Assembly (NCBI GenBank): GCA_017405345.1
Contig: JAFRAP010000048.1
Span: 1 to 43,631 of the forward strand
Source of the DNA: Candidatus Saccharimonadota bacterium
Lineage (GTDB): Bacteria; Patescibacteriota; Saccharimonadia; Saccharimonadales; Saccharimonadaceae
Length of the DNA: 43,631 bases
Direction of reading: 5' to 3'
The position numbers and the translations under genes are program-made. This document shows, one piece after another, positions 1-43,631 of this stretch (within the stretch, counting starts at the first letter, position 1; the number at the start of each line of letters is the position of its first letter). A model generated the notes under the pieces. It saw only the letters and a program-made list of their open reading frames with translations. It did no database searches and was not told the origin of the DNA.

Positions 1-1295
1 CTGGTGCTAATGATTACGAGCGTAAATTATACAAGCTCATCCGCTCTCGCACCCTCGCCACCCAAATGGCTCCCGCCAAAGTCGCCAAGACCAAAATAGT
101 GATAAATGCTCAACCTTCTTCCGCACGGCTGAGATTTATCGCCAATGGTGAGGTTGTTGTCTTTGACGGCTTCCTAAAAGTTTATGGCAAATCCAAAGAC
201 CTAGAACTACCTGAGCTAAAATCAGGCGATGAAGTAACGATGCAAGAAATTGTCGCCCGCCAAACCTTTGAGCGCCCGCCCGCCCGCTATACTGAAGGTT
301 CTCTAGTAAAAAAACTTGAGGAGCTTGGCATCGGCCGGCCTTCCACCTATGCCTCCATCCTCACCGCCATCCAAACTCGTGGCTACGTCACCAAGGGTGA
401 CAGTGACGGCGAAGACAGAGAGGTGGTGGAATTGGTGCTAGCAAGGGGTGGCAAGCCAACCAAGCGCACTACCACCGAGAAATCTGGTAGCACCAAAGGT
501 AAACTCCTTCCCACCCCAGTAGGCGAACTAGTTGCTGGCTTTCTGACTAATCATTTTAACCAAATCGTAGATTACGGCTTTACCGCCGACGTAGAAGAAA
601 AGTTAGATAAAATCGCCGAGCAAAAATTAGATAAAATGAAGATGCTACAGAGCTTTTATGGGCCATTTTCTAAGCTCGTCGCAAGGTCAGATCAGGCCGA
701 ACGCTATAATTCTGCCCGCGAACTCGGCAAAGATCCCAAGACTGGCAAGATTATCTACGCTAAAATTGGCAAAAACGGTGGCTTCATCCAACTGGGCGAA
801 AACGAAAAAGAGTCCGGAGAAAAACCCCGCTTTGCTCCACTCCCAGATGGCGAGAACACTAAGACTGTCACCCTAAAACAAGCCCTCGGTCAGCTAGCTC
901 TGCCAGAGTTACCGCGCTCTCTCGGGCAGGCCAAAGATGGTACCGAGCTAATCGCCGCCGCCGGGCCATTTGGCCCCTATTTAAAGGCCGGCAAGCTCAA
1001 TGTTCCTCTAAAAGATGCCGACCCTTACACTGTCACCTTAAAAATCGCCGAAAAACTCTACGAGGAGAAAAAGGCCTCCATCATCGCCGATTGGGGTGAG
1101 ATTAAGATCATCATTGGCGCTTACGGCCCATATGTTAAAGGCCCCGGCCGCCGTAATAACGCCAAAATCCCCAAAGAAATAGATCCTAAGAAGCTAACCC
1201 GTGAAGAGGCCGAAAAAATCCTAGCCGAAAAGCCCAAATCCACCCGCCACCCTAAGCACAAAAGAAGTAAAAAGAAGGCAAAAAAGACAAAATAA
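1..1295 (+). CDS. topA: DNA topoisomerase I, 3' part
   Basis: This is the C-terminal part of type IA topoisomerase I, which relaxes negative supercoils by single-strand passage. The reading frame is open from base 3, upstream of the first ATG at 66, so the gene begins outside the window and the catalytic tyrosine region is not seen. The visible FERPPARYTEGSLVK and GIGRPSTYASI stretches are conserved in TopA. The C-terminus carries GPFGPYL and GAYGPYV motifs typical of topoisomerase C-terminal repeats, not cysteine zinc ribbons, and ends in a lysine-rich tail that probably binds DNA. The next gene has its own promoter. The family call is very secure; the missing 5' end is due to the window edge. 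Confidence 0.95.
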   Translation, partial: GANDYERKLYKLIRSRTLATQMAPAKVAKTKIVINAQPSSARLRFIANGEVVVFDGFLKVYGKSKDLELPELKSGDEVTMQEIVARQTFERPPARYTEGSLVKKLEELGIGRPSTYASILTAIQTRGYVTKGDSDGEDREVVELVLARGGKPTKRTTTEKSGSTKGKLLPTPVGELVAGFLTNHFNQIVDYGFTADVEEKLDKIAEQKLDKMKMLQSFYGPFSKLVARSDQAERYNSARELGKDPKTGKIIYAKIGKNGGFIQLGENEKESGEKPRFAPLPDGENTKTVTLKQALGQLALPELPRSLGQAKDGTELIAAAGPFGPYLKAGKLNVPLKDADPYTVTLKIAEKLYEEKKASIIADWGEIKIIIGAYGPYVKGPGRRNNAKIPKEIDPKKLTREEAEKILAEKPKSTRHPKHKRSKKKAKKTK

Positions 1296-1298
1296 CCT

Positions 1299-1412
1299 TT
1301 TGTCATAAAGATTATTTTGTCATATTACTTTAGTTTTTAAACATAAGCAACACTTTTTATTGCAATTGTAAAAAATGTGGTACAATAGAACATGAAAGTC
1401 TAACTTTTGTCA
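1299..1412 (+). repeat. three TTTTGTCA repeats upstream of a promoter
   Basis: TTTTGTCATA occurs at 1299-1308 and 1316-1325, 17 bp apart. TTTTGTCA recurs at 1405-1412, directly before the -35 box of the next gene. The spacing and position suggest an operator, but no regulator is identified. The stretch between topA and the next gene holds no other ORF. Confidence 0.4.
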
Positions 1413-1413
1413 G

Positions 1414-1442
1414 TTGACATTTTAGCAAAAATATGCTATCAT
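1414..1442 (+). promoter_or_regulatory. promoter of the sigma-4/HARE-HTH gene
   Basis: A perfect -35 TTGACA at 1414-1419 is followed by a 17-bp spacer and -10 TATCAT at 1437-1442. It predicts a leader of about 40 nt before the ATG at 1490. The surface-gene promoter at 37856-37884 has the same two boxes and spacing. Confidence 0.8.
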
Positions 1443-1489
1443 AAGCATAATTCACAATATTAACTGGGGTGGAAAAAAGGAATAACTAC

Positions 1490-2524
1490 ATGGTTGCAAA
1501 TGCGGAAGTTATTGAGAAAGCCATCAAAGGCAGCCTCAATATCGTTGAACAGGAACGCGAAAAGGAAATCATTTCGCGCCGATTTGGGCTTTCTGGTCAC
1601 AAAGAGACTCTTGAACAAATTGGCGATATGTTATCTATTACGCGCGAACGCGTACGCCAGCTGGAAAAGGCCATTCTGATCCGCCTCCGCATCAGTTCAG
1701 AAGACGGCAAAATCCCCGAGCTAACTCCCGCCGAAAAAATCATCATCCGCAACCTTACAGAGATGGGGCGCATCGCTAAAGTCTCTGATCTTGCTGACAA
1801 AATTTACGGCCGCACCGCCACCTTAAAGGAGCGAGCCAATTTAAGTTTTATTGGCAATATTTCCGCTAGTCTCACCGTAATAGAAGAAAATGATAAATAC
1901 TGGGGTGCCGTGGGTATTGCAGAGTACGGCGACGAAAAGGCCATCCGCACCAAAGTTGACGAAATCGTCTCTGTAATTAAGGCCAACAAAGCCCCTCTCA
2001 CCCTTGAACAACTTGACGAAAAGCTAAACTATGAGCATCCAGACCACATCCGGGCTGTGGCTTCCGTTTCTAAGCAGCTCTCCACTTTAAACGACCTCTG
2101 GGGTTTGGCCAAGTGGCCCACCGTCAACCCCAAAAACATCCGTGACAAAATTTACGTCGTGCTAGAAGATAAGAAGGAGCCAATGCACTTTGCCGACATC
2201 GCCAAAGCCATTAAGGATTCTAACTTCAAGCGTAAAAATGTCACTATCCAGGCTATTCATAACGAGCTAATTAAAGATCCCCGCTTTGTACTGATTGGCC
2301 GTGGTATTTACGCACTAAGCTCTTGGGGCTACTCTAAGGGTACCGTGTCTGATATCATCGTCGGTATTTTAGGTAAGGCTACCAGCCCTCTCACCAGGGA
2401 AGAAATCGTTAAGCGCGTGCTAAAAGCCCGCAAAGTTAAAGAGACCACCATCTTGCTCAATCTTCAAAACAAGAAATTATTTAAAAAAGTTGATAAAAAC
2501 ACTTACACATTAGCTGAGAAATAA
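1490..2524 (+). CDS. sigma region 4-like / HARE-HTH transcription protein
   Basis: The 344-residue protein starts with a sigma-70 region 4-like helix-turn-helix (about residues 18-70; LSITRERVRQLE is a typical recognition helix). No region 2 is visible, so it should not melt a -10 element by itself. The C-terminal half has HARE-HTH-like winged helices (about 215-285, PMHFADIAKAI; and about 290-340), as in RNA polymerase delta subunits. A role as an RNA polymerase-associated regulator is inferred. ATG 1490 is preferred over GTG 1469 because AAGGA lies 9 nt upstream of it. It has its own -35/-10 promoter. The next gene follows after 28 nt with another promoter. Confidence 0.7.
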   Translation: MVANAEVIEKAIKGSLNIVEQEREKEIISRRFGLSGHKETLEQIGDMLSITRERVRQLEKAILIRLRISSEDGKIPELTPAEKIIIRNLTEMGRIAKVSDLADKIYGRTATLKERANLSFIGNISASLTVIEENDKYWGAVGIAEYGDEKAIRTKVDEIVSVIKANKAPLTLEQLDEKLNYEHPDHIRAVASVSKQLSTLNDLWGLAKWPTVNPKNIRDKIYVVLEDKKEPMHFADIAKAIKDSNFKRKNVTIQAIHNELIKDPRFVLIGRGIYALSSWGYSKGTVSDIIVGILGKATSPLTREEIVKRVLKARKVKETTILLNLQNKKLFKKVDKNTYTLAEK

Positions 2525-2533
2525 CCCAAAAAG

Positions 2534-2542
2534 TGTTATAAT
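2534..2542 (+). promoter_or_regulatory. extended -10 of the ATPase gene
   Basis: TGTTATAAT matches TGnTATAAT, with TATAAT at 2537-2542. Only 10 nt separate it from the ATG at 2553, so the predicted leader is about 3-4 nt. No Shine-Dalgarno fits in that space. Confidence 0.7.
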
Positions 2543-2552
2543 AAAAGTGTAA

Positions 2553-5438
2553 ATGCTAGCAAACCTCATTCATTTTATTTTAACTCCTATTGTCTGGATA
2601 CCGATTGTTGTCGTACTCGGTGTCCTAACTTATCGTAACTACAAAAAAATCAACCGTTTAAAGGTCCTAAACGTAGATTCCGTCTTGCTAATGCTAGAAA
2701 TTCCTAAGACCAACGATAAAAAAGAGCTCGCCGCCGAGCAGCTCTTTGCTAGCTTACATGGTATTTTAAGAGATCACACCGAGCTAAAAAATTCTGGTGG
2801 CGTCCAGGAGCATCTAAGTTTTGAGATTGTCTCTTCTGGCGGGCAAATCCGCTTTTACGTCTGGGTGCCAAAGATTCTCCAGAGCTTTGTAGAGGGGCAA
2901 ATTTACGCCCAATATCCCACCGTCCAGATTTACAAGATGGATGATGATTACGCAGACGCTCGTAAAGATTACTCTGTAGTTTACTCCTCAGAAATCGGCC
3001 TGATTGATAACGACGCCCTCCCCATTAAGACCTTTGAAAATTTTGAAGTAGATCCGCTCGCGGGCATCACCGGCACTCTTGCCAAGCTCAATCCAGACAA
3101 TTCCGAGGAGTTGTGGATTCAGATTTTAACTCGCCCCATCCCTGACGATTGGCATAAGACCACCACAGATAAGTGGATCACCCGGCTAAAGACCGGTAAT
3201 CGTTCCTTTAAAATTCTTGGCATTGATTGGGTCTGGATTCTAGAAGCCGTTGGTGCGCTCTTCCGCCCACCAGCTGGTGGCACCACAGGAGATTCCAGTA
3301 TTGAGCTATCAGAGCGAGCTAAGACCCAAATCACCAAAGCCGAAGAAAAGGCTACTAAGCTTGGTTATGAGGTAAAAATTCGCCTGGCTTATCTTGGCAA
3401 CGATCAAATCAACGCCAAACTTAACATGCAAGCTCTAGTCGGCACTTTCAAACAGTTTAATTCCACCAACCTTAACGGCTTCAAGCAGCTTGGTGGCAGC
3501 TTTAATCCAGAAGATTTAAAGTCTTATAAACTCCGCCAGTTCACAGATTCTGGCTTTATTTTGAACATCTCTGAGCTAGCCTCAGTCTATCATCTACCCC
3601 ACACCTCTGTAGAGACTCCCAATATCGTCTGGGCCTCCTCTAAGACAGCTGAGCCACCGGCCAAGCTACCACTTCTTACTGGTAATCCCGCTGAAGATGA
3701 GAACATTTCTGCCTTTGGTTTAACCAATTTCCGCGGCATTAATCATCAATTCGGCATGCTCCGCAAAGATCGCTCCCGCCACGTTTACATCATCGGTCAG
3801 ACCGGAGCAGGGAAGAGTGGTCTACTTGAACTATTTGCTCTCTCTGATATCTTCTATAACCAAGGTTACTGCATCATAGATCCACACGGAGATTTTGCCA
3901 TCAATAATCTTCGCTTCATCCCAGAAAGTCGGGTTAAGGATGTGGTCTATTTCAACCCAGCCGACACTCAATACCCTGTCGCCTTCAACCCATTAGAGCT
4001 GACTGACAGCACCCGCAAGCCCAATGTTTCTTCAGAAGTCATTGGTGTGCTAAAGCGGATGTTTGGTGACTCTTGGGGGCCACGCCTAGAGCACATTTTA
4101 CGCTATACCCTGCTTGCCCTCTTAGACCGTCCGGAGACCACCCTACTAGACATCTCTCGCATGCTAACCGACAAAGAATTTCGCAAAGAAACCCTTGAAT
4201 ACTGCCAAGATGTCACCGTTTTACAGTTCTGGAAGCATGAGTTTGGTCAATGGAACGAAAAGCAAGTTAATGAGTCTATTGCTCCAGTACTAAATAAGGT
4301 TGGCGCCTTCACCGCTAACCCCATCATCCGCAATATCATCGGCCAGCCTCGCTCTTCTTTTAACGTTCGCAAGCTCATGGACGAGGGTAAAATTCTAGTC
4401 GTTAACCTTTCTAAGGGCTTAATCGGCGAGGACAACGCCAGCATCCTAGGCGCTTTTCTAGTTACCAAGATTCAGCTGGCTGCCATGTCACGCTCCGATA
4501 TACCAGACGTGGCCAACCGTCGGCCATTCTATCTCTATGTGGATGAATTCCAGAATTTTGCCACTGATTCTTTCGCCACTATCCTCTCTGAGGCTCGTAA
4601 ATACGGCCTCAATCTCACCGTGGCCAATCAATACATCGCCCAGATGACCGATTCTGTACGTGAAGCGGTCTTTGGCAACGTTGGTACTACTATCTCTTTC
4701 CGAGTAGCCGCCGAGGACGCCGCCCTGCTGGTAAAACAGTTTGAGCCAACCTTTGACGAAGCAGACCTCATCCAGATGAATAATCGTCATTTTGTAATCA
4801 GCATGATTATTAACGGCGAAAAAGTCCCAGCCTTCTCTGCCACCTCTCTTAATCTGCCTGCCTCACCCCAAGACAACCTAGAAGACATCATTAAAAGCTC
4901 CAGGGCGGGCTTCTCTCGCCCCAGAGCAGAGGTAGAAAAAGAGATAAAAGAGACCATTGAGCAAGCCGAGCGCTATAAAAAAGAGCTTTCTGACTCTGGA
5001 CGCACCTCTGGGGAACAGGGAACTAGTTCCCCTGTTACCTCTGTAAAGACCGTACAAAACCCGAACAAGCCCGGCTCCCCCAAATATGAATTCAAGAAGT
5101 TAAAAATCTCCCCTAACACCGCCGAGGAAAAGACCGATCGCCCCGGCCTGAAAGACATTAGCCGCCTAGTGGCCGAACATCAGGCGGGGAACCAATCATC
5201 CAGTAATTCCCCCTTATCCACCCCTAAAAACTCCTCTAAGGCCCCTGAGAGGCCCTCTAAGGCCCGTAATAATCGTAACCGCAATAACAGGCGCAAAAAC
5301 ACTCAGAAGGCCCTCAATCGCACCGCAAAGGCCATATCAGACCATCCATCAAAGCAGCACCGCCGCGAACAAATCACAGAAGCATTTAAAACAGGCTCGG
5401 ACGGGGAAGATTTAGGCTATCTCTCCATTCGTCACTAG
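2553..5438 (+). CDS. membrane-anchored VirD4/TraG/HerA-type ATPase
   Basis: The 961-residue P-loop ATPase has one N-terminal membrane helix (about residues 5-25). The Walker A motif GQTGAGKSG lies near 415 and a Walker B-type strand FYLYVDEFQNFA near 660. ANQYIAQM further on fits the TraG/TraD/VirD4 C-terminal motor fold. Such proteins are hexameric pumps that couple DNA or protein substrates to type IV secretion or conjugation channels. The last 130 residues are a basic, low-complexity tail rich in Ser, Pro, Asn and Arg. No other secretion gene lies in the window, so the substrate is unknown. It could alternatively belong to a type IV pilus or DNA-uptake machine. Confidence 0.8.
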   Translation: MLANLIHFILTPIVWIPIVVVLGVLTYRNYKKINRLKVLNVDSVLLMLEIPKTNDKKELAAEQLFASLHGILRDHTELKNSGGVQEHLSFEIVSSGGQIRFYVWVPKILQSFVEGQIYAQYPTVQIYKMDDDYADARKDYSVVYSSEIGLIDNDALPIKTFENFEVDPLAGITGTLAKLNPDNSEELWIQILTRPIPDDWHKTTTDKWITRLKTGNRSFKILGIDWVWILEAVGALFRPPAGGTTGDSSIELSERAKTQITKAEEKATKLGYEVKIRLAYLGNDQINAKLNMQALVGTFKQFNSTNLNGFKQLGGSFNPEDLKSYKLRQFTDSGFILNISELASVYHLPHTSVETPNIVWASSKTAEPPAKLPLLTGNPAEDENISAFGLTNFRGINHQFGMLRKDRSRHVYIIGQTGAGKSGLLELFALSDIFYNQGYCIIDPHGDFAINNLRFIPESRVKDVVYFNPADTQYPVAFNPLELTDSTRKPNVSSEVIGVLKRMFGDSWGPRLEHILRYTLLALLDRPETTLLDISRMLTDKEFRKETLEYCQDVTVLQFWKHEFGQWNEKQVNESIAPVLNKVGAFTANPIIRNIIGQPRSSFNVRKLMDEGKILVVNLSKGLIGEDNASILGAFLVTKIQLAAMSRSDIPDVANRRPFYLYVDEFQNFATDSFATILSEARKYGLNLTVANQYIAQMTDSVREAVFGNVGTTISFRVAAEDAALLVKQFEPTFDEADLIQMNNRHFVISMIINGEKVPAFSATSLNLPASPQDNLEDIIKSSRAGFSRPRAEVEKEIKETIEQAERYKKELSDSGRTSGEQGTSSPVTSVKTVQNPNKPGSPKYEFKKLKISPNTAEEKTDRPGLKDISRLVAEHQAGNQSSSNSPLSTPKNSSKAPERPSKARNNRNRNNRRKNTQKALNRTAKAISDHPSKQHRREQITEAFKTGSDGEDLGYLSIRH
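5011..5039. repeat. palindrome in the ATPase tail-coding region
   Basis: GGGAACTAGTTCCC at 5018-5031 is a perfect palindrome, extended by AACA/TGTT arms with one bulged C. It sits in frame in the sequence for the disordered C-terminal tail (GEQGTSSPV). Confidence 0.5.
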
Positions 5439-5942
5439 CCCAGTCCCGGCTGAAGCTCGCATAAGACGCATGAGTTATCGTCTTTCCACTAAACACGTAA
5501 TGTCGCACAATAACTCTTTTACGACATATAACCAATCCGCCCCTAGCCAACCACAAATACGACCAGCATCAATAAAGTAGCAGCAAAGCCCTGGTGGAGG
5601 GAAGCTGTTACCAGTTAAACATCTGATTGCATTGCCAGATTTGATTACTAAAGATGTATATTCTAAAGATGTATATTCCTGACGACCCCGACAGGTTCGC
5701 CAACAACCCAATCCCCCAGACTTTTCCACAGCCACCCCTGTGAAATCCCCATTTCCATCATTTTTTCACAGATTTTTCACTCAAATTTTTTAAATTTGCT
5801 TTTTCCCTCTTTTATTATTTCCCTATCATTTCTCCCCTGTTATTCTACCCAAATCTCCTCATTTTTTAGCGTTTTTTACCCCTCAAAAAACACTCCTTCC
5901 TTCCCTTCCCGAACAAAAACCGAACTAAAAGAACTCCGCCGG
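5439..5942. other. non-coding region between convergent genes
   Basis: About 500 bp lie between the ATPase stop and the ftsQ stop on the other strand. A minus-strand frame of 86 codons (5475-5735) is open but resembles no protein I know. Visible structure includes a 15-bp tandem repeat (5648-5677), a stem-loop at 5577-5611 (GTAgCAGC paired with GCTGtTAC around CCCT/AGGG) and an AAGACG/CGTCTT stem near 5462-5485. From about 5760 the plus strand is very pyrimidine-rich. TTTTCCACA near 5717 resembles a degenerate DnaA box, and CCCCTGTTAT near 5837 recurs elsewhere. No tRNA, RNase P or tmRNA signature was recognised. Confidence 0.5.
5648..5677. repeat. tandem 15-bp repeat
   Basis: CTAAAGATGTATATT occurs twice head to tail without mismatch (5648-5662 and 5663-5677), in the non-coding region between convergent genes. 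Confidence 0.9.
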
Positions 5943-6467
5943 CTACTTATAGTACGCCTTCCCCGCTATCCGCACATCCACATAGCTCGGCGCTATCGCC
6001 CTCTCAGATAAATACTCTATCATCCGCACCGCATCTTCCACACTCACGGCCGTCCCCCGATCCAAATTCATCTTGTAATACTCCGTCCGGCCCTCCACAT
6101 AAATATCTACTTCTCGGGTCTTTCCTGCTGGAATAATCGCTCGCGTCACCTTGTATCCGGCATCCTTAAAATCTCGCTCCACTCGCCCCACGTACTGCTT
6201 CATCCGCTCTGTAATGTAGCCAGAAGAATCTTCGTCAAGAATTTCCACCGTAGGAGCATATTCTTCCGCCTGCACTACCACTACCTCAGCCGGACGCATC
6301 CATTCCCGCACCATCATCACCGCCAACATAAACAACACCAACAGTACTCCCACCGTAATGATTACCGAAATAATTTTCTTGTTTTTTGCCTTCTGCCGCG
6401 CCATCAGGCGCTCACTCGCCTTCTCTTGCTTATCTCTCTGGCCTACAATTGTTCTATTTGTCCTCAT
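5943..6467 (-). CDS. ftsQ: FtsQ/DivIB-like division protein, short form
   Basis: This is a bitopic membrane protein of about 174 residues: a basic cytoplasmic head, one membrane helix (about residues 33-55, SVIITVGVLLVLF) and an outer domain. The end, YVDVRIAGKAYYK, resembles the FtsQ beta-domain terminus that contacts FtsB/FtsL. It is shorter than typical FtsQ (about 240-280 residues). An obvious POTRA domain is hard to see, so it may be reduced. It overlaps the 3' end of murG, as ftsQ commonly sits after murG or murC. ATG 6467 is chosen; GTG 6470 is just before it. It is the last gene of the block. Confidence 0.7.
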   Translation of the reverse strand: MRTNRTIVGQRDKQEKASERLMARQKAKNKKIISVIITVGVLLVLFMLAVMMVREWMRPAEVVVVQAEEYAPTVEILDEDSSGYITERMKQYVGRVERDFKDAGYKVTRAIIPAGKTREVDIYVEGRTEYYKMNLDRGTAVSVEDAVRMIEYLSERAIAPSYVDVRIAGKAYYK

Positions 6468-7713
6468 CACTACCCACCTTAATTAAGATTTCTGCTAGTT
6501 CCCTAGCGGCACCTTGCTTTACCATACCATGCAGCGCCTTAGCCAAATTCGTCCGCTTCTTCGGGCTTCTCACTAGATTTTGTACAGCTTCTAGCAGCAG
6601 CTCTGGCTTTTTCACCATCTTGTCATCTCGCACCACCACCACAGCATCCTCTGCTTCCAGCCGCTCTGCATTTTTCACCTGATGCCCACCTGGCAATTTT
6701 TCAAAGGGTATTAATACCACCGCCTTACCCAGCGCCGCTAGCTCGGCAATAGTCGTAGCTCCCGCTCTAGATACCACCACATCTGCTGCCCCCATAATCT
6801 CATTCATTACTGGGCTAAAATTCCACAGCCGAAAGTTAGACTGCAGCTTGGCCTTATCCCATTCCTCATATTTCTTTAAATCCACCATATTCTCATAATG
6901 TGCCCGGCCAGCCACCAGCCCCACACTGGCAAACTTCAGCAGCTCTGGCAAAATCTCCCGTACTGCCTCATTAATGTGTTCTGCCCCTTGTGAGCCACCA
7001 GTTACCACCACCAGCGGCTTGTCCACGTCAAAGCCAAAGGTCTTCTTCAACTCTGCCTGTTTGGTCTTGCTCACCTTCTTAAACTCTTCCGCCACTGGTA
7101 TCCCCACAAAACGATAGTTATCAGGAGCAGGGCTTTTGTCTTCTTCTTTAGCCTTTGGTGTAGGCTCCAGCCCCCACGCCACAACTGTAGCTTTGCGCAT
7201 TAACAGCCGGTTTGCTAGCCCCGGCACCGCATCTGACTCATGCACCACATACGGAATCCTAAGTAGCCGTGCCGCCAGTCCCACCGGCAGCCCCACAAAT
7301 CCCCCCTTTAAAAAGATTACGTCCGGGCGGCTTTTTCTTGGCAACAGCCGGAAAAACGATTGTATCATTCCGCAAAAGAACCCAAAGAAGCCTTTTATAT
7401 TCCCCCAAATAATCTCCTTTAAGAAGATACCAAAATTCTCAAAATACTCTTTTAAAGTCCAGTTATATCGCCTAAATTTCCCGCTCATTACCTTTCGCAC
7501 TCTGATATACGGAGTCTTAGCGGTTCCCCCTTTTTGTTCTTCCCCCCAACTAACACCAATTTCTGTTGTAATATTCACAACGTTCTTATAGTATTTACGG
7601 TCTGTCCAAAATTCCACTCTCGTTCGTGGGCGCAAGTGCATTAATTCCCTCACCACCGCTACCGCCGGTGTAATATGCCCACCAGAACCTCCCCCCACCA
7701 CTAAAATCTTCAT
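6454..7713 (-). CDS. murG: MurG N-acetylglucosaminyltransferase
   Basis: MurG adds GlcNAc to lipid I to make lipid II on the inner face of the membrane. The N-terminal nucleotide-sugar transferase loop GGGSGGHITPA lies at residues 7-17. GGFVGLPVG and HESDAVPG are typical acceptor-side motifs, and TGGSQGAEHIN plus SRAGATTIAEL belong to the UDP-GlcNAc-binding half. At 419 residues it exceeds the usual 355-370, with an extra hydrophobic and basic stretch near residues 75-125 that may strengthen membrane association. It overlaps ftsW by 4 nt (ATGA) and ftsQ at its 3' end, so translation is probably coupled. Confidence 0.95.
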   Translation of the reverse strand: MKILVVGGGSGGHITPAVAVVRELMHLRPRTRVEFWTDRKYYKNVVNITTEIGVSWGEEQKGGTAKTPYIRVRKVMSGKFRRYNWTLKEYFENFGIFLKEIIWGNIKGFFGFFCGMIQSFFRLLPRKSRPDVIFLKGGFVGLPVGLAARLLRIPYVVHESDAVPGLANRLLMRKATVVAWGLEPTPKAKEEDKSPAPDNYRFVGIPVAEEFKKVSKTKQAELKKTFGFDVDKPLVVVTGGSQGAEHINEAVREILPELLKFASVGLVAGRAHYENMVDLKKYEEWDKAKLQSNFRLWNFSPVMNEIMGAADVVVSRAGATTIAELAALGKAVVLIPFEKLPGGHQVKNAERLEAEDAVVVVRDDKMVKKPELLLEAVQNLVRSPKKRTNLAKALHGMVKQGAARELAEILIKVGSDEDK

Positions 7714-8900
7714 TGCATTCTCCTTCGCTTAGCTCCAACTTTTTGCATTACCGGCTCATCCGCCACTATTCTCTCCGTATAGCAAGATAGCTGCAGGGAT
7801 AATCCTAAGGCCAACGACAAAAATACCATACTCGTACCACCATAGCTTAAGAGTGGCAGAGTAATACCTGTTAACGGCATCAGTCCGGTCATTGCGGCAA
7901 TGTTCACTACCACATGCGCCATCACCCAAGCAAAAGTCCCTATCACCACCAATCTCTCCTCTAAGCCCGCCAATCTATCCGCCGTTTTTAGTAACCTTAA
8001 GAGTAAAACCGTAAAGCACGCCACCACGGTAAACAGCCCCATAAATCCGTAGGTCTCACCCATCACTGCAAAAACCGAGTCATTGATAGACTCCGGCAGA
8101 TAACCTGTCGCCTGTACACTGTTCCCTATCCCCACTCCTAAAAATCCCCCAGTGCCAATCGCGATCATCGCGTTATCAATGTGATAGGACGAGTCCGCAT
8201 CAGCTTCCCCGCCAAAGGTCATCAGCCGCTCCATTCGGTGTGGCGAGCTGATAATCGCCCCCACCCCTAATCCAAAAATCACCAATAATACCAAGCCAAA
8301 TTTTCTCAGCGACACCCCGCTCATCCAAAGGATTGCCAAAATAATCGCAATTACTGCCACACCAGTCCCCAAATCTTTCTGCACCAATATCACAAAACAT
8401 AGAGACAGCCCTGATACCACTCCAAATGGCAGCCAAAAGTCCGAGGAATTTTCTAGCTTCCCCTCCTTTTTCCGTTCTGCCACTAATTGTGCCAGATATA
8501 ATACTAAGCCCAATTTTATCAATTCTGCCGGCTGAAACGACCCTAACGCCCCCAAATTATACCAACGACACGCCCCTAACTGACAGCTCGCCAGCGAAGA
8601 TCCCATCAGCGCTAAAAGCGCTAACAGCCCCGACGCCACCAGCCCCGCCACCATCAGCCATTTTGCGAATGTTCGCACTTTTTCATAAGGGTATTTAAAA
8701 GCCAGTATGAAAGCCCCGATCGCCAACACCACTGAAACCAGCTGATGCGTAAAGAAATAGTTAGCGTCATATTCTGTCCCATAGGCAGAGTTCATAAAGT
8801 TCGCCCGCATCGGCCCAATCGCATAAATCACCATCAGTCCAATCGCCAACAGCAGCAGCGTCAGTACGGCAATCGCTCTATCACTCTTATGCCTACGCAA
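7710..8900 (-). CDS. ftsW: FtsW/RodA-type SEDS glycosyltransferase
   Basis: This 396-residue polytopic protein of the SEDS family polymerises lipid II into glycan strands. About ten hydrophobic segments are seen. The FQPAELIKLG segment, the VLVQKDLGTG stretch and the C-terminal LPLLSYGGTSM motif are hallmarks. It lies directly between mraY (8-nt overlap) and murG and downstream of the class B PBP gene, which favours the septal enzyme FtsW over the elongation enzyme RodA. Confidence 0.92.
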   Translation of the reverse strand: MRRHKSDRAIAVLTLLLLAIGLMVIYAIGPMRANFMNSAYGTEYDANYFFTHQLVSVVLAIGAFILAFKYPYEKVRTFAKWLMVAGLVASGLLALLALMGSSLASCQLGACRWYNLGALGSFQPAELIKLGLVLYLAQLVAERKKEGKLENSSDFWLPFGVVSGLSLCFVILVQKDLGTGVAVIAIILAILWMSGVSLRKFGLVLLVIFGLGVGAIISSPHRMERLMTFGGEADADSSYHIDNAMIAIGTGGFLGVGIGNSVQATGYLPESINDSVFAVMGETYGFMGLFTVVACFTVLLLRLLKTADRLAGLEERLVVIGTFAWVMAHVVVNIAAMTGLMPLTGITLPLLSYGGTSMVFLSLALGLSLQLSCYTERIVADEPVMQKVGAKRRRMQ

Positions 8901-9924
8901 TGATTCCTCCTGCTGCCGCCATAAATACTCCCACCAGCGCCATCACCCCCGCAATCACCCAAAATCTCATCACAATTTTTGCCTCTGGCCAACCAGACGC
9001 CTCCAGGTGATGATGAATCGGCGCAGAGATAAACAATTTCTTTTTAAACACTTTTTTCCAAATGATCTGCAAAAGTGACGATCCAGCCTCCACCACCAAA
9101 AGCAATCCAATTACTGGCAGCAGGAAGAATGAGTTGGTCATCATCGCCACCACTCCCAGCCCTGCCCCCAGTGCAAATGACCCCACATCCCCCATCATAA
9201 ATCGTGCTGGTGGCACGTTAAACCACACGTATGACAGCAGCCACCCTGCCACAGTAAAGCAAAAGGCTGCCAGTTGCCACTGTCCACGGAATAGCGCAAT
9301 CGCACCAAAAGCACCGTAAGCAATCATCATCAGCCCCCCGGCCAAACCATCTAATCCATCAGAGATATTCACTGCGTTAGATGTCGCCACCACCGCAAAG
9401 GCAAATAGCGCCGTCATCAGCACTCCGCCAATCTCAAAATCCCCCATAAATGGCACGTGAATCCCCGTCCATCCCAGCTTATAAGAAAAGTACCAGCCCA
9501 GTCCGGCACCCACCACAGTAATCAAGAAAAATTTCACCGGCGCCCGCAAGCCTGCCGCTCCTGCACCAGAGCCAAATACATTGATAATGTCGTCAATCAA
9601 CCCTACAAAAGCTCCCCCTAAAAAGCCAGCAATCGGTAGCCAAGTCTGACCTCTGTCCCAGTTGCAAATCCAGGTTACAAGCAACACCACCACTACCCCC
9701 ACCACACCAGCCATCGTCGGGAATACCCGCTTAAACTTGTGTGCATGCAATTTTGTCATTACTGGCAAACTGTCACCAGAGAGTGTGGTCTTTTTCTGTT
9801 TTTTCCACCACTTATATTTATAGGCAAAATGCGTGTAGATTGGTGTTAAAAACATTGAAAGCAAAAATGCTCCCAGTGCCAACACCAATCCATAAAACAT
9901 TTCTCCACTTAAATGTCCCATCAT
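8893..9924 (-). CDS. mraY: MraY phospho-MurNAc-pentapeptide transferase
   Basis: MraY transfers phospho-MurNAc-pentapeptide from UDP to undecaprenyl phosphate, forming lipid I. This 343-residue polytopic protein shows PTMAGVVG, the LIDDIINV acidic pair, NISDGLDGLAGG, MGDVGSFALG and the periplasm-proximal PIHHHLE motif. All key catalytic residues I can check are present. It starts one base after the ftsI stop codon, with AAAGGA about ten bases upstream, and overlaps ftsW at its end. Confidence 0.95.
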   Translation of the reverse strand: MMGHLSGEMFYGLVLALGAFLLSMFLTPIYTHFAYKYKWWKKQKKTTLSGDSLPVMTKLHAHKFKRVFPTMAGVVGVVVVLLVTWICNWDRGQTWLPIAGFLGGAFVGLIDDIINVFGSGAGAAGLRAPVKFFLITVVGAGLGWYFSYKLGWTGIHVPFMGDFEIGGVLMTALFAFAVVATSNAVNISDGLDGLAGGLMMIAYGAFGAIALFRGQWQLAAFCFTVAGWLLSYVWFNVPPARFMMGDVGSFALGAGLGVVAMMTNSFFLLPVIGLLLVVEAGSSLLQIIWKKVFKKKLFISAPIHHHLEASGWPEAKIVMRFWVIAGVMALVGVFMAAAGGIIA

Positions 9925-9925
9925 C

Positions 9926-11671
9926 TTAACTTTCCTTTGGCTTAATTTTTAAATAATCTAGCATAAAGTTAGAAATCTCGTCAAAGAGCGGCATCGCATC
10001 ACGTTCCCCCTCAATCCGTTTACCCTCTTCCCATATTTTAACCATTATGACGTATTCTGGCAAATCTGAAGAGTCAGCGTCACCACTTGTGCCAAAGCCC
10101 ACATAGGTCGCCTTCGTCTCATCCATCACATATGCTCCATCTCTAATCACCTGTGCCGTACCAGTCTTTCCGCCCACATAATAGCCCGGCTTATCCACTC
10201 CAGCCAATCTTCTGCCTTGGCGAGTGTTGTAGAGCATCTTGCGCATTGTGGCACTAGTATTAGTAGAGATTATCTGCCGCACCGGCTCACGCATCGGGTT
10301 CTGCTTAAACTCTCCGTTCACCATCTCACCTGCCACAATTGTCGGTGTAAAGTATTCTCCCCCATTCACTACTGCAGAAAACGCCGTTGCCACCTGAATC
10401 ATCGTTAAGTTTAAGTTCTGTCCAAAGGTCATGTTTGCATAGCGTGAATTTAAGCCGTACCCCTCATTTGGCCCCACCACTAAGCCTGGCGATTCAAAAA
10501 GCTCTATCCCAGTATATTGACCAAAGCCAAATCGCTTGTAATAGTACTCATACAGCTTCTCCCGTCCAGTTTGGGTAATTTGCGAGTCACTCCCCCCCAG
10601 CCACATCAGAGCCTGCATACTCCCCGTATTTAAAGAATAGTTCAGCGCTGTCTGCATCGTAATCTGACCATACTGTCCCTTATAGGCATTTTCTATTGGC
10701 CAGCCGTCAATCGTCAGCGAGCCAGAGTTATAATAAGTGCTCTCCGGCTTCATCACCCCTTCCTCAATACCTGCCGCAAAAGCAAAGGTCTTGCAGACAG
10801 ATGCCGGCTCATAGGCATCTTCCACCACTCCGTTTTGAAACACTGTCGCATCTTCCACTTCCACATACTTTGCCGCATCATAAGTCGGTAAATTTGCCAT
10901 TGCCCAAATCTTTCCTGTTCGTGGATCCATCACTAATGCCGAAGCATGTGATGCCTGGGAGCGTTCCAGGGCATTTGCCAGAGCCTTCTCTGCCGCGTGC
11001 TGGATATTCCGGTCAATGGAGAGCACAATGTTTTTCCCATCCACTGCCGGCACACGCACGTTATCACTTCCGATGGTCAGCGGGATGTTGTTTACGTCTT
11101 TCACCGTCTTCAGCACGCCGTTTACCCCTGCCAATTCCTTATCTAGCGCCCCCTCCACCCCATATTGACCTTTCCCTTCCGCATTCACAAAACCAAGCAG
11201 CGGTGTTGCCATTTGCCCCTCTGGGTACACTCGCTGCACTCCCTCCTGAAACCACACTCCTGGTAATTGCTCTGCTTTTATCTTCTCCGCTGCTGCTCTC
11301 TTTACTCCTCGCGCCACCACGTAATAACGTAGGCCTTCCGTACCAAACACATCCTTCCACTCCGCCTGCCTTTGCTCTGCTGCATATTTATCAATTATTT
11401 CTTTCGTTCGCTCTTCATCCGCTATCATCGGATCCAAAATAATCGCCCAAACCGGCTCATTCATCACAATCACCGTAGCCTCATTTCCATCCATCATGTA
11501 AATTTCCCCCCTGCGCGCTACGATAGTATTCTGCATCGTCTGTTGTTCTGCTGCTTTTGCCACCCACTCATCATGCTGAATAATCTGAATAAAAAACAGC
11601 CTAAAAACCACCGCTCCCATTGCCACAATCACAAGGAGCTTCAAAAATTTTGAGCGCTTACGGTTACTCAC
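9926..11671 (-). CDS. ftsI: class B penicillin-binding protein (FtsI/PBP2-type)
   Basis: This is a septal peptidoglycan transpeptidase of 581 residues. One N-terminal membrane anchor (about residues 10-28) is followed by a dimerisation domain and a transpeptidase domain. The three active-site motifs are intact: SVCK within YEPASVCKTF, SLN within NYSLNTGSM, and KTGTA. The start is GTG at 11671. No Shine-Dalgarno is evident, but an extended -10 ends 6 nt upstream, predicting a leaderless message. It follows rplO by 21 nt, in the place where secY is normally found. Confidence 0.92.
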   Translation of the reverse strand: MSNRKRSKFLKLLVIVAMGAVVFRLFFIQIIQHDEWVAKAAEQQTMQNTIVARRGEIYMMDGNEATVIVMNEPVWAIILDPMIADEERTKEIIDKYAAEQRQAEWKDVFGTEGLRYYVVARGVKRAAAEKIKAEQLPGVWFQEGVQRVYPEGQMATPLLGFVNAEGKGQYGVEGALDKELAGVNGVLKTVKDVNNIPLTIGSDNVRVPAVDGKNIVLSIDRNIQHAAEKALANALERSQASHASALVMDPRTGKIWAMANLPTYDAAKYVEVEDATVFQNGVVEDAYEPASVCKTFAFAAGIEEGVMKPESTYYNSGSLTIDGWPIENAYKGQYGQITMQTALNYSLNTGSMQALMWLGGSDSQITQTGREKLYEYYYKRFGFGQYTGIELFESPGLVVGPNEGYGLNSRYANMTFGQNLNLTMIQVATAFSAVVNGGEYFTPTIVAGEMVNGEFKQNPMREPVRQIISTNTSATMRKMLYNTRQGRRLAGVDKPGYYVGGKTGTAQVIRDGAYVMDETKATYVGFGTSGDADSSDLPEYVIMVKIWEEGKRIEGERDAMPLFDEISNFMLDYLKIKPKES

Positions 11672-11677
11672 TCTTTT

Positions 11678-11686
11678 ATTATATCA
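11678..11686 (-). promoter_or_regulatory. extended -10 of ftsI
   Basis: On the minus strand this reads TGATATAAT, a perfect extended -10, beginning just after the rplO stop. Six bases separate TATAAT from the GTG start of ftsI. No -35 box is seen. It would give the wall genes transcription independent of the ribosomal operon. Confidence 0.7.
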
Positions 11687-11692
11687 TCTTAT

Positions 11693-12157
11693 CTATTTAT
11701 CTTCGGCTTTTTTGCGTGCTGGCACGGCCACCTTTTTAAAGCTACCGCCAGCTTTTTTCAGAGCCTCTACGGCTGTTTTACTCGCAAATTGTGTCGCAAG
11801 GTTCACCTTAGCTGTTACTTCCCCTCTAGTAATTATTTTCACCTTATTAAACGGTGAGGAAATCAGTCCAGCCTCTGCCAACTTAAAGTTATCTACTTCA
11901 CCAGACAGTTCATTTAGCCGGTCTGTATAGACCACTTCCGCCTTAGGATGAATAGACTTAAAGCCTTTTAGCTTTGGTACGGCCTGCATAATTGCTCTCT
12001 GTCCGCCCATAAAGCCTGCTGGCATCTTGCTGTGGCCAGTCCGGGCCTTCTGACCCTTAGTACCACGCCCTGCTGTTTTACCTTGCCCAGCGGCAATCCC
12101 ACGGCCCTTGCGATTCGGGCGGGTGTTCTTATTCACGGTCAAATCATTGTATTTCAT
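11693..12157 (-). CDS. rplO: 50S ribosomal protein L15
   Basis: uL15, 154 residues, a late-assembling 23S rRNA binder near the peptidyl-transferase entry. The N-terminal glycine- and lysine-rich tail (GRGIAAGQGKTAGRGTKGQK) is diagnostic. Its ATG overlaps the rpsE stop as TAATG, so there is no room for rpmD (L30), which normally lies between them and is absent across CPR bacteria. It is the last ribosomal gene of this run. Confidence 0.96.
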   Translation of the reverse strand: MKYNDLTVNKNTRPNRKGRGIAAGQGKTAGRGTKGQKARTGHSKMPAGFMGGQRAIMQAVPKLKGFKSIHPKAEVVYTDRLNELSGEVDNFKLAEAGLISSPFNKVKIITRGEVTAKVNLATQFASKTAVEALKKAGGSFKKVAVPARKKAEDK

Positions 12158-12819
12158 TACTTAGCCTCCTTCTTTGCTGGCTTTGTAGCTTTCTTGTCGG
12201 CTGTAGTAGTCCATCTTTTGCGTGGCACCTGAGCCTTCAAGCCATCAACCACCGCATAAGCAATATTTACCTTATTCGTTGAACCAAGCGACTTAGAAAT
12301 TAAGTTCTTTACGCCCGTCAAGCCAATGATTGAACGCACTACGCCACCAGCAATAATACCAGTACCCGGCGCAGCTGGCTTCATCAGCACCACCGCACCA
12401 GTTGCCTTGGTCTCTACTTCATGGCAGATAGTTTCGCCATCCATGGCAAACTCAATCATATTCTTTTTTGCCTTAGCCGTAGCTTTTGCTACTGCCGTTG
12501 TCACGTCGCCACCCTTGGCTACGCCCACGCCAACCTTGTTCTTGCGGTTACCGATTGCCACCAATGCCTTAAAGCGCATCCGGCGACCACCCTTTACCGT
12601 ACGAGAAACCCGATCAATGTTGATTGTAACTTCTTCAAACTCTTTTGGCGCTACATCTGCCTTCACGCGGTCACGGCGGCGACGGTCACGGCGACCATCC
12701 ATCACCCGGCCACCAATGTCACGCTGCTGCTTCTTGGCAGCCGTTTCATCGGTCATCCGGAGCGTGCCAGCTTTATTTACTACCTTTGGGGCATTCGTCT
12801 TTGCGTTATCTTCTGCCAT
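12157..12819 (-). CDS. rpsE: 30S ribosomal protein S5
   Basis: uS5, 220 residues, important for decoding accuracy and mRNA entry. The double-stranded RNA-binding segment (DRVSRTVKGGRRMRFKALV) and the C-terminal domain (GTGIIAGGVVRSI) are clear. It is longer than the roughly 166-residue E. coli protein because of a charged N-terminal extension of about 65 residues (several RRDRRRR-type runs) and a lysine-rich end. Confidence 0.96.
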   Translation of the reverse strand: MAEDNAKTNAPKVVNKAGTLRMTDETAAKKQQRDIGGRVMDGRRDRRRRDRVKADVAPKEFEEVTINIDRVSRTVKGGRRMRFKALVAIGNRKNKVGVGVAKGGDVTTAVAKATAKAKKNMIEFAMDGETICHEVETKATGAVVLMKPAAPGTGIIAGGVVRSIIGLTGVKNLISKSLGSTNKVNIAYAVVDGLKAQVPRKRWTTTADKKATKPAKKEAK

Positions 12820-12820
12820 C

Positions 12821-13150
12821 TTAGAACTCCAATCCTTCCTTGCGTGCGGCCTCTGCTAATGCAGACATTCGCCCCGCATAAAGTTTACTTCCTCGGTCAA
12901 ACACTACCTTAGTAATCTTTACCTTTTTGGCCTTCTCGGCAATCATCTTCCCCACTGCAGCTGCCTTTTCCGTCTTGTTACCAGTAATTTTACTGCCGAC
13001 TGTCGTAGCGTAAGCCAAGGTTATCTTTTTGTCGTCATCAATAATCTGAGCTGTTACGTTCTGGTTGCTAAAATGCACTGTCAGGCGTGGACGCTCAGCT
13101 GTCCCATGGATTTTTGCCCGTGTACGGTTAGCTCTATAAATCGCTTTCAT
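12821..13150 (-). CDS. rplR: 50S ribosomal protein L18
   Basis: uL18, 109 residues, binds 5S rRNA at the central protuberance with L5. RPRLTVHFSNQNVTAQI and FDRGSKLYAGRMSALAEAARKEGLEF are characteristic. Its start overlaps the rplF stop as TAATG and its stop is one base before the rpsE start. Confidence 0.96.
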   Translation of the reverse strand: MKAIYRANRTRAKIHGTAERPRLTVHFSNQNVTAQIIDDDKKITLAYATTVGSKITGNKTEKAAAVGKMIAEKAKKVKITKVVFDRGSKLYAGRMSALAEAARKEGLEF

Positions 13151-13686
13151 TATTTCTTCCCTGCCTTTCCAGCCTTGCGGATAATATGTTCATCAACGTA
13201 CTTGATGCCCTTACCCTTATATGGCTCTGGTTTCTTTAGCGCGCGGATTTCTGCTGCCACTTGACCAACTTTCTGCTTATCAATTCCAGAGACGGTGATT
13301 TCCATCTTGTCCACCTTTAATTCTACCCCTTCCGGAGCGGTGTACTTTACTGGATGAGAAAAGCCTAGCGCCATCTCAATCTGTTGCCCACCACCTGACA
13401 AGCGAAAGCCCACACCGTTAATCTCTAGTTTCTTTTCAAAGCCTTTAGTTACACCAATCACAGCGTTATTTAGCAGTGCTCGCTGCAAGCCATGCCAAGC
13501 CTTAGAGCTTGGCTCATCATTGGCTCGCGTCACCACGGCCTTGTTTTCTTCCACCTTTGTGGTGGTATTCTGTTGGACTGGAACCATCAGCGTGCCCTTT
13601 GGGCCAGTGACGGTAATTTCCTTGTCACCGACCGTAATTGTCACGCCAGCTGGAATGTCCACTGGTAGTTTTCCGATACGACTCAT
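13150..13686 (-). CDS. rplF: 50S ribosomal protein L6
   Basis: uL6, 178 residues, binds near the sarcin-ricin loop where GTPase factors act. SRIGKLPVDIPAGV at the start and KKPEPYKGKGIKY near the end are hallmark segments of the two L6 repeats. It lies between rpsH and rplR, the standard spc order. Confidence 0.97.
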   Translation of the reverse strand: MSRIGKLPVDIPAGVTITVGDKEITVTGPKGTLMVPVQQNTTTKVEENKAVVTRANDEPSSKAWHGLQRALLNNAVIGVTKGFEKKLEINGVGFRLSGGGQQIEMALGFSHPVKYTAPEGVELKVDKMEITVSGIDKQKVGQVAAEIRALKKPEPYKGKGIKYVDEHIIRKAGKAGKK

Positions 13687-13698
13687 ATCTTCCTTTCC

Positions 13699-14100
13699 TT
13701 AGTAGACCTTTATTAAAATTTCTCCACCAAGTCTAGCCTTACGCGCTTCTTCACCAGTCATTACCCCTTTAGAGGTAGACACCAAGATAATCCCTCGGCC
13801 AGACTTCACCTTTGGCAGTTCATCTGCTCCAGAATATACCCGGCGTCCTGGTTTAGACACCTTGGAGATCTCATTAATACGGGCATTTTCGCCCGGCTTA
13901 GCTATCAGCACATAGAGAATGTCTCGGGGAGTAGCTTTCTCCACCTTCACATCTTCTATGAAATTAGCCTTCTTTAAACCTTCCGCCACTGCCAGCTTCA
14001 ATTTAGAGGTTGGCACGCGAATTTCCGTTTTACCCACCAGAATAGCATTGCGGATACGGGTAATCAGGTCTGCAACTTGGTCTGTAGATTGTAGTGACAT
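13699..14100 (-). CDS. rpsH: 30S ribosomal protein S8
   Basis: uS8, 133 residues, a primary 16S rRNA binder in the central domain. DQVADLITRIRNA at the N-terminus and STSKGVMTGEEARKARLGGE at the C-terminus identify it. In E. coli S8 represses the spc operon by binding its mRNA; no such site was looked for here in detail. Confidence 0.97.
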   Translation of the reverse strand: MSLQSTDQVADLITRIRNAILVGKTEIRVPTSKLKLAVAEGLKKANFIEDVKVEKATPRDILYVLIAKPGENARINEISKVSKPGRRVYSGADELPKVKSGRGIILVSTSKGVMTGEEARKARLGGEILIKVY

Positions 14101-14117
14101 ATTCTCTCCTTTCTCCT

Positions 14118-14387
14118 TTACCAGCTACTCTTTGTTACACCAGGGATTTCTCCCTTGCTTGCTTTCTCTCGGAAGGTAATACGACTCATTCCAAAACGCC
14201 GCATATAGCCTCGTGGGCGCCCGTCCAGTAGGTCGCGGTTCTTGAGGCGTGTTGGGGACGAGTTACGTGGCAATTTTTGTAAGCCTTCTAGGTCACCAGC
14301 CGCCTTAAGCTCTGCTCGCTTGGCCTTATATTTGTCGTACATTTTTTGCCGCTTCTGATCGCGGAGCACTGCAGATTTCTTTGCCAT
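14118..14387 (-). CDS. rpsN: 30S ribosomal protein S14, zinc-free form
   Basis: uS14, 89 residues. ATG 14387 is chosen because translation from there begins [14 protein letters not shown] and a good GGAG-type site lies upstream. An upstream start at 14426 would add 13 unrelated residues over rplE. The C-terminus ([20 protein letters not shown]) is typical. There are no CxxC pairs, so this is the longer zinc-independent (C-minus) version. Confidence 0.95.
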
Positions 14388-14388
14388 C

Positions 14389-14961
14389 CTACTTCTCCTC
14401 TCCGCTTCTCTCAAACGGCATCCCAAATAGTTCTAACAACTTGGTACTCCCTTCCTTAGAGCCATTTTTAATAATAAACGTTACTTCCAGGCCATGCAAT
14501 GCTGCGGCGTCCTCAAAGGTAATCTCTGGGAACACCGTCTGCTCTCTTAGCCCTAGGCTATAATTGCCCTGGCGGTCAAAGCTCTTGCGTGGCACACCAT
14601 GAAAGTCACGTACGTGTGGTAATGCAATATTAATCAGGCGATCCACAAATTCATACATCTTCACCCCACGCAACGTAGTTAAATATCCCACCGGTGCGCC
14701 CATGCCTTTACGAATTTTAAAGGTGGCGATGGACTTCTTTGCTAACCGTGCAGTCGTTGCCTGACCAGTAATCTTAGCTAAAGTCAGTTCCACCGTCTCG
14801 GTAAAGTGTTTATCGTCACGCTTCTTTCCCACTCCAGAAGATACAATCACCTTTTCAAGTTTTGGCACCTGGTTAATATTAGCCAGGCCCAGCTCTTTCT
14901 GCAAATCCTTCTGCTTAGCAAGGTAAAGTTCTTTTAATCTCGGTACATACTTATCAGCCAT
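14389..14961 (-). CDS. rplE: 50S ribosomal protein L5
   Basis: uL5, 190 residues, binds 5S rRNA and contacts P-site t[31 protein letters not shown] and [14 protein letters not shown] are conserved family segments. Its start overlaps the rplX stop as TAATG, and its stop lies one base before the rpsN start. Confidence 0.97.
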
Positions 14962-15188
14962 TACTTACCCTCCTTCTTTAGGTTAGAAAGATCAATTCCT
15001 AGGTGAACGGTCTTTTTACCACCCTGCGGATTAATCTGGGTCTTCTTTAGGCGACGCACGCGCACCCCAATGCCCTCTATACAGGCTTTGTGGCCTTTCA
15101 CGTCCATTTTTACGATTTTACCAGACTTGCCTTTATTGGCTCCGGCAATCACCTTCACTTTATCTCCGGTCTTTAACTGTTGTGCCAT
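14961..15188 (-). CDS. rplX: 50S ribosomal protein L24
   Basis: uL24, only 75 residues compared with about 100 in most bacteria: the KOW motif (LKTGDKVKVIAGANKGKSGKI) and following strands are kept and the C-terminal part is trimmed. L24 starts large-subunit assembly by binding the 5' domain of 23S rRNA. It overlaps its neighbours at both ends as TAATG. Confidence 0.94.
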   Translation of the reverse strand: MAQQLKTGDKVKVIAGANKGKSGKIVKMDVKGHKACIEGIGVRVRRLKKTQINPQGGKKTVHLGIDLSNLKKEGK

Positions 15189-15556
15189 TATAGTACCTCC
15201 GGAGCTAAGCTAATAATCTTAGAGAAGCCCAGGTCGCGAAGTTCTCTAGGAACCGGACCAAACACGCGGGTACCGCGCGGAGTCTTATCCTCGTTTACTA
15301 GCACTGCTGCATTATCATCAAATCTAATCGTAGAGCCATCTGGACGACGGATCTGGCCACGAGTCCGCACAATTACTGCTCGCACCACGGCCTTTTTCTT
15401 CACGCCACCAGTCGGAGAAGCATCCTTCACACTAGCAGTGACGATATCGCCCACACGAGCATAACGCGCACGAGTTCCACCCAGCACCCGGATTACGCCA
15501 AGCTCCTTAGCGCCGCTGTTGTCAGCTACTTTTAATCTAGTTTCTTGCTGAATCAT
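15188..15556 (-). CDS. rplN: 50S ribosomal protein L14
   Basis: uL14, 122 residues, forms intersubunit bridges with 16S r[22 protein letters not shown] at the start and [24 protein letters not shown]-type sequence at the end match full-length L14 without insertions. It follows rpsQ by two bases. Confidence 0.97.
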
Positions 15557-15558
15557 GA

Positions 15559-15891
15559 CTATTCCTCCTCCCCTTCTGGCTTTTCAGCAACCTTAGGAAT
15601 ATCTTTCTCAACTTTCACTTCGTGGATGTCTTCTTTCAGCTCCACCGCACCATGCGATTTCTCTAGTACCTTCACTAGCTTATAGCTCTTAGTTTTAGAG
15701 AACGGGCGGCAAGCGACGATTTCCACCTTGTCGCCAATACCAGCTTCATTTTTCTCGTCATGGGCAGTATACTTGCGCGTGTGCGAATACTGCTTCCGAT
15801 AAAGCGGATGCGTTTCACGGCTGGTGATGCTGACTGTAATAGTCTTATCACGCTTATCCGAGGAAACGATACCTTGGAGTGTCTGTGCCAT
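15559..15891 (-). CDS. rpsQ: 30S ribosomal protein S17
   Basis: uS17, 110 residues, a primary 16S rRNA binder. [19 protein letters not shown] and [23 protein letters not shown] are typical. The C-terminus has an acidic and basic extension of about 25 residues beyond the usual length of about 85. Its Shine-Dalgarno (AAAGGAG) lies inside the 11-codon ORF that precedes it. Confidence 0.96.
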
Positions 15892-15926
15892 TACTTGGCT
15901 CCTTTCTTTGCATTAAACTTAATCAT
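15891..15926 (-). CDS. 11-codon ORF at the rpmC position
   Basis: A tiny ORF encodes MIKFNAKKGAK. Its ATG overlaps the rplP stop as TAATG and its own TAA overlaps the rpsQ ATG as TAATG, so it fills the gap exactly. This is where rpmC (L29) sits in other bacteria. It contains the rpsQ Shine-Dalgarno. It could be a translational coupler or a vestige of rpmC; the peptide is too short to prove either. Confidence 0.45.
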   Translation of the reverse strand: MIKFNAKKGAK

Positions 15927-16345
15927 TAGAAGTTCTCCTTCTTGATAATCTTCACTCGTACCGGCAATTTGTGACCAGCCAGGCGCAAGGCTTCCTTTGC
16001 CTGCTCCTCTGTCACATCAGCAATCTCAAACATCACCGTTCCGGCCTTCACCTTCGCCACAAAGAACTGTGGCTCACCCTTACCAGAACCCATCTTCACA
16101 TCCAGTGGTTTCTTTGTTACAGGCGTATGTGGGAAGATCCGAATCCAAATTTTACCGCCACGCTTAATATAGCGCGTAATCGCCTGGCGAGCCGCCTCAA
16201 TCTGGCGAGAGTTCACCCGCTCATTATCCAGTGACATCAACCCCCAGTCACCAAAGGCCACAGTATTACCACGCGTGGCAACACCTTCATTTTTGCCCTT
16301 GCGGACCTTGCGGTGAGCAGTTTTCTTAGGTAGTAAAATAGCCAT
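15926..16345 (-). CDS. rplP: 50S ribosomal protein L16
   Basis: uL16, 139 residues, shapes the A-site tRNA-binding pocket. AILLPKKTAHRKVRKGKNEG, the segment FGDWGLMSL and RIFPHTPVTKKPLDVKMGSGKG identify it. It lies between rpsC and the 11-codon ORF. Confidence 0.97.
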   Translation of the reverse strand: MAILLPKKTAHRKVRKGKNEGVATRGNTVAFGDWGLMSLDNERVNSRQIEAARQAITRYIKRGGKIWIRIFPHTPVTKKPLDVKMGSGKGEPQFFVAKVKAGTVMFEIADVTEEQAKEALRLAGHKLPVRVKIIKKENF

Positions 16346-16346
16346 T

Positions 16347-16973
16347 TTATTTCTCCCCCTTATAGATCCAAACTTTCACGCCGACGATACCAGCAATTGT
16401 TGGTGCGTGATGACAGTAAAAATCAATATCCGCGCGCAACGTGTGTAGCGGCACGGAGCCTTCAATAAACTTCTCTCGGCGAGACATTTCTGCGCCGTTC
16501 AAGCGCCCAGACACCTCAATGCGTACGCCTTTAGCGCCAGCATTCATGGTAGACTGAGCCGCCATCTTCACTGCGCGGCGGAAATTCATCCGCTTACCCA
16601 GCTGAAAACCAATGTTCTCCGCCACTAATTTAGCAGACAATTCTGGTTTCTTTACTTCTTCTACGTTCAAGCGAATCGGCTGAGACACGAACTTCTCCAG
16701 CTCCTTCTTCAGCTCATTAATGCCCGCGCCCTGCTTGCCAATCACTGCACCAGCCTTAGCGGTTAAAATCGTCACCGTCGTTAGGTTAGCACTACGCTCA
16801 ATATTGACCTTGGCAATGGTCGGACGTGCCTTAAAACGATTTTCAATCGTCTCTCTAATCTTAATATCTTCCACCAGCCATTTCTTAAAGTCGGTCTTTT
16901 TCGTATACCACTTAGAAGACCAATCTTTGCTCAGCTGTAAGCGGTAAGATAGTGGGTTAACTTTCTGTCCCAT
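16347..16973 (-). CDS. rpsC: 30S ribosomal protein S3
   Basis: uS3, 208 residues, lines the mRNA entry tunnel and contributes helicase activity. The N-terminal MGQKVNPLSYRL, the KH-domain GXXG-type loop (AVIGKQGAGINELK) and the C-terminal HTLRADIDF and GIVGVKVWIYKGE are clear. Its start overlaps the rplV stop as TAATG. Confidence 0.97.
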   Translation of the reverse strand: MGQKVNPLSYRLQLSKDWSSKWYTKKTDFKKWLVEDIKIRETIENRFKARPTIAKVNIERSANLTTVTILTAKAGAVIGKQGAGINELKKELEKFVSQPIRLNVEEVKKPELSAKLVAENIGFQLGKRMNFRRAVKMAAQSTMNAGAKGVRIEVSGRLNGAEMSRREKFIEGSVPLHTLRADIDFYCHHAPTIAGIVGVKVWIYKGEK

Positions 16974-17371
16974 TACTTCTCCTCCTTCTTTTCTGCCGGC
17001 TTTGCTTCGGCCTTCTTCTTTACTTTCTCCTCTCCAGCCACTTCCACAAAGATGTTGCTAGAGATCTTTTCAAATGGTAAAGCCCGCCCACGAGAAGCTG
17101 GCTTATAGCGACGAATCCTCGTACCTGCCGTCACAGAAATCCGGGCAATCCGTATGGTCTTTGGATCAATAGAAGCGCCAGAGTTTAGCAGGTTGGCCTT
17201 AGCAGATTCCACCGCCTTCAGCACTGCTCGTGCTGCCCGACGTGGAGTATGCTCTAAGATTACCACTGCATCCGCCACATAACGGTCGCGCACCAAAGCC
17301 GCCACGATATTAGTCTTGCGCGGCTGGTTGTCCGTACCCTTAATGTAGGCATGTGCAAATTTAGTAGCCAT
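16973..17371 (-). CDS. rplV: 50S ribosomal protein L22
   Basis: uL22, 132 residues, whose beta-hairpin lines the nascent peptide tunnel. The core (AVLKAVESAKANLLNSG, then RRYKPASRGRALPFEKISSNIF) is followed by a Lys/Glu/Ala-rich tail of about 20 residues that the E. coli protein lacks. It overlaps rpsC and rpsS. Confidence 0.96.
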   Translation of the reverse strand: MATKFAHAYIKGTDNQPRKTNIVAALVRDRYVADAVVILEHTPRRAARAVLKAVESAKANLLNSGASIDPKTIRIARISVTAGTRIRRYKPASRGRALPFEKISSNIFVEVAGEEKVKKKAEAKPAEKKEEK

Positions 17372-17664
17372 TAGTTACCCCCTTTCGCAGCTGCAGCTTC
17401 CGCAGCCTTCTTGCCGCCATGGCGCTTAAATTTCCGCGTTGGGGCAAACTCTCCCAGCTTATGACCCACCATATTCTCACTGATAAAGACCGGCACATGC
17501 ATCTTGCCATTGTGTACGGCAATCGTCCGACCCACCATCTCTGGAGAAATCGTAGACTGCCTAGCCCAAGTCTTAATCACAGTGCGATCCTCTGCGGAGA
17601 GAGCTTTAATCTTCTTCTCTAGTTTGTAGTCCACGAAAGGACCCTTCTTGAGACTTCTAGACAT
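17371..17664 (-). CDS. rpsS: 30S ribosomal protein S19
   Basis: uS19, 97 residues, in the small-subunit head near S13. [26 protein letters not shown] and [17 protein letters not shown] are family hallmarks. The order rplB-rpsS-rplV is the canonical S10 operon arrangement. Confidence 0.97.
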
Positions 17665-17667
17665 AGC

Positions 17668-18504
17668 CTATTTCCTCTTTCCTTCGTGGCGACTGCGCAC
17701 GATATACTTATTAGTTTGCTTATTATGACGGGTGCGATACCCCAAGGTCAGCTGACCCCAAGGTGTACGTGGCGCCTTACCAGAGCCGTGACGTCCACCG
17801 TCACCACCACCATGAGGGTGATCTGTGGCATTCATCACCACACCACGCACCGTTGGGCGAATACCCTTACGGCGCCGGCGACCAGCCGCACCAATCTTAA
17901 TATTCTGATGTTGCACGTTAGAAACTGTACCAATACTTGCCTCGCAAGTCACTAGTACCTTCCGGACTTCGCCAGACGGCATTTTCAGAGTGGCATAGCC
18001 ATCTTCCTTTGCCATCAGCTGAGCAGAAGCTCCAGCCGCACGTACCATCTGTGCGCCTCGGCCAGGAGTCAGCTCAATCGCATATACCATTGTACCTACT
18101 GGGATATTTTCTAGAGCCGTCCGGTTAGATTCTTCCACCGCCACTTCTTTACCAGTCTTAAAGGTGGCACCCTTCACCATATTTGTGTCCGCTAACACAT
18201 AGTAGTAAACACCGTTCTGGTCTTTCACCCGAGCGATTCTAGCGCTGCGGTTTGGGTCGTACTCAATCTCTTCCACTGTCAAAGTCAGATCCTTTGGCAA
18301 GTTGTGGGTTAAAATTCGGTAATGCCGCTTTACCCCACCGCCACGATGACGCACGGTAATGCGACCTTGGTTATTCTTACCAGCCTGTTGCTTTTTAGCC
18401 TTTGTCAAAGATTTCAGCGGCTTTCTCGTTGTAATCTGCTCAAAATCCTGCGTCGTCTTCTGACGTTGGGCTGGAGTAGTCGGACGATATACTTTAATTG
18501 CCAT
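17668..18504 (-). CDS. rplB: 50S ribosomal protein L2
   Basis: uL2, 278 residues, full length, required for subunit association and peptidyl transferase. It has GRITVRHRGGGVKRHYR, GDKVEYDPNRSARIA-type sequence and the catalytic-region motif MNATDHPHGGGDGG with its conserved histidine. It starts in a TAATG overlap with rplW. Confidence 0.97.
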   Translation of the reverse strand: MAIKVYRPTTPAQRQKTTQDFEQITTRKPLKSLTKAKKQQAGKNNQGRITVRHRGGGVKRHYRILTHNLPKDLTLTVEEIEYDPNRSARIARVKDQNGVYYYVLADTNMVKGATFKTGKEVAVEESNRTALENIPVGTMVYAIELTPGRGAQMVRAAGASAQLMAKEDGYATLKMPSGEVRKVLVTCEASIGTVSNVQHQNIKIGAAGRRRRKGIRPTVRGVVMNATDHPHGGGDGGRHGSGKAPRTPWGQLTLGYRTRHNKQTNKYIVRSRHEGKRK

Positions 18505-18866
18505 TACTTATCTCCTCCCTTCTTGGCCTCTTTTTTGGCCTTTTTCTCAGCGGTCTTCTCTGGCTGCTTTTGCTCAGCCTTCTGCTCGTTAAACACTGGA
18601 ATCTTATCTTTCTCCCCCACCGTTACATAAGCTAACTTGCGATCGCGGCGATAAGTCGTCCCCGGGTAAGCATGCTTACCGCGAGAATAGCGTGTTTTCT
18701 TCCCCTTCCGGGTCAATACTCGCACGTCCTTCACCGTCACCTTAAATTGCTCGGCCACTTCCTTTGCAATCAGTTGCTTAGAAGCTTCCGCCGGAACAAT
18801 AAAGACGTAAGTGTGCTTAGTTTCTTCTGTGTAAGCCTTTTCAGTGGCACGTGGAATCACTAACAT
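18504..18866 (-). CDS. rplW: 50S ribosomal protein L23
   Basis: uL23, 120 residues, docking site for trigger factor and SRP at the tunnel exit. VIPRATEKAY, TYVFIVPAEASKQLI and the basic RKGKKTRYSRGKHAY loop fit the family. The C-terminal 30 residues are a low-complexity Lys/Ala/Glu tail. Confidence 0.95.
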   Translation of the reverse strand: MLVIPRATEKAYTEETKHTYVFIVPAEASKQLIAKEVAEQFKVTVKDVRVLTRKGKKTRYSRGKHAYPGTTYRRDRKLAYVTVGEKDKIPVFNEQKAEQKQPEKTAEKKAKKEAKKGGDK

Positions 18867-19477
18867 TACTTATCCTCCTTATCCAGTAGCCAATTTTCAA
18901 TGACTGGCATTGCTGCTGCCACTATCACCACCTTGTCAGCATTTAAAATATCAAAGACATTCAGATAAGTTGGGCGCACCACCTTCACTGACGCAAGGTT
19001 ATTAGTCGCGCGTAAGGTTAGTTCGTCCTTCTCTGGCACCACTAATAGCACCTTATCTTTCGGCTCCACCTTCACCCCTGCCAAAGCCTTCAGTGCTTCC
19101 TTGGTCTTGCCGTCTTTCACACCTAATTTATCAATGGTTACTACCACCTTATCGGCGTTCTTTAAGCTAAGAGCCTGTGCCACTGCCTGGCGCTTTGCGC
19201 TTTTAGATAGCTTCTTGGTGAAGTTTTCCTCACCAGTCCGACCAAAGGCCACGCCACCGTGCCGCCAAATCGGGTTACGTGTAGAACCAAAGCGTGCCCG
19301 GCCCGTACCCTTCTGACGCCAAGGTTTCTTACCACCACCGCGTACCTCACCGCGCTTTAAAGTCTTTGCATGAGAGCTACGAGAATTGGCCAAATACGCA
19401 TCATATGCGGTCTTTAAAAGTTCGTAATTCTCTACCGTGAGGTCAAAGATTTCTGGATTTAACTTTACGTCTGCCAT
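18866..19477 (-). CDS. rplD: 50S ribosomal protein L4
   Basis: uL4, 203 residues. Its loop (RGGGKKPWRQKGTGRARFGS) reaches the peptide tunnel. In E. coli L4 also represses the S10 operon through a leader hairpin. A structured leader precedes rplC here, so comparable control is possible but unproven. It follows rplC by one base. Confidence 0.96.
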   Translation of the reverse strand: MADVKLNPEIFDLTVENYELLKTAYDAYLANSRSSHAKTLKRGEVRGGGKKPWRQKGTGRARFGSTRNPIWRHGGVAFGRTGEENFTKKLSKSAKRQAVAQALSLKNADKVVVTIDKLGVKDGKTKEALKALAGVKVEPKDKVLLVVPEKDELTLRATNNLASVKVVRPTYLNVFDILNADKVVIVAAAMPVIENWLLDKEDK

Positions 19478-19478
19478 A

Positions 19479-20096
19479 TTACTCCTCTCCCTCTACTGTG
19501 ATTAACCCCTTCTTTGGCCCAGGCACAGCACCCTTCAAGCCCAAAAGGTTATTTTCTTTATCAATGTAAGCCACCACTAAATTCTTAACCGTAACCCGAT
19601 CATGCCCCATCCGGCCAGGCATCTTTTTGCCCTTAAAGACCTTCTGTGGATACATAGAGCCAATAGAGCCAACTCTCCGGATATTCCCCTTAAAACCGTG
19701 AGTATTGCGGGACTCATTAAAGTTCCAGCGCTTTACCGTACCGGCAAAGCCCTTTCCTTTAGAAATACCTGTTACTGTTACTTTATCACCTAGCTCAAAG
19801 CTTTCTACGGTGATTTCATCACCGAGTGCCAGCTCAGGAGCATCATTCACGCGGAACTCCCGGATGAACTTTGGCTTAATATCTTTTCCGGCCTTCTTCA
19901 CGTGGCCAGAAACCGACTTGCTCAGATTCTTACCCTGACCGTACCCGAGCTGCACCGCGTTATAACCGTCTTTTTCGGCGGTTTTAATCTGAGTCACGGT
20001 GGCCGGCCCAGCTTGAAGGATGGTAACAGGTGTCACCATGCCATCTTCACCGATGATCTGGGTCATACCAATTTTGGTGCCGAGGATGACTTTCAT
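19479..20096 (-). CDS. rplC: 50S ribosomal protein L3
   Basis: uL3, 205 residues, an early 23S rRNA binder. ILGTKIGMTQI, KGKGFAGTVKRWNF, HGFKGNIRRVGSIG and PQKVFKGKKMPGRMG identify it. It opens the ribosomal run; rpsJ (S10), which usually precedes it, is not in the window. A promoter and a folded leader lie directly upstream, with AAAGGA before the ATG. Confidence 0.97.
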   Translation of the reverse strand: MKVILGTKIGMTQIIGEDGMVTPVTILQAGPATVTQIKTAEKDGYNAVQLGYGQGKNLSKSVSGHVKKAGKDIKPKFIREFRVNDAPELALGDEITVESFELGDKVTVTGISKGKGFAGTVKRWNFNESRNTHGFKGNIRRVGSIGSMYPQKVFKGKKMPGRMGHDRVTVKNLVVAYIDKENNLLGLKGAVPGPKKGLITVEGEE

Positions 20097-20132
20097 CTTG
20101 TCCTTTCCATTAAATAATATAAAATTCTAAAC

Positions 20133-20195
20133 ATACAGATTACTAGACTTATGAGTAGTTCCCCGAAGGGCTTATCTCTTGCGTCTAGTCTGTAT
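20133..20195 (-). promoter_or_regulatory. structured mRNA leader of the ribosomal operon
   Basis: On the minus strand an outer stem of 13 bp (ATACAGACTAGAC with GTCTAG-TAA-TCTGTAT, three bases bulged) encloses GAG/CTC and CCC/GGG helices capped by a stable cUUCGg tetraloop. It lies between the promoter and rplC, where S10-type operons carry a ribosomal-protein-binding leader. The ligand is not known; L4 or L3 are the natural suspects. Confidence 0.65.
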
Positions 20196-20215
20196 ACCTA
20201 AAATATACTGCACCC

Positions 20216-20244
20216 ATTTTATCACAGATGGGTACAGATTACAA
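20216..20244 (-). promoter_or_regulatory. promoter of the ribosomal operon
   Basis: Minus strand: -35 TTGTAA (20239-20244), a 17-bp spacer and -10 TAAAAT (20216-20221). An inverted repeat ACCCAT/ATGGGT (20212-20233) spans the -10 and spacer and could be an operator. Transcription from here would give a leader of roughly 110 nt. Confidence 0.65.
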
Positions 20245-20255
20245 TACTTTTTTAT

Positions 20256-20603
20256 TTATTCCGCGTAACCACTTGGGGTGGCATCTGCCATCGCCCGAGC
20301 CACCGTGCTGTTCTCAGAAGTCGCAATCGCTGTCAAACGCGCTCGCTCCACCGCCAAATCATCTCTCTTAGCAGACAGTTCATCAATCTCCGCCTCAATG
20401 CTAGAAAGTTCATAATCATAAGCTGTTGCTTTAGTTCCCTGCGTCACATAAATCAATCCCACAATTAAAATCAGTAGACCAAAAATCAGCGAGGTAGAGA
20501 GTGTCCCTAGCGTCTTTGCGCCATGGCGTACGGTGTTGCGATTGCGCATCCAGGTAGCAGTCTCCAAGTTCCTGCGTCTCGCTACATAATTTCCGTTTCT
20601 CAT
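20256..20603 (-). CDS. ftsL: FtsL/DivIC-like division protein
   Basis: This 115-residue bitopic protein has a basic head, one membrane helix (about residues 37-55, STSLIFGLLILIVGLIYV) and a coiled-coil segment (about 62-95, ELSSIEAEIDELSAKRDDL). That is the shape of FtsL, which with FtsB/FtsQ activates septal synthesis. Sequence alone would not separate FtsL from FtsB/DivIC. The position downstream of rsmH decides, as the mraZ-rsmH-ftsL-ftsI order is ancient. A GAGGA site lies upstream of the ATG. Here the next gene is rplC, not ftsI. Confidence 0.75.
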   Translation of the reverse strand: MRNGNYVARRRNLETATWMRNRNTVRHGAKTLGTLSTSLIFGLLILIVGLIYVTQGTKATAYDYELSSIEAEIDELSAKRDDLAVERARLTAIATSENSTVARAMADATPSGYAE

Positions 20604-20825
20604 TGTTTATTTTTCCTCGCTTAAATTAATAATTTCGTTTCCCTAGTTCGGAGCGGCCACTTGACCGCACTATCGCAAAGTTACAAGCTCCGCTCCGAGA
20701 AGGTCATATTTTTTTAAAACACACTCTTTTTTCGCTCAAAAACTAGTCTTGAGGTCTCGGAGATCCGTTGTTTAGCAACGTTTCTCCGTTATGGGCTGCA
20801 AAAAGCAGCCCTCGCTCTTTGCTAT
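20604..20825 (-). ncRNA. structured intergenic RNA region between rsmH and ftsL
   Basis: Minus-strand hairpins follow one another: GGGCTGC/GCAGCCC around TTTTT (near 20793-20811); CGGAGA/TCTCCG enclosing CGTTG/CAACG (near 20757-20789); and CGGAGCGG/CCGCTCCG enclosing GGTCAAGTGGCC-like sequence (near 20649-20698). A T-rich stretch separates the last two. No protein is encoded. It may be a leader or attenuator for ftsL, a processed RNA, or remains of a palindromic element. No known RNA family is recognised. Confidence 0.5.
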
Positions 20826-20891
20826 TTAGCGAAAGTGCACTTTGATGTGTTGAACCCGTGACTTGTTGGCCACAATGATTTGCTTAGGCAT
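20826..20891 (-). CDS. 21-codon ORF with strong ribosome binding site
   Basis: A small basic peptide starts MPKQIIVANK and ends KVHFR. AAAGGAGGG lies 6 nt before its ATG, one of the best Shine-Dalgarno sequences in the window. It sits 42 nt downstream of the rsmH stop and is followed at once by strong hairpins. That pattern fits either a genuine small protein or a leader peptide controlling ftsL. Confidence 0.5.
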   Translation of the reverse strand: MPKQIIVANKSRVQHIKVHFR

Positions 20892-20933
20892 ATTTGCCCT
20901 CCTTTTTATGTTGTTATTTTTTATTTTTATCAA

Positions 20934-21803
20934 TCACGGACGTTTGCAAGCGCGCAATTTCGCGCTTCTGGCCCGTGGGTTGATAACTAACTCCACTTGC
21001 CCGCCTATGATAGGTCTCTTTGTTATAAGCTCCAGCTCAGACTCTTTACCTAAGCTGCTCGCCTCCTTAAAGTACCGCTTTACCATTCTGTCTTCCAGAC
21101 TATGAAAGGTGATCAAGCCTAAACGCCCACCCGGACTTAATAGTTTCGGCAGTAGCGGCAAGGTTTTCTCTAGCAGGCTCAGCTCGTCATTCACGGCAAT
21201 CCTAATCGCCTGAAAAACTCGCGTTGCCGGATGGATACGTCCTTTCTTTTCTCCTATTGCATCAGCCAATTCCTTTGTGCTCGTCCATGGCCTTCCGCCC
21301 GCAATAATCCTTGCGTGCTTCCTGGCCAAACCTTCTGATTCTTCGCCATAATCCATTAAAATCTGCGCAATCTCCCGCTCGCGCCACTCGTTCACCACCA
21401 CAGCGGCAGTTAGAGTTTGCTCACGGTCCATCCGCATATCTAATGGCCCATCATTTGAAAAAGAAAAGCCTCTTTCTCCCCTATCTAGTTGCGGAGAAGA
21501 AACTCCCAGATCTAGCAGTATCATGTCAAAAGTTTTTCCACACTGTAAAAACTGTAGCGCCGCACTATAAAAGTCTGATTTTACTATCTTTACCGCTTCA
21601 CTTTTGTACTTCGCGCGTAAAAACTCAATGGCAAAATCATCTCTGTCCACCAGGACAGACCCTTTATAATTCCGCGTCACATCCAAAATCCTGCTCGCAT
21701 GCCCCGCATATCCTGCCGTGAGGTCTAAATACGTCTCACCGGCCTGAGGTTTTAGGGTTGCCAGCACTTCTGACAGCAACACTGGTCTATGAAGTTCTTC
21801 CAT
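20934..21803 (-). CDS. rsmH: 16S rRNA (cytosine-1402 N4)-methyltransferase
   Basis: RsmH (MraW) uses SAM to methylate C1402 of 16S rRNA in the P site. The protein is 289 residues when started at ATG 21803 (MEELHRPVLLSEVL), the usual N-terminus. The upstream ATG at 21845 would read through the promoter. DLTAGYAGHA is the SAM-binding loop; DLGVSSPQLD, GERGFSF, GPLDMRMD and FHSLEDRMVKRYF are family motifs. It heads the division and wall block; mraZ is not present upstream. Confidence 0.96.
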   Translation of the reverse strand: MEELHRPVLLSEVLATLKPQAGETYLDLTAGYAGHASRILDVTRNYKGSVLVDRDDFAIEFLRAKYKSEAVKIVKSDFYSAALQFLQCGKTFDMILLDLGVSSPQLDRGERGFSFSNDGPLDMRMDREQTLTAAVVVNEWREREIAQILMDYGEESEGLARKHARIIAGGRPWTSTKELADAIGEKKGRIHPATRVFQAIRIAVNDELSLLEKTLPLLPKLLSPGGRLGLITFHSLEDRMVKRYFKEASSLGKESELELITKRPIIGGQVELVINPRARSAKLRACKRP

Positions 21804-21815
21804 ACCTTGAGTGTA

Positions 21816-21844
21816 ATTATACAGGCTTTTTGCCTGTCTTTCCA
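21816..21844 (-). promoter_or_regulatory. rsmH promoter
   Basis: Minus strand: TGGAAA (21839-21844), 17 bp, and consensus -10 TATAAT (21816-21821). The ATG is 12 nt further on, so the leader would be only about 5-6 nt. The spacer contains the inverted repeat CAGGC/GCCTG around AAAAA, a possible operator. Confidence 0.75.
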
Positions 21845-21845
21845 C

Positions 21846-22570
21846 TCTGTCGTTTGAGATCGCTCAACTAGAAACTTTAGCGTGTTTGTTTTTGTTCAAT
21901 TTTTATCTGTTAGCTATACAATAATTTTTACTGTGATGTCGGCCTTGAAAGTTCAAGACTCATTATCATAGTAGTTGAGAGACTTATTGTGTAGTAATGT
22001 TTTTGAGTTAATTGGGAGGTGTTTTTTAGATGTACCTATGGTTTTGGTAACGCGTATCCTAAACGCGCGCCAAAACTCCTAGTTGACCGACCTCAAACCT
22101 TGTTAATGTGCCAAAAAGAAACTACCTATCGTGCCTAGTTAACCGTATGACTTCGTACTCTACTGCTGCGTTTTTGTTTACCTTTTGTTCTTTCATTTGT
22201 TTCTTTTGTTGTGGTTTTTTATATTTATTTCCACTAACTCAAGTTTATACAATATTTTTCAAAAAAGCAATAGCATTTTTAAAGATTTTTTCGGTTTTTT
22301 AATAAGACTTTTCCACATTTACTATAAAAATCAACTCCTATAACAGGGGTAAAGTTTTCCACCGTTCGGTGGAAAAACCCGCAAAATTTATTTTTTCCTC
22401 TATTGACAACTGCCGCACTTTACTAGTATAAAAACCGAACACAAAATCCCCCAAAATATGTTATAACTTCCCTTCCTAACCTCCAAAAAATGTGTCATAA
22501 TATCACTTGACGAGAGGTAGCAGATATTTTATTGCTAGTATTTTGTGCAACGTTTCCAGATTTAAAACTC
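21846..22570. other. long AT-rich intergenic region with hairpins
   Basis: About 720 bp lie between the rsmH promoter and the end of the ftsA operon. It holds a compound hairpin at 22041-22076 (GTTTTGG/CCAAAAC enclosing CGCGT/ACGCG) and a 9-bp stem TTTTCCACC/GGTGGAAAA with loop GTTC (22355-22376). TTTTCCACA lies near 22309 and the word CAGGGGTAAA near 22344. A minus-strand frame of 24 codons (22122-22196, starting MKEQKVNKNA) lacks a convincing Shine-Dalgarno. No tRNA or known RNA is recognised. Confidence 0.5.
22403..22432 (+). promoter_or_regulatory. plus-strand promoter-like sequence without a gene
   Basis: TTGACA (22403-22408), an 18-bp spacer and TATAAA (22427-22432). Transcription would run towards the 3' end of the ftsA operon with no plus-strand CDS ahead. 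It could drive a small or antisense RNA, or be fortuitous in AT-rich DNA. Confidence 0.4.
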
Positions 22571-22593
22571 AAAAAAATCCTCTAGATTTCTTT
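22571..22593 (-). terminator. terminator of the ftsA-ftsZ operon
   Basis: On the minus strand AAAGAAATC pairs with GATTTTTTT (one G-U pair) around loop TAGAG. The loop contains the TAG stop of the last gene, so the hairpin overlaps the CDS end; the arm supplies its own T tract. Confidence 0.55.
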
Positions 22594-22848
22594 GACATAA
22601 TACAATACTTCATCAAACTGCGGCATCGGCGTCCCCTTCCACTCTCTCAGCACCGTTCCGTCATCAGCTAGCGCCACCACCGCCGGAAATTGCAACATGT
22701 CCCTTGCCCGGACAAAAATCTCCCCTTCTGTACTCTCTGGATCTAGCGATTCTACTTCCTTACCAGTTTCTCGCTTAAACTCACTTAGCCAATCTGTCAC
22801 TTCCCTTGCATAATCTGTATTGTCTTTCCATACACAAACAATTCTCAT
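22582..22848 (-). CDS. small thioredoxin-fold-like protein without CxxC
   Basis: This 88-residue protein looks like a miniature thioredoxin or glutaredoxin: an opening strand (MRIVCVWKDN), an amphipathic helix, a central FPAVVALADDGTVLREWKG strand pair with the typical Pro before the second strand, and a final helix. The active-site CxxC is missing; the only cysteine is at position 5. A redox role is therefore doubtful and a binding or chaperone role is possible. It is the last gene of the ftsA-ftsZ-nrdR run, two bases after the nrdR-like stop. Confidence 0.55.
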   Translation of the reverse strand: MRIVCVWKDNTDYAREVTDWLSEFKRETGKEVESLDPESTEGEIFVRARDMLQFPAVVALADDGTVLREWKGTPMPQFDEVLYYVKEI

Positions 22849-22850
22849 TT

Positions 22851-23351
22851 TTACCTTTCCGGGGCTTTGCCCACCTTAACCTTATTATTTAATTTACCTC
22901 TTTTCCCCCGCTTTTGCTCGCGAATAATCTGTTCAAACTCATCTAGCGATTTAAACTTTAAAAAGACGCTAGCAAACCGCACATATGCCACCTCATTTAG
23001 CTCTGCCAACACATCTAATATTGCATTGCCAATCTCTTTGGATGGCACCTCTTCTAGCCCCAAATCATACACTCTATCCACCACCTTGTCCACCACTGCT
23101 TCCACTTCCATCTCTGAGTTAAAGAATTTCCCCACACTTCTCCGCACCGCTGTTAGCAGTTTGTCTCTATCAAATGGCTCCTTGTTGCCACTGGTTTTCA
23201 TCACTACCAGAGACGGCATTTCAATCCGCTCATAAGTAGTAAAGCGATATTTTCCATCTGAAGTTACCCGCCGCCGCCGAATCATCGTCCCGTCCAATGC
23301 CTCACGGCTCTCTAATACTTTGCTGTCGCCGATTTTAAACTTCAGCGCCAT
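22851..23351 (-). CDS. nrdR: NrdR-like ATP-cone regulator lacking zinc-ribbon cysteines
   Basis: The 166-residue protein matches NrdR, the nucleotide-sensing repressor of ribonucleotide reductase genes: VLESREALDGTMIRRRRVTSDGKYRFTTYER, cut here only to show order, aligns with the N-terminal ribbon. KTSGNKEPFDRDKLLTAVRRS begins the ATP-cone and FASVFLKFKSLDEFEQII ends it. All four zinc-binding cysteines of the ribbon are replaced, so DNA binding as in known NrdR is uncertain. The RRRR and RFTTYE anchors persist. It lies 7 nt after ftsZ. Confidence 0.75.
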   Translation of the reverse strand: MALKFKIGDSKVLESREALDGTMIRRRRVTSDGKYRFTTYERIEMPSLVVMKTSGNKEPFDRDKLLTAVRRSVGKFFNSEMEVEAVVDKVVDRVYDLGLEEVPSKEIGNAILDVLAELNEVAYVRFASVFLKFKSLDEFEQIIREQKRGKRGKLNNKVKVGKAPER

Positions 23352-23358
23352 TTATTAC

Positions 23359-24558
23359 TTATTCCTTATTCTTTTTACGTAGCTTCGCTCGGAGAGATGG
23401 TGGTACGTCTAAATCTTCATCTTCGTCAGACTTAATCGTATCCCAGATATTGCCCTTATTCTCACTGGCAAACTCGTTCGCTGCTTCGCTATCAGCAACA
23501 TTTGGTGCCATCGGTGTATTTAACGTAGCATCAGCCGCCGCAGACAAATCTACTGTGTTAGCTGCTTTTTCGGCTTCTCGTGCTGCCTGCTCGCGTTCTA
23601 AGGCCCGATAGTATTCAGAGTCAAAACCCGTCGCCACCACGGTAATGATGATCTCATCTTGCAACTCTGGCCGGATAGACGCACCAAAGATAATGTTAGC
23701 ATCCGGAGAAACTGCCCCAGTAATTACCTCTGCAGCCTCCTGAATTTCACTCATGCTCATATCGTAGCCACCTGCCACAGAGAATAATACACCTCTAGCA
23801 CCTTCAATCTTCACCTCAATCAGCGGTGATTCAATAGCCTGCTGGGCTGCCATCACCGCACGATTCTCACCAGAAGCTCGCCCAATCCCCATCAAAGCAG
23901 AGCCAGCGTTCTTCATGATGGCCTTCACGTCAGCAAAGTCTAGGTTAATCAGTGCGTGCTCTGTAATTAGCTCAGAAATCCCTTGCACGCCCTGGCGCAA
24001 CACGTCATCAGCAATCTTAAAGGTCTCTAGTAGCGGCGTACGTGGGTCAATCGTCTGCAGTAAGCGATCATTCGGGATAGTAATCAGCGCATCTACCTCA
24101 CGAGAGAGCTTTTCTATGGCAACGTCGGCGTTCTCCTTGCGCTTAGCCCCCTCAAAGGTAAATGGCTTAGTGGCCACACCCACCGTTAGGATATCTCGTG
24201 CTCGTGCCTCTTCGGCCACAATTGGCCCTGCACCAGAGCCAGTGCCACCACCAGCGCCTAATGTAATGAATACCATATCTGCACCATCTAGTGCCTTGCC
24301 GATATTCTCTCTACTTTCCTCGCCCGCTTCACGACCCTTCTCTGGGTCTCCACCAGCTCCTAGGCCCTTACCAATGTGTACCTTCACATCAGCATCAGAA
24401 TGATGTAAGGCCTGCGCATCAGTATTGATGGCAATAAATTCTACTCCAGATAGCCCCACCTCTTTCATGCGGTCTACTGCAGAACCGCCGGCCCCACCGA
24501 CTCCAATCACCTTAATGCTAGCTGTGCTCTCCACCTCTGTTGGTTTAATTTCGGGCAT
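23359..24558 (-). CDS. ftsZ: cell division GTPase FtsZ
   Basis: A tubulin-like GTPase of 399 residues that forms the Z ring. [15 protein letters not shown] is the first nucleotide loop, [12 protein letters not shown] the tubulin signature, and [11 protein letters not shown] precedes the T7 loop region. The C-terminal [15 protein letters not shown] segment fits the conserved tail that binds FtsA. A Shine-Dalgarno (AGGAAAAGG) and its own extended -10 lie in the gap after ftsA. Confidence 0.97.
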
Positions 24559-24590
24559 ATCCTTTTCCTCACTTGTTAAGACTTACGCCC

Positions 24591-24599
24591 ATTATATCA
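24591..24599 (-). promoter_or_regulatory. extended -10 of ftsZ
   Basis: Minus-strand TGATATAAT, starting a few bases after the ftsA stop. Unlike most such promoters in this window it leaves a leader of about 27 nt with a Shine-Dalgarno, so ftsZ is predicted to be translated in the leadered mode. Confidence 0.65.
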
Positions 24600-24603
24600 T
24601 ACT

Positions 24604-25830
24604 CTAGAATTTTTTGAATAACTTTTTTATAAAACCACCCTTGGCTCCTGCTTTCTTAGTCTTGTGTCCTGACTTTCCTTGTACAGCCGCTTCGCCGTCT
24701 TGTACGGCAAACAGCGCCAGCCCCACCGCCGCGGCATAATTTGGTTTACAAATTGTATCAGACACTCCGCCTAATTTACTCGGCGCACCAATCTTCACTG
24801 CCGTTTCTAGTGCCTCTTTAGCAAATACCTCTATATCACGCATCTTTGCACCACCACCCACCAGCACTATCCCCTCTGGTAGCTTACGATCATAGTGTGC
24901 CGCCTTTAGGAGCTTCCGCACTTCTTCGTAAATCTCGCCCAGTCTAGCCTGAACAATATCATTAACCTCGTTTCTTGAAAAGACCATCTCTTCCCGCCCA
25001 CGTTTTACAATAATGTCTTTATCACTATCCTCAAATGCCCCACTCACAAAGCGCAGCTTTATGTCTTCTGCCTCTTCTGTATCAATTTGTAGTACAATGG
25101 CGAAGTCATTAGTCACGTTATTAGACCCCATCGGAATCACTCCTAAGTACTGTAAGTCACCTTCCTCAAACACCGCCACAGACGTCGTTGCAGCACCCAT
25201 GTCAATCAAGGCCACCCCGTTTTCCATCTGCCGTTCAGATAGCACTGCCTTAGCCGCCGCCATCACACTTGGTATTAAGCGAGTCGCCTCTACGTTAGCA
25301 CCACTCGCTGCCTTCTTCAAGTTAGCACAGTTTGGAGTCAATGCAGAGATAACGTTCGCCTTTATCTCTAGACGTGCACCAGTCATACCAATCGGGTCTT
25401 TAATCCCCGTCTGACCATCCAGCGCATACTCCAGTGGTAGCACCATCAGCACATCTCTATTAGGCGGAATCCGCCCCGTTACTGCAGAATCTTCCACTCG
25501 GTCTAAGTCACTGTTGTTTATCTCGTGGTTATCTGCCCCCACCGCAATCATACCATTAGTCTTTGCGCTCATCACACTAGAGCCATTAATAGAAATATAC
25601 GCGGAATTCACCTCATAGCCGCTCATCCGCTCCACTTCAGCCAACATCTTATCAATCGCCTCAGCTGGGCCGGCCAAATTCGCCACCACTCCTTTACGCA
25701 TACCAGCATTTGGTGCTTCACCAAATCCTACTACACTCGCTGCCCCCTCATCATCAACTGATAGCACTACCGCACGCACGTTTTCCGTACCCACGTCTAA
25801 TCCTACTGCATAATGTGAAACTTCACTCAT
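24604..25830 (-). CDS. ftsA: cell division protein FtsA
   Basis: An actin-like ATPase of 408 residues that tethers FtsZ to the membrane. HYAVGLDVGTENVRAVV (phosphate 1), LIDMGAATTSVAVF (phosphate 2) and IVLVGGGAKMRD (adenosine) are clear. The C-terminus ends in a lysine- and phenylalanine-rich amphipathic stretch (GGFIKKLFKKF) that should bind the membrane. Start ATG 25830 lies exactly 6 nt after a TATAAT. It leads the ftsA-ftsZ-nrdR operon. Confidence 0.95.
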   Translation of the reverse strand: MSEVSHYAVGLDVGTENVRAVVLSVDDEGAASVVGFGEAPNAGMRKGVVANLAGPAEAIDKMLAEVERMSGYEVNSAYISINGSSVMSAKTNGMIAVGADNHEINNSDLDRVEDSAVTGRIPPNRDVLMVLPLEYALDGQTGIKDPIGMTGARLEIKANVISALTPNCANLKKAASGANVEATRLIPSVMAAAKAVLSERQMENGVALIDMGAATTSVAVFEEGDLQYLGVIPMGSNNVTNDFAIVLQIDTEEAEDIKLRFVSGAFEDSDKDIIVKRGREEMVFSRNEVNDIVQARLGEIYEEVRKLLKAAHYDRKLPEGIVLVGGGAKMRDIEVFAKEALETAVKIGAPSKLGGVSDTICKPNYAAAVGLALFAVQDGEAAVQGKSGHKTKKAGAKGGFIKKLFKKF

Positions 25831-25836
25831 AAGCTC

Positions 25837-25845
25837 ATTATATCA
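25837..25845 (-). promoter_or_regulatory. extended -10 of ftsA
   Basis: Minus-strand TGATATAAT with 6 nt to the ATG, predicting a leaderless mRNA. No -35 match is visible 17 bp upstream. Confidence 0.75.
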
Positions 25846-25917
25846 TAAGAAGAATAAGTAAGGGGGATTTTATCAGCATAATGAGATTTAGACCAGATGA
25901 TAAGTAATGATACGCTG

Positions 25918-25926
25918 TGTTATAAT
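25918..25926 (+). promoter_or_regulatory. extended -10 of map
   Basis: TGTTATAAT with TATAAT at 25921-25926 and 6 nt to the ATG at 25933. It supports that start over the upstream ATG at 25897, and predicts a leaderless mRNA. Confidence 0.75.
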
Positions 25927-25932
25927 GACAAT

Positions 25933-26688
25933 ATGGATTTAGAAAAAATCACTGCCATGCGCGCCGGCGGCAAAATCCTCGGCCAACTTTTAGCAGACCT
26001 AAAAAATCACGTCAAACCTGGCATGTCTGAGAAAGAAATTGACGCTTGGGTACGCGAACAAATCATTGCTCGTGGTGCTGGCGTCGCCTATGATTTATTA
26101 GATGATGATTTCCCTGGCGCCATCTGCATCTCTACCAATGACGAGTTAGTCCATGGTGCTCCTTCCGACTATATCCTAGAAGAGGGGGATAAAGTCTCCT
26201 TTGACCTCGTCATCACCTATCAGGGCTACTGCACCGACGCCGCCTTCACCATGCTCGTTGGCAAGGGTTCTCCTGCCGTAAAGAACATGATTCACGCCAC
26301 AGAGCAGTCACTCTGGGCTGGTATTCATGAGGTTGCTCCGGGTAAACATCTCGGCGACATCGGCGCTGCCGTAGAAGCCATTCTCACTAAAAACCATCTC
26401 GGCATTATTGATAATTACGTTGGCCATTTCATCGGCAAGGAAATGCACATGCGTCCAGATGTTCCTAACTTTGGCACTCGCGGCACTGGCTATATCCTAA
26501 AGCCCGGCGACACCCTCTGTATTGAACCTATGTCTTCTCTCGGCAAGCCTAAAAATCACGTTGATAAAAATGACGGCTGGAGTGTCCTCTTAAAAGACGG
26601 TTCCATTGGCTGCCACTGCGAACACACCGTACTCGTCACAGAAACTGGCTATGAAGTTCTCACGCTCCCTAATTGCCCGGAGCACTAG
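25933..26688 (+). CDS. map: methionine aminopeptidase, type I
   Basis: It removes the initiator methionine from nascent proteins. The 251-residue enzyme has the metal ligands of the family: D in SFDLVITYQGYCTDAAF (two aspartates), H in YVGHFIGKEMH, E in LCIEPM and the final E in HCEHTVLVTE. The start at 25933 is set by the promoter. In many bacteria map follows secY and adk in the spc operon; here it is a single gene. It converges with adk, and the two coding ends overlap by 20 bp. Confidence 0.95.
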   Translation: MDLEKITAMRAGGKILGQLLADLKNHVKPGMSEKEIDAWVREQIIARGAGVAYDLLDDDFPGAICISTNDELVHGAPSDYILEEGDKVSFDLVITYQGYCTDAAFTMLVGKGSPAVKNMIHATEQSLWAGIHEVAPGKHLGDIGAAVEAILTKNHLGIIDNYVGHFIGKEMHMRPDVPNFGTRGTGYILKPGDTLCIEPMSSLGKPKNHVDKNDGWSVLLKDGSIGCHCEHTVLVTETGYEVLTLPNCPEH

Positions 26689-27268
26689 GAGTATTAGGAG
26701 TGCTAGAAGCATCAGCAGCCCCCTCAGCCGAAGCACTCACCGCAGCCTTCAGTGCAGCTAGTACTCTCTCTTGCACACGAGCAAATACTTCATCCATCGT
26801 CCCCATTCCATCAATCGGCTCCACTTTTATACCGTATCCCGCTAAAAAGGCTAGGATTTCACCCTTAGTTTGGCTATACATCTGGTAACGTTCCGCAATA
26901 ATCTCCGGTGTATCCTGCTCTCTCCCTCGTGCTTCTAGCCGCACCACTGCCTCTTCTAGAGGAATCTCCATCTCTAGGATTAAATCAATCCTCACTCCCC
27001 TGTCCACCATGATCTTTGCCTGTTTCAACGTTCGCGGAAATCCGTCAATAATGGCATTTGGCACGCTTTCCACTCTAGGCAATACCAACTCTGCCACCAT
27101 CCCGTCATCAAACAGCTCTGCCGTCTTTAATTTTTCTATTACCCAAGGCTCCTTACTCTCACGCAGTAATTCCCCAGATGACACCCATGGCCACCCCAGC
27201 GTCTCCGCTAGACGCTTACCCGCAGTACTCTTACCAGTGCCCGGCCCCCCTAAAAATAGTATTCTCAT
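26669..27268 (-). CDS. adk: adenylate kinase
   Basis: It converts ATP + AMP to 2 ADP. The 199-residue protein has the P-loop GGPGTGKST, the AMP-site ELLRES segment, the DGFPRTLKQA motif and R-rich LID residues (EARGREQDTPE). The LID is short and has no zinc cysteines. The last 25 residues are a Ser/Ala/Pro tail, and its coding end overlaps map on the other strand. ATG 27268 is 6 nt after a TATACT -10, predicting a leaderless mRNA. Confidence 0.93.
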   Translation of the reverse strand: MRILFLGGPGTGKSTAGKRLAETLGWPWVSSGELLRESKEPWVIEKLKTAELFDDGMVAELVLPRVESVPNAIIDGFPRTLKQAKIMVDRGVRIDLILEMEIPLEEAVVRLEARGREQDTPEIIAERYQMYSQTKGEILAFLAGYGIKVEPIDGMGTMDEVFARVQERVLAALKAAVSASAEGAADASSTPNTPSAPGN

Positions 27269-27274
27269 ATCTCT

Positions 27275-27283
27275 AGTATACCA
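27275..27283 (-). promoter_or_regulatory. extended -10 of adk
   Basis: Minus-strand TGGTATACT, 6 nt before the adk ATG. Its upstream side abuts the T tract of the rpsU terminator. Confidence 0.7.
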
Positions 27284-27309
27284 AAAATCCCACCTGGCGG
27301 TGGGATTTT
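27284..27309 (-). terminator. terminator of rpsU
   Basis: AAAATCCCACC pairs perfectly with GGTGGGATTTT across a four-base loop and is followed by T residues on the minus strand. It begins one base after the rpsU stop codon and separates rpsU from the adk promoter. Confidence 0.85.
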
Positions 27310-27310
27310 C

Positions 27311-27529
27311 TTACTTTAGACCTAACTTTATTCGCTCAACTTTCTCTGCTCTGCGAATCTCGCGCAAAATTGCCTTCTTGCGACGCTCACGCTTAGAAAT
27401 CGGCTTAGAAAAACGCATTTGTGCCTTTGCTAACGGCATCACTCCGCTCTGCAAAACCTTCCGGTTAAACCGGCGAATCACGTTCTCACTTGCTTCAGAC
27501 TGGTCTTTTCTTGTAACTTTAATTGCCAT
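27311..27529 (-). CDS. rpsU: 30S ribosomal protein S21
   Basis: bS21, 72 residues, a basic protein near the anti-Shine-Dalgarno end of 16S rRNA that helps initiation. NVIRRFNRKVLQSGVM and KPISKRERRKKAI match the family. It is monocistronic: an extended -10 lies 9 nt before the ATG and a strong terminator sits directly after the stop. Confidence 0.92.
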   Translation of the reverse strand: MAIKVTRKDQSEASENVIRRFNRKVLQSGVMPLAKAQMRFSKPISKRERRKKAILREIRRAEKVERIKLGLK

Positions 27530-27538
27530 ATTACGCCC

Positions 27539-27547
27539 ATTATACCA
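27539..27547 (-). promoter_or_regulatory. extended -10 of rpsU
   Basis: Minus-strand TGGTATAAT, with 9 nt between TATAAT and the ATG, so a leader of about 2-3 nt. Confidence 0.7.
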
Positions 27548-27570
27548 GATTACCCCAAGATAAGCAACCC

Positions 27571-28557
27571 CTAAATCCCTCTCGGTGGCTCTCCCTCACT
27601 TTTCTCTAGCAGCTTCTTAGACTTAATCTCATACCTTCGCCCATTTACTGGTGACACATAATAATCCTCGTTTAAGAGGTTCACAAACATTGTCAAATCC
27701 TTATCATCCATAATGATAATAGAGCCGTCATCATCCGTCATTAGCTCCAGCTGCATCTCGTCTGCATAATCAATCAGAGCATCCTGTGCCATCTCCTCGG
27801 CAATTTCCATCGCCTGCAGCTTTTTAATTAGCGGCTTGCGGTCTTGCAATAGCGCATTTAAAGTTAGTCCCTCCGCAAAGGATAGCTTATACTTCTCTTC
27901 CAATTCCTTTGCCTTTGCCTCAGCGATCACTTGTGTCTTATAGTCATACTGGAATAAACTTTCAAATTTAGACTGATTAAAGATTACTACATTTTCATCC
28001 ACAATCGCCACTTGGTTATCTTCTGGCATGTGCACAGCCACCTCTGCCGAAAATGGCTCAAAGCTTTCTCCATTCAGCTCCCAAGAGGTTGCTCCCTTCA
28101 GTGCCGCCGATGCCGCAATACCTTTAGCAATGTAAAATACCTTCGTTCCAGACTCTCCTCCCGGATAGGAAAACTTTGCAATAATCCCCTTCACCTTCTT
28201 AAACTCATACTCATTATCAGAAAAGTAGTCAATATCTTTGTACTCGTGCTCAATTAGGTGCAGCAAGGTCTCTGCTCGCCCCACGTTGGCCAAATCTGTC
28301 CGATAAATTACTCTTTCCTCACCATCAGATTTTTCGTATTCACGGCATTCCAGGCCCTTATCCGCTTCTTTTATAATGAAGGAGATCGCCTCATTCATGA
28401 ACATCGCCTTCACCGAGTTAGTCAGCTTATCAGAGTAGCGTACCTTAAATGGTGTGTAATTTTTGTTGAACAAAAATAGTTCACAAGACACATTATTTTT
28501 AATTTCATCCACCTCATTCGCCCATAAAAAGACGTCAAATTTTTCGGCTTCCGCCAT
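27571..28557 (-). CDS. DUF4868 (KwaB-like) protein
   Basis: The 328-residue soluble protein has the layout I associate with DUF4868, the family of KwaB from the Kiwa anti-phage system. There is a variable N-terminal half, then a barrel-like region with KVFYIAKGI and VAIVDENVVIFNQSKFESLFQYD, helices, and an end reading DLTMFVNLLNEDYYVSPVNGRRYE before a lysine-rich tail. KwaB binds DNA and acts with the membrane protein KwaA; no KwaA is present here. The gene lies 21 nt after the CYTH-like gene with a consensus AAGGAGGT, so the two form an operon. The family call is from memory and moderate. Confidence 0.55.
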   Translation of the reverse strand: MAEAEKFDVFLWANEVDEIKNNVSCELFLFNKNYTPFKVRYSDKLTNSVKAMFMNEAISFIIKEADKGLECREYEKSDGEERVIYRTDLANVGRAETLLHLIEHEYKDIDYFSDNEYEFKKVKGIIAKFSYPGGESGTKVFYIAKGIAASAALKGATSWELNGESFEPFSAEVAVHMPEDNQVAIVDENVVIFNQSKFESLFQYDYKTQVIAEAKAKELEEKYKLSFAEGLTLNALLQDRKPLIKKLQAMEIAEEMAQDALIDYADEMQLELMTDDDGSIIIMDDKDLTMFVNLLNEDYYVSPVNGRRYEIKSKKLLEKSEGEPPRGI

Positions 28558-28578
28558 GTTACCTCCTTAATTTTTAAA

Positions 28579-29121
28579 CTATCTCAATTCTGCGTAAGCA
28601 TCTCTCACCAGGGTGGATTTATCCTGTCCTAGCACCTTAAAGGTTCGCTCCAGATCTTCCATCACATCGCTCACCTTATCCTTCTCCTCGTCTAAGTCTG
28701 CCTCTAGCTTGGCAAAATATCCGTCCATTCCCTCAATCTTATCCAGGTACATTACCGTTCCCTCACTCATCACGATCTCGCGCCGCTGATAGCTAATCTC
28801 TGCCTGTGGCTTAAAGCCCAGCTGCATAATGATATTAGCGGCCTCAGCGTAATTCTCCACTACGGTACGGTTCATAATGTCCACTCCACTATCTTCTACG
28901 TGGCGGCGCAAAATCATCACGTATTTTGCCGGCTTATCCACCGCTCGCATCTCTGTGCGTAAGATTAGCCGCGGATAACTGCTGTGACGCTGATAATTCC
29001 GCGGAACATACACGCGATCGTGCAGCCAATACACTGGCCCAAAGTTCATTTCAATCTCATTCAGCTTCCGCTCAAACTCCTGCGGACTCTTCAGCTTGCA
29101 CTTCACAATTACGCGTTTCAT
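28579..29121 (-). CDS. CYTH-like protein (CyaB/ThTPase fold), signature degenerate
   Basis: The 180-residue protein resembles the CYTH triphosphate tunnel fold. It starts with a strand and a PQEFERKLNEI-type helix, then arginine-rich strands (RLILRTEMR, YVMILRRH), then an NYAEAANIIMQLGFKPQAEISYQRR segment shown in part and a C-terminal LDKIEGMDGYFAKLEADL element. The ExExK signature at the N-terminus is replaced by Arg and Ile at the glutamates, so adenylate cyclase or triphosphatase activity is doubtful. Nucleotide or polyphosphate sensing is possible. It is the first gene of a two-gene unit with a DUF4868 gene. Confidence 0.6.
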   Translation of the reverse strand: MKRVIVKCKLKSPQEFERKLNEIEMNFGPVYWLHDRVYVPRNYQRHSSYPRLILRTEMRAVDKPAKYVMILRRHVEDSGVDIMNRTVVENYAEAANIIMQLGFKPQAEISYQRREIVMSEGTVMYLDKIEGMDGYFAKLEADLDEEKDKVSDVMEDLERTFKVLGQDKSTLVRDAYAELR

Positions 29122-29128
29122 TCCCCTT

Positions 29129-29137
29129 ATTATACCA
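29129..29137 (-). promoter_or_regulatory. extended -10 of the CYTH/DUF4868 operon
   Basis: Minus-strand TGGTATAAT with 7 nt to the ATG. It separates this two-gene unit from rnhA upstream. Confidence 0.7.
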
Positions 29138-29160
29138 CACTCACCCCAGTTTCACAAGGC

Positions 29161-29598
29161 TCACGCGTGAATCTGCCCTCGCCTGGCTCTCTTTGCCCAT
29201 TCGTCCGCCGCCTCATTCAGTGCCGTCCCCACGTGCCCTCGCGTCCACTCTAGCCGCACATTCCCATGCATATACAGTTTATACGCCTCTTTTACCAAAT
29301 CCAGATTTTTTATTTCCCCACCTTTTTTCTTCCAGCCGCTCTGCTGCCAAGCTGGAGCCCACTTAGTCAATACATTTATCCAAAACTCCGAGTCAGTGTT
29401 TATCACGCATTCTTCCCCATCTGCATACTTCATCGCGGCAATCAGCGCCTTCCCTTCCATCCGGATATTACTAGATTGCTCCTCCTGCCCCCACGCCACC
29501 GGCTTATAAGTTCGCCGCTCGGCGTATTCTTCTAACACCGCAAATCCTCCCGGCCCCGGATTAGGATGCGCACTCCCATCTGTCCATAAAACTTTCAT
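29161..29598 (-). CDS. rnhA: ribonuclease HI
   Basis: It degrades RNA in RNA-DNA hybrids. The 145-residue protein carries the catalytic set: D in WTDGSAHPNPGPGG, E in RMEGKALIAA, D in NTDSEFWI and the terminal GHVGTALNEAADEWA with His and Asp. ATG 29598 (MKVLWTDGSA) is chosen because TATAAT ends 6 nt upstream; the ATG at 29613 lies inside the promoter. The protein has no N-terminal hybrid-binding domain. Confidence 0.93.
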   Translation of the reverse strand: MKVLWTDGSAHPNPGPGGFAVLEEYAERRTYKPVAWGQEEQSSNIRMEGKALIAAMKYADGEECVINTDSEFWINVLTKWAPAWQQSGWKKKGGEIKNLDLVKEAYKLYMHGNVRLEWTRGHVGTALNEAADEWAKRARRGQIHA

Positions 29599-29604
29599 AA
29601 TTTT

Positions 29605-29610
29605 ATTATA
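29605..29610 (-). promoter_or_regulatory. -10 of rnhA
   Basis: Consensus TATAAT on the minus strand, 6 nt before the ATG, predicting a leaderless mRNA. Upstream bases give TTG directly next to the hexamer, so the TGn extension is imperfect. Confidence 0.65.
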
Positions 29611-29635
29611 CAATAACTTTATTCGCTATTGTCTT

Positions 29636-30027
29636 TTATCGCGCCACACAACGGACAGTTATGCCGTAGCCCTTATAGTTTCCCATGGCTCGCCAGATGT
29701 AGCGCCCTGAAGGCTGCCATATGCATCAGCAGTACCCGTACCTACTCCACCTGGGAAGTAAATATTGCCTGGGTTCATGCTCCTGGCTACATCTCCACCA
29801 TCTTGTGCCCATACTACACCGTCTGTAGTCTGGGTATTATTCTGTGGTGTCCAAGTACGGCCAGCAGTTAAGTCTGAGGTGGTAGAGTTTAGAGCGGTAG
29901 CGGTGGAGAGGGTGAGGTTTAAGTTCTGAGCCATCCAGCAGTTGCCATCTGCGAGTTTTCTTACTAAATAGGTATTACCATCTCGTACGTCTGTGAGAGT
30001 ATTCTCTGGTACGGTAGTGTTTCTTTG
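29636..30027 (-). pseudogene. FISUMP-domain surface protein remnant
   Basis: The minus strand encodes the C-terminal part of a Fibrobacter succinogenes major paralogous (FISUMP) domain: DGNTYLVRKLADGNCWMAQN and a later MNPGNIYFPGG stretch. The reading frame is open upstream only to a TAG at 30028-30030, with no plausible start for the missing N-terminus. Near 29675 the frame breaks: the first frame stops at 29659, while the next frame reads GYGITVRCVAR and stops at 29636, which is the normal family ending. It is therefore a truncated and frameshifted relic. The relA promoter lies over its upstream end. Confidence 0.75.
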
Positions 30028-30034
30028 CTATAAT
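30026..30034 (+). promoter_or_regulatory. extended -10 of relA/spoT
   Basis: TGCTATAAT with 8 nt to the ATG at 30043, so a leader of one or two bases at most. It overlaps the 5' limit of the FISUMP relic on the other strand. Confidence 0.7.
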
Positions 30035-30042
30035 ATAAATAT

Positions 30043-31512
30043 ATGTCTAAATCCGCTAAAAAGCCCGGCCCTAACTTACAGCACGCTATTGATTTTGCCA
30101 CCAACGCCCACCAGGGCCAAAAGCGCCAATCCGGCGACGATTACATCTCCCACCCTCTTGCAGTCATGCAAATTCTAGAAGATTGGCGCATGGATGACGA
30201 TACCATCGTGGCCGGTGTTCTACACGACGTTCTAGAAGACACCCCCATCACTCTAGACGATTTAAAGACCGAATTTGGTGAATCCGTAGCCTTCCTAGTA
30301 GATGGCGTCACTAAGCTCGGCCGCACTCGTTCTGGCATGCGCGATTTAGACACTTACCTTCCCAGCACCAAGGATAACCTATTACGGCTACTAGTTGCCA
30401 CCGGTACCGACATCCGTGTCCTCATCATCAAGCTAGCAGACCGTCTGCATAATCTCCGCACTCTCTCTGCTTTGCCTCCAGACAAGCAAAAAAAGATTGC
30501 CAAAGAGTCCCTGGAGATTTTTGCACCCCTGGCAGACCGTCTTAATATGGGGCGCCTGCGCGTAGAGATGTCCGATATTGCCTTTTCTTACGTTAACCCA
30601 AAGCGCTACCAAGAACTCAGTAATCTCATTGATAAATACAATCAATCCGCCGAAAAATCCATGAAGAAGGTAGAAAAAGAAGTAGCAGAATTACTCGGTC
30701 GTGAAAAAATTAAGTTTTATATCACCGGCCGCATTAAATCCGTCTATTCTCTCCATAAAAAACTCCTTAAGCACTCCGGAAACATGGGAGAGATTTACGA
30801 TCTCACCGCCCTGCGCGTCATCGTAGACGACATCACCGATTGCTATCTTGCCCTCGGCCTAATTCACTCGCTTTACACCCCCATGTCTGGCCGCATTAAA
30901 GATTATATTGCCGTTCCCAAGCAAAACGGCTATCAATCTATCCACACCACTGTTATTACCCCAGACAAGCGCATCGTAGAGTTTCAGATCCGCACGCGTG
31001 AAATGCACGAGTACGCCGAGCGCGGTTTAGCCGCCAGCTTCTATTATAACGAGCAAAAACTCACAGAAAATTACCGCACCGGCAAGATTCAACACCTGCC
31101 CACTTCCCTACTTTGGATTACCGAGCTTCAGTCCACCGCTGCTAAGCTTCGCGCCGGCAAAAAAGTTGACTTAAAAAAGCTCAAATTAAATTTGTTCGCC
31201 GACAAAATCTTTGTTTACACCCCCAAGGGAGACATCATAGACTTGCCCAAAGGCTCTCTACCTCTAGATTTCGCTTACCGCCTTCACTCTGAGATTGGTG
31301 GCCACGTTGCCGGCGTAAAAATTAACGGCAAGATGTCCAGCCTGAACAAAAAACTAGAACACGGTGACGTAGTAGAAATTCTCACCTCTAAGAAACAGAC
31401 CGCCAAAGCTTCCTGGCTAGATAAGGTCATCACCCCTCACGCTCGCGGCAAGTTAAAGAGTCAGCTCGCTAAGCTCCCCCAAAAAATCATCAAGCCCCCC
31501 AAGAAAAAATAA
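30043..31512 (+). CDS. relA: bifunctional (p)ppGpp synthetase/hydrolase, no ACT domain
   Basis: A RelA/SpoT-type alarmone enzyme of 489 residues. The N-terminal HD hydrolase is probably active (ISHPLAV, VLHDVLEDTP). The synthetase domain has TALRVIVDD and GRIKDYIAVPKQNGYQSIH. A TGS domain follows (IFVYTPKGDIIDLPKGS, then LEHGDVVEILTS). The protein stops soon after TGS, so the zinc-finger and ACT domains of 700-750-residue long RelA/SpoT proteins are missing and ribosome sensing may differ. Only 2 nt separate its stop from the convergent parB stop. Confidence 0.92.
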   Translation: MSKSAKKPGPNLQHAIDFATNAHQGQKRQSGDDYISHPLAVMQILEDWRMDDDTIVAGVLHDVLEDTPITLDDLKTEFGESVAFLVDGVTKLGRTRSGMRDLDTYLPSTKDNLLRLLVATGTDIRVLIIKLADRLHNLRTLSALPPDKQKKIAKESLEIFAPLADRLNMGRLRVEMSDIAFSYVNPKRYQELSNLIDKYNQSAEKSMKKVEKEVAELLGREKIKFYITGRIKSVYSLHKKLLKHSGNMGEIYDLTALRVIVDDITDCYLALGLIHSLYTPMSGRIKDYIAVPKQNGYQSIHTTVITPDKRIVEFQIRTREMHEYAERGLAASFYYNEQKLTENYRTGKIQHLPTSLLWITELQSTAAKLRAGKKVDLKKLKLNLFADKIFVYTPKGDIIDLPKGSLPLDFAYRLHSEIGGHVAGVKINGKMSSLNKKLEHGDVVEILTSKKQTAKASWLDKVITPHARGKLKSQLAKLPQKIIKPPKKK

Positions 31513-31514
31513 TC

Positions 31515-32360
31515 CTAGCCCCCCAGCTGCTCTAATAGCTCCTTCAAGATCTGCTCATTCTTACAGGCAAATGTTACACTCCGCCCGTGCACCCGCACTT
31601 TTGCGCCGTATTTCTCAGACAGCTTATCCTCTTGACGAGTCCAAGTGCTATCTTTCACCACTTTAGCCGAGCTTTTCTTCTTGTGCTCTGCTACATAGCG
31701 CTCCACCTGCCGCGCCGTCCAATCGTTCTCTATAATTTTTGGTAAAATTTCCTCCGCCAGCTCTGGCTCCACTGCCACCAGTGGCCGCATCACCCCCTCT
31801 CTTAAGCCATGCTCTACCATTGCCTTCTTCACTTTTTCTGGCAGCTTCAGCAATCTCAGCGTATTTACCACGCTAGACTTACTCTTCCCTACTCGCGTAG
31901 CAATTTCTTCTTCAGACAGATTAAATTGTGTACCCAATTTTGCGTAGGCTGTGGCCAGTTCAATCGGGTTTAAGTCTTCCCGTTGGGCGTTTTCAATGAT
32001 AGAAAGCTCCAGTCGGTTCTGTGCATCCAGTGTCCGTACAATAGCTGGTATGGCGGTGAGTTTTGCCAGTTTAGCCGCTCGCCACCTGCGTTCACCCGCC
32101 ACAATCTTATATTTATTCTCTTCTCGCACCACTACAATCGGCTGCAATACCCCGTGCTCCCGAATAGAGTCCGCTAGGGCCGTCAGGCTCTCCTTACTGA
32201 AATCTTTGCGCGGCTGCCCCTCATCTCGCACTATTTCTGTTAGTTCCAATTCTTGGAGCGAGCTAGTCTTTGCGTCTTCTGCCGCAGTCAGGTCAAACTC
32301 TTCTTCCACCATCTCCGTCGGGATTAAACTCTCAAACCCTCTCCCCAGTCCTCTTGTCAT
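31515..32360 (-). CDS. parB: chromosome partitioning protein ParB
   Basis: A CTP-dependent parS-binding clamp protein of 281 residues. MTRGLGRGFESLIP is the ParA-interacting start. GERRWRAAKLAKL is the nucleotide-binding motif, ENAQREDLNPIE follows, and KSKSSVVNTLRLLKLP is the helix-turn-helix. It overlaps the parA stop as TAATG. No consensus parS palindrome (TGTTTCACGTGAAACA) was seen in the window. Confidence 0.95.
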   Translation of the reverse strand: MTRGLGRGFESLIPTEMVEEEFDLTAAEDAKTSSLQELELTEIVRDEGQPRKDFSKESLTALADSIREHGVLQPIVVVREENKYKIVAGERRWRAAKLAKLTAIPAIVRTLDAQNRLELSIIENAQREDLNPIELATAYAKLGTQFNLSEEEIATRVGKSKSSVVNTLRLLKLPEKVKKAMVEHGLREGVMRPLVAVEPELAEEILPKIIENDWTARQVERYVAEHKKKSSAKVVKDSTWTRQEDKLSEKYGAKVRVHGRSVTFACKNEQILKELLEQLGG

Positions 32361-33127
32361 TACTTTATCGTCCTTCCTTCCACCTCACGTGCTAATGCCT
32401 TATAAGCCTTAGATCCCTTGCTAAACTTATCGTATGCCCCCACTGGCACCCCGTGTGAAGGCGCTTCTGCCACCCGCACATTCCGTGGAATGGTCGTCTC
32501 AAACACTTTATCCTTAAAATACTTCTTTACCTCTTCTAGCACCTGTACAGAAAGTGTCGTCCGCTTATCATACATCGTGGCCAGCACTCCCAGCAATTTC
32601 AGCCCCGGATTCATCGCCTTCTTCACTAGCTTCATGCTTTCTAGTAGCTGCGCCACTCCTTCCAGCGCATAAAATTCCGTCTGCACCGGCAACAATAAAT
32701 AATCCGCCGCCACCATCCCATTCACCGTGAGTAAAGACAGGCTCGGCGGTGAATCTATAATAATATAGTCATAATTCTTAGCCACCTCCGTTAAAGCAGC
32801 CTTTAAGGTCACAAATTTCTTTGGCCGTTTAGCTAGCTCCACCTCTGCATTTGCCAGTTGCGGAGTCGTTGGGGCAATGTCTAAATTCTTGTATTTGGTC
32901 GTGGTGACTACCTCTTTCAGCTTGGCCACCCCCGCCATTACTTCTGTCATGGTCTGCTTTAATTCACCTTTACCCACTCCCAGGCCAGAAGTCGCATTCC
33001 CCTGTGGGTCAAGATCCACTAAAAGCACCCGGAACTTATCCTTTGCCAAGTAATATCCAAGATTAACTGCCGTGGTGGTCTTCCCAACACCTCCTTTTTG
33101 ATTAGTCACACAGATAACCTTAGCCAT
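32360..33127 (-). CDS. parA: chromosome partitioning ATPase ParA/Soj
   Basis: A Walker-type ATPase that moves ParB-parS complexes over the nucleoid. It has 255 residues from ATG 33127 (MAKVICVTNQKGGVGKTT). The deviant Walker A with signature lysine (KGGVGKTT), the DLDPQGNATSGLG segment and DYIIIDSPPSL are typical. The upstream start at 33163 is rejected because TATAAT lies 6 nt before 33127. It is co-transcribed with parB. Confidence 0.95.
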   Translation of the reverse strand: MAKVICVTNQKGGVGKTTTAVNLGYYLAKDKFRVLLVDLDPQGNATSGLGVGKGELKQTMTEVMAGVAKLKEVVTTTKYKNLDIAPTTPQLANAEVELAKRPKKFVTLKAALTEVAKNYDYIIIDSPPSLSLLTVNGMVAADYLLLPVQTEFYALEGVAQLLESMKLVKKAMNPGLKLLGVLATMYDKRTTLSVQVLEEVKKYFKDKVFETTIPRNVRVAEAPSHGVPVGAYDKFSKGSKAYKALAREVEGRTIK

Positions 33128-33133
33128 ATTGCT

Positions 33134-33142
33134 ATTATACCA
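33134..33142 (-). promoter_or_regulatory. extended -10 of parAB
   Basis: Minus-strand TGGTATAAT with 6 nt to the ATG of parA, predicting a leaderless mRNA. Confidence 0.75.
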
Positions 33143-33161
33143 CGAGTAACCCTCACCAAAC

Positions 33162-33192
33162 AAAAAACTCCCCCCTTTAGGGAGAGTTTTTA
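33162..33192 (-). terminator. terminator of rplU
   Basis: Minus strand: AAAACTCTCCC pairs with GGGGAGTTTT (slightly bulged), followed by TTTT. It lies just after the rplU stop and before the parA promoter. Confidence 0.75.
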
Positions 33193-33199
33193 TCTGGTA

Positions 33200-33508
33200 T
33201 TACTTTATCATCGTAATCTCAATCAAAGAGTATTTTTGGCGATGACCAATTTCTTTATGTACTCGTTTCTTAGAGTGGTAGCGAATTACCCGGACTTTAT
33301 CTCCGGCCACTTTTTCTTCCACCACCCGAGCCGTCACCTTCACTCCCTTCACCTCTGGCGTACCGACTTCCGTCTTCTCGCCATCAATGACCAGTAGCGC
33401 TGGCAGTACGAGCTCTTTTGTGCCTGTCGGAAGGAGGTCCACCCGCAGGGTCTCTTTCTCGCTGACTAGGTATTGCTTTCCGCCAACGAGTATAACTGCT
33501 TGCTTCAT
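33200..33508 (-). CDS. rplU: 50S ribosomal protein L21
   Basis: bL21, 102 residues, contacts 23S rRNA domains at the subunit base. MKQAVILVGGKQYLV, DGEKTEVGTPEVKGVKV and RYHSKKRVHKEIGHRQ are family motifs. It is alone here: rpmA (L27), the usual partner downstream, is not next to it. A leader of about 20 nt with an AAAGGA site is predicted, in contrast to the leaderless neighbours. Confidence 0.95.
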   Translation of the reverse strand: MKQAVILVGGKQYLVSEKETLRVDLLPTGTKELVLPALLVIDGEKTEVGTPEVKGVKVTARVVEEKVAGDKVRVIRYHSKKRVHKEIGHRQKYSLIEITMIK

Positions 33509-33535
33509 ATGATTCCTTTAATAATTAACTTGTAC

Positions 33536-33544
33536 ATTGTATCA
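33536..33544 (-). promoter_or_regulatory. extended -10 of rplU
   Basis: Minus-strand TGATACAAT. The -35 position (33559-33564) would read TTGTTT and overlaps the T tract of the terminator of the upstream surface-protein operon. Confidence 0.65.
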
Positions 33545-33559
33545 TAAAATCGGGCAAAA

Positions 33560-33601
33560 AACAAGCGTGGGTAATAAATTCGGAGAGAACCCACGCTTGT
33601 T
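33560..33601 (-). terminator. terminator of the surface-protein operon
   Basis: A perfect 13-bp stem (AACAAGCGTGGGT with its complement) surrounds a 16-nt loop and is followed by a T run on the minus strand. It starts a few bases after the stop of the sortase-type gene. Confidence 0.85.
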
Positions 33602-33612
33602 AGATTAGGAGC

Positions 33613-34869
33613 TTATTTTTTATTATTGACGATCTTATCAACCATCATCTTGGAGCGAATCCAGTAGGCCACACCAATGCCAATTCCAGATACCACCACC
33701 ACTGCTAGCACCACTTCCGCTGGGCCAGTCTCTGGGATCTCCAAAGGAGTATCGCCACCACAATCACGATGCACGGTAATCTTGGTCTTATCGTAAATCG
33801 TACCGTTCACTGTCGCTAGTGATGAGTTATTGTAAATCTCTGTATTACCACATGGGAAGATTGTTTCATCCTCAGAGAGCTTAGCCTTGTAGGTCAAGGT
33901 TGCCGTCTCACCAGCGCGGTAATCACCAATCACAATCCCACCGTTAAATAGCTTGTCTGTCACAAAGTTACCATTGCCATTGGCTGGAGTCTTCATGAAG
34001 GTTGTCCCCTCCACATACTGTAGCCCAGTCGGCATTTGGTCATACACCGTTACGCTCTTTTGATCAGTCGTGCCAGTGTTTTTGTACACAATCTGGAAGT
34101 CCAGTACCTCACCCGGAGCCACCACAATCTCATCAGCCCAGTTATTCTGCTGGTCTTTAGAGACCTTCTTATCCATAGTGAAGTTTGGCTTATCTGCCTT
34201 CACCCGATAAGTAATGTACCCAGCATACTCGTTACAGCCCGGGATAATCCCCCAAGAGTCGGCCCAGTAGGCAATCTTCGCGCCATCCTCACCAAATAGC
34301 GCATTCGCGTCTAAGATAGAACCGTTGGCCGTACCAGTATTGTGTAGCACTGCCGAATTTGGTACATAGCGCATATACACAGTATCTTTAGCGGTCAGAT
34401 AAGTCACATCATAGACCATCGTTGGATTGGCGTTAGTAGAGCGGATTTCCCCTCGCACTGCCGCCACCTGGCCAGCACTGATTTTTTCCGGAAGAGCGGT
34501 CTTCACTCTCACATTTTCAGCGATCCCTTTCCCTTCCTTATTTAAATTACCAGCTGCGTTGTTATGATAATAAATGTAAATTTCATACTCTTTACCCGGC
34601 TCCACATTAATGTTGTCCGCATAAGTAGCGTTAGAGCCAGCCTCACGCACCCGTACAAAGTTGCGCTCGTCACCCAGGCCAGGGTTGTTAGTCATAGAGT
34701 TAAAGGTTCTATAAGATGCTGGCTTCTCCCACGTAAAGGTCTCGCGCTCTGGACCCCAGGCGGTGTCTAGCGCCAGCGCTTGCATGGACGGGAAGAATAT
34801 CCCCAGCGACAGCACCGCCAATATCGGCAACGCTATCCGCTCCATTTTTTTGTATTGTTGTTTTTTCAT
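33613..34869 (-). CDS. sortase-type surface protein with DUF11-like repeats
   Basis: This 418-residue exported protein has an N-terminal signal sequence (about residues 1-33, a hydrophobic core ending QALA), then beta-rich modules. VAPGEVLDFQIVYKNTGTTD with VTVYDQMPTGLQYVEG is typical of DUF11/adhesin-isopeptide repeats. It ends with IPETGP, a hydrophobic helix and a basic tail, the arrangement of a cell-wall sorting signal (LPXTG variant). It probably reaches the cell surface and may take part in host contact. It is the last gene of a three-gene operon, and no sortase lies in the window. Confidence 0.8.
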   Translation of the reverse strand: MKKQQYKKMERIALPILAVLSLGIFFPSMQALALDTAWGPERETFTWEKPASYRTFNSMTNNPGLGDERNFVRVREAGSNATYADNINVEPGKEYEIYIYYHNNAAGNLNKEGKGIAENVRVKTALPEKISAGQVAAVRGEIRSTNANPTMVYDVTYLTAKDTVYMRYVPNSAVLHNTGTANGSILDANALFGEDGAKIAYWADSWGIIPGCNEYAGYITYRVKADKPNFTMDKKVSKDQQNNWADEIVVAPGEVLDFQIVYKNTGTTDQKSVTVYDQMPTGLQYVEGTTFMKTPANGNGNFVTDKLFNGGIVIGDYRAGETATLTYKAKLSEDETIFPCGNTEIYNNSSLATVNGTIYDKTKITVHRDCGGDTPLEIPETGPAEVVLAVVVVSGIGIGVAYWIRSKMMVDKIVNNKK

Positions 34870-34888
34870 GGTACTCTCCTTTTACCTT

Positions 34889-37441
34889 TTAAAACCTATC
34901 TCCAAATTGCTCCGCCAGCTGCTGGTCGGTACTCGGCGCGGTATCTGGTGCAGCACTTTCAGGCGCAGCCAGATTCTCAACTGGTGCTGCTTCTGGAATC
35001 ACTGGAGCGCCCTGCTCCGGTGGAGTATTCGGCTGCCAAGTATCGTTAGTTGGAGCAATTTCCGGATTATCCGTAATTACATCCATCACTTGATCACCCG
35101 GTTGAACGTCTGGCGTCACTTGATTGTCCGGAGTTGCCTCTATCGCCTCTGGAATAACCTCAGTCGGCCCCATCGGGATATTATTTCCACCATCATTCGG
35201 ATTTGGCCCTTTTGGCTGCAACACCGGTGGAGTTTCCGGAGGAGTCTCTGGCGTTGGAGAAGGTGTTTCTGGAGTCGGAGGTGGTGTCTCTGGCGTTGGA
35301 GAAGGTGTTTCTGGAGTCGGAGGTGGTGTCTCTGGCGTTGGAGAAGGTGTTTCTGGAGTCGGCGTAACTTGCGTCATAATCTGCTGTGTCTGCTCTGGCG
35401 TCGTCTCCTCTGCATAGGTAATCTTACCGTTATTCATCCACTCAATCACAATCTGGCCACAAAGTGGGCTAATCCCCAGTCTAAAGTCCACGTTATCGCC
35501 AATTCCCCATAGTTGTCGTACCGCTTCCTTAGCATTATCGTTATTAGCCAGCCACTCGCCGTCCTTTTCAAAGTCAATCACCATAAACTCTACGTTATCA
35601 ACGTGATCCTGCATATTCACAGTCGGGTTAGCCAGCAAATCGTCGCCAATTCTTGTACCATAGTCAGAGCCATAATTATTCTGACGCAAGTGATAGTGCA
35701 TCGTACTGCCGTTAATATATTCTGCCAACCACTGTGCATTATCGTTCAAGTATGCTTGCACGCCCTCAGCGTCATTATGCATCATGTTAATCCGCTCGTT
35801 ATAGGCCGCCTGGCTAGTAAATCCTGTAGTCACGCCCTCGCGGAACAGCTCCGCATGTGCCGCCATCAACGGCTCATTCTGGGTGTATTTCACTAAGTTC
35901 TCGGTAATTTCTGCCGCTTGCTCAGCCGTAATTTCTGGCCCCTTACTTTCATCATAATCATAAAGCTCCGGGGTGATATTCACGTCACTGCGCTTATCGT
36001 CAGAGTTATACTCCCTCGTCTCCGGATTATAATCATCTTTCGGTGCATATTCAAAGGAGAAGTCCCCGTCTTCACCCATAATGTTATATTTCACCGTCAA
36101 GCGCTCTTTGTCTTTTTCGGCATCACTATCAGCTTTTTCTTGAGCATTAATTGCGGTTGGCGTAGTTTCTGGAGTCTTATAGTCTTCTTTGTCCATTACA
36201 TTAATTGCCGTCGGCGAGACTTGTGCCAGCTTATCAGCTGCTTTATCTCCCAATAATGGGCCACCAGCCGCCATTGCCGTAGCGCCGATAATCAGCCCTG
36301 CCGCAATCAGCTTTGCCCGCAAAGTCGCTGCTTTTGCTTTACCCTTTACTCGCTCAAACCATCCTGCCAAGCCTTTCTTTATGCCGCTCTTTTCGCTGTC
36401 GGCCTCTAGCAGTTCGCCCTTTTCCTTCACCTTATTCTTCAGGTTAGCCTTCAGTTCAATATCATCTACATCTTCCGCCCCCATCTCTGCAGTATCTTCC
36501 CCCGCATTCTCTTCCTTCTTCACAAAGCGCTCATAAGTTTCCTCGTTGTCTGCCAATTCCTTCTCATAATACTTCATCCGCTCCTCATACTCAGCCTGCT
36601 CAATCAGCCCTTCATCAAGCTCTTCTTGTGCCTGAGCGCGCATCTCATCCAGCTTGCCTTTCCAGGCTTCTAGTGCCACCCCCAAGTCATCACCACCTTC
36701 AGTGTCTTCTGCCACCTTATTTAGTGCCGGCACATTCCATGGCGCAGCCTTTTCTTCCAGCTCTTTTATTCTGGCATCGTACTCGTCCTGGCCAATTTTA
36801 CCAGTCACTAAATCTTCTCGTGCCTGTTTGCGGCGGCTCTCTATCTCCGCCTGTACACCAGCTGCACTTTTATTTTCTGCTTCATCAAACAGCGTCTTTT
36901 CTCGCTCTGGCTTCTGTTCAGTTTCCGCCTGAGCCTCGCCCGATGCTTCTTCAACTCCAGCCATCTCTGCTGCCGTCTTCCCCAGATGCCGGATCACAAA
37001 TGGATGTTCTTCCTTCCAGCGCTCAAAATTCTCTGGGTCATCTTGTTTGGCTTCCCAAGCTGCTGCATCATAAGCTCCTCGCTGGCGCTCTTCCACCATC
37101 CGATTCACTTCCTCTTCTGTATAGACGCCTTCTGGGTTATCTTCAGACTTAATCTTCTTTCTCAGCATCGCTTCATATTTGCCAATTTCCGAATTTTCAT
37201 AATCCGCCTGAGCTTGAGCTTCCGCCGCTTCTGCCGCCGCTTCTGCCGCCGCCTTATCAGCCTCAGCTTTCGCATTGTCATATTGTGCTTCAGTCTCCTC
37301 CGCAATTTTATTCATCTTGTCCAGACGCTCTTTGTAGGCCTCGTCCGTCTCCCCTTCCATTTGCGGATAATAGTTGTTTAGTGATTCCCACTCATTATTC
37401 CTTGGCTCGCTATTGGCGCTTAGTTTTTCACCGTCACTCAT
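34889..37441 (-). CDS. large coiled-coil membrane protein with TPET repeats
   Basis: This 850-residue protein has no known enzyme motif. The N-terminal 370 residues are Glu/Ala/Lys-rich and helical, with two SHOCT-like segments (TGKIGQDEYDARIKELEEK and EGLIEQAEYEERMKYYEKEL). A membrane helix follows at about 375-395 (AKLIAAGLIIGATAMAAGG). The outer part is about 450 residues and includes a Pro/Thr/Glu repeat at about 693-733. This suggests a cytoplasm-to-surface scaffold or stalk. It lies between a small acidic protein gene and the sortase-type gene, with good ribosome sites for each. Function unknown. Confidence 0.65.
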   Translation of the reverse strand: MSDGEKLSANSEPRNNEWESLNNYYPQMEGETDEAYKERLDKMNKIAEETEAQYDNAKAEADKAAAEAAAEAAEAQAQADYENSEIGKYEAMLRKKIKSEDNPEGVYTEEEVNRMVEERQRGAYDAAAWEAKQDDPENFERWKEEHPFVIRHLGKTAAEMAGVEEASGEAQAETEQKPEREKTLFDEAENKSAAGVQAEIESRRKQAREDLVTGKIGQDEYDARIKELEEKAAPWNVPALNKVAEDTEGGDDLGVALEAWKGKLDEMRAQAQEELDEGLIEQAEYEERMKYYEKELADNEETYERFVKKEENAGEDTAEMGAEDVDDIELKANLKNKVKEKGELLEADSEKSGIKKGLAGWFERVKGKAKAATLRAKLIAAGLIIGATAMAAGGPLLGDKAADKLAQVSPTAINVMDKEDYKTPETTPTAINAQEKADSDAEKDKERLTVKYNIMGEDGDFSFEYAPKDDYNPETREYNSDDKRSDVNITPELYDYDESKGPEITAEQAAEITENLVKYTQNEPLMAAHAELFREGVTTGFTSQAAYNERINMMHNDAEGVQAYLNDNAQWLAEYINGSTMHYHLRQNNYGSDYGTRIGDDLLANPTVNMQDHVDNVEFMVIDFEKDGEWLANNDNAKEAVRQLWGIGDNVDFRLGISPLCGQIVIEWMNNGKITYAEETTPEQTQQIMTQVTPTPETPSPTPETPPPTPETPSPTPETPPPTPETPSPTPETPPETPPVLQPKGPNPNDGGNNIPMGPTEVIPEAIEATPDNQVTPDVQPGDQVMDVITDNPEIAPTNDTWQPNTPPEQGAPVIPEAAPVENLAAPESAAPDTAPSTDQQLAEQFGDRF
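35244..35362. repeat. three 42-bp tandem repeats in a surface gene
   Basis: Units start at 35244, 35286 and 35328 (the third incomplete) and encode TPETPSPTPETPPP-type 14-residue repeats. Copy number could vary by slippage, changing the length of the stalk. Confidence 0.9.
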
Positions 37442-37442
37442 T

Positions 37443-37808
37443 TTATTCCTCCTCCTTTTCTTCTTCCGTCTCCACTTCCTCGCTTACCTCACCTATGTAA
37501 TCTTCACGGAGCTTGTCCAGCGTCTCCTCGGTGATTTTAGTCGTATCCAGCTCTGCCTTGGCAATAATCTCGCTCATTTTTTCAGGGGTGACTTCGCCCT
37601 GTTCAAATAATTTGTTCAATTCTTCTGCCTGGGCTGTCGGCAATGCATCAATGATCGCATCGTTAATCGCCGCAATTACCTGCTGCTTCAGCGCCAGGTG
37701 CGCTTCCTTATCATCTGGGTTTTCGCCCTTATCCTCCATCAGGCTGTAAACAAACATGCTTACTAGCTCGTCCTGGGAGGCGTTTTCTAGGTTGTTTTCT
37801 TCTGTCAT
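37443..37808 (-). CDS. small acidic helical protein
   Basis: This 121-residue, strongly acidic protein is predicted all-helical. LVSMFVYSLMED and LPTAQAEELNKLFEQGEVTPEKM look like short helical hairpins, and it ends in a Glu run. I recall similar small CPR proteins under DUF5663, but this match is tentative. It is the first gene of the surface operon, one base before the 850-residue protein gene, and may act in assembling or exporting its products. Confidence 0.6.
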   Translation of the reverse strand: MTEENNLENASQDELVSMFVYSLMEDKGENPDDKEAHLALKQQVIAAINDAIIDALPTAQAEELNKLFEQGEVTPEKMSEIIAKAELDTTKITEETLDKLREDYIGEVSEEVETEEEKEEE

Positions 37809-37855
37809 ATGTGGAGACCTTTCTTTTTATTTAAAAATATGACTTGTCTGCCCCG

Positions 37856-37884
37856 ATGATACTGCTTATGCAAAACTTTGTCAA
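37856..37884 (-). promoter_or_regulatory. promoter of the surface operon
   Basis: Minus strand: TTGACA (37879-37884), 17 bp, TATCAT (37856-37861). The boxes are identical to those of the sigma-4/HARE-HTH gene. A leader of about 40 nt with AAAGG precedes the first ATG. Confidence 0.8.
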
Positions 37885-37917
37885 GCCCATTTTTGACATA
37901 TGCAAACACAAAAAAAC

Positions 37918-38048
37918 AGCAACAGCTTTGCGAGGGTTTGGCGGAGTTGCTTCGCTCGCCCCTTGGGACGCGCGAGCGAAGCGAAAACAAAGCGCCGGTG
38001 CCCTGTAAAGACAGGTGCACCGGACGCGTCCCGAACAAAGCTGTTGCT
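37918..38048. mobile_element. palindromic element copy 2 (intergenic)
   Basis: A 131-bp element is bounded by a perfect 13-bp inverted repeat (AGCAACAGCTTTG and complement). Inside are a second stem GCTTCGCTCGC/GCGAGCGAAGC holding CCCCTTGGGACG, and a CCGGTG/CACCGG stem. It shares CCCCTTGGGACG, AAGCGCCG and GGACGCGnCCCGAA with the copy in ileS. Its left end lies 4 bp after the stop of the 100-residue gene, and the T tract after the outer stem lets it act as that gene's terminator. Confidence 0.7.
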
Positions 38049-38052
38049 ATTT

Positions 38053-38355
38053 TTACATCTTAATACTCCTCAACAAGGATACAACAGACAAAGTTCCCTG
38101 ACCAATTTTTTGTTTCTTTGCCCACTCTAGCTGTTTAGCTAAGGCCTCTTCGCTCACCTCTTTTGGTGATTCGTATTCGGCCTCATCATTAAATGTTTCA
38201 AATCCTAACTCATCCTGTGGCCCAGCTTCACTTAAGTCCACATCGTCCTTCCAGTTAGCATTGTAAACTTTCTTTGGCAAATCTATTACGTCTTTTTCCG
38301 GCGCTTGGTTCTTTGCCTTGGCTCCTTTCGTTTGTTTTTTGTTTGGTGTGGTCAT
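38053..38355 (-). CDS. small charged hypothetical protein
   Basis: A 100-residue protein not recognised. It has a Lys-rich start, an acidic middle (DDVDLSEAGPQDELGFETFND) and a short amphipathic end (QGTLSVVSLLRSIKM). No membrane helix or motif. AAGGA lies 9 nt before the ATG and a -35/-10 promoter further upstream, so it is likely expressed on its own. The palindromic element follows its stop. Confidence 0.5.
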   Translation of the reverse strand: MTTPNKKQTKGAKAKNQAPEKDVIDLPKKVYNANWKDDVDLSEAGPQDELGFETFNDEAEYESPKEVSEEALAKQLEWAKKQKIGQGTLSVVSLLRSIKM

Positions 38356-38438
38356 TTTGTTTTGTCCTTGTTTTTTGTTGTTTTATTTTTGTTAGAACTT
38401 TGTGCAAATTTTTTAATTTTGTCGTCTAACTATTTTTT

Positions 38439-38467
38439 ATACTAGCACACTTTTATTAAAAAGTCAA
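38439..38467 (-). promoter_or_regulatory. promoter of the 100-residue protein gene
   Basis: Minus strand: TTGACT (38462-38467), 17 bp, TAGTAT (38439-38444). The word CAGGGGTAAA lies just upstream, as in the intergenic region near 22344. The predicted leader is long (about 75 nt) and A-rich. Confidence 0.65.
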
Positions 38468-38507
38468 TACCACTTATGCTTACAACAGGGGTAAAAAACA
38501 CTATATT

Positions 38508-41498
38508 CTACATCTTTTCTAAAGATATTGTGATATTCTCGCCGTTCAATTTTACAATCTCATCATAGTCATAGTTACCACTGCTATTATATTCCACTGC
38601 CAAAACTTCTGTCTTCACCATCTCCACCCATTTCTCGTCCAGCTCCACAGTCACTGCTAGTTTTATTCTATCGTCCACATTCAGCCCTGCCTTCTTTCTG
38701 GCAGCCTGTACCAGCCGGATTAGTTCCCTTGCCTTTCCTTCTGCTAGTAACTCTGGCGTCAAAGTCTTATCCAGCTTGGTCGCTGCACCACAAGTAGCTT
38801 TCTTCACATTCACTTCTTCTGCAATAATCTGCTCATAAAATTCCGGCAACTTCCCCCCTGCATAGGTAAATGTACCAAGTGGCTGACGCACTTTTATCTG
38901 CTCCTCAGTCTCACTATGGTTCATCCTCTGAGCCAATCCTTCCGTGATGATTTCCCGTATCCGTGCCATCTGTTCCAGCACTTCTTCATCAATCTCACCC
39001 GCTTCCGGCCAATCTAGCAAATGTACCGAGCCATCCGTTCCGGTCATTTTCTGATACAATTCCTCCGCCATAAACGGCACAAACGGCGCCAAAACTTGGC
39101 TTAAATATACCAATACATAATATAGTGTGGCATAGGCTTCCGTTTTGTCTGCATCATCCTCCGTCTTCCAGAACCGCCGGCGACTCCGCCTGACAAACCA
39201 GTTAGACAAATCGTCAATAAACGGCAGCACCCCAGAGAGAGCCTTTGGCAAATTATATTCATGCATCCCCTCTGTCACCTCATCTCTCAGCTGATGCACG
39301 CGAGAAACAATCCAGATATCTAGCGGGTTAGAGAAAGTTTCTTTTGAAGGGCATACGGAGCGCGGCAGCGCGAGTTTAAGCGCCGAAACCCCTGTGGCGA
39401 CCTCCCCTTGGGACGAGGAAGGCCGTAGGCCTACAGGGGTTTCGGACGCGGCCCGAAAAAGAAACTTTTCTAATTCGCTGCTATCTACCCCATCCACACT
39501 CGCATACGTCGTAAAGAAATCGTATACATTCCACACCATAGAGAGCTTTCTCGCCACATCACTCACATCCTTATCTAGCAGCGCAAAATCCTCTCCAGAA
39601 AGCACCGGCGAAGATAGCAATAAGAATCTTAGTGCATCCGCCGAATACTGATCCATCAGCTCATTTGGGTCGGTAAAGTTACCTAGGCTCTTACTCATCT
39701 TCCGCCCATCATTACCAGCCAATGTTCCGGTGGTAATTACATTTTTAAAGGCGTTCTTTCCAAACAGCGCCGTATTTACCACGTGTACATAATAAAACCA
39801 CGCTCTTACCTGCCCCACATACTCCACGATAAAATCTGCTGGAAAATTCGCCTCAAACTTTTCCTTATTTTCAAATGGATAATGCAACTCAGCAAACGGC
39901 ATAGAGCCAGACTCAAACCAGCAGTCTAACACCTTTTCCACTCGCTTAAAATGTTCTCCATCAATCTCAAATTCCACCGCATCCACCCACGGGCGATGAT
40001 AGTCCTCTAGGCGCACACCAGATAATTCATACAGCTCATCATAAGAGCCTACCACCTTCACCGAGCCTTTATCGCCCTTCCATACCGGCATCGCCGTCGC
40101 CCAAAATCTATCGCGCGACAGATTCCAATCCGGTGCTTGCTCAATATTCTTAGCAAATCGCCCATGTTTCAAATATTCTGGGAACCAATTAATGTTCTCG
40201 TTTTGCTCCAGCATCAGCGCCTTAGAGCCTTCCACATCAAAGAACCAGCTCGGAAACGCCCGATACATAATCCTTTGCTTAGACCTAGGGTTAAACGGGT
40301 ACTCATGTTTAATATACTCAATCTTATAAACAATCCCATTCTCTTCTAGCACCTTGGCAATAAACTTATTCCCCGCCCAAATTTCAATACCATTTTCATC
40401 CGTATCGCGCACTCCAAGTGTATGCAACTTTTCCGCCATTTCTGGTAAATAATAGCCGTGCTCATCAATCACGTCCGCAAAATCCACCTCATGCTTTAAG
40501 CTCAGCTCATAATCATCTTCACCATAGGCCGGTGCACAGTGTACGATACCAGTCCCCTCTTCCTGCGACACAAACTCGCCCGAAAGCACCGTATAAGTAT
40601 CCTTCTTGCGCTCATTTTTAGCAAAATTTTCAATCAAAGGCTGGTAGCCCATCCCCACCAAATCTTTACCAGACATTTCCTGTACTGGCTTCATCCCCTC
40701 AAACAATTTCTCCGCTAGTTTCACCGCCAAAATCAACCGCTCCCCCTCTACTTCGTACACGCCGTACTTTAATTTCGGATTTACCGCCAAACATAAATTC
40801 GCCGGCAAAGTCCACGGCGTCGTCGTCCATGCTAAGAAGAACCCCATCTCACACTTAAACTTCACATACGCCGACGGATCCGTAACCTCCTGGTAGGCGT
40901 CATTATCCATTGTCACTTCCGCCTTAGACACCGGCGTAGCAAACTTCGTATCATACATCAGCACCTTACGCCCCTCATAAATCTTCCCTGCCTTATACAA
41001 CTCAGAAAACGCCCACCACACACTCTCCATAAAATCCTTGTCCATCGTGCGATAGGCCCCCTTAAAATCTACCCAACGCCCAATCCGCTCAATCGTCCCT
41101 TCCCATGTCTCACTATTTGCCACCATACTTTCGCGCGCTTTTATAATATATTCTTCCAATGACCACTTTGTGCCAATCTCCCGACGATCCGTAATTCCTA
41201 GCTGCTTTTCCACAAAATTCTCCGCCGGCAAGCCATGGCAATCCCAGCCCCAGCGCCGCTCCACGCGGTATCCGTTCATCGTCCAAAATCTCGGCACAGC
41301 GTCCTTCACGATAGACGACAGCAACGTTCCGTGGTGTGGATTCCCCGTAATAAACGGTGGCCCATCATAAAACACATACGACTTATCTTCTGGGCGCTGC
41401 TCCACGGATTTTTCAAATACCTGCTCCTTCTTCCACCACTCAGCAATCGCCTTCTCATATTCGCTTGCGCGTCGCCTTAATCCTGCTTGATATTTCAT
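38508..41498 (-). CDS. ileS: isoleucyl-tRNA synthetase with in-frame palindromic insert
   Basis: Class I synthetase that charges tRNA-Ile, 996 residues, of the eukaryote-like (IleS2) type. The ATP-site motif reads HHGT at 55-58, where IleS2 usually has HYGH. DCHGLPAENFVEK is in place, and KMSKS lies near 600 with the NDGRK lead. WNVYDFFTTYA leads to the anticodon domain (DDLSNWFVRRSRRRFWK). Between them, residues about 677-722 are encoded by a 135-bp palindromic element and look foreign (Ser/Pro/Val-rich). The start overlaps the HD gene by 4 nt, with GGAGG upstream. IleS2 enzymes are often mupirocin-insensitive. Confidence 0.93.
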   Translation of the reverse strand: MKYQAGLRRRASEYEKAIAEWWKKEQVFEKSVEQRPEDKSYVFYDGPPFITGNPHHGTLLSSIVKDAVPRFWTMNGYRVERRWGWDCHGLPAENFVEKQLGITDRREIGTKWSLEEYIIKARESMVANSETWEGTIERIGRWVDFKGAYRTMDKDFMESVWWAFSELYKAGKIYEGRKVLMYDTKFATPVSKAEVTMDNDAYQEVTDPSAYVKFKCEMGFFLAWTTTPWTLPANLCLAVNPKLKYGVYEVEGERLILAVKLAEKLFEGMKPVQEMSGKDLVGMGYQPLIENFAKNERKKDTYTVLSGEFVSQEEGTGIVHCAPAYGEDDYELSLKHEVDFADVIDEHGYYLPEMAEKLHTLGVRDTDENGIEIWAGNKFIAKVLEENGIVYKIEYIKHEYPFNPRSKQRIMYRAFPSWFFDVEGSKALMLEQNENINWFPEYLKHGRFAKNIEQAPDWNLSRDRFWATAMPVWKGDKGSVKVVGSYDELYELSGVRLEDYHRPWVDAVEFEIDGEHFKRVEKVLDCWFESGSMPFAELHYPFENKEKFEANFPADFIVEYVGQVRAWFYYVHVVNTALFGKNAFKNVITTGTLAGNDGRKMSKSLGNFTDPNELMDQYSADALRFLLLSSPVLSGEDFALLDKDVSDVARKLSMVWNVYDFFTTYASVDGVDSSELEKFLFRAASETPVGLRPSSSQGEVATGVSALKLALPRSVCPSKETFSNPLDIWIVSRVHQLRDEVTEGMHEYNLPKALSGVLPFIDDLSNWFVRRSRRRFWKTEDDADKTEAYATLYYVLVYLSQVLAPFVPFMAEELYQKMTGTDGSVHLLDWPEAGEIDEEVLEQMARIREIITEGLAQRMNHSETEEQIKVRQPLGTFTYAGGKLPEFYEQIIAEEVNVKKATCGAATKLDKTLTPELLAEGKARELIRLVQAARKKAGLNVDDRIKLAVTVELDEKWVEMVKTEVLAVEYNSSGNYDYDEIVKLNGENITISLEKM
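39334..39468. mobile_element. palindromic element copy 1, in frame within ileS
   Basis: A 135-bp element is bounded by a 12-bp perfect inverted repeat (AAAGTTTCTTTT and complement). The core holds a 13-bp stem CCGAAACCCCTGT/ACAGGGGTTTCGG, and inside it CCTC-CCCTTGGGAC-GAGG. It lies in the linker between the catalytic and anticodon-binding domains of IleRS and keeps the frame with no stop codon. The other copy is at 37918-38048. Confidence 0.75.
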
Positions 41499-42160
41499 TG
41501 TGCCTCCTCTCTCTTTGTGTACACCCCCGGTGCTAAACTTGCCTCATAATCCCCCGGTATCCCTCTAAACGGCGACTCCGCAATCTCCTCTCTAAAAAGC
41601 TCATACACGTCCACGCCACATTTCTCATCAAAATATCGCTTCAGCTTATATGCTCCCATTAAATCTCGCCTTGGCTCTGCTAAATCGTATCGTGCCAACA
41701 CGCTGCAAAATCTCCGCTCTAAAGTCGTCACGCCATGTGCTCCAGACATATAGTCTGCCAGCTGAATCAGCCGATCATAATCATCATATTCAATCTCCCG
41801 AATGTACTTTTTTACAAATTCCGTGTCTTCTACTGTACTCAGCTCCAGTGTTTCCACCTGCTCTTTCAGCCCAAAAGAATGCGTCAAACAAGTCCGTGCA
41901 ATCTCCGGCAAACCTTCCGCCATCATTTTTCTATAGCCAATCATGATATGGTTCATCCCAGCCTCAAAATCACAGCGCCCAATATCATGCATCAACCCCA
42001 TCGCATAAGCCAAGTCCGCGTCCAGCTGAATCCGCTCGGCAATCACACTTGCCACCTTAGCGGCACTCCTTAGATGCAACAGCCAGCTGTCCCGCATCTT
42101 GTCCGTACGTTGCTCCTTCCCCCAAGCAAAAATCTCCTCGGCTTTTTCTCTCTTATTCAT
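41495..42160 (-). CDS. HD-domain phosphohydrolase
   Basis: The 221-residue protein has the HD metal set: H in LLHLRSAAKVA, the HD pair in GLMHDIGRCDF, H in NHIMIGYRKM and LTHSF, and D in IQLADYMSG. The family hydrolyses nucleotide phosphates or cyclic nucleotides; the substrate is not evident. It is translationally coupled to ileS by an ATGA overlap, as HD proteins often lie near tRNA genes. ATG 42160 is preferred to the TTG just before it, and TATAAT is 7 nt upstream. Confidence 0.8.
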   Translation of the reverse strand: MNKREKAEEIFAWGKEQRTDKMRDSWLLHLRSAAKVASVIAERIQLDADLAYAMGLMHDIGRCDFEAGMNHIMIGYRKMMAEGLPEIARTCLTHSFGLKEQVETLELSTVEDTEFVKKYIREIEYDDYDRLIQLADYMSGAHGVTTLERRFCSVLARYDLAEPRRDLMGAYKLKRYFDEKCGVDVYELFREEIAESPFRGIPGDYEASLAPGVYTKREEAQ

Positions 42161-42167
42161 CAAGTTT

Positions 42168-42176
42168 ATTATATCA
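42168..42176 (-). promoter_or_regulatory. extended -10 of the HD-ileS operon
   Basis: Minus-strand TGATATAAT with 7 nt to the ATG of the HD gene, so a leaderless transcript for the first gene. ileS, second, has a normal Shine-Dalgarno. Confidence 0.7.
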
Positions 42177-42191
42177 GAAAATCAGGAAGAA

Positions 42192-43631
42192 TTAAACCTC
42201 AAGCTCTACAATCCGCCCCTCTGCACTGCATTGCCCGTTCCATTCATTTAGTGTTAGTGTCACCCACAAATTCACTCGTTGCCCTTCTTGCACTGCCAGC
42301 CACTCTTTTGGCGCATAAAATGCCACTACCTTCAGTATACCCGTCTGACCCTTCACCGTCATTCGTATGTGCTTCCCATCTTCTCCCATTCTCTGCGCCA
42401 TTAAGACTTCCACTTGGTCTAAGCAAAACACCGGCTCCATATTCCCCGGGCCATACGGCTCTAGCTGCTGCAATTCTTTTACCAGTTCCACTGTCAAATC
42501 TTTCAAGTTCGTCACGGTTAAATCCGCCACCGGCCTTAAAAATTGCTCTTGATCCTTTAGCTTCAACTTTTTGTAATATTCATTTACCTCTGTTTTAAAG
42601 TCTTCAAAATTAACCATAAGCACTTTTAGCCCACAAGCGCCAGAATGACCGCCACCTCCCACTATCCATTTTTGGCACTCTTGTAATGCTTTTGCTAAAT
42701 TAAACTCTCCAAAAGATCTTCCAGATCCTTTCAGTACTCCTGGCTCTACCTCAGTCAACACAAAAGCTGGTCGCTTATATTCTTCCGTCAAGCGCCCAGC
42801 AACAATCCCCAGCACCCCCTCGTGCCAATCTCCCCGCGTTACGATTACCGGTTCATTCCCCACTCCCTGCTCACCTATCTCTCTTACCGCCGCACCCTGC
42901 GCTTTCTTTCTCTCCTCATTTAGTTCGTTTAGTCGCTCCGCCAGTTGCATTGCTTCTGCCTTAGACGTTGTATTTAGTAAATCAAAGGCTACCTTCGGCG
43001 AGTCCATTCTGCCAGCCGCATTTATTCTCGGCCCAATTAAAAACCCTACAGTTTCTGCGGTAATTTCTTTCATTCCTGCCGCTTTCATCAATTCCGCCAG
43101 CCCCACTCGCCGCGTCTTTTTTAGTACTTTCATCCCATAAAACCCCAGCTCACGATTCAGTCTCGTCATCTCCATACTGTCGCACAATGTTCCAATCATC
43201 ACTAAATCCAACAGCCACTTCTCTTGCCCTTCCGGTATCAAGCCTTCTCGCATTAGTCCATACACTACCATAAATGCCACTCCCACTCCTGCCAAATCCC
43301 TCAGCGGCTCCCCCTCCTCCAGGCGCTTTGGATTCACCACCGCCACCGCCTTTGGTAGTTCACCACTAATTTCATGATGATCTGTCACTACTGTATCTAT
43401 TTTCTTTTTCGCCAATTCTGCTACTGTTGCTGCGTTATTGCTGCCACAGTCCACCGTCACTACTAATTGCACTTTGTCTTGCTCCGCCCGCTCCACCACG
43501 CGTGGCCCCATGCCATAGCCGTCTTTAAATCTATCCGGCAACATTACTTCCACCCGCTCTGCTCCTGCCAGCTCTAAGCCCTCCTTCATTACCGTACTCG
43601 CCGTCACCCCATCTGCATCATAATCGCCATA
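42192..43631 (-). CDS. recJ: single-stranded-DNA exonuclease RecJ, 5' end missing
   Basis: A DHH-family 5'-3' exonuclease used in recombination and mismatch repair. The frame is open to the window edge, where YGDYDADGVTAS (motif I) is visible, so the start lies outside and the GTG at 43607 is internal. VVTDHHEISG is the DHH motif, GPRINAAGRMDSP precedes the DHHA1 domain, and GGGGHSGACGL is the DHHA1 glycine motif. The last 110 residues form an OB-type domain. The stop lies just upstream of the HD gene promoter. Confidence 0.93.
   Translation of the reverse strand, partial: YGDYDADGVTASTVMKEGLELAGAERVEVMLPDRFKDGYGMGPRVVERAEQDKVQLVVTVDCGSNNAATVAELAKKKIDTVVTDHHEISGELPKAVAVVNPKRLEEGEPLRDLAGVGVAFMVVYGLMREGLIPEGQEKWLLDLVMIGTLCDSMEMTRLNRELGFYGMKVLKKTRRVGLAELMKAAGMKEITAETVGFLIGPRINAAGRMDSPKVAFDLLNTTSKAEAMQLAERLNELNEERKKAQGAAVREIGEQGVGNEPVIVTRGDWHEGVLGIVAGRLTEEYKRPAFVLTEVEPGVLKGSGRSFGEFNLAKALQECQKWIVGGGGHSGACGLKVLMVNFEDFKTEVNEYYKKLKLKDQEQFLRPVADLTVTNLKDLTVELVKELQQLEPYGPGNMEPVFCLDQVEVLMAQRMGEDGKHIRMTVKGQTGILKVVAFYAPKEWLAVQEGQRVNLWVTLTLNEWNGQCSAEGRIVELEV

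What the first reader, a model, noticed from the sequence alone, without database searches (positions are those of the whole stretch)
27571..29121. CYTH-like plus DUF4868 (KwaB-like) two-gene unit
DUF4868 is the family of KwaB from the Kiwa anti-phage system, where it works with the membrane protein KwaA. Here the operon partner is a CYTH-like protein whose ExExK signature is degenerate, and no KwaA is present. A nucleotide-sensing CYTH protein coupled to a DUF4868 effector would be a new pairing. The unit has its own extended -10 promoter and internal Shine-Dalgarno. The housekeeping surroundings also allow a non-defence role.
Basis: partly seen in the sequence, partly recalled or inferred. 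Interest (0 to 1): 0.72.

Follow-up and report, generated by a model that had tools for sequence, protein, structure and literature searches.

The report
Lineage-core stand-alone KwaB-like protein
A relative of the anti-phage protein KwaB is here an old, strongly conserved chromosomal gene of Saccharibacteria that works without its usual membrane partner, so it probably does routine DNA work; the neighbouring CYTH-like protein is a metal-site-less pseudoenzyme that is only loosely linked to it.

Summary
Both genes are real and correctly identified. The 328-aa protein has a KwaB fold (Pfam KwaB above cut-off; KwaB crystal structure Z 16.7), and no KwaA is nearby. The 180-aa protein has a CYTH/triphosphate-tunnel fold. 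The proposed coupled two-gene defence unit is not supported. The KwaB-like gene is present, usually single-copy, in 94 of 105 good genomes of its family and 107 of 192 of its order. It is vertically inherited (distances track MraW) and under stronger purifying selection than mraW. KwaA occurs in 2 of 247 genomes of the order, and both carry an additional, divergent KwaB beside it, i.e. a separate true Kiwa. CYTH is not a fixed partner: in the window's genus it lies convergent to KwaB in 62 of 82 loci and upstream on the same strand in only 12. It also persists in two genomes without KwaB. Outside the genus, the most constant neighbour of KwaB is a Pif1-type helicase. The CYTH protein has lost both ExExK glutamates and the otherwise invariant metal-1 glutamate (now Lys, 82 of 82). 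Best reading: a lineage-core, KwaA-free KwaB homologue, probably a nucleoid/DNA-transaction protein. DNA binding is inferred from KwaB, not shown. Stand-alone immunity is not excluded.

The parts
27571..28557 (-). KwaB-family (PF16162/DUF4868) protein, 328 aa, stand-alone (no KwaA)
28579..29121 (-). CYTH/triphosphate-tunnel-fold protein, 180 aa, predicted pseudoenzyme (E3, E5, E138 of the metal sites replaced by R, I, K)
29129..29157 (-). sigma-70-like promoter with extended -10 (TTGTGA-17-TATAAT, TGG before), 7 nt before the CYTH ATG, so a leaderless mRNA is likely
   Evidence: consensus match only
28562..28568 (-). Shine-Dalgarno AAGGAGG upstream of the KwaB-like ATG
   Evidence: sequence
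29161..29613 (-). RNase HI gene directly upstream of CYTH; this RNase H-CYTH order is kept in 9 of the 12 loci that have CYTH upstream of KwaB

Best explanation
The 328-aa protein is a KwaB-fold protein that is a vertically inherited, normally single-copy chromosomal gene of Saccharibacteria (shown). It acts without KwaA (shown by absence) and without an obligate partner encoded next door (shown by rearrangement and by incomplete co-occurrence). Most likely it is a cytosolic DNA-binding protein, probably dimeric like KwaB, that coats or structures chromosomal DNA or modulates replication, transcription or topology in the way nucleoid-associated proteins do (inferred). Kiwa would be the defence version of the same DNA-binding fold, in which KwaA brings KwaB to the membrane. 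The neighbouring CYTH-fold protein is a separate conserved pseudoenzyme. Its tunnel has lost both metal sites but kept the basic residues, so it probably binds a polyanion such as a triphosphate, polyphosphate or a nucleotide without turning it over (inferred).
For: KwaB fold over the full length. Family-wide occurrence, 94/105 good genomes; order 107/192; outside the order only two weak hits in a 287-genome phylum sample. KwaA in 2/247 genomes, and only beside a second, divergent KwaB: G054, 22% identical to the window protein, and G121, next to type I restriction genes. Pairwise identities of KwaB track MraW (Spearman 0.905) and other dcw-region proteins. Within the genus KwaB is 83.5% identical on average, MraW 68%, CYTH 60%; dN/dS on the same pairs 0.010 for KwaB against 0.081 for MraW. 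No relatives on phage records or viral contigs. Surroundings are housekeeping: dcw cluster, adk, map, rpsU, RNase HI, RelA/SpoT, ParAB. Outside the genus a Pif1-type helicase lies within the 13-kb locus on the same strand in 35/50 loci, under 300 bp away in 16. KwaB is reported to bind DNA without cutting it and to block replication and late transcription (review PMC12904381). The only non-KwaB structural neighbour above Z 4 is the E. coli nucleoid protein YejK, Z 5.2 over 132 residues; a YejK homologue, StaR, regulates topoisomerase I (PMC10053502).
Against: DNA binding has not been tested, and the protein is acidic (pI 4.65; family mean 4.8), although the true Kiwa KwaB of G054 is acidic too (pI 4.9). 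The YejK match is in the range that can mean only a common arrangement, and there is no profile similarity to NA37. Pif1 is absent from the window's genus while KwaB stays, so Pif1 is not an obligate partner. The gene is missing from several genera and families of the order, so it is not universally required.
Confidence: 0.5

Rival explanations
1. Stand-alone innate immunity: the KwaB-like protein binds incoming phage or plasmid DNA directly and blocks its replication, without KwaA, as a fixed lineage-wide barrier.
For: KwaB is the effector that binds DNA in Kiwa (PMC12904381); family membership above the Pfam cut-off; dispensable in some lineages.
Against: Vertical inheritance, near-fixed presence, no mobile or defence-island context, and stronger purifying selection than mraW are unlike an arms-race gene; KwaA, needed for Kiwa defence, is absent.
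Confidence: 0.2
2. The KwaB fold has been recruited to a non-DNA role in this lineage, for example RNA, ribosome or protein binding.
For: The protein is acidic; the profile match to solved KwaB is weak and confined to the C-terminal half; it falls far below the NCBIfam KwaB equivalog cut-off, 42 against 200 bits; one adjacent gene in the window is ribosomal protein S21.
Against: Full-length structural match to KwaB; S21 is not among the recurrent neighbours.
Confidence: 0.22
3. One reading: CYTH senses a nucleotide and controls the KwaB-like effector as a two-gene defence unit.
For: Same-strand order, 21-nt gap, promoter upstream of CYTH and SD before KwaB in the window. The two genes stay within 1 kb of each other in most loci of the genus. 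All 27 sampled genomes of the genus have both.
Against: Convergent in 62 of 82 loci, same-strand in 12. KwaB has its own TGnTATAAT in 6 of those 12. CYTH sits directly behind RNase HI in 9 of 12. The degenerate CYTH occurs without KwaB in G030 and G082. CYTH and KwaB lie on different contigs or far apart in genus g11 and in G105. CYTH evolves much faster than KwaB.
Confidence: 0.06

Closest known systems
KwaB of the Kiwa system (PF16162, DUF4868)
   Same: Fold over the full length (Z 16.7), similar length, shared C-terminal motif (DDY..S..(T)...Y), no nuclease family matched
   Different: No KwaA; core, vertical, single-copy, strongly conserved; about 15% identity to solved KwaB; far below the NCBIfam KwaB equivalog cut-off
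YejK/NdpA nucleoid-associated protein (NA37, PF04245)
   Same: Similar arrangement of the N-terminal domain (Z 5.2, residues 21-204); similar size; chromosomal gene
   Different: No sequence or profile similarity; NA37 itself absent from 61 sampled genomes of the order
CYTH/triphosphate tunnel metalloenzymes (CyaB, ThTPase, SaTTM)
   Same: Eight-stranded tunnel fold, K of ExExK, the other tunnel K/R residues, D127 and E140
   Different: Both ExExK glutamates and the metal-1 glutamate of the ExE motif replaced (K/R, I/V/T, K), in 82 of 82 rows at position 138

Membership tests
Kiwa defence system | KwaB-family protein | tested here: met
   PF16162 above cut-off; KwaB structure Z 16.7
Kiwa defence system | KwaA membrane partner encoded next to KwaB | tested here: not met
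   No KwaA in G000; 2/247 genomes of the order, only beside a second KwaB
Kiwa defence system | patchy, mobile or defence-island distribution | tested here: not met
   94/105 genomes of the family, vertical, housekeeping context
Kiwa defence system | protects against phage | not testable with these tools
   needs a phage challenge
NCBIfam KwaB equivalog NF041623 | score of 200 bits or more | tested here: not met
   42.1 bits
NA37/YejK nucleoid-associated proteins | NA37 sequence profile | tested here: not met
   No Pfam NA37 match; hhalign probability 0.1%; no NA37 in G000
NA37/YejK nucleoid-associated proteins | shared fold of the N-terminal domain | tested here: inconclusive
   Z 5.2, 132 residues, rmsd 4.7
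CYTH/TTM superfamily (fold) | triphosphate-tunnel fold | tested here: met
   Foldseek E 2e-11, TM 0.81; profile to PDB E 3e-16
Pfam CYTH PF01928 | gathering score 23.2 bits | tested here: not met
   22.2 bits for the window protein, narrowly below
Catalytic CYTH enzymes | N-terminal ExExK | tested here: not met
   RxIxK; Glu replaced at both positions throughout the clade
Catalytic CYTH enzymes | metal-1 Glu of the C-terminal ExE motif, invariant in characterised TTMs (PMC4641920, PMC8233210) | tested here: not met
   K138 in 82/82 rows; K or R in the other sampled members of the degenerate clade outside the genus

The most novel reading that the evidence does not exclude
The DNA-binding KwaB fold is not originally or only a defence effector. 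In Saccharibacteria it is a core, KwaA-free chromosome-organising protein, so that Kiwa and this family are a defence branch and a housekeeping branch of one fold (with YejK possibly a third). Beside it lies a clade-wide metal-free TTM pseudoenzyme that acts as a polyanion sensor or scaffold.
Probability: 0.35. Interest if true: 0.72.

Novelty: new variant of a known kind. Interest (0 to 1): 0.5.

Why it matters
It shows that annotation pipelines could call Kiwa components in hundreds of Saccharibacteria that carry no Kiwa, and that true Kiwa can be told apart there by KwaA and by a second, divergent KwaB. It points to a housekeeping counterpart of an anti-phage DNA-binding protein in ultrasmall epibiotic bacteria, testable in cultured Saccharibacteria with existing genetics. 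It also documents a conserved triphosphate-tunnel protein without either metal site.

Tried and rejected
Two-gene operon as a conserved unit: rejected from synteny and promoter data. Missed KwaA: rejected. Pif1 helicase as obligate partner: rejected, since Pif1 is absent from the window's genus while KwaB remains; its linkage elsewhere is real. YejK homology: no profile support. The KwaB family on plasmids, phages or viral contigs as evidence for mobility: no relatives found with the window protein (phages) or the profile (viral contigs); the G054 Kiwa KwaB gave no plasmid match either. The primary Kiwa paper (PMC12348683) is not held, so KwaB mechanism is taken from a review. Essentiality in the published Saccharibacteria transposon data could not be read: the main text of PMC10633639 does not name the gene and supplements are not available here.

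Full report
What is there. The window (Candidatus Saccharibacteria by its nearest named relatives; contig C11 of a 0.6-Mb genome) carries on the minus strand RNase HI, a 180-aa CYTH-like gene (28579-29121), a 328-aa KwaB-like gene (27571-28557) and ribosomal protein S21, inside a housekeeping region: mraW, ftsA, ftsZ, map, adk, relA/spoT, parB, parA. The 328-aa protein passes the Pfam KwaB cut-off (36.7 against 26.3 bits), matches PADLOC KwaB over residues 18-320 and is the only such gene in the genome. Its AlphaFold model (mean pLDDT 88) matches the solved KwaB structures over the full length (Foldseek E 1e-12; VIA Z 15.7-16.7, 281-291 residues, 15-16% identity). The overall rmsd is 12-13 A at this Z, which I take to mean that the two domains are placed differently in the model. 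The CYTH-like protein is a triphosphate-tunnel fold (model pLDDT 95; Foldseek E 2e-11 to 1e-9 to class IV cyclases and related proteins; profile to PDB E 3e-16).

It is a lineage-core gene, not a mobile defence gene. In the window's family 126 of 151 genomes have the Pfam match, 94 of 105 good ones, in 49 of 61 genera, nearly always one copy. With a family profile, 107 of 192 good genomes of the order have it, at E 1e-121 or better for the core copies; 17 Pfam-negative genomes stay negative, so there are true losses. Outside the order only two weak matches appear in the phylum sample. Protein distances track those of MraW (Spearman 0.905) and other dcw-region proteins. In an unselected set of ten genomes of the genus, KwaB-like is 83.5% identical on average against 68% for MraW, 59.5% for the CYTH protein and 80.5% for another dcw-region protein. 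On shared genome pairs dN/dS is 0.010 for KwaB-like and 0.081 for MraW (a simple Nei-Gojobori count on few pairs, partly from loci picked by KwaB similarity). No relative of it was found among phage records or viral contigs.

True Kiwa is separate. A KwaA profile finds only 2 of 247 genomes of the order. Both, G054 and G121, carry a second, divergent KwaB next to KwaA (L055 5483-6980; L230 5835-7287, beside a type I restriction enzyme). The extra KwaB of G054 is 22% identical to the window protein, while its core KwaB is 50% identical. The core gene therefore stands alone even where Kiwa is present.

The pair is not a unit. In 82 loci (window, L064 of a second genus, nine relatives and the genome-contig loci; a few assemblies are represented twice) the CYTH gene is convergent with KwaB and within 1 kb in 62, upstream on the same strand in 12, and far in 8 (first seen). 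In the 12 same-strand loci KwaB has its own TGnTATAAT within 60 nt in 6, and CYTH sits directly behind RNase HI in 9; only the window has such a promoter before CYTH among the 12. The window-like order appears also in L064 of another genus, so it is probably older than the convergent one (inference). Outside the genus the CYTH relative is absent, distant or unlinked in most KwaB genomes, and the degenerate CYTH exists in G030 (95% complete) and G082 without any KwaB. What does recur beside KwaB outside the genus is a Pif1-type helicase: 35 of 50 loci, always on the same strand, less than 300 bp away in 16. But Pif1 is itself missing in the window's genus, so it too is no obligate partner.

The CYTH protein is a conserved pseudoenzyme. 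Characterised TTMs use the two glutamates of ExExK and the glutamates of a C-terminal ExE motif to hold two metals, and the metal-1 glutamate is described as invariant (PMC4641920, PMC8233210). In the window the residues are R3, I5, K7 and K138, E140. Among 82 rows position 3 is K or R in 78, position 5 never E, position 138 K in all 82, while K7, R55, K/R72, R73, R113, D127 and E140 are kept. The same change is seen in genera g2, g10, g11, g56, g30 and g40, while more distant relatives of the order keep EEK and E138. The own genome also has a second CYTH protein with a largely intact start (EIEAQ) on contig C61. A metal-independent polyanion binder is the natural inference; it has not been tested.

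How it most likely works. KwaB is described as a DNA-binding, non-cleaving effector that stops replication and late transcription when KwaA brings it to the injection site (PMC12904381). A protein of that fold without KwaA, fixed in a lineage under strong purifying selection and placed among replication and division genes, is most simply a chromosomal DNA-binding protein of the nucleoid-associated kind. The only other structure above Z 4 is YejK, an E. coli nucleoid protein (Z 5.2), whose homologue StaR activates topoisomerase I (PMC10053502); this is suggestive only, since no profile similarity exists and Z around 5 can be an accident of arrangement. Shown: fold, distribution, vertical inheritance, selection, absence of KwaA, lack of a fixed partner. 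Inferred: DNA binding, dimer, nucleoid role. Stand-alone immunity and a non-DNA role remain open.

Verdict. Observation confirmed; the coupled CYTH-KwaB defence unit is not supported; the real finding is a KwaA-free, lineage-core branch of the KwaB family and, beside it, a clade-wide TTM pseudoenzyme.

Noticed in passing
window 29121-29134 and loci L064, L076, L079, L109: Extended -10 boxes (TGnTATAAT) lie 6-7 nt before the start codon of CYTH or KwaB, too close for a leader, so leaderless mRNAs look common here; TGnTATAAT lies within 60 nt upstream in 71/141 KwaB and 50/85 CYTH genes.
   Followed up: partly
L055 5483-6980 and L230 5835-7287: Bona fide Kiwa (KwaA+KwaB) in two Saccharibacteria genomes, one beside a type I restriction system, in addition to the core KwaB.
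   Followed up: yes
window 28579-29121 and relatives: A triphosphate-tunnel pseudoenzyme clade with Lys in place of the metal-1 glutamate, conserved across seven genera.
   Followed up: partly
genus of the window (G000, G001, G062 and others): The Pif1-type helicase that neighbours KwaB elsewhere in the family is absent from the window's genus at E 1e-30.
   Followed up: partly
L232 197-826 (own genome, contig C61): A second CYTH protein with a largely intact ExExK (EIEAQ) start in the same genome.
   Followed up: no
window 30043-31512: A RelA/SpoT-type (p)ppGpp enzyme is divergent to the RNase HI-CYTH-KwaB run; this order recurs in L064, L080, L107 and L127.
   Followed up: no
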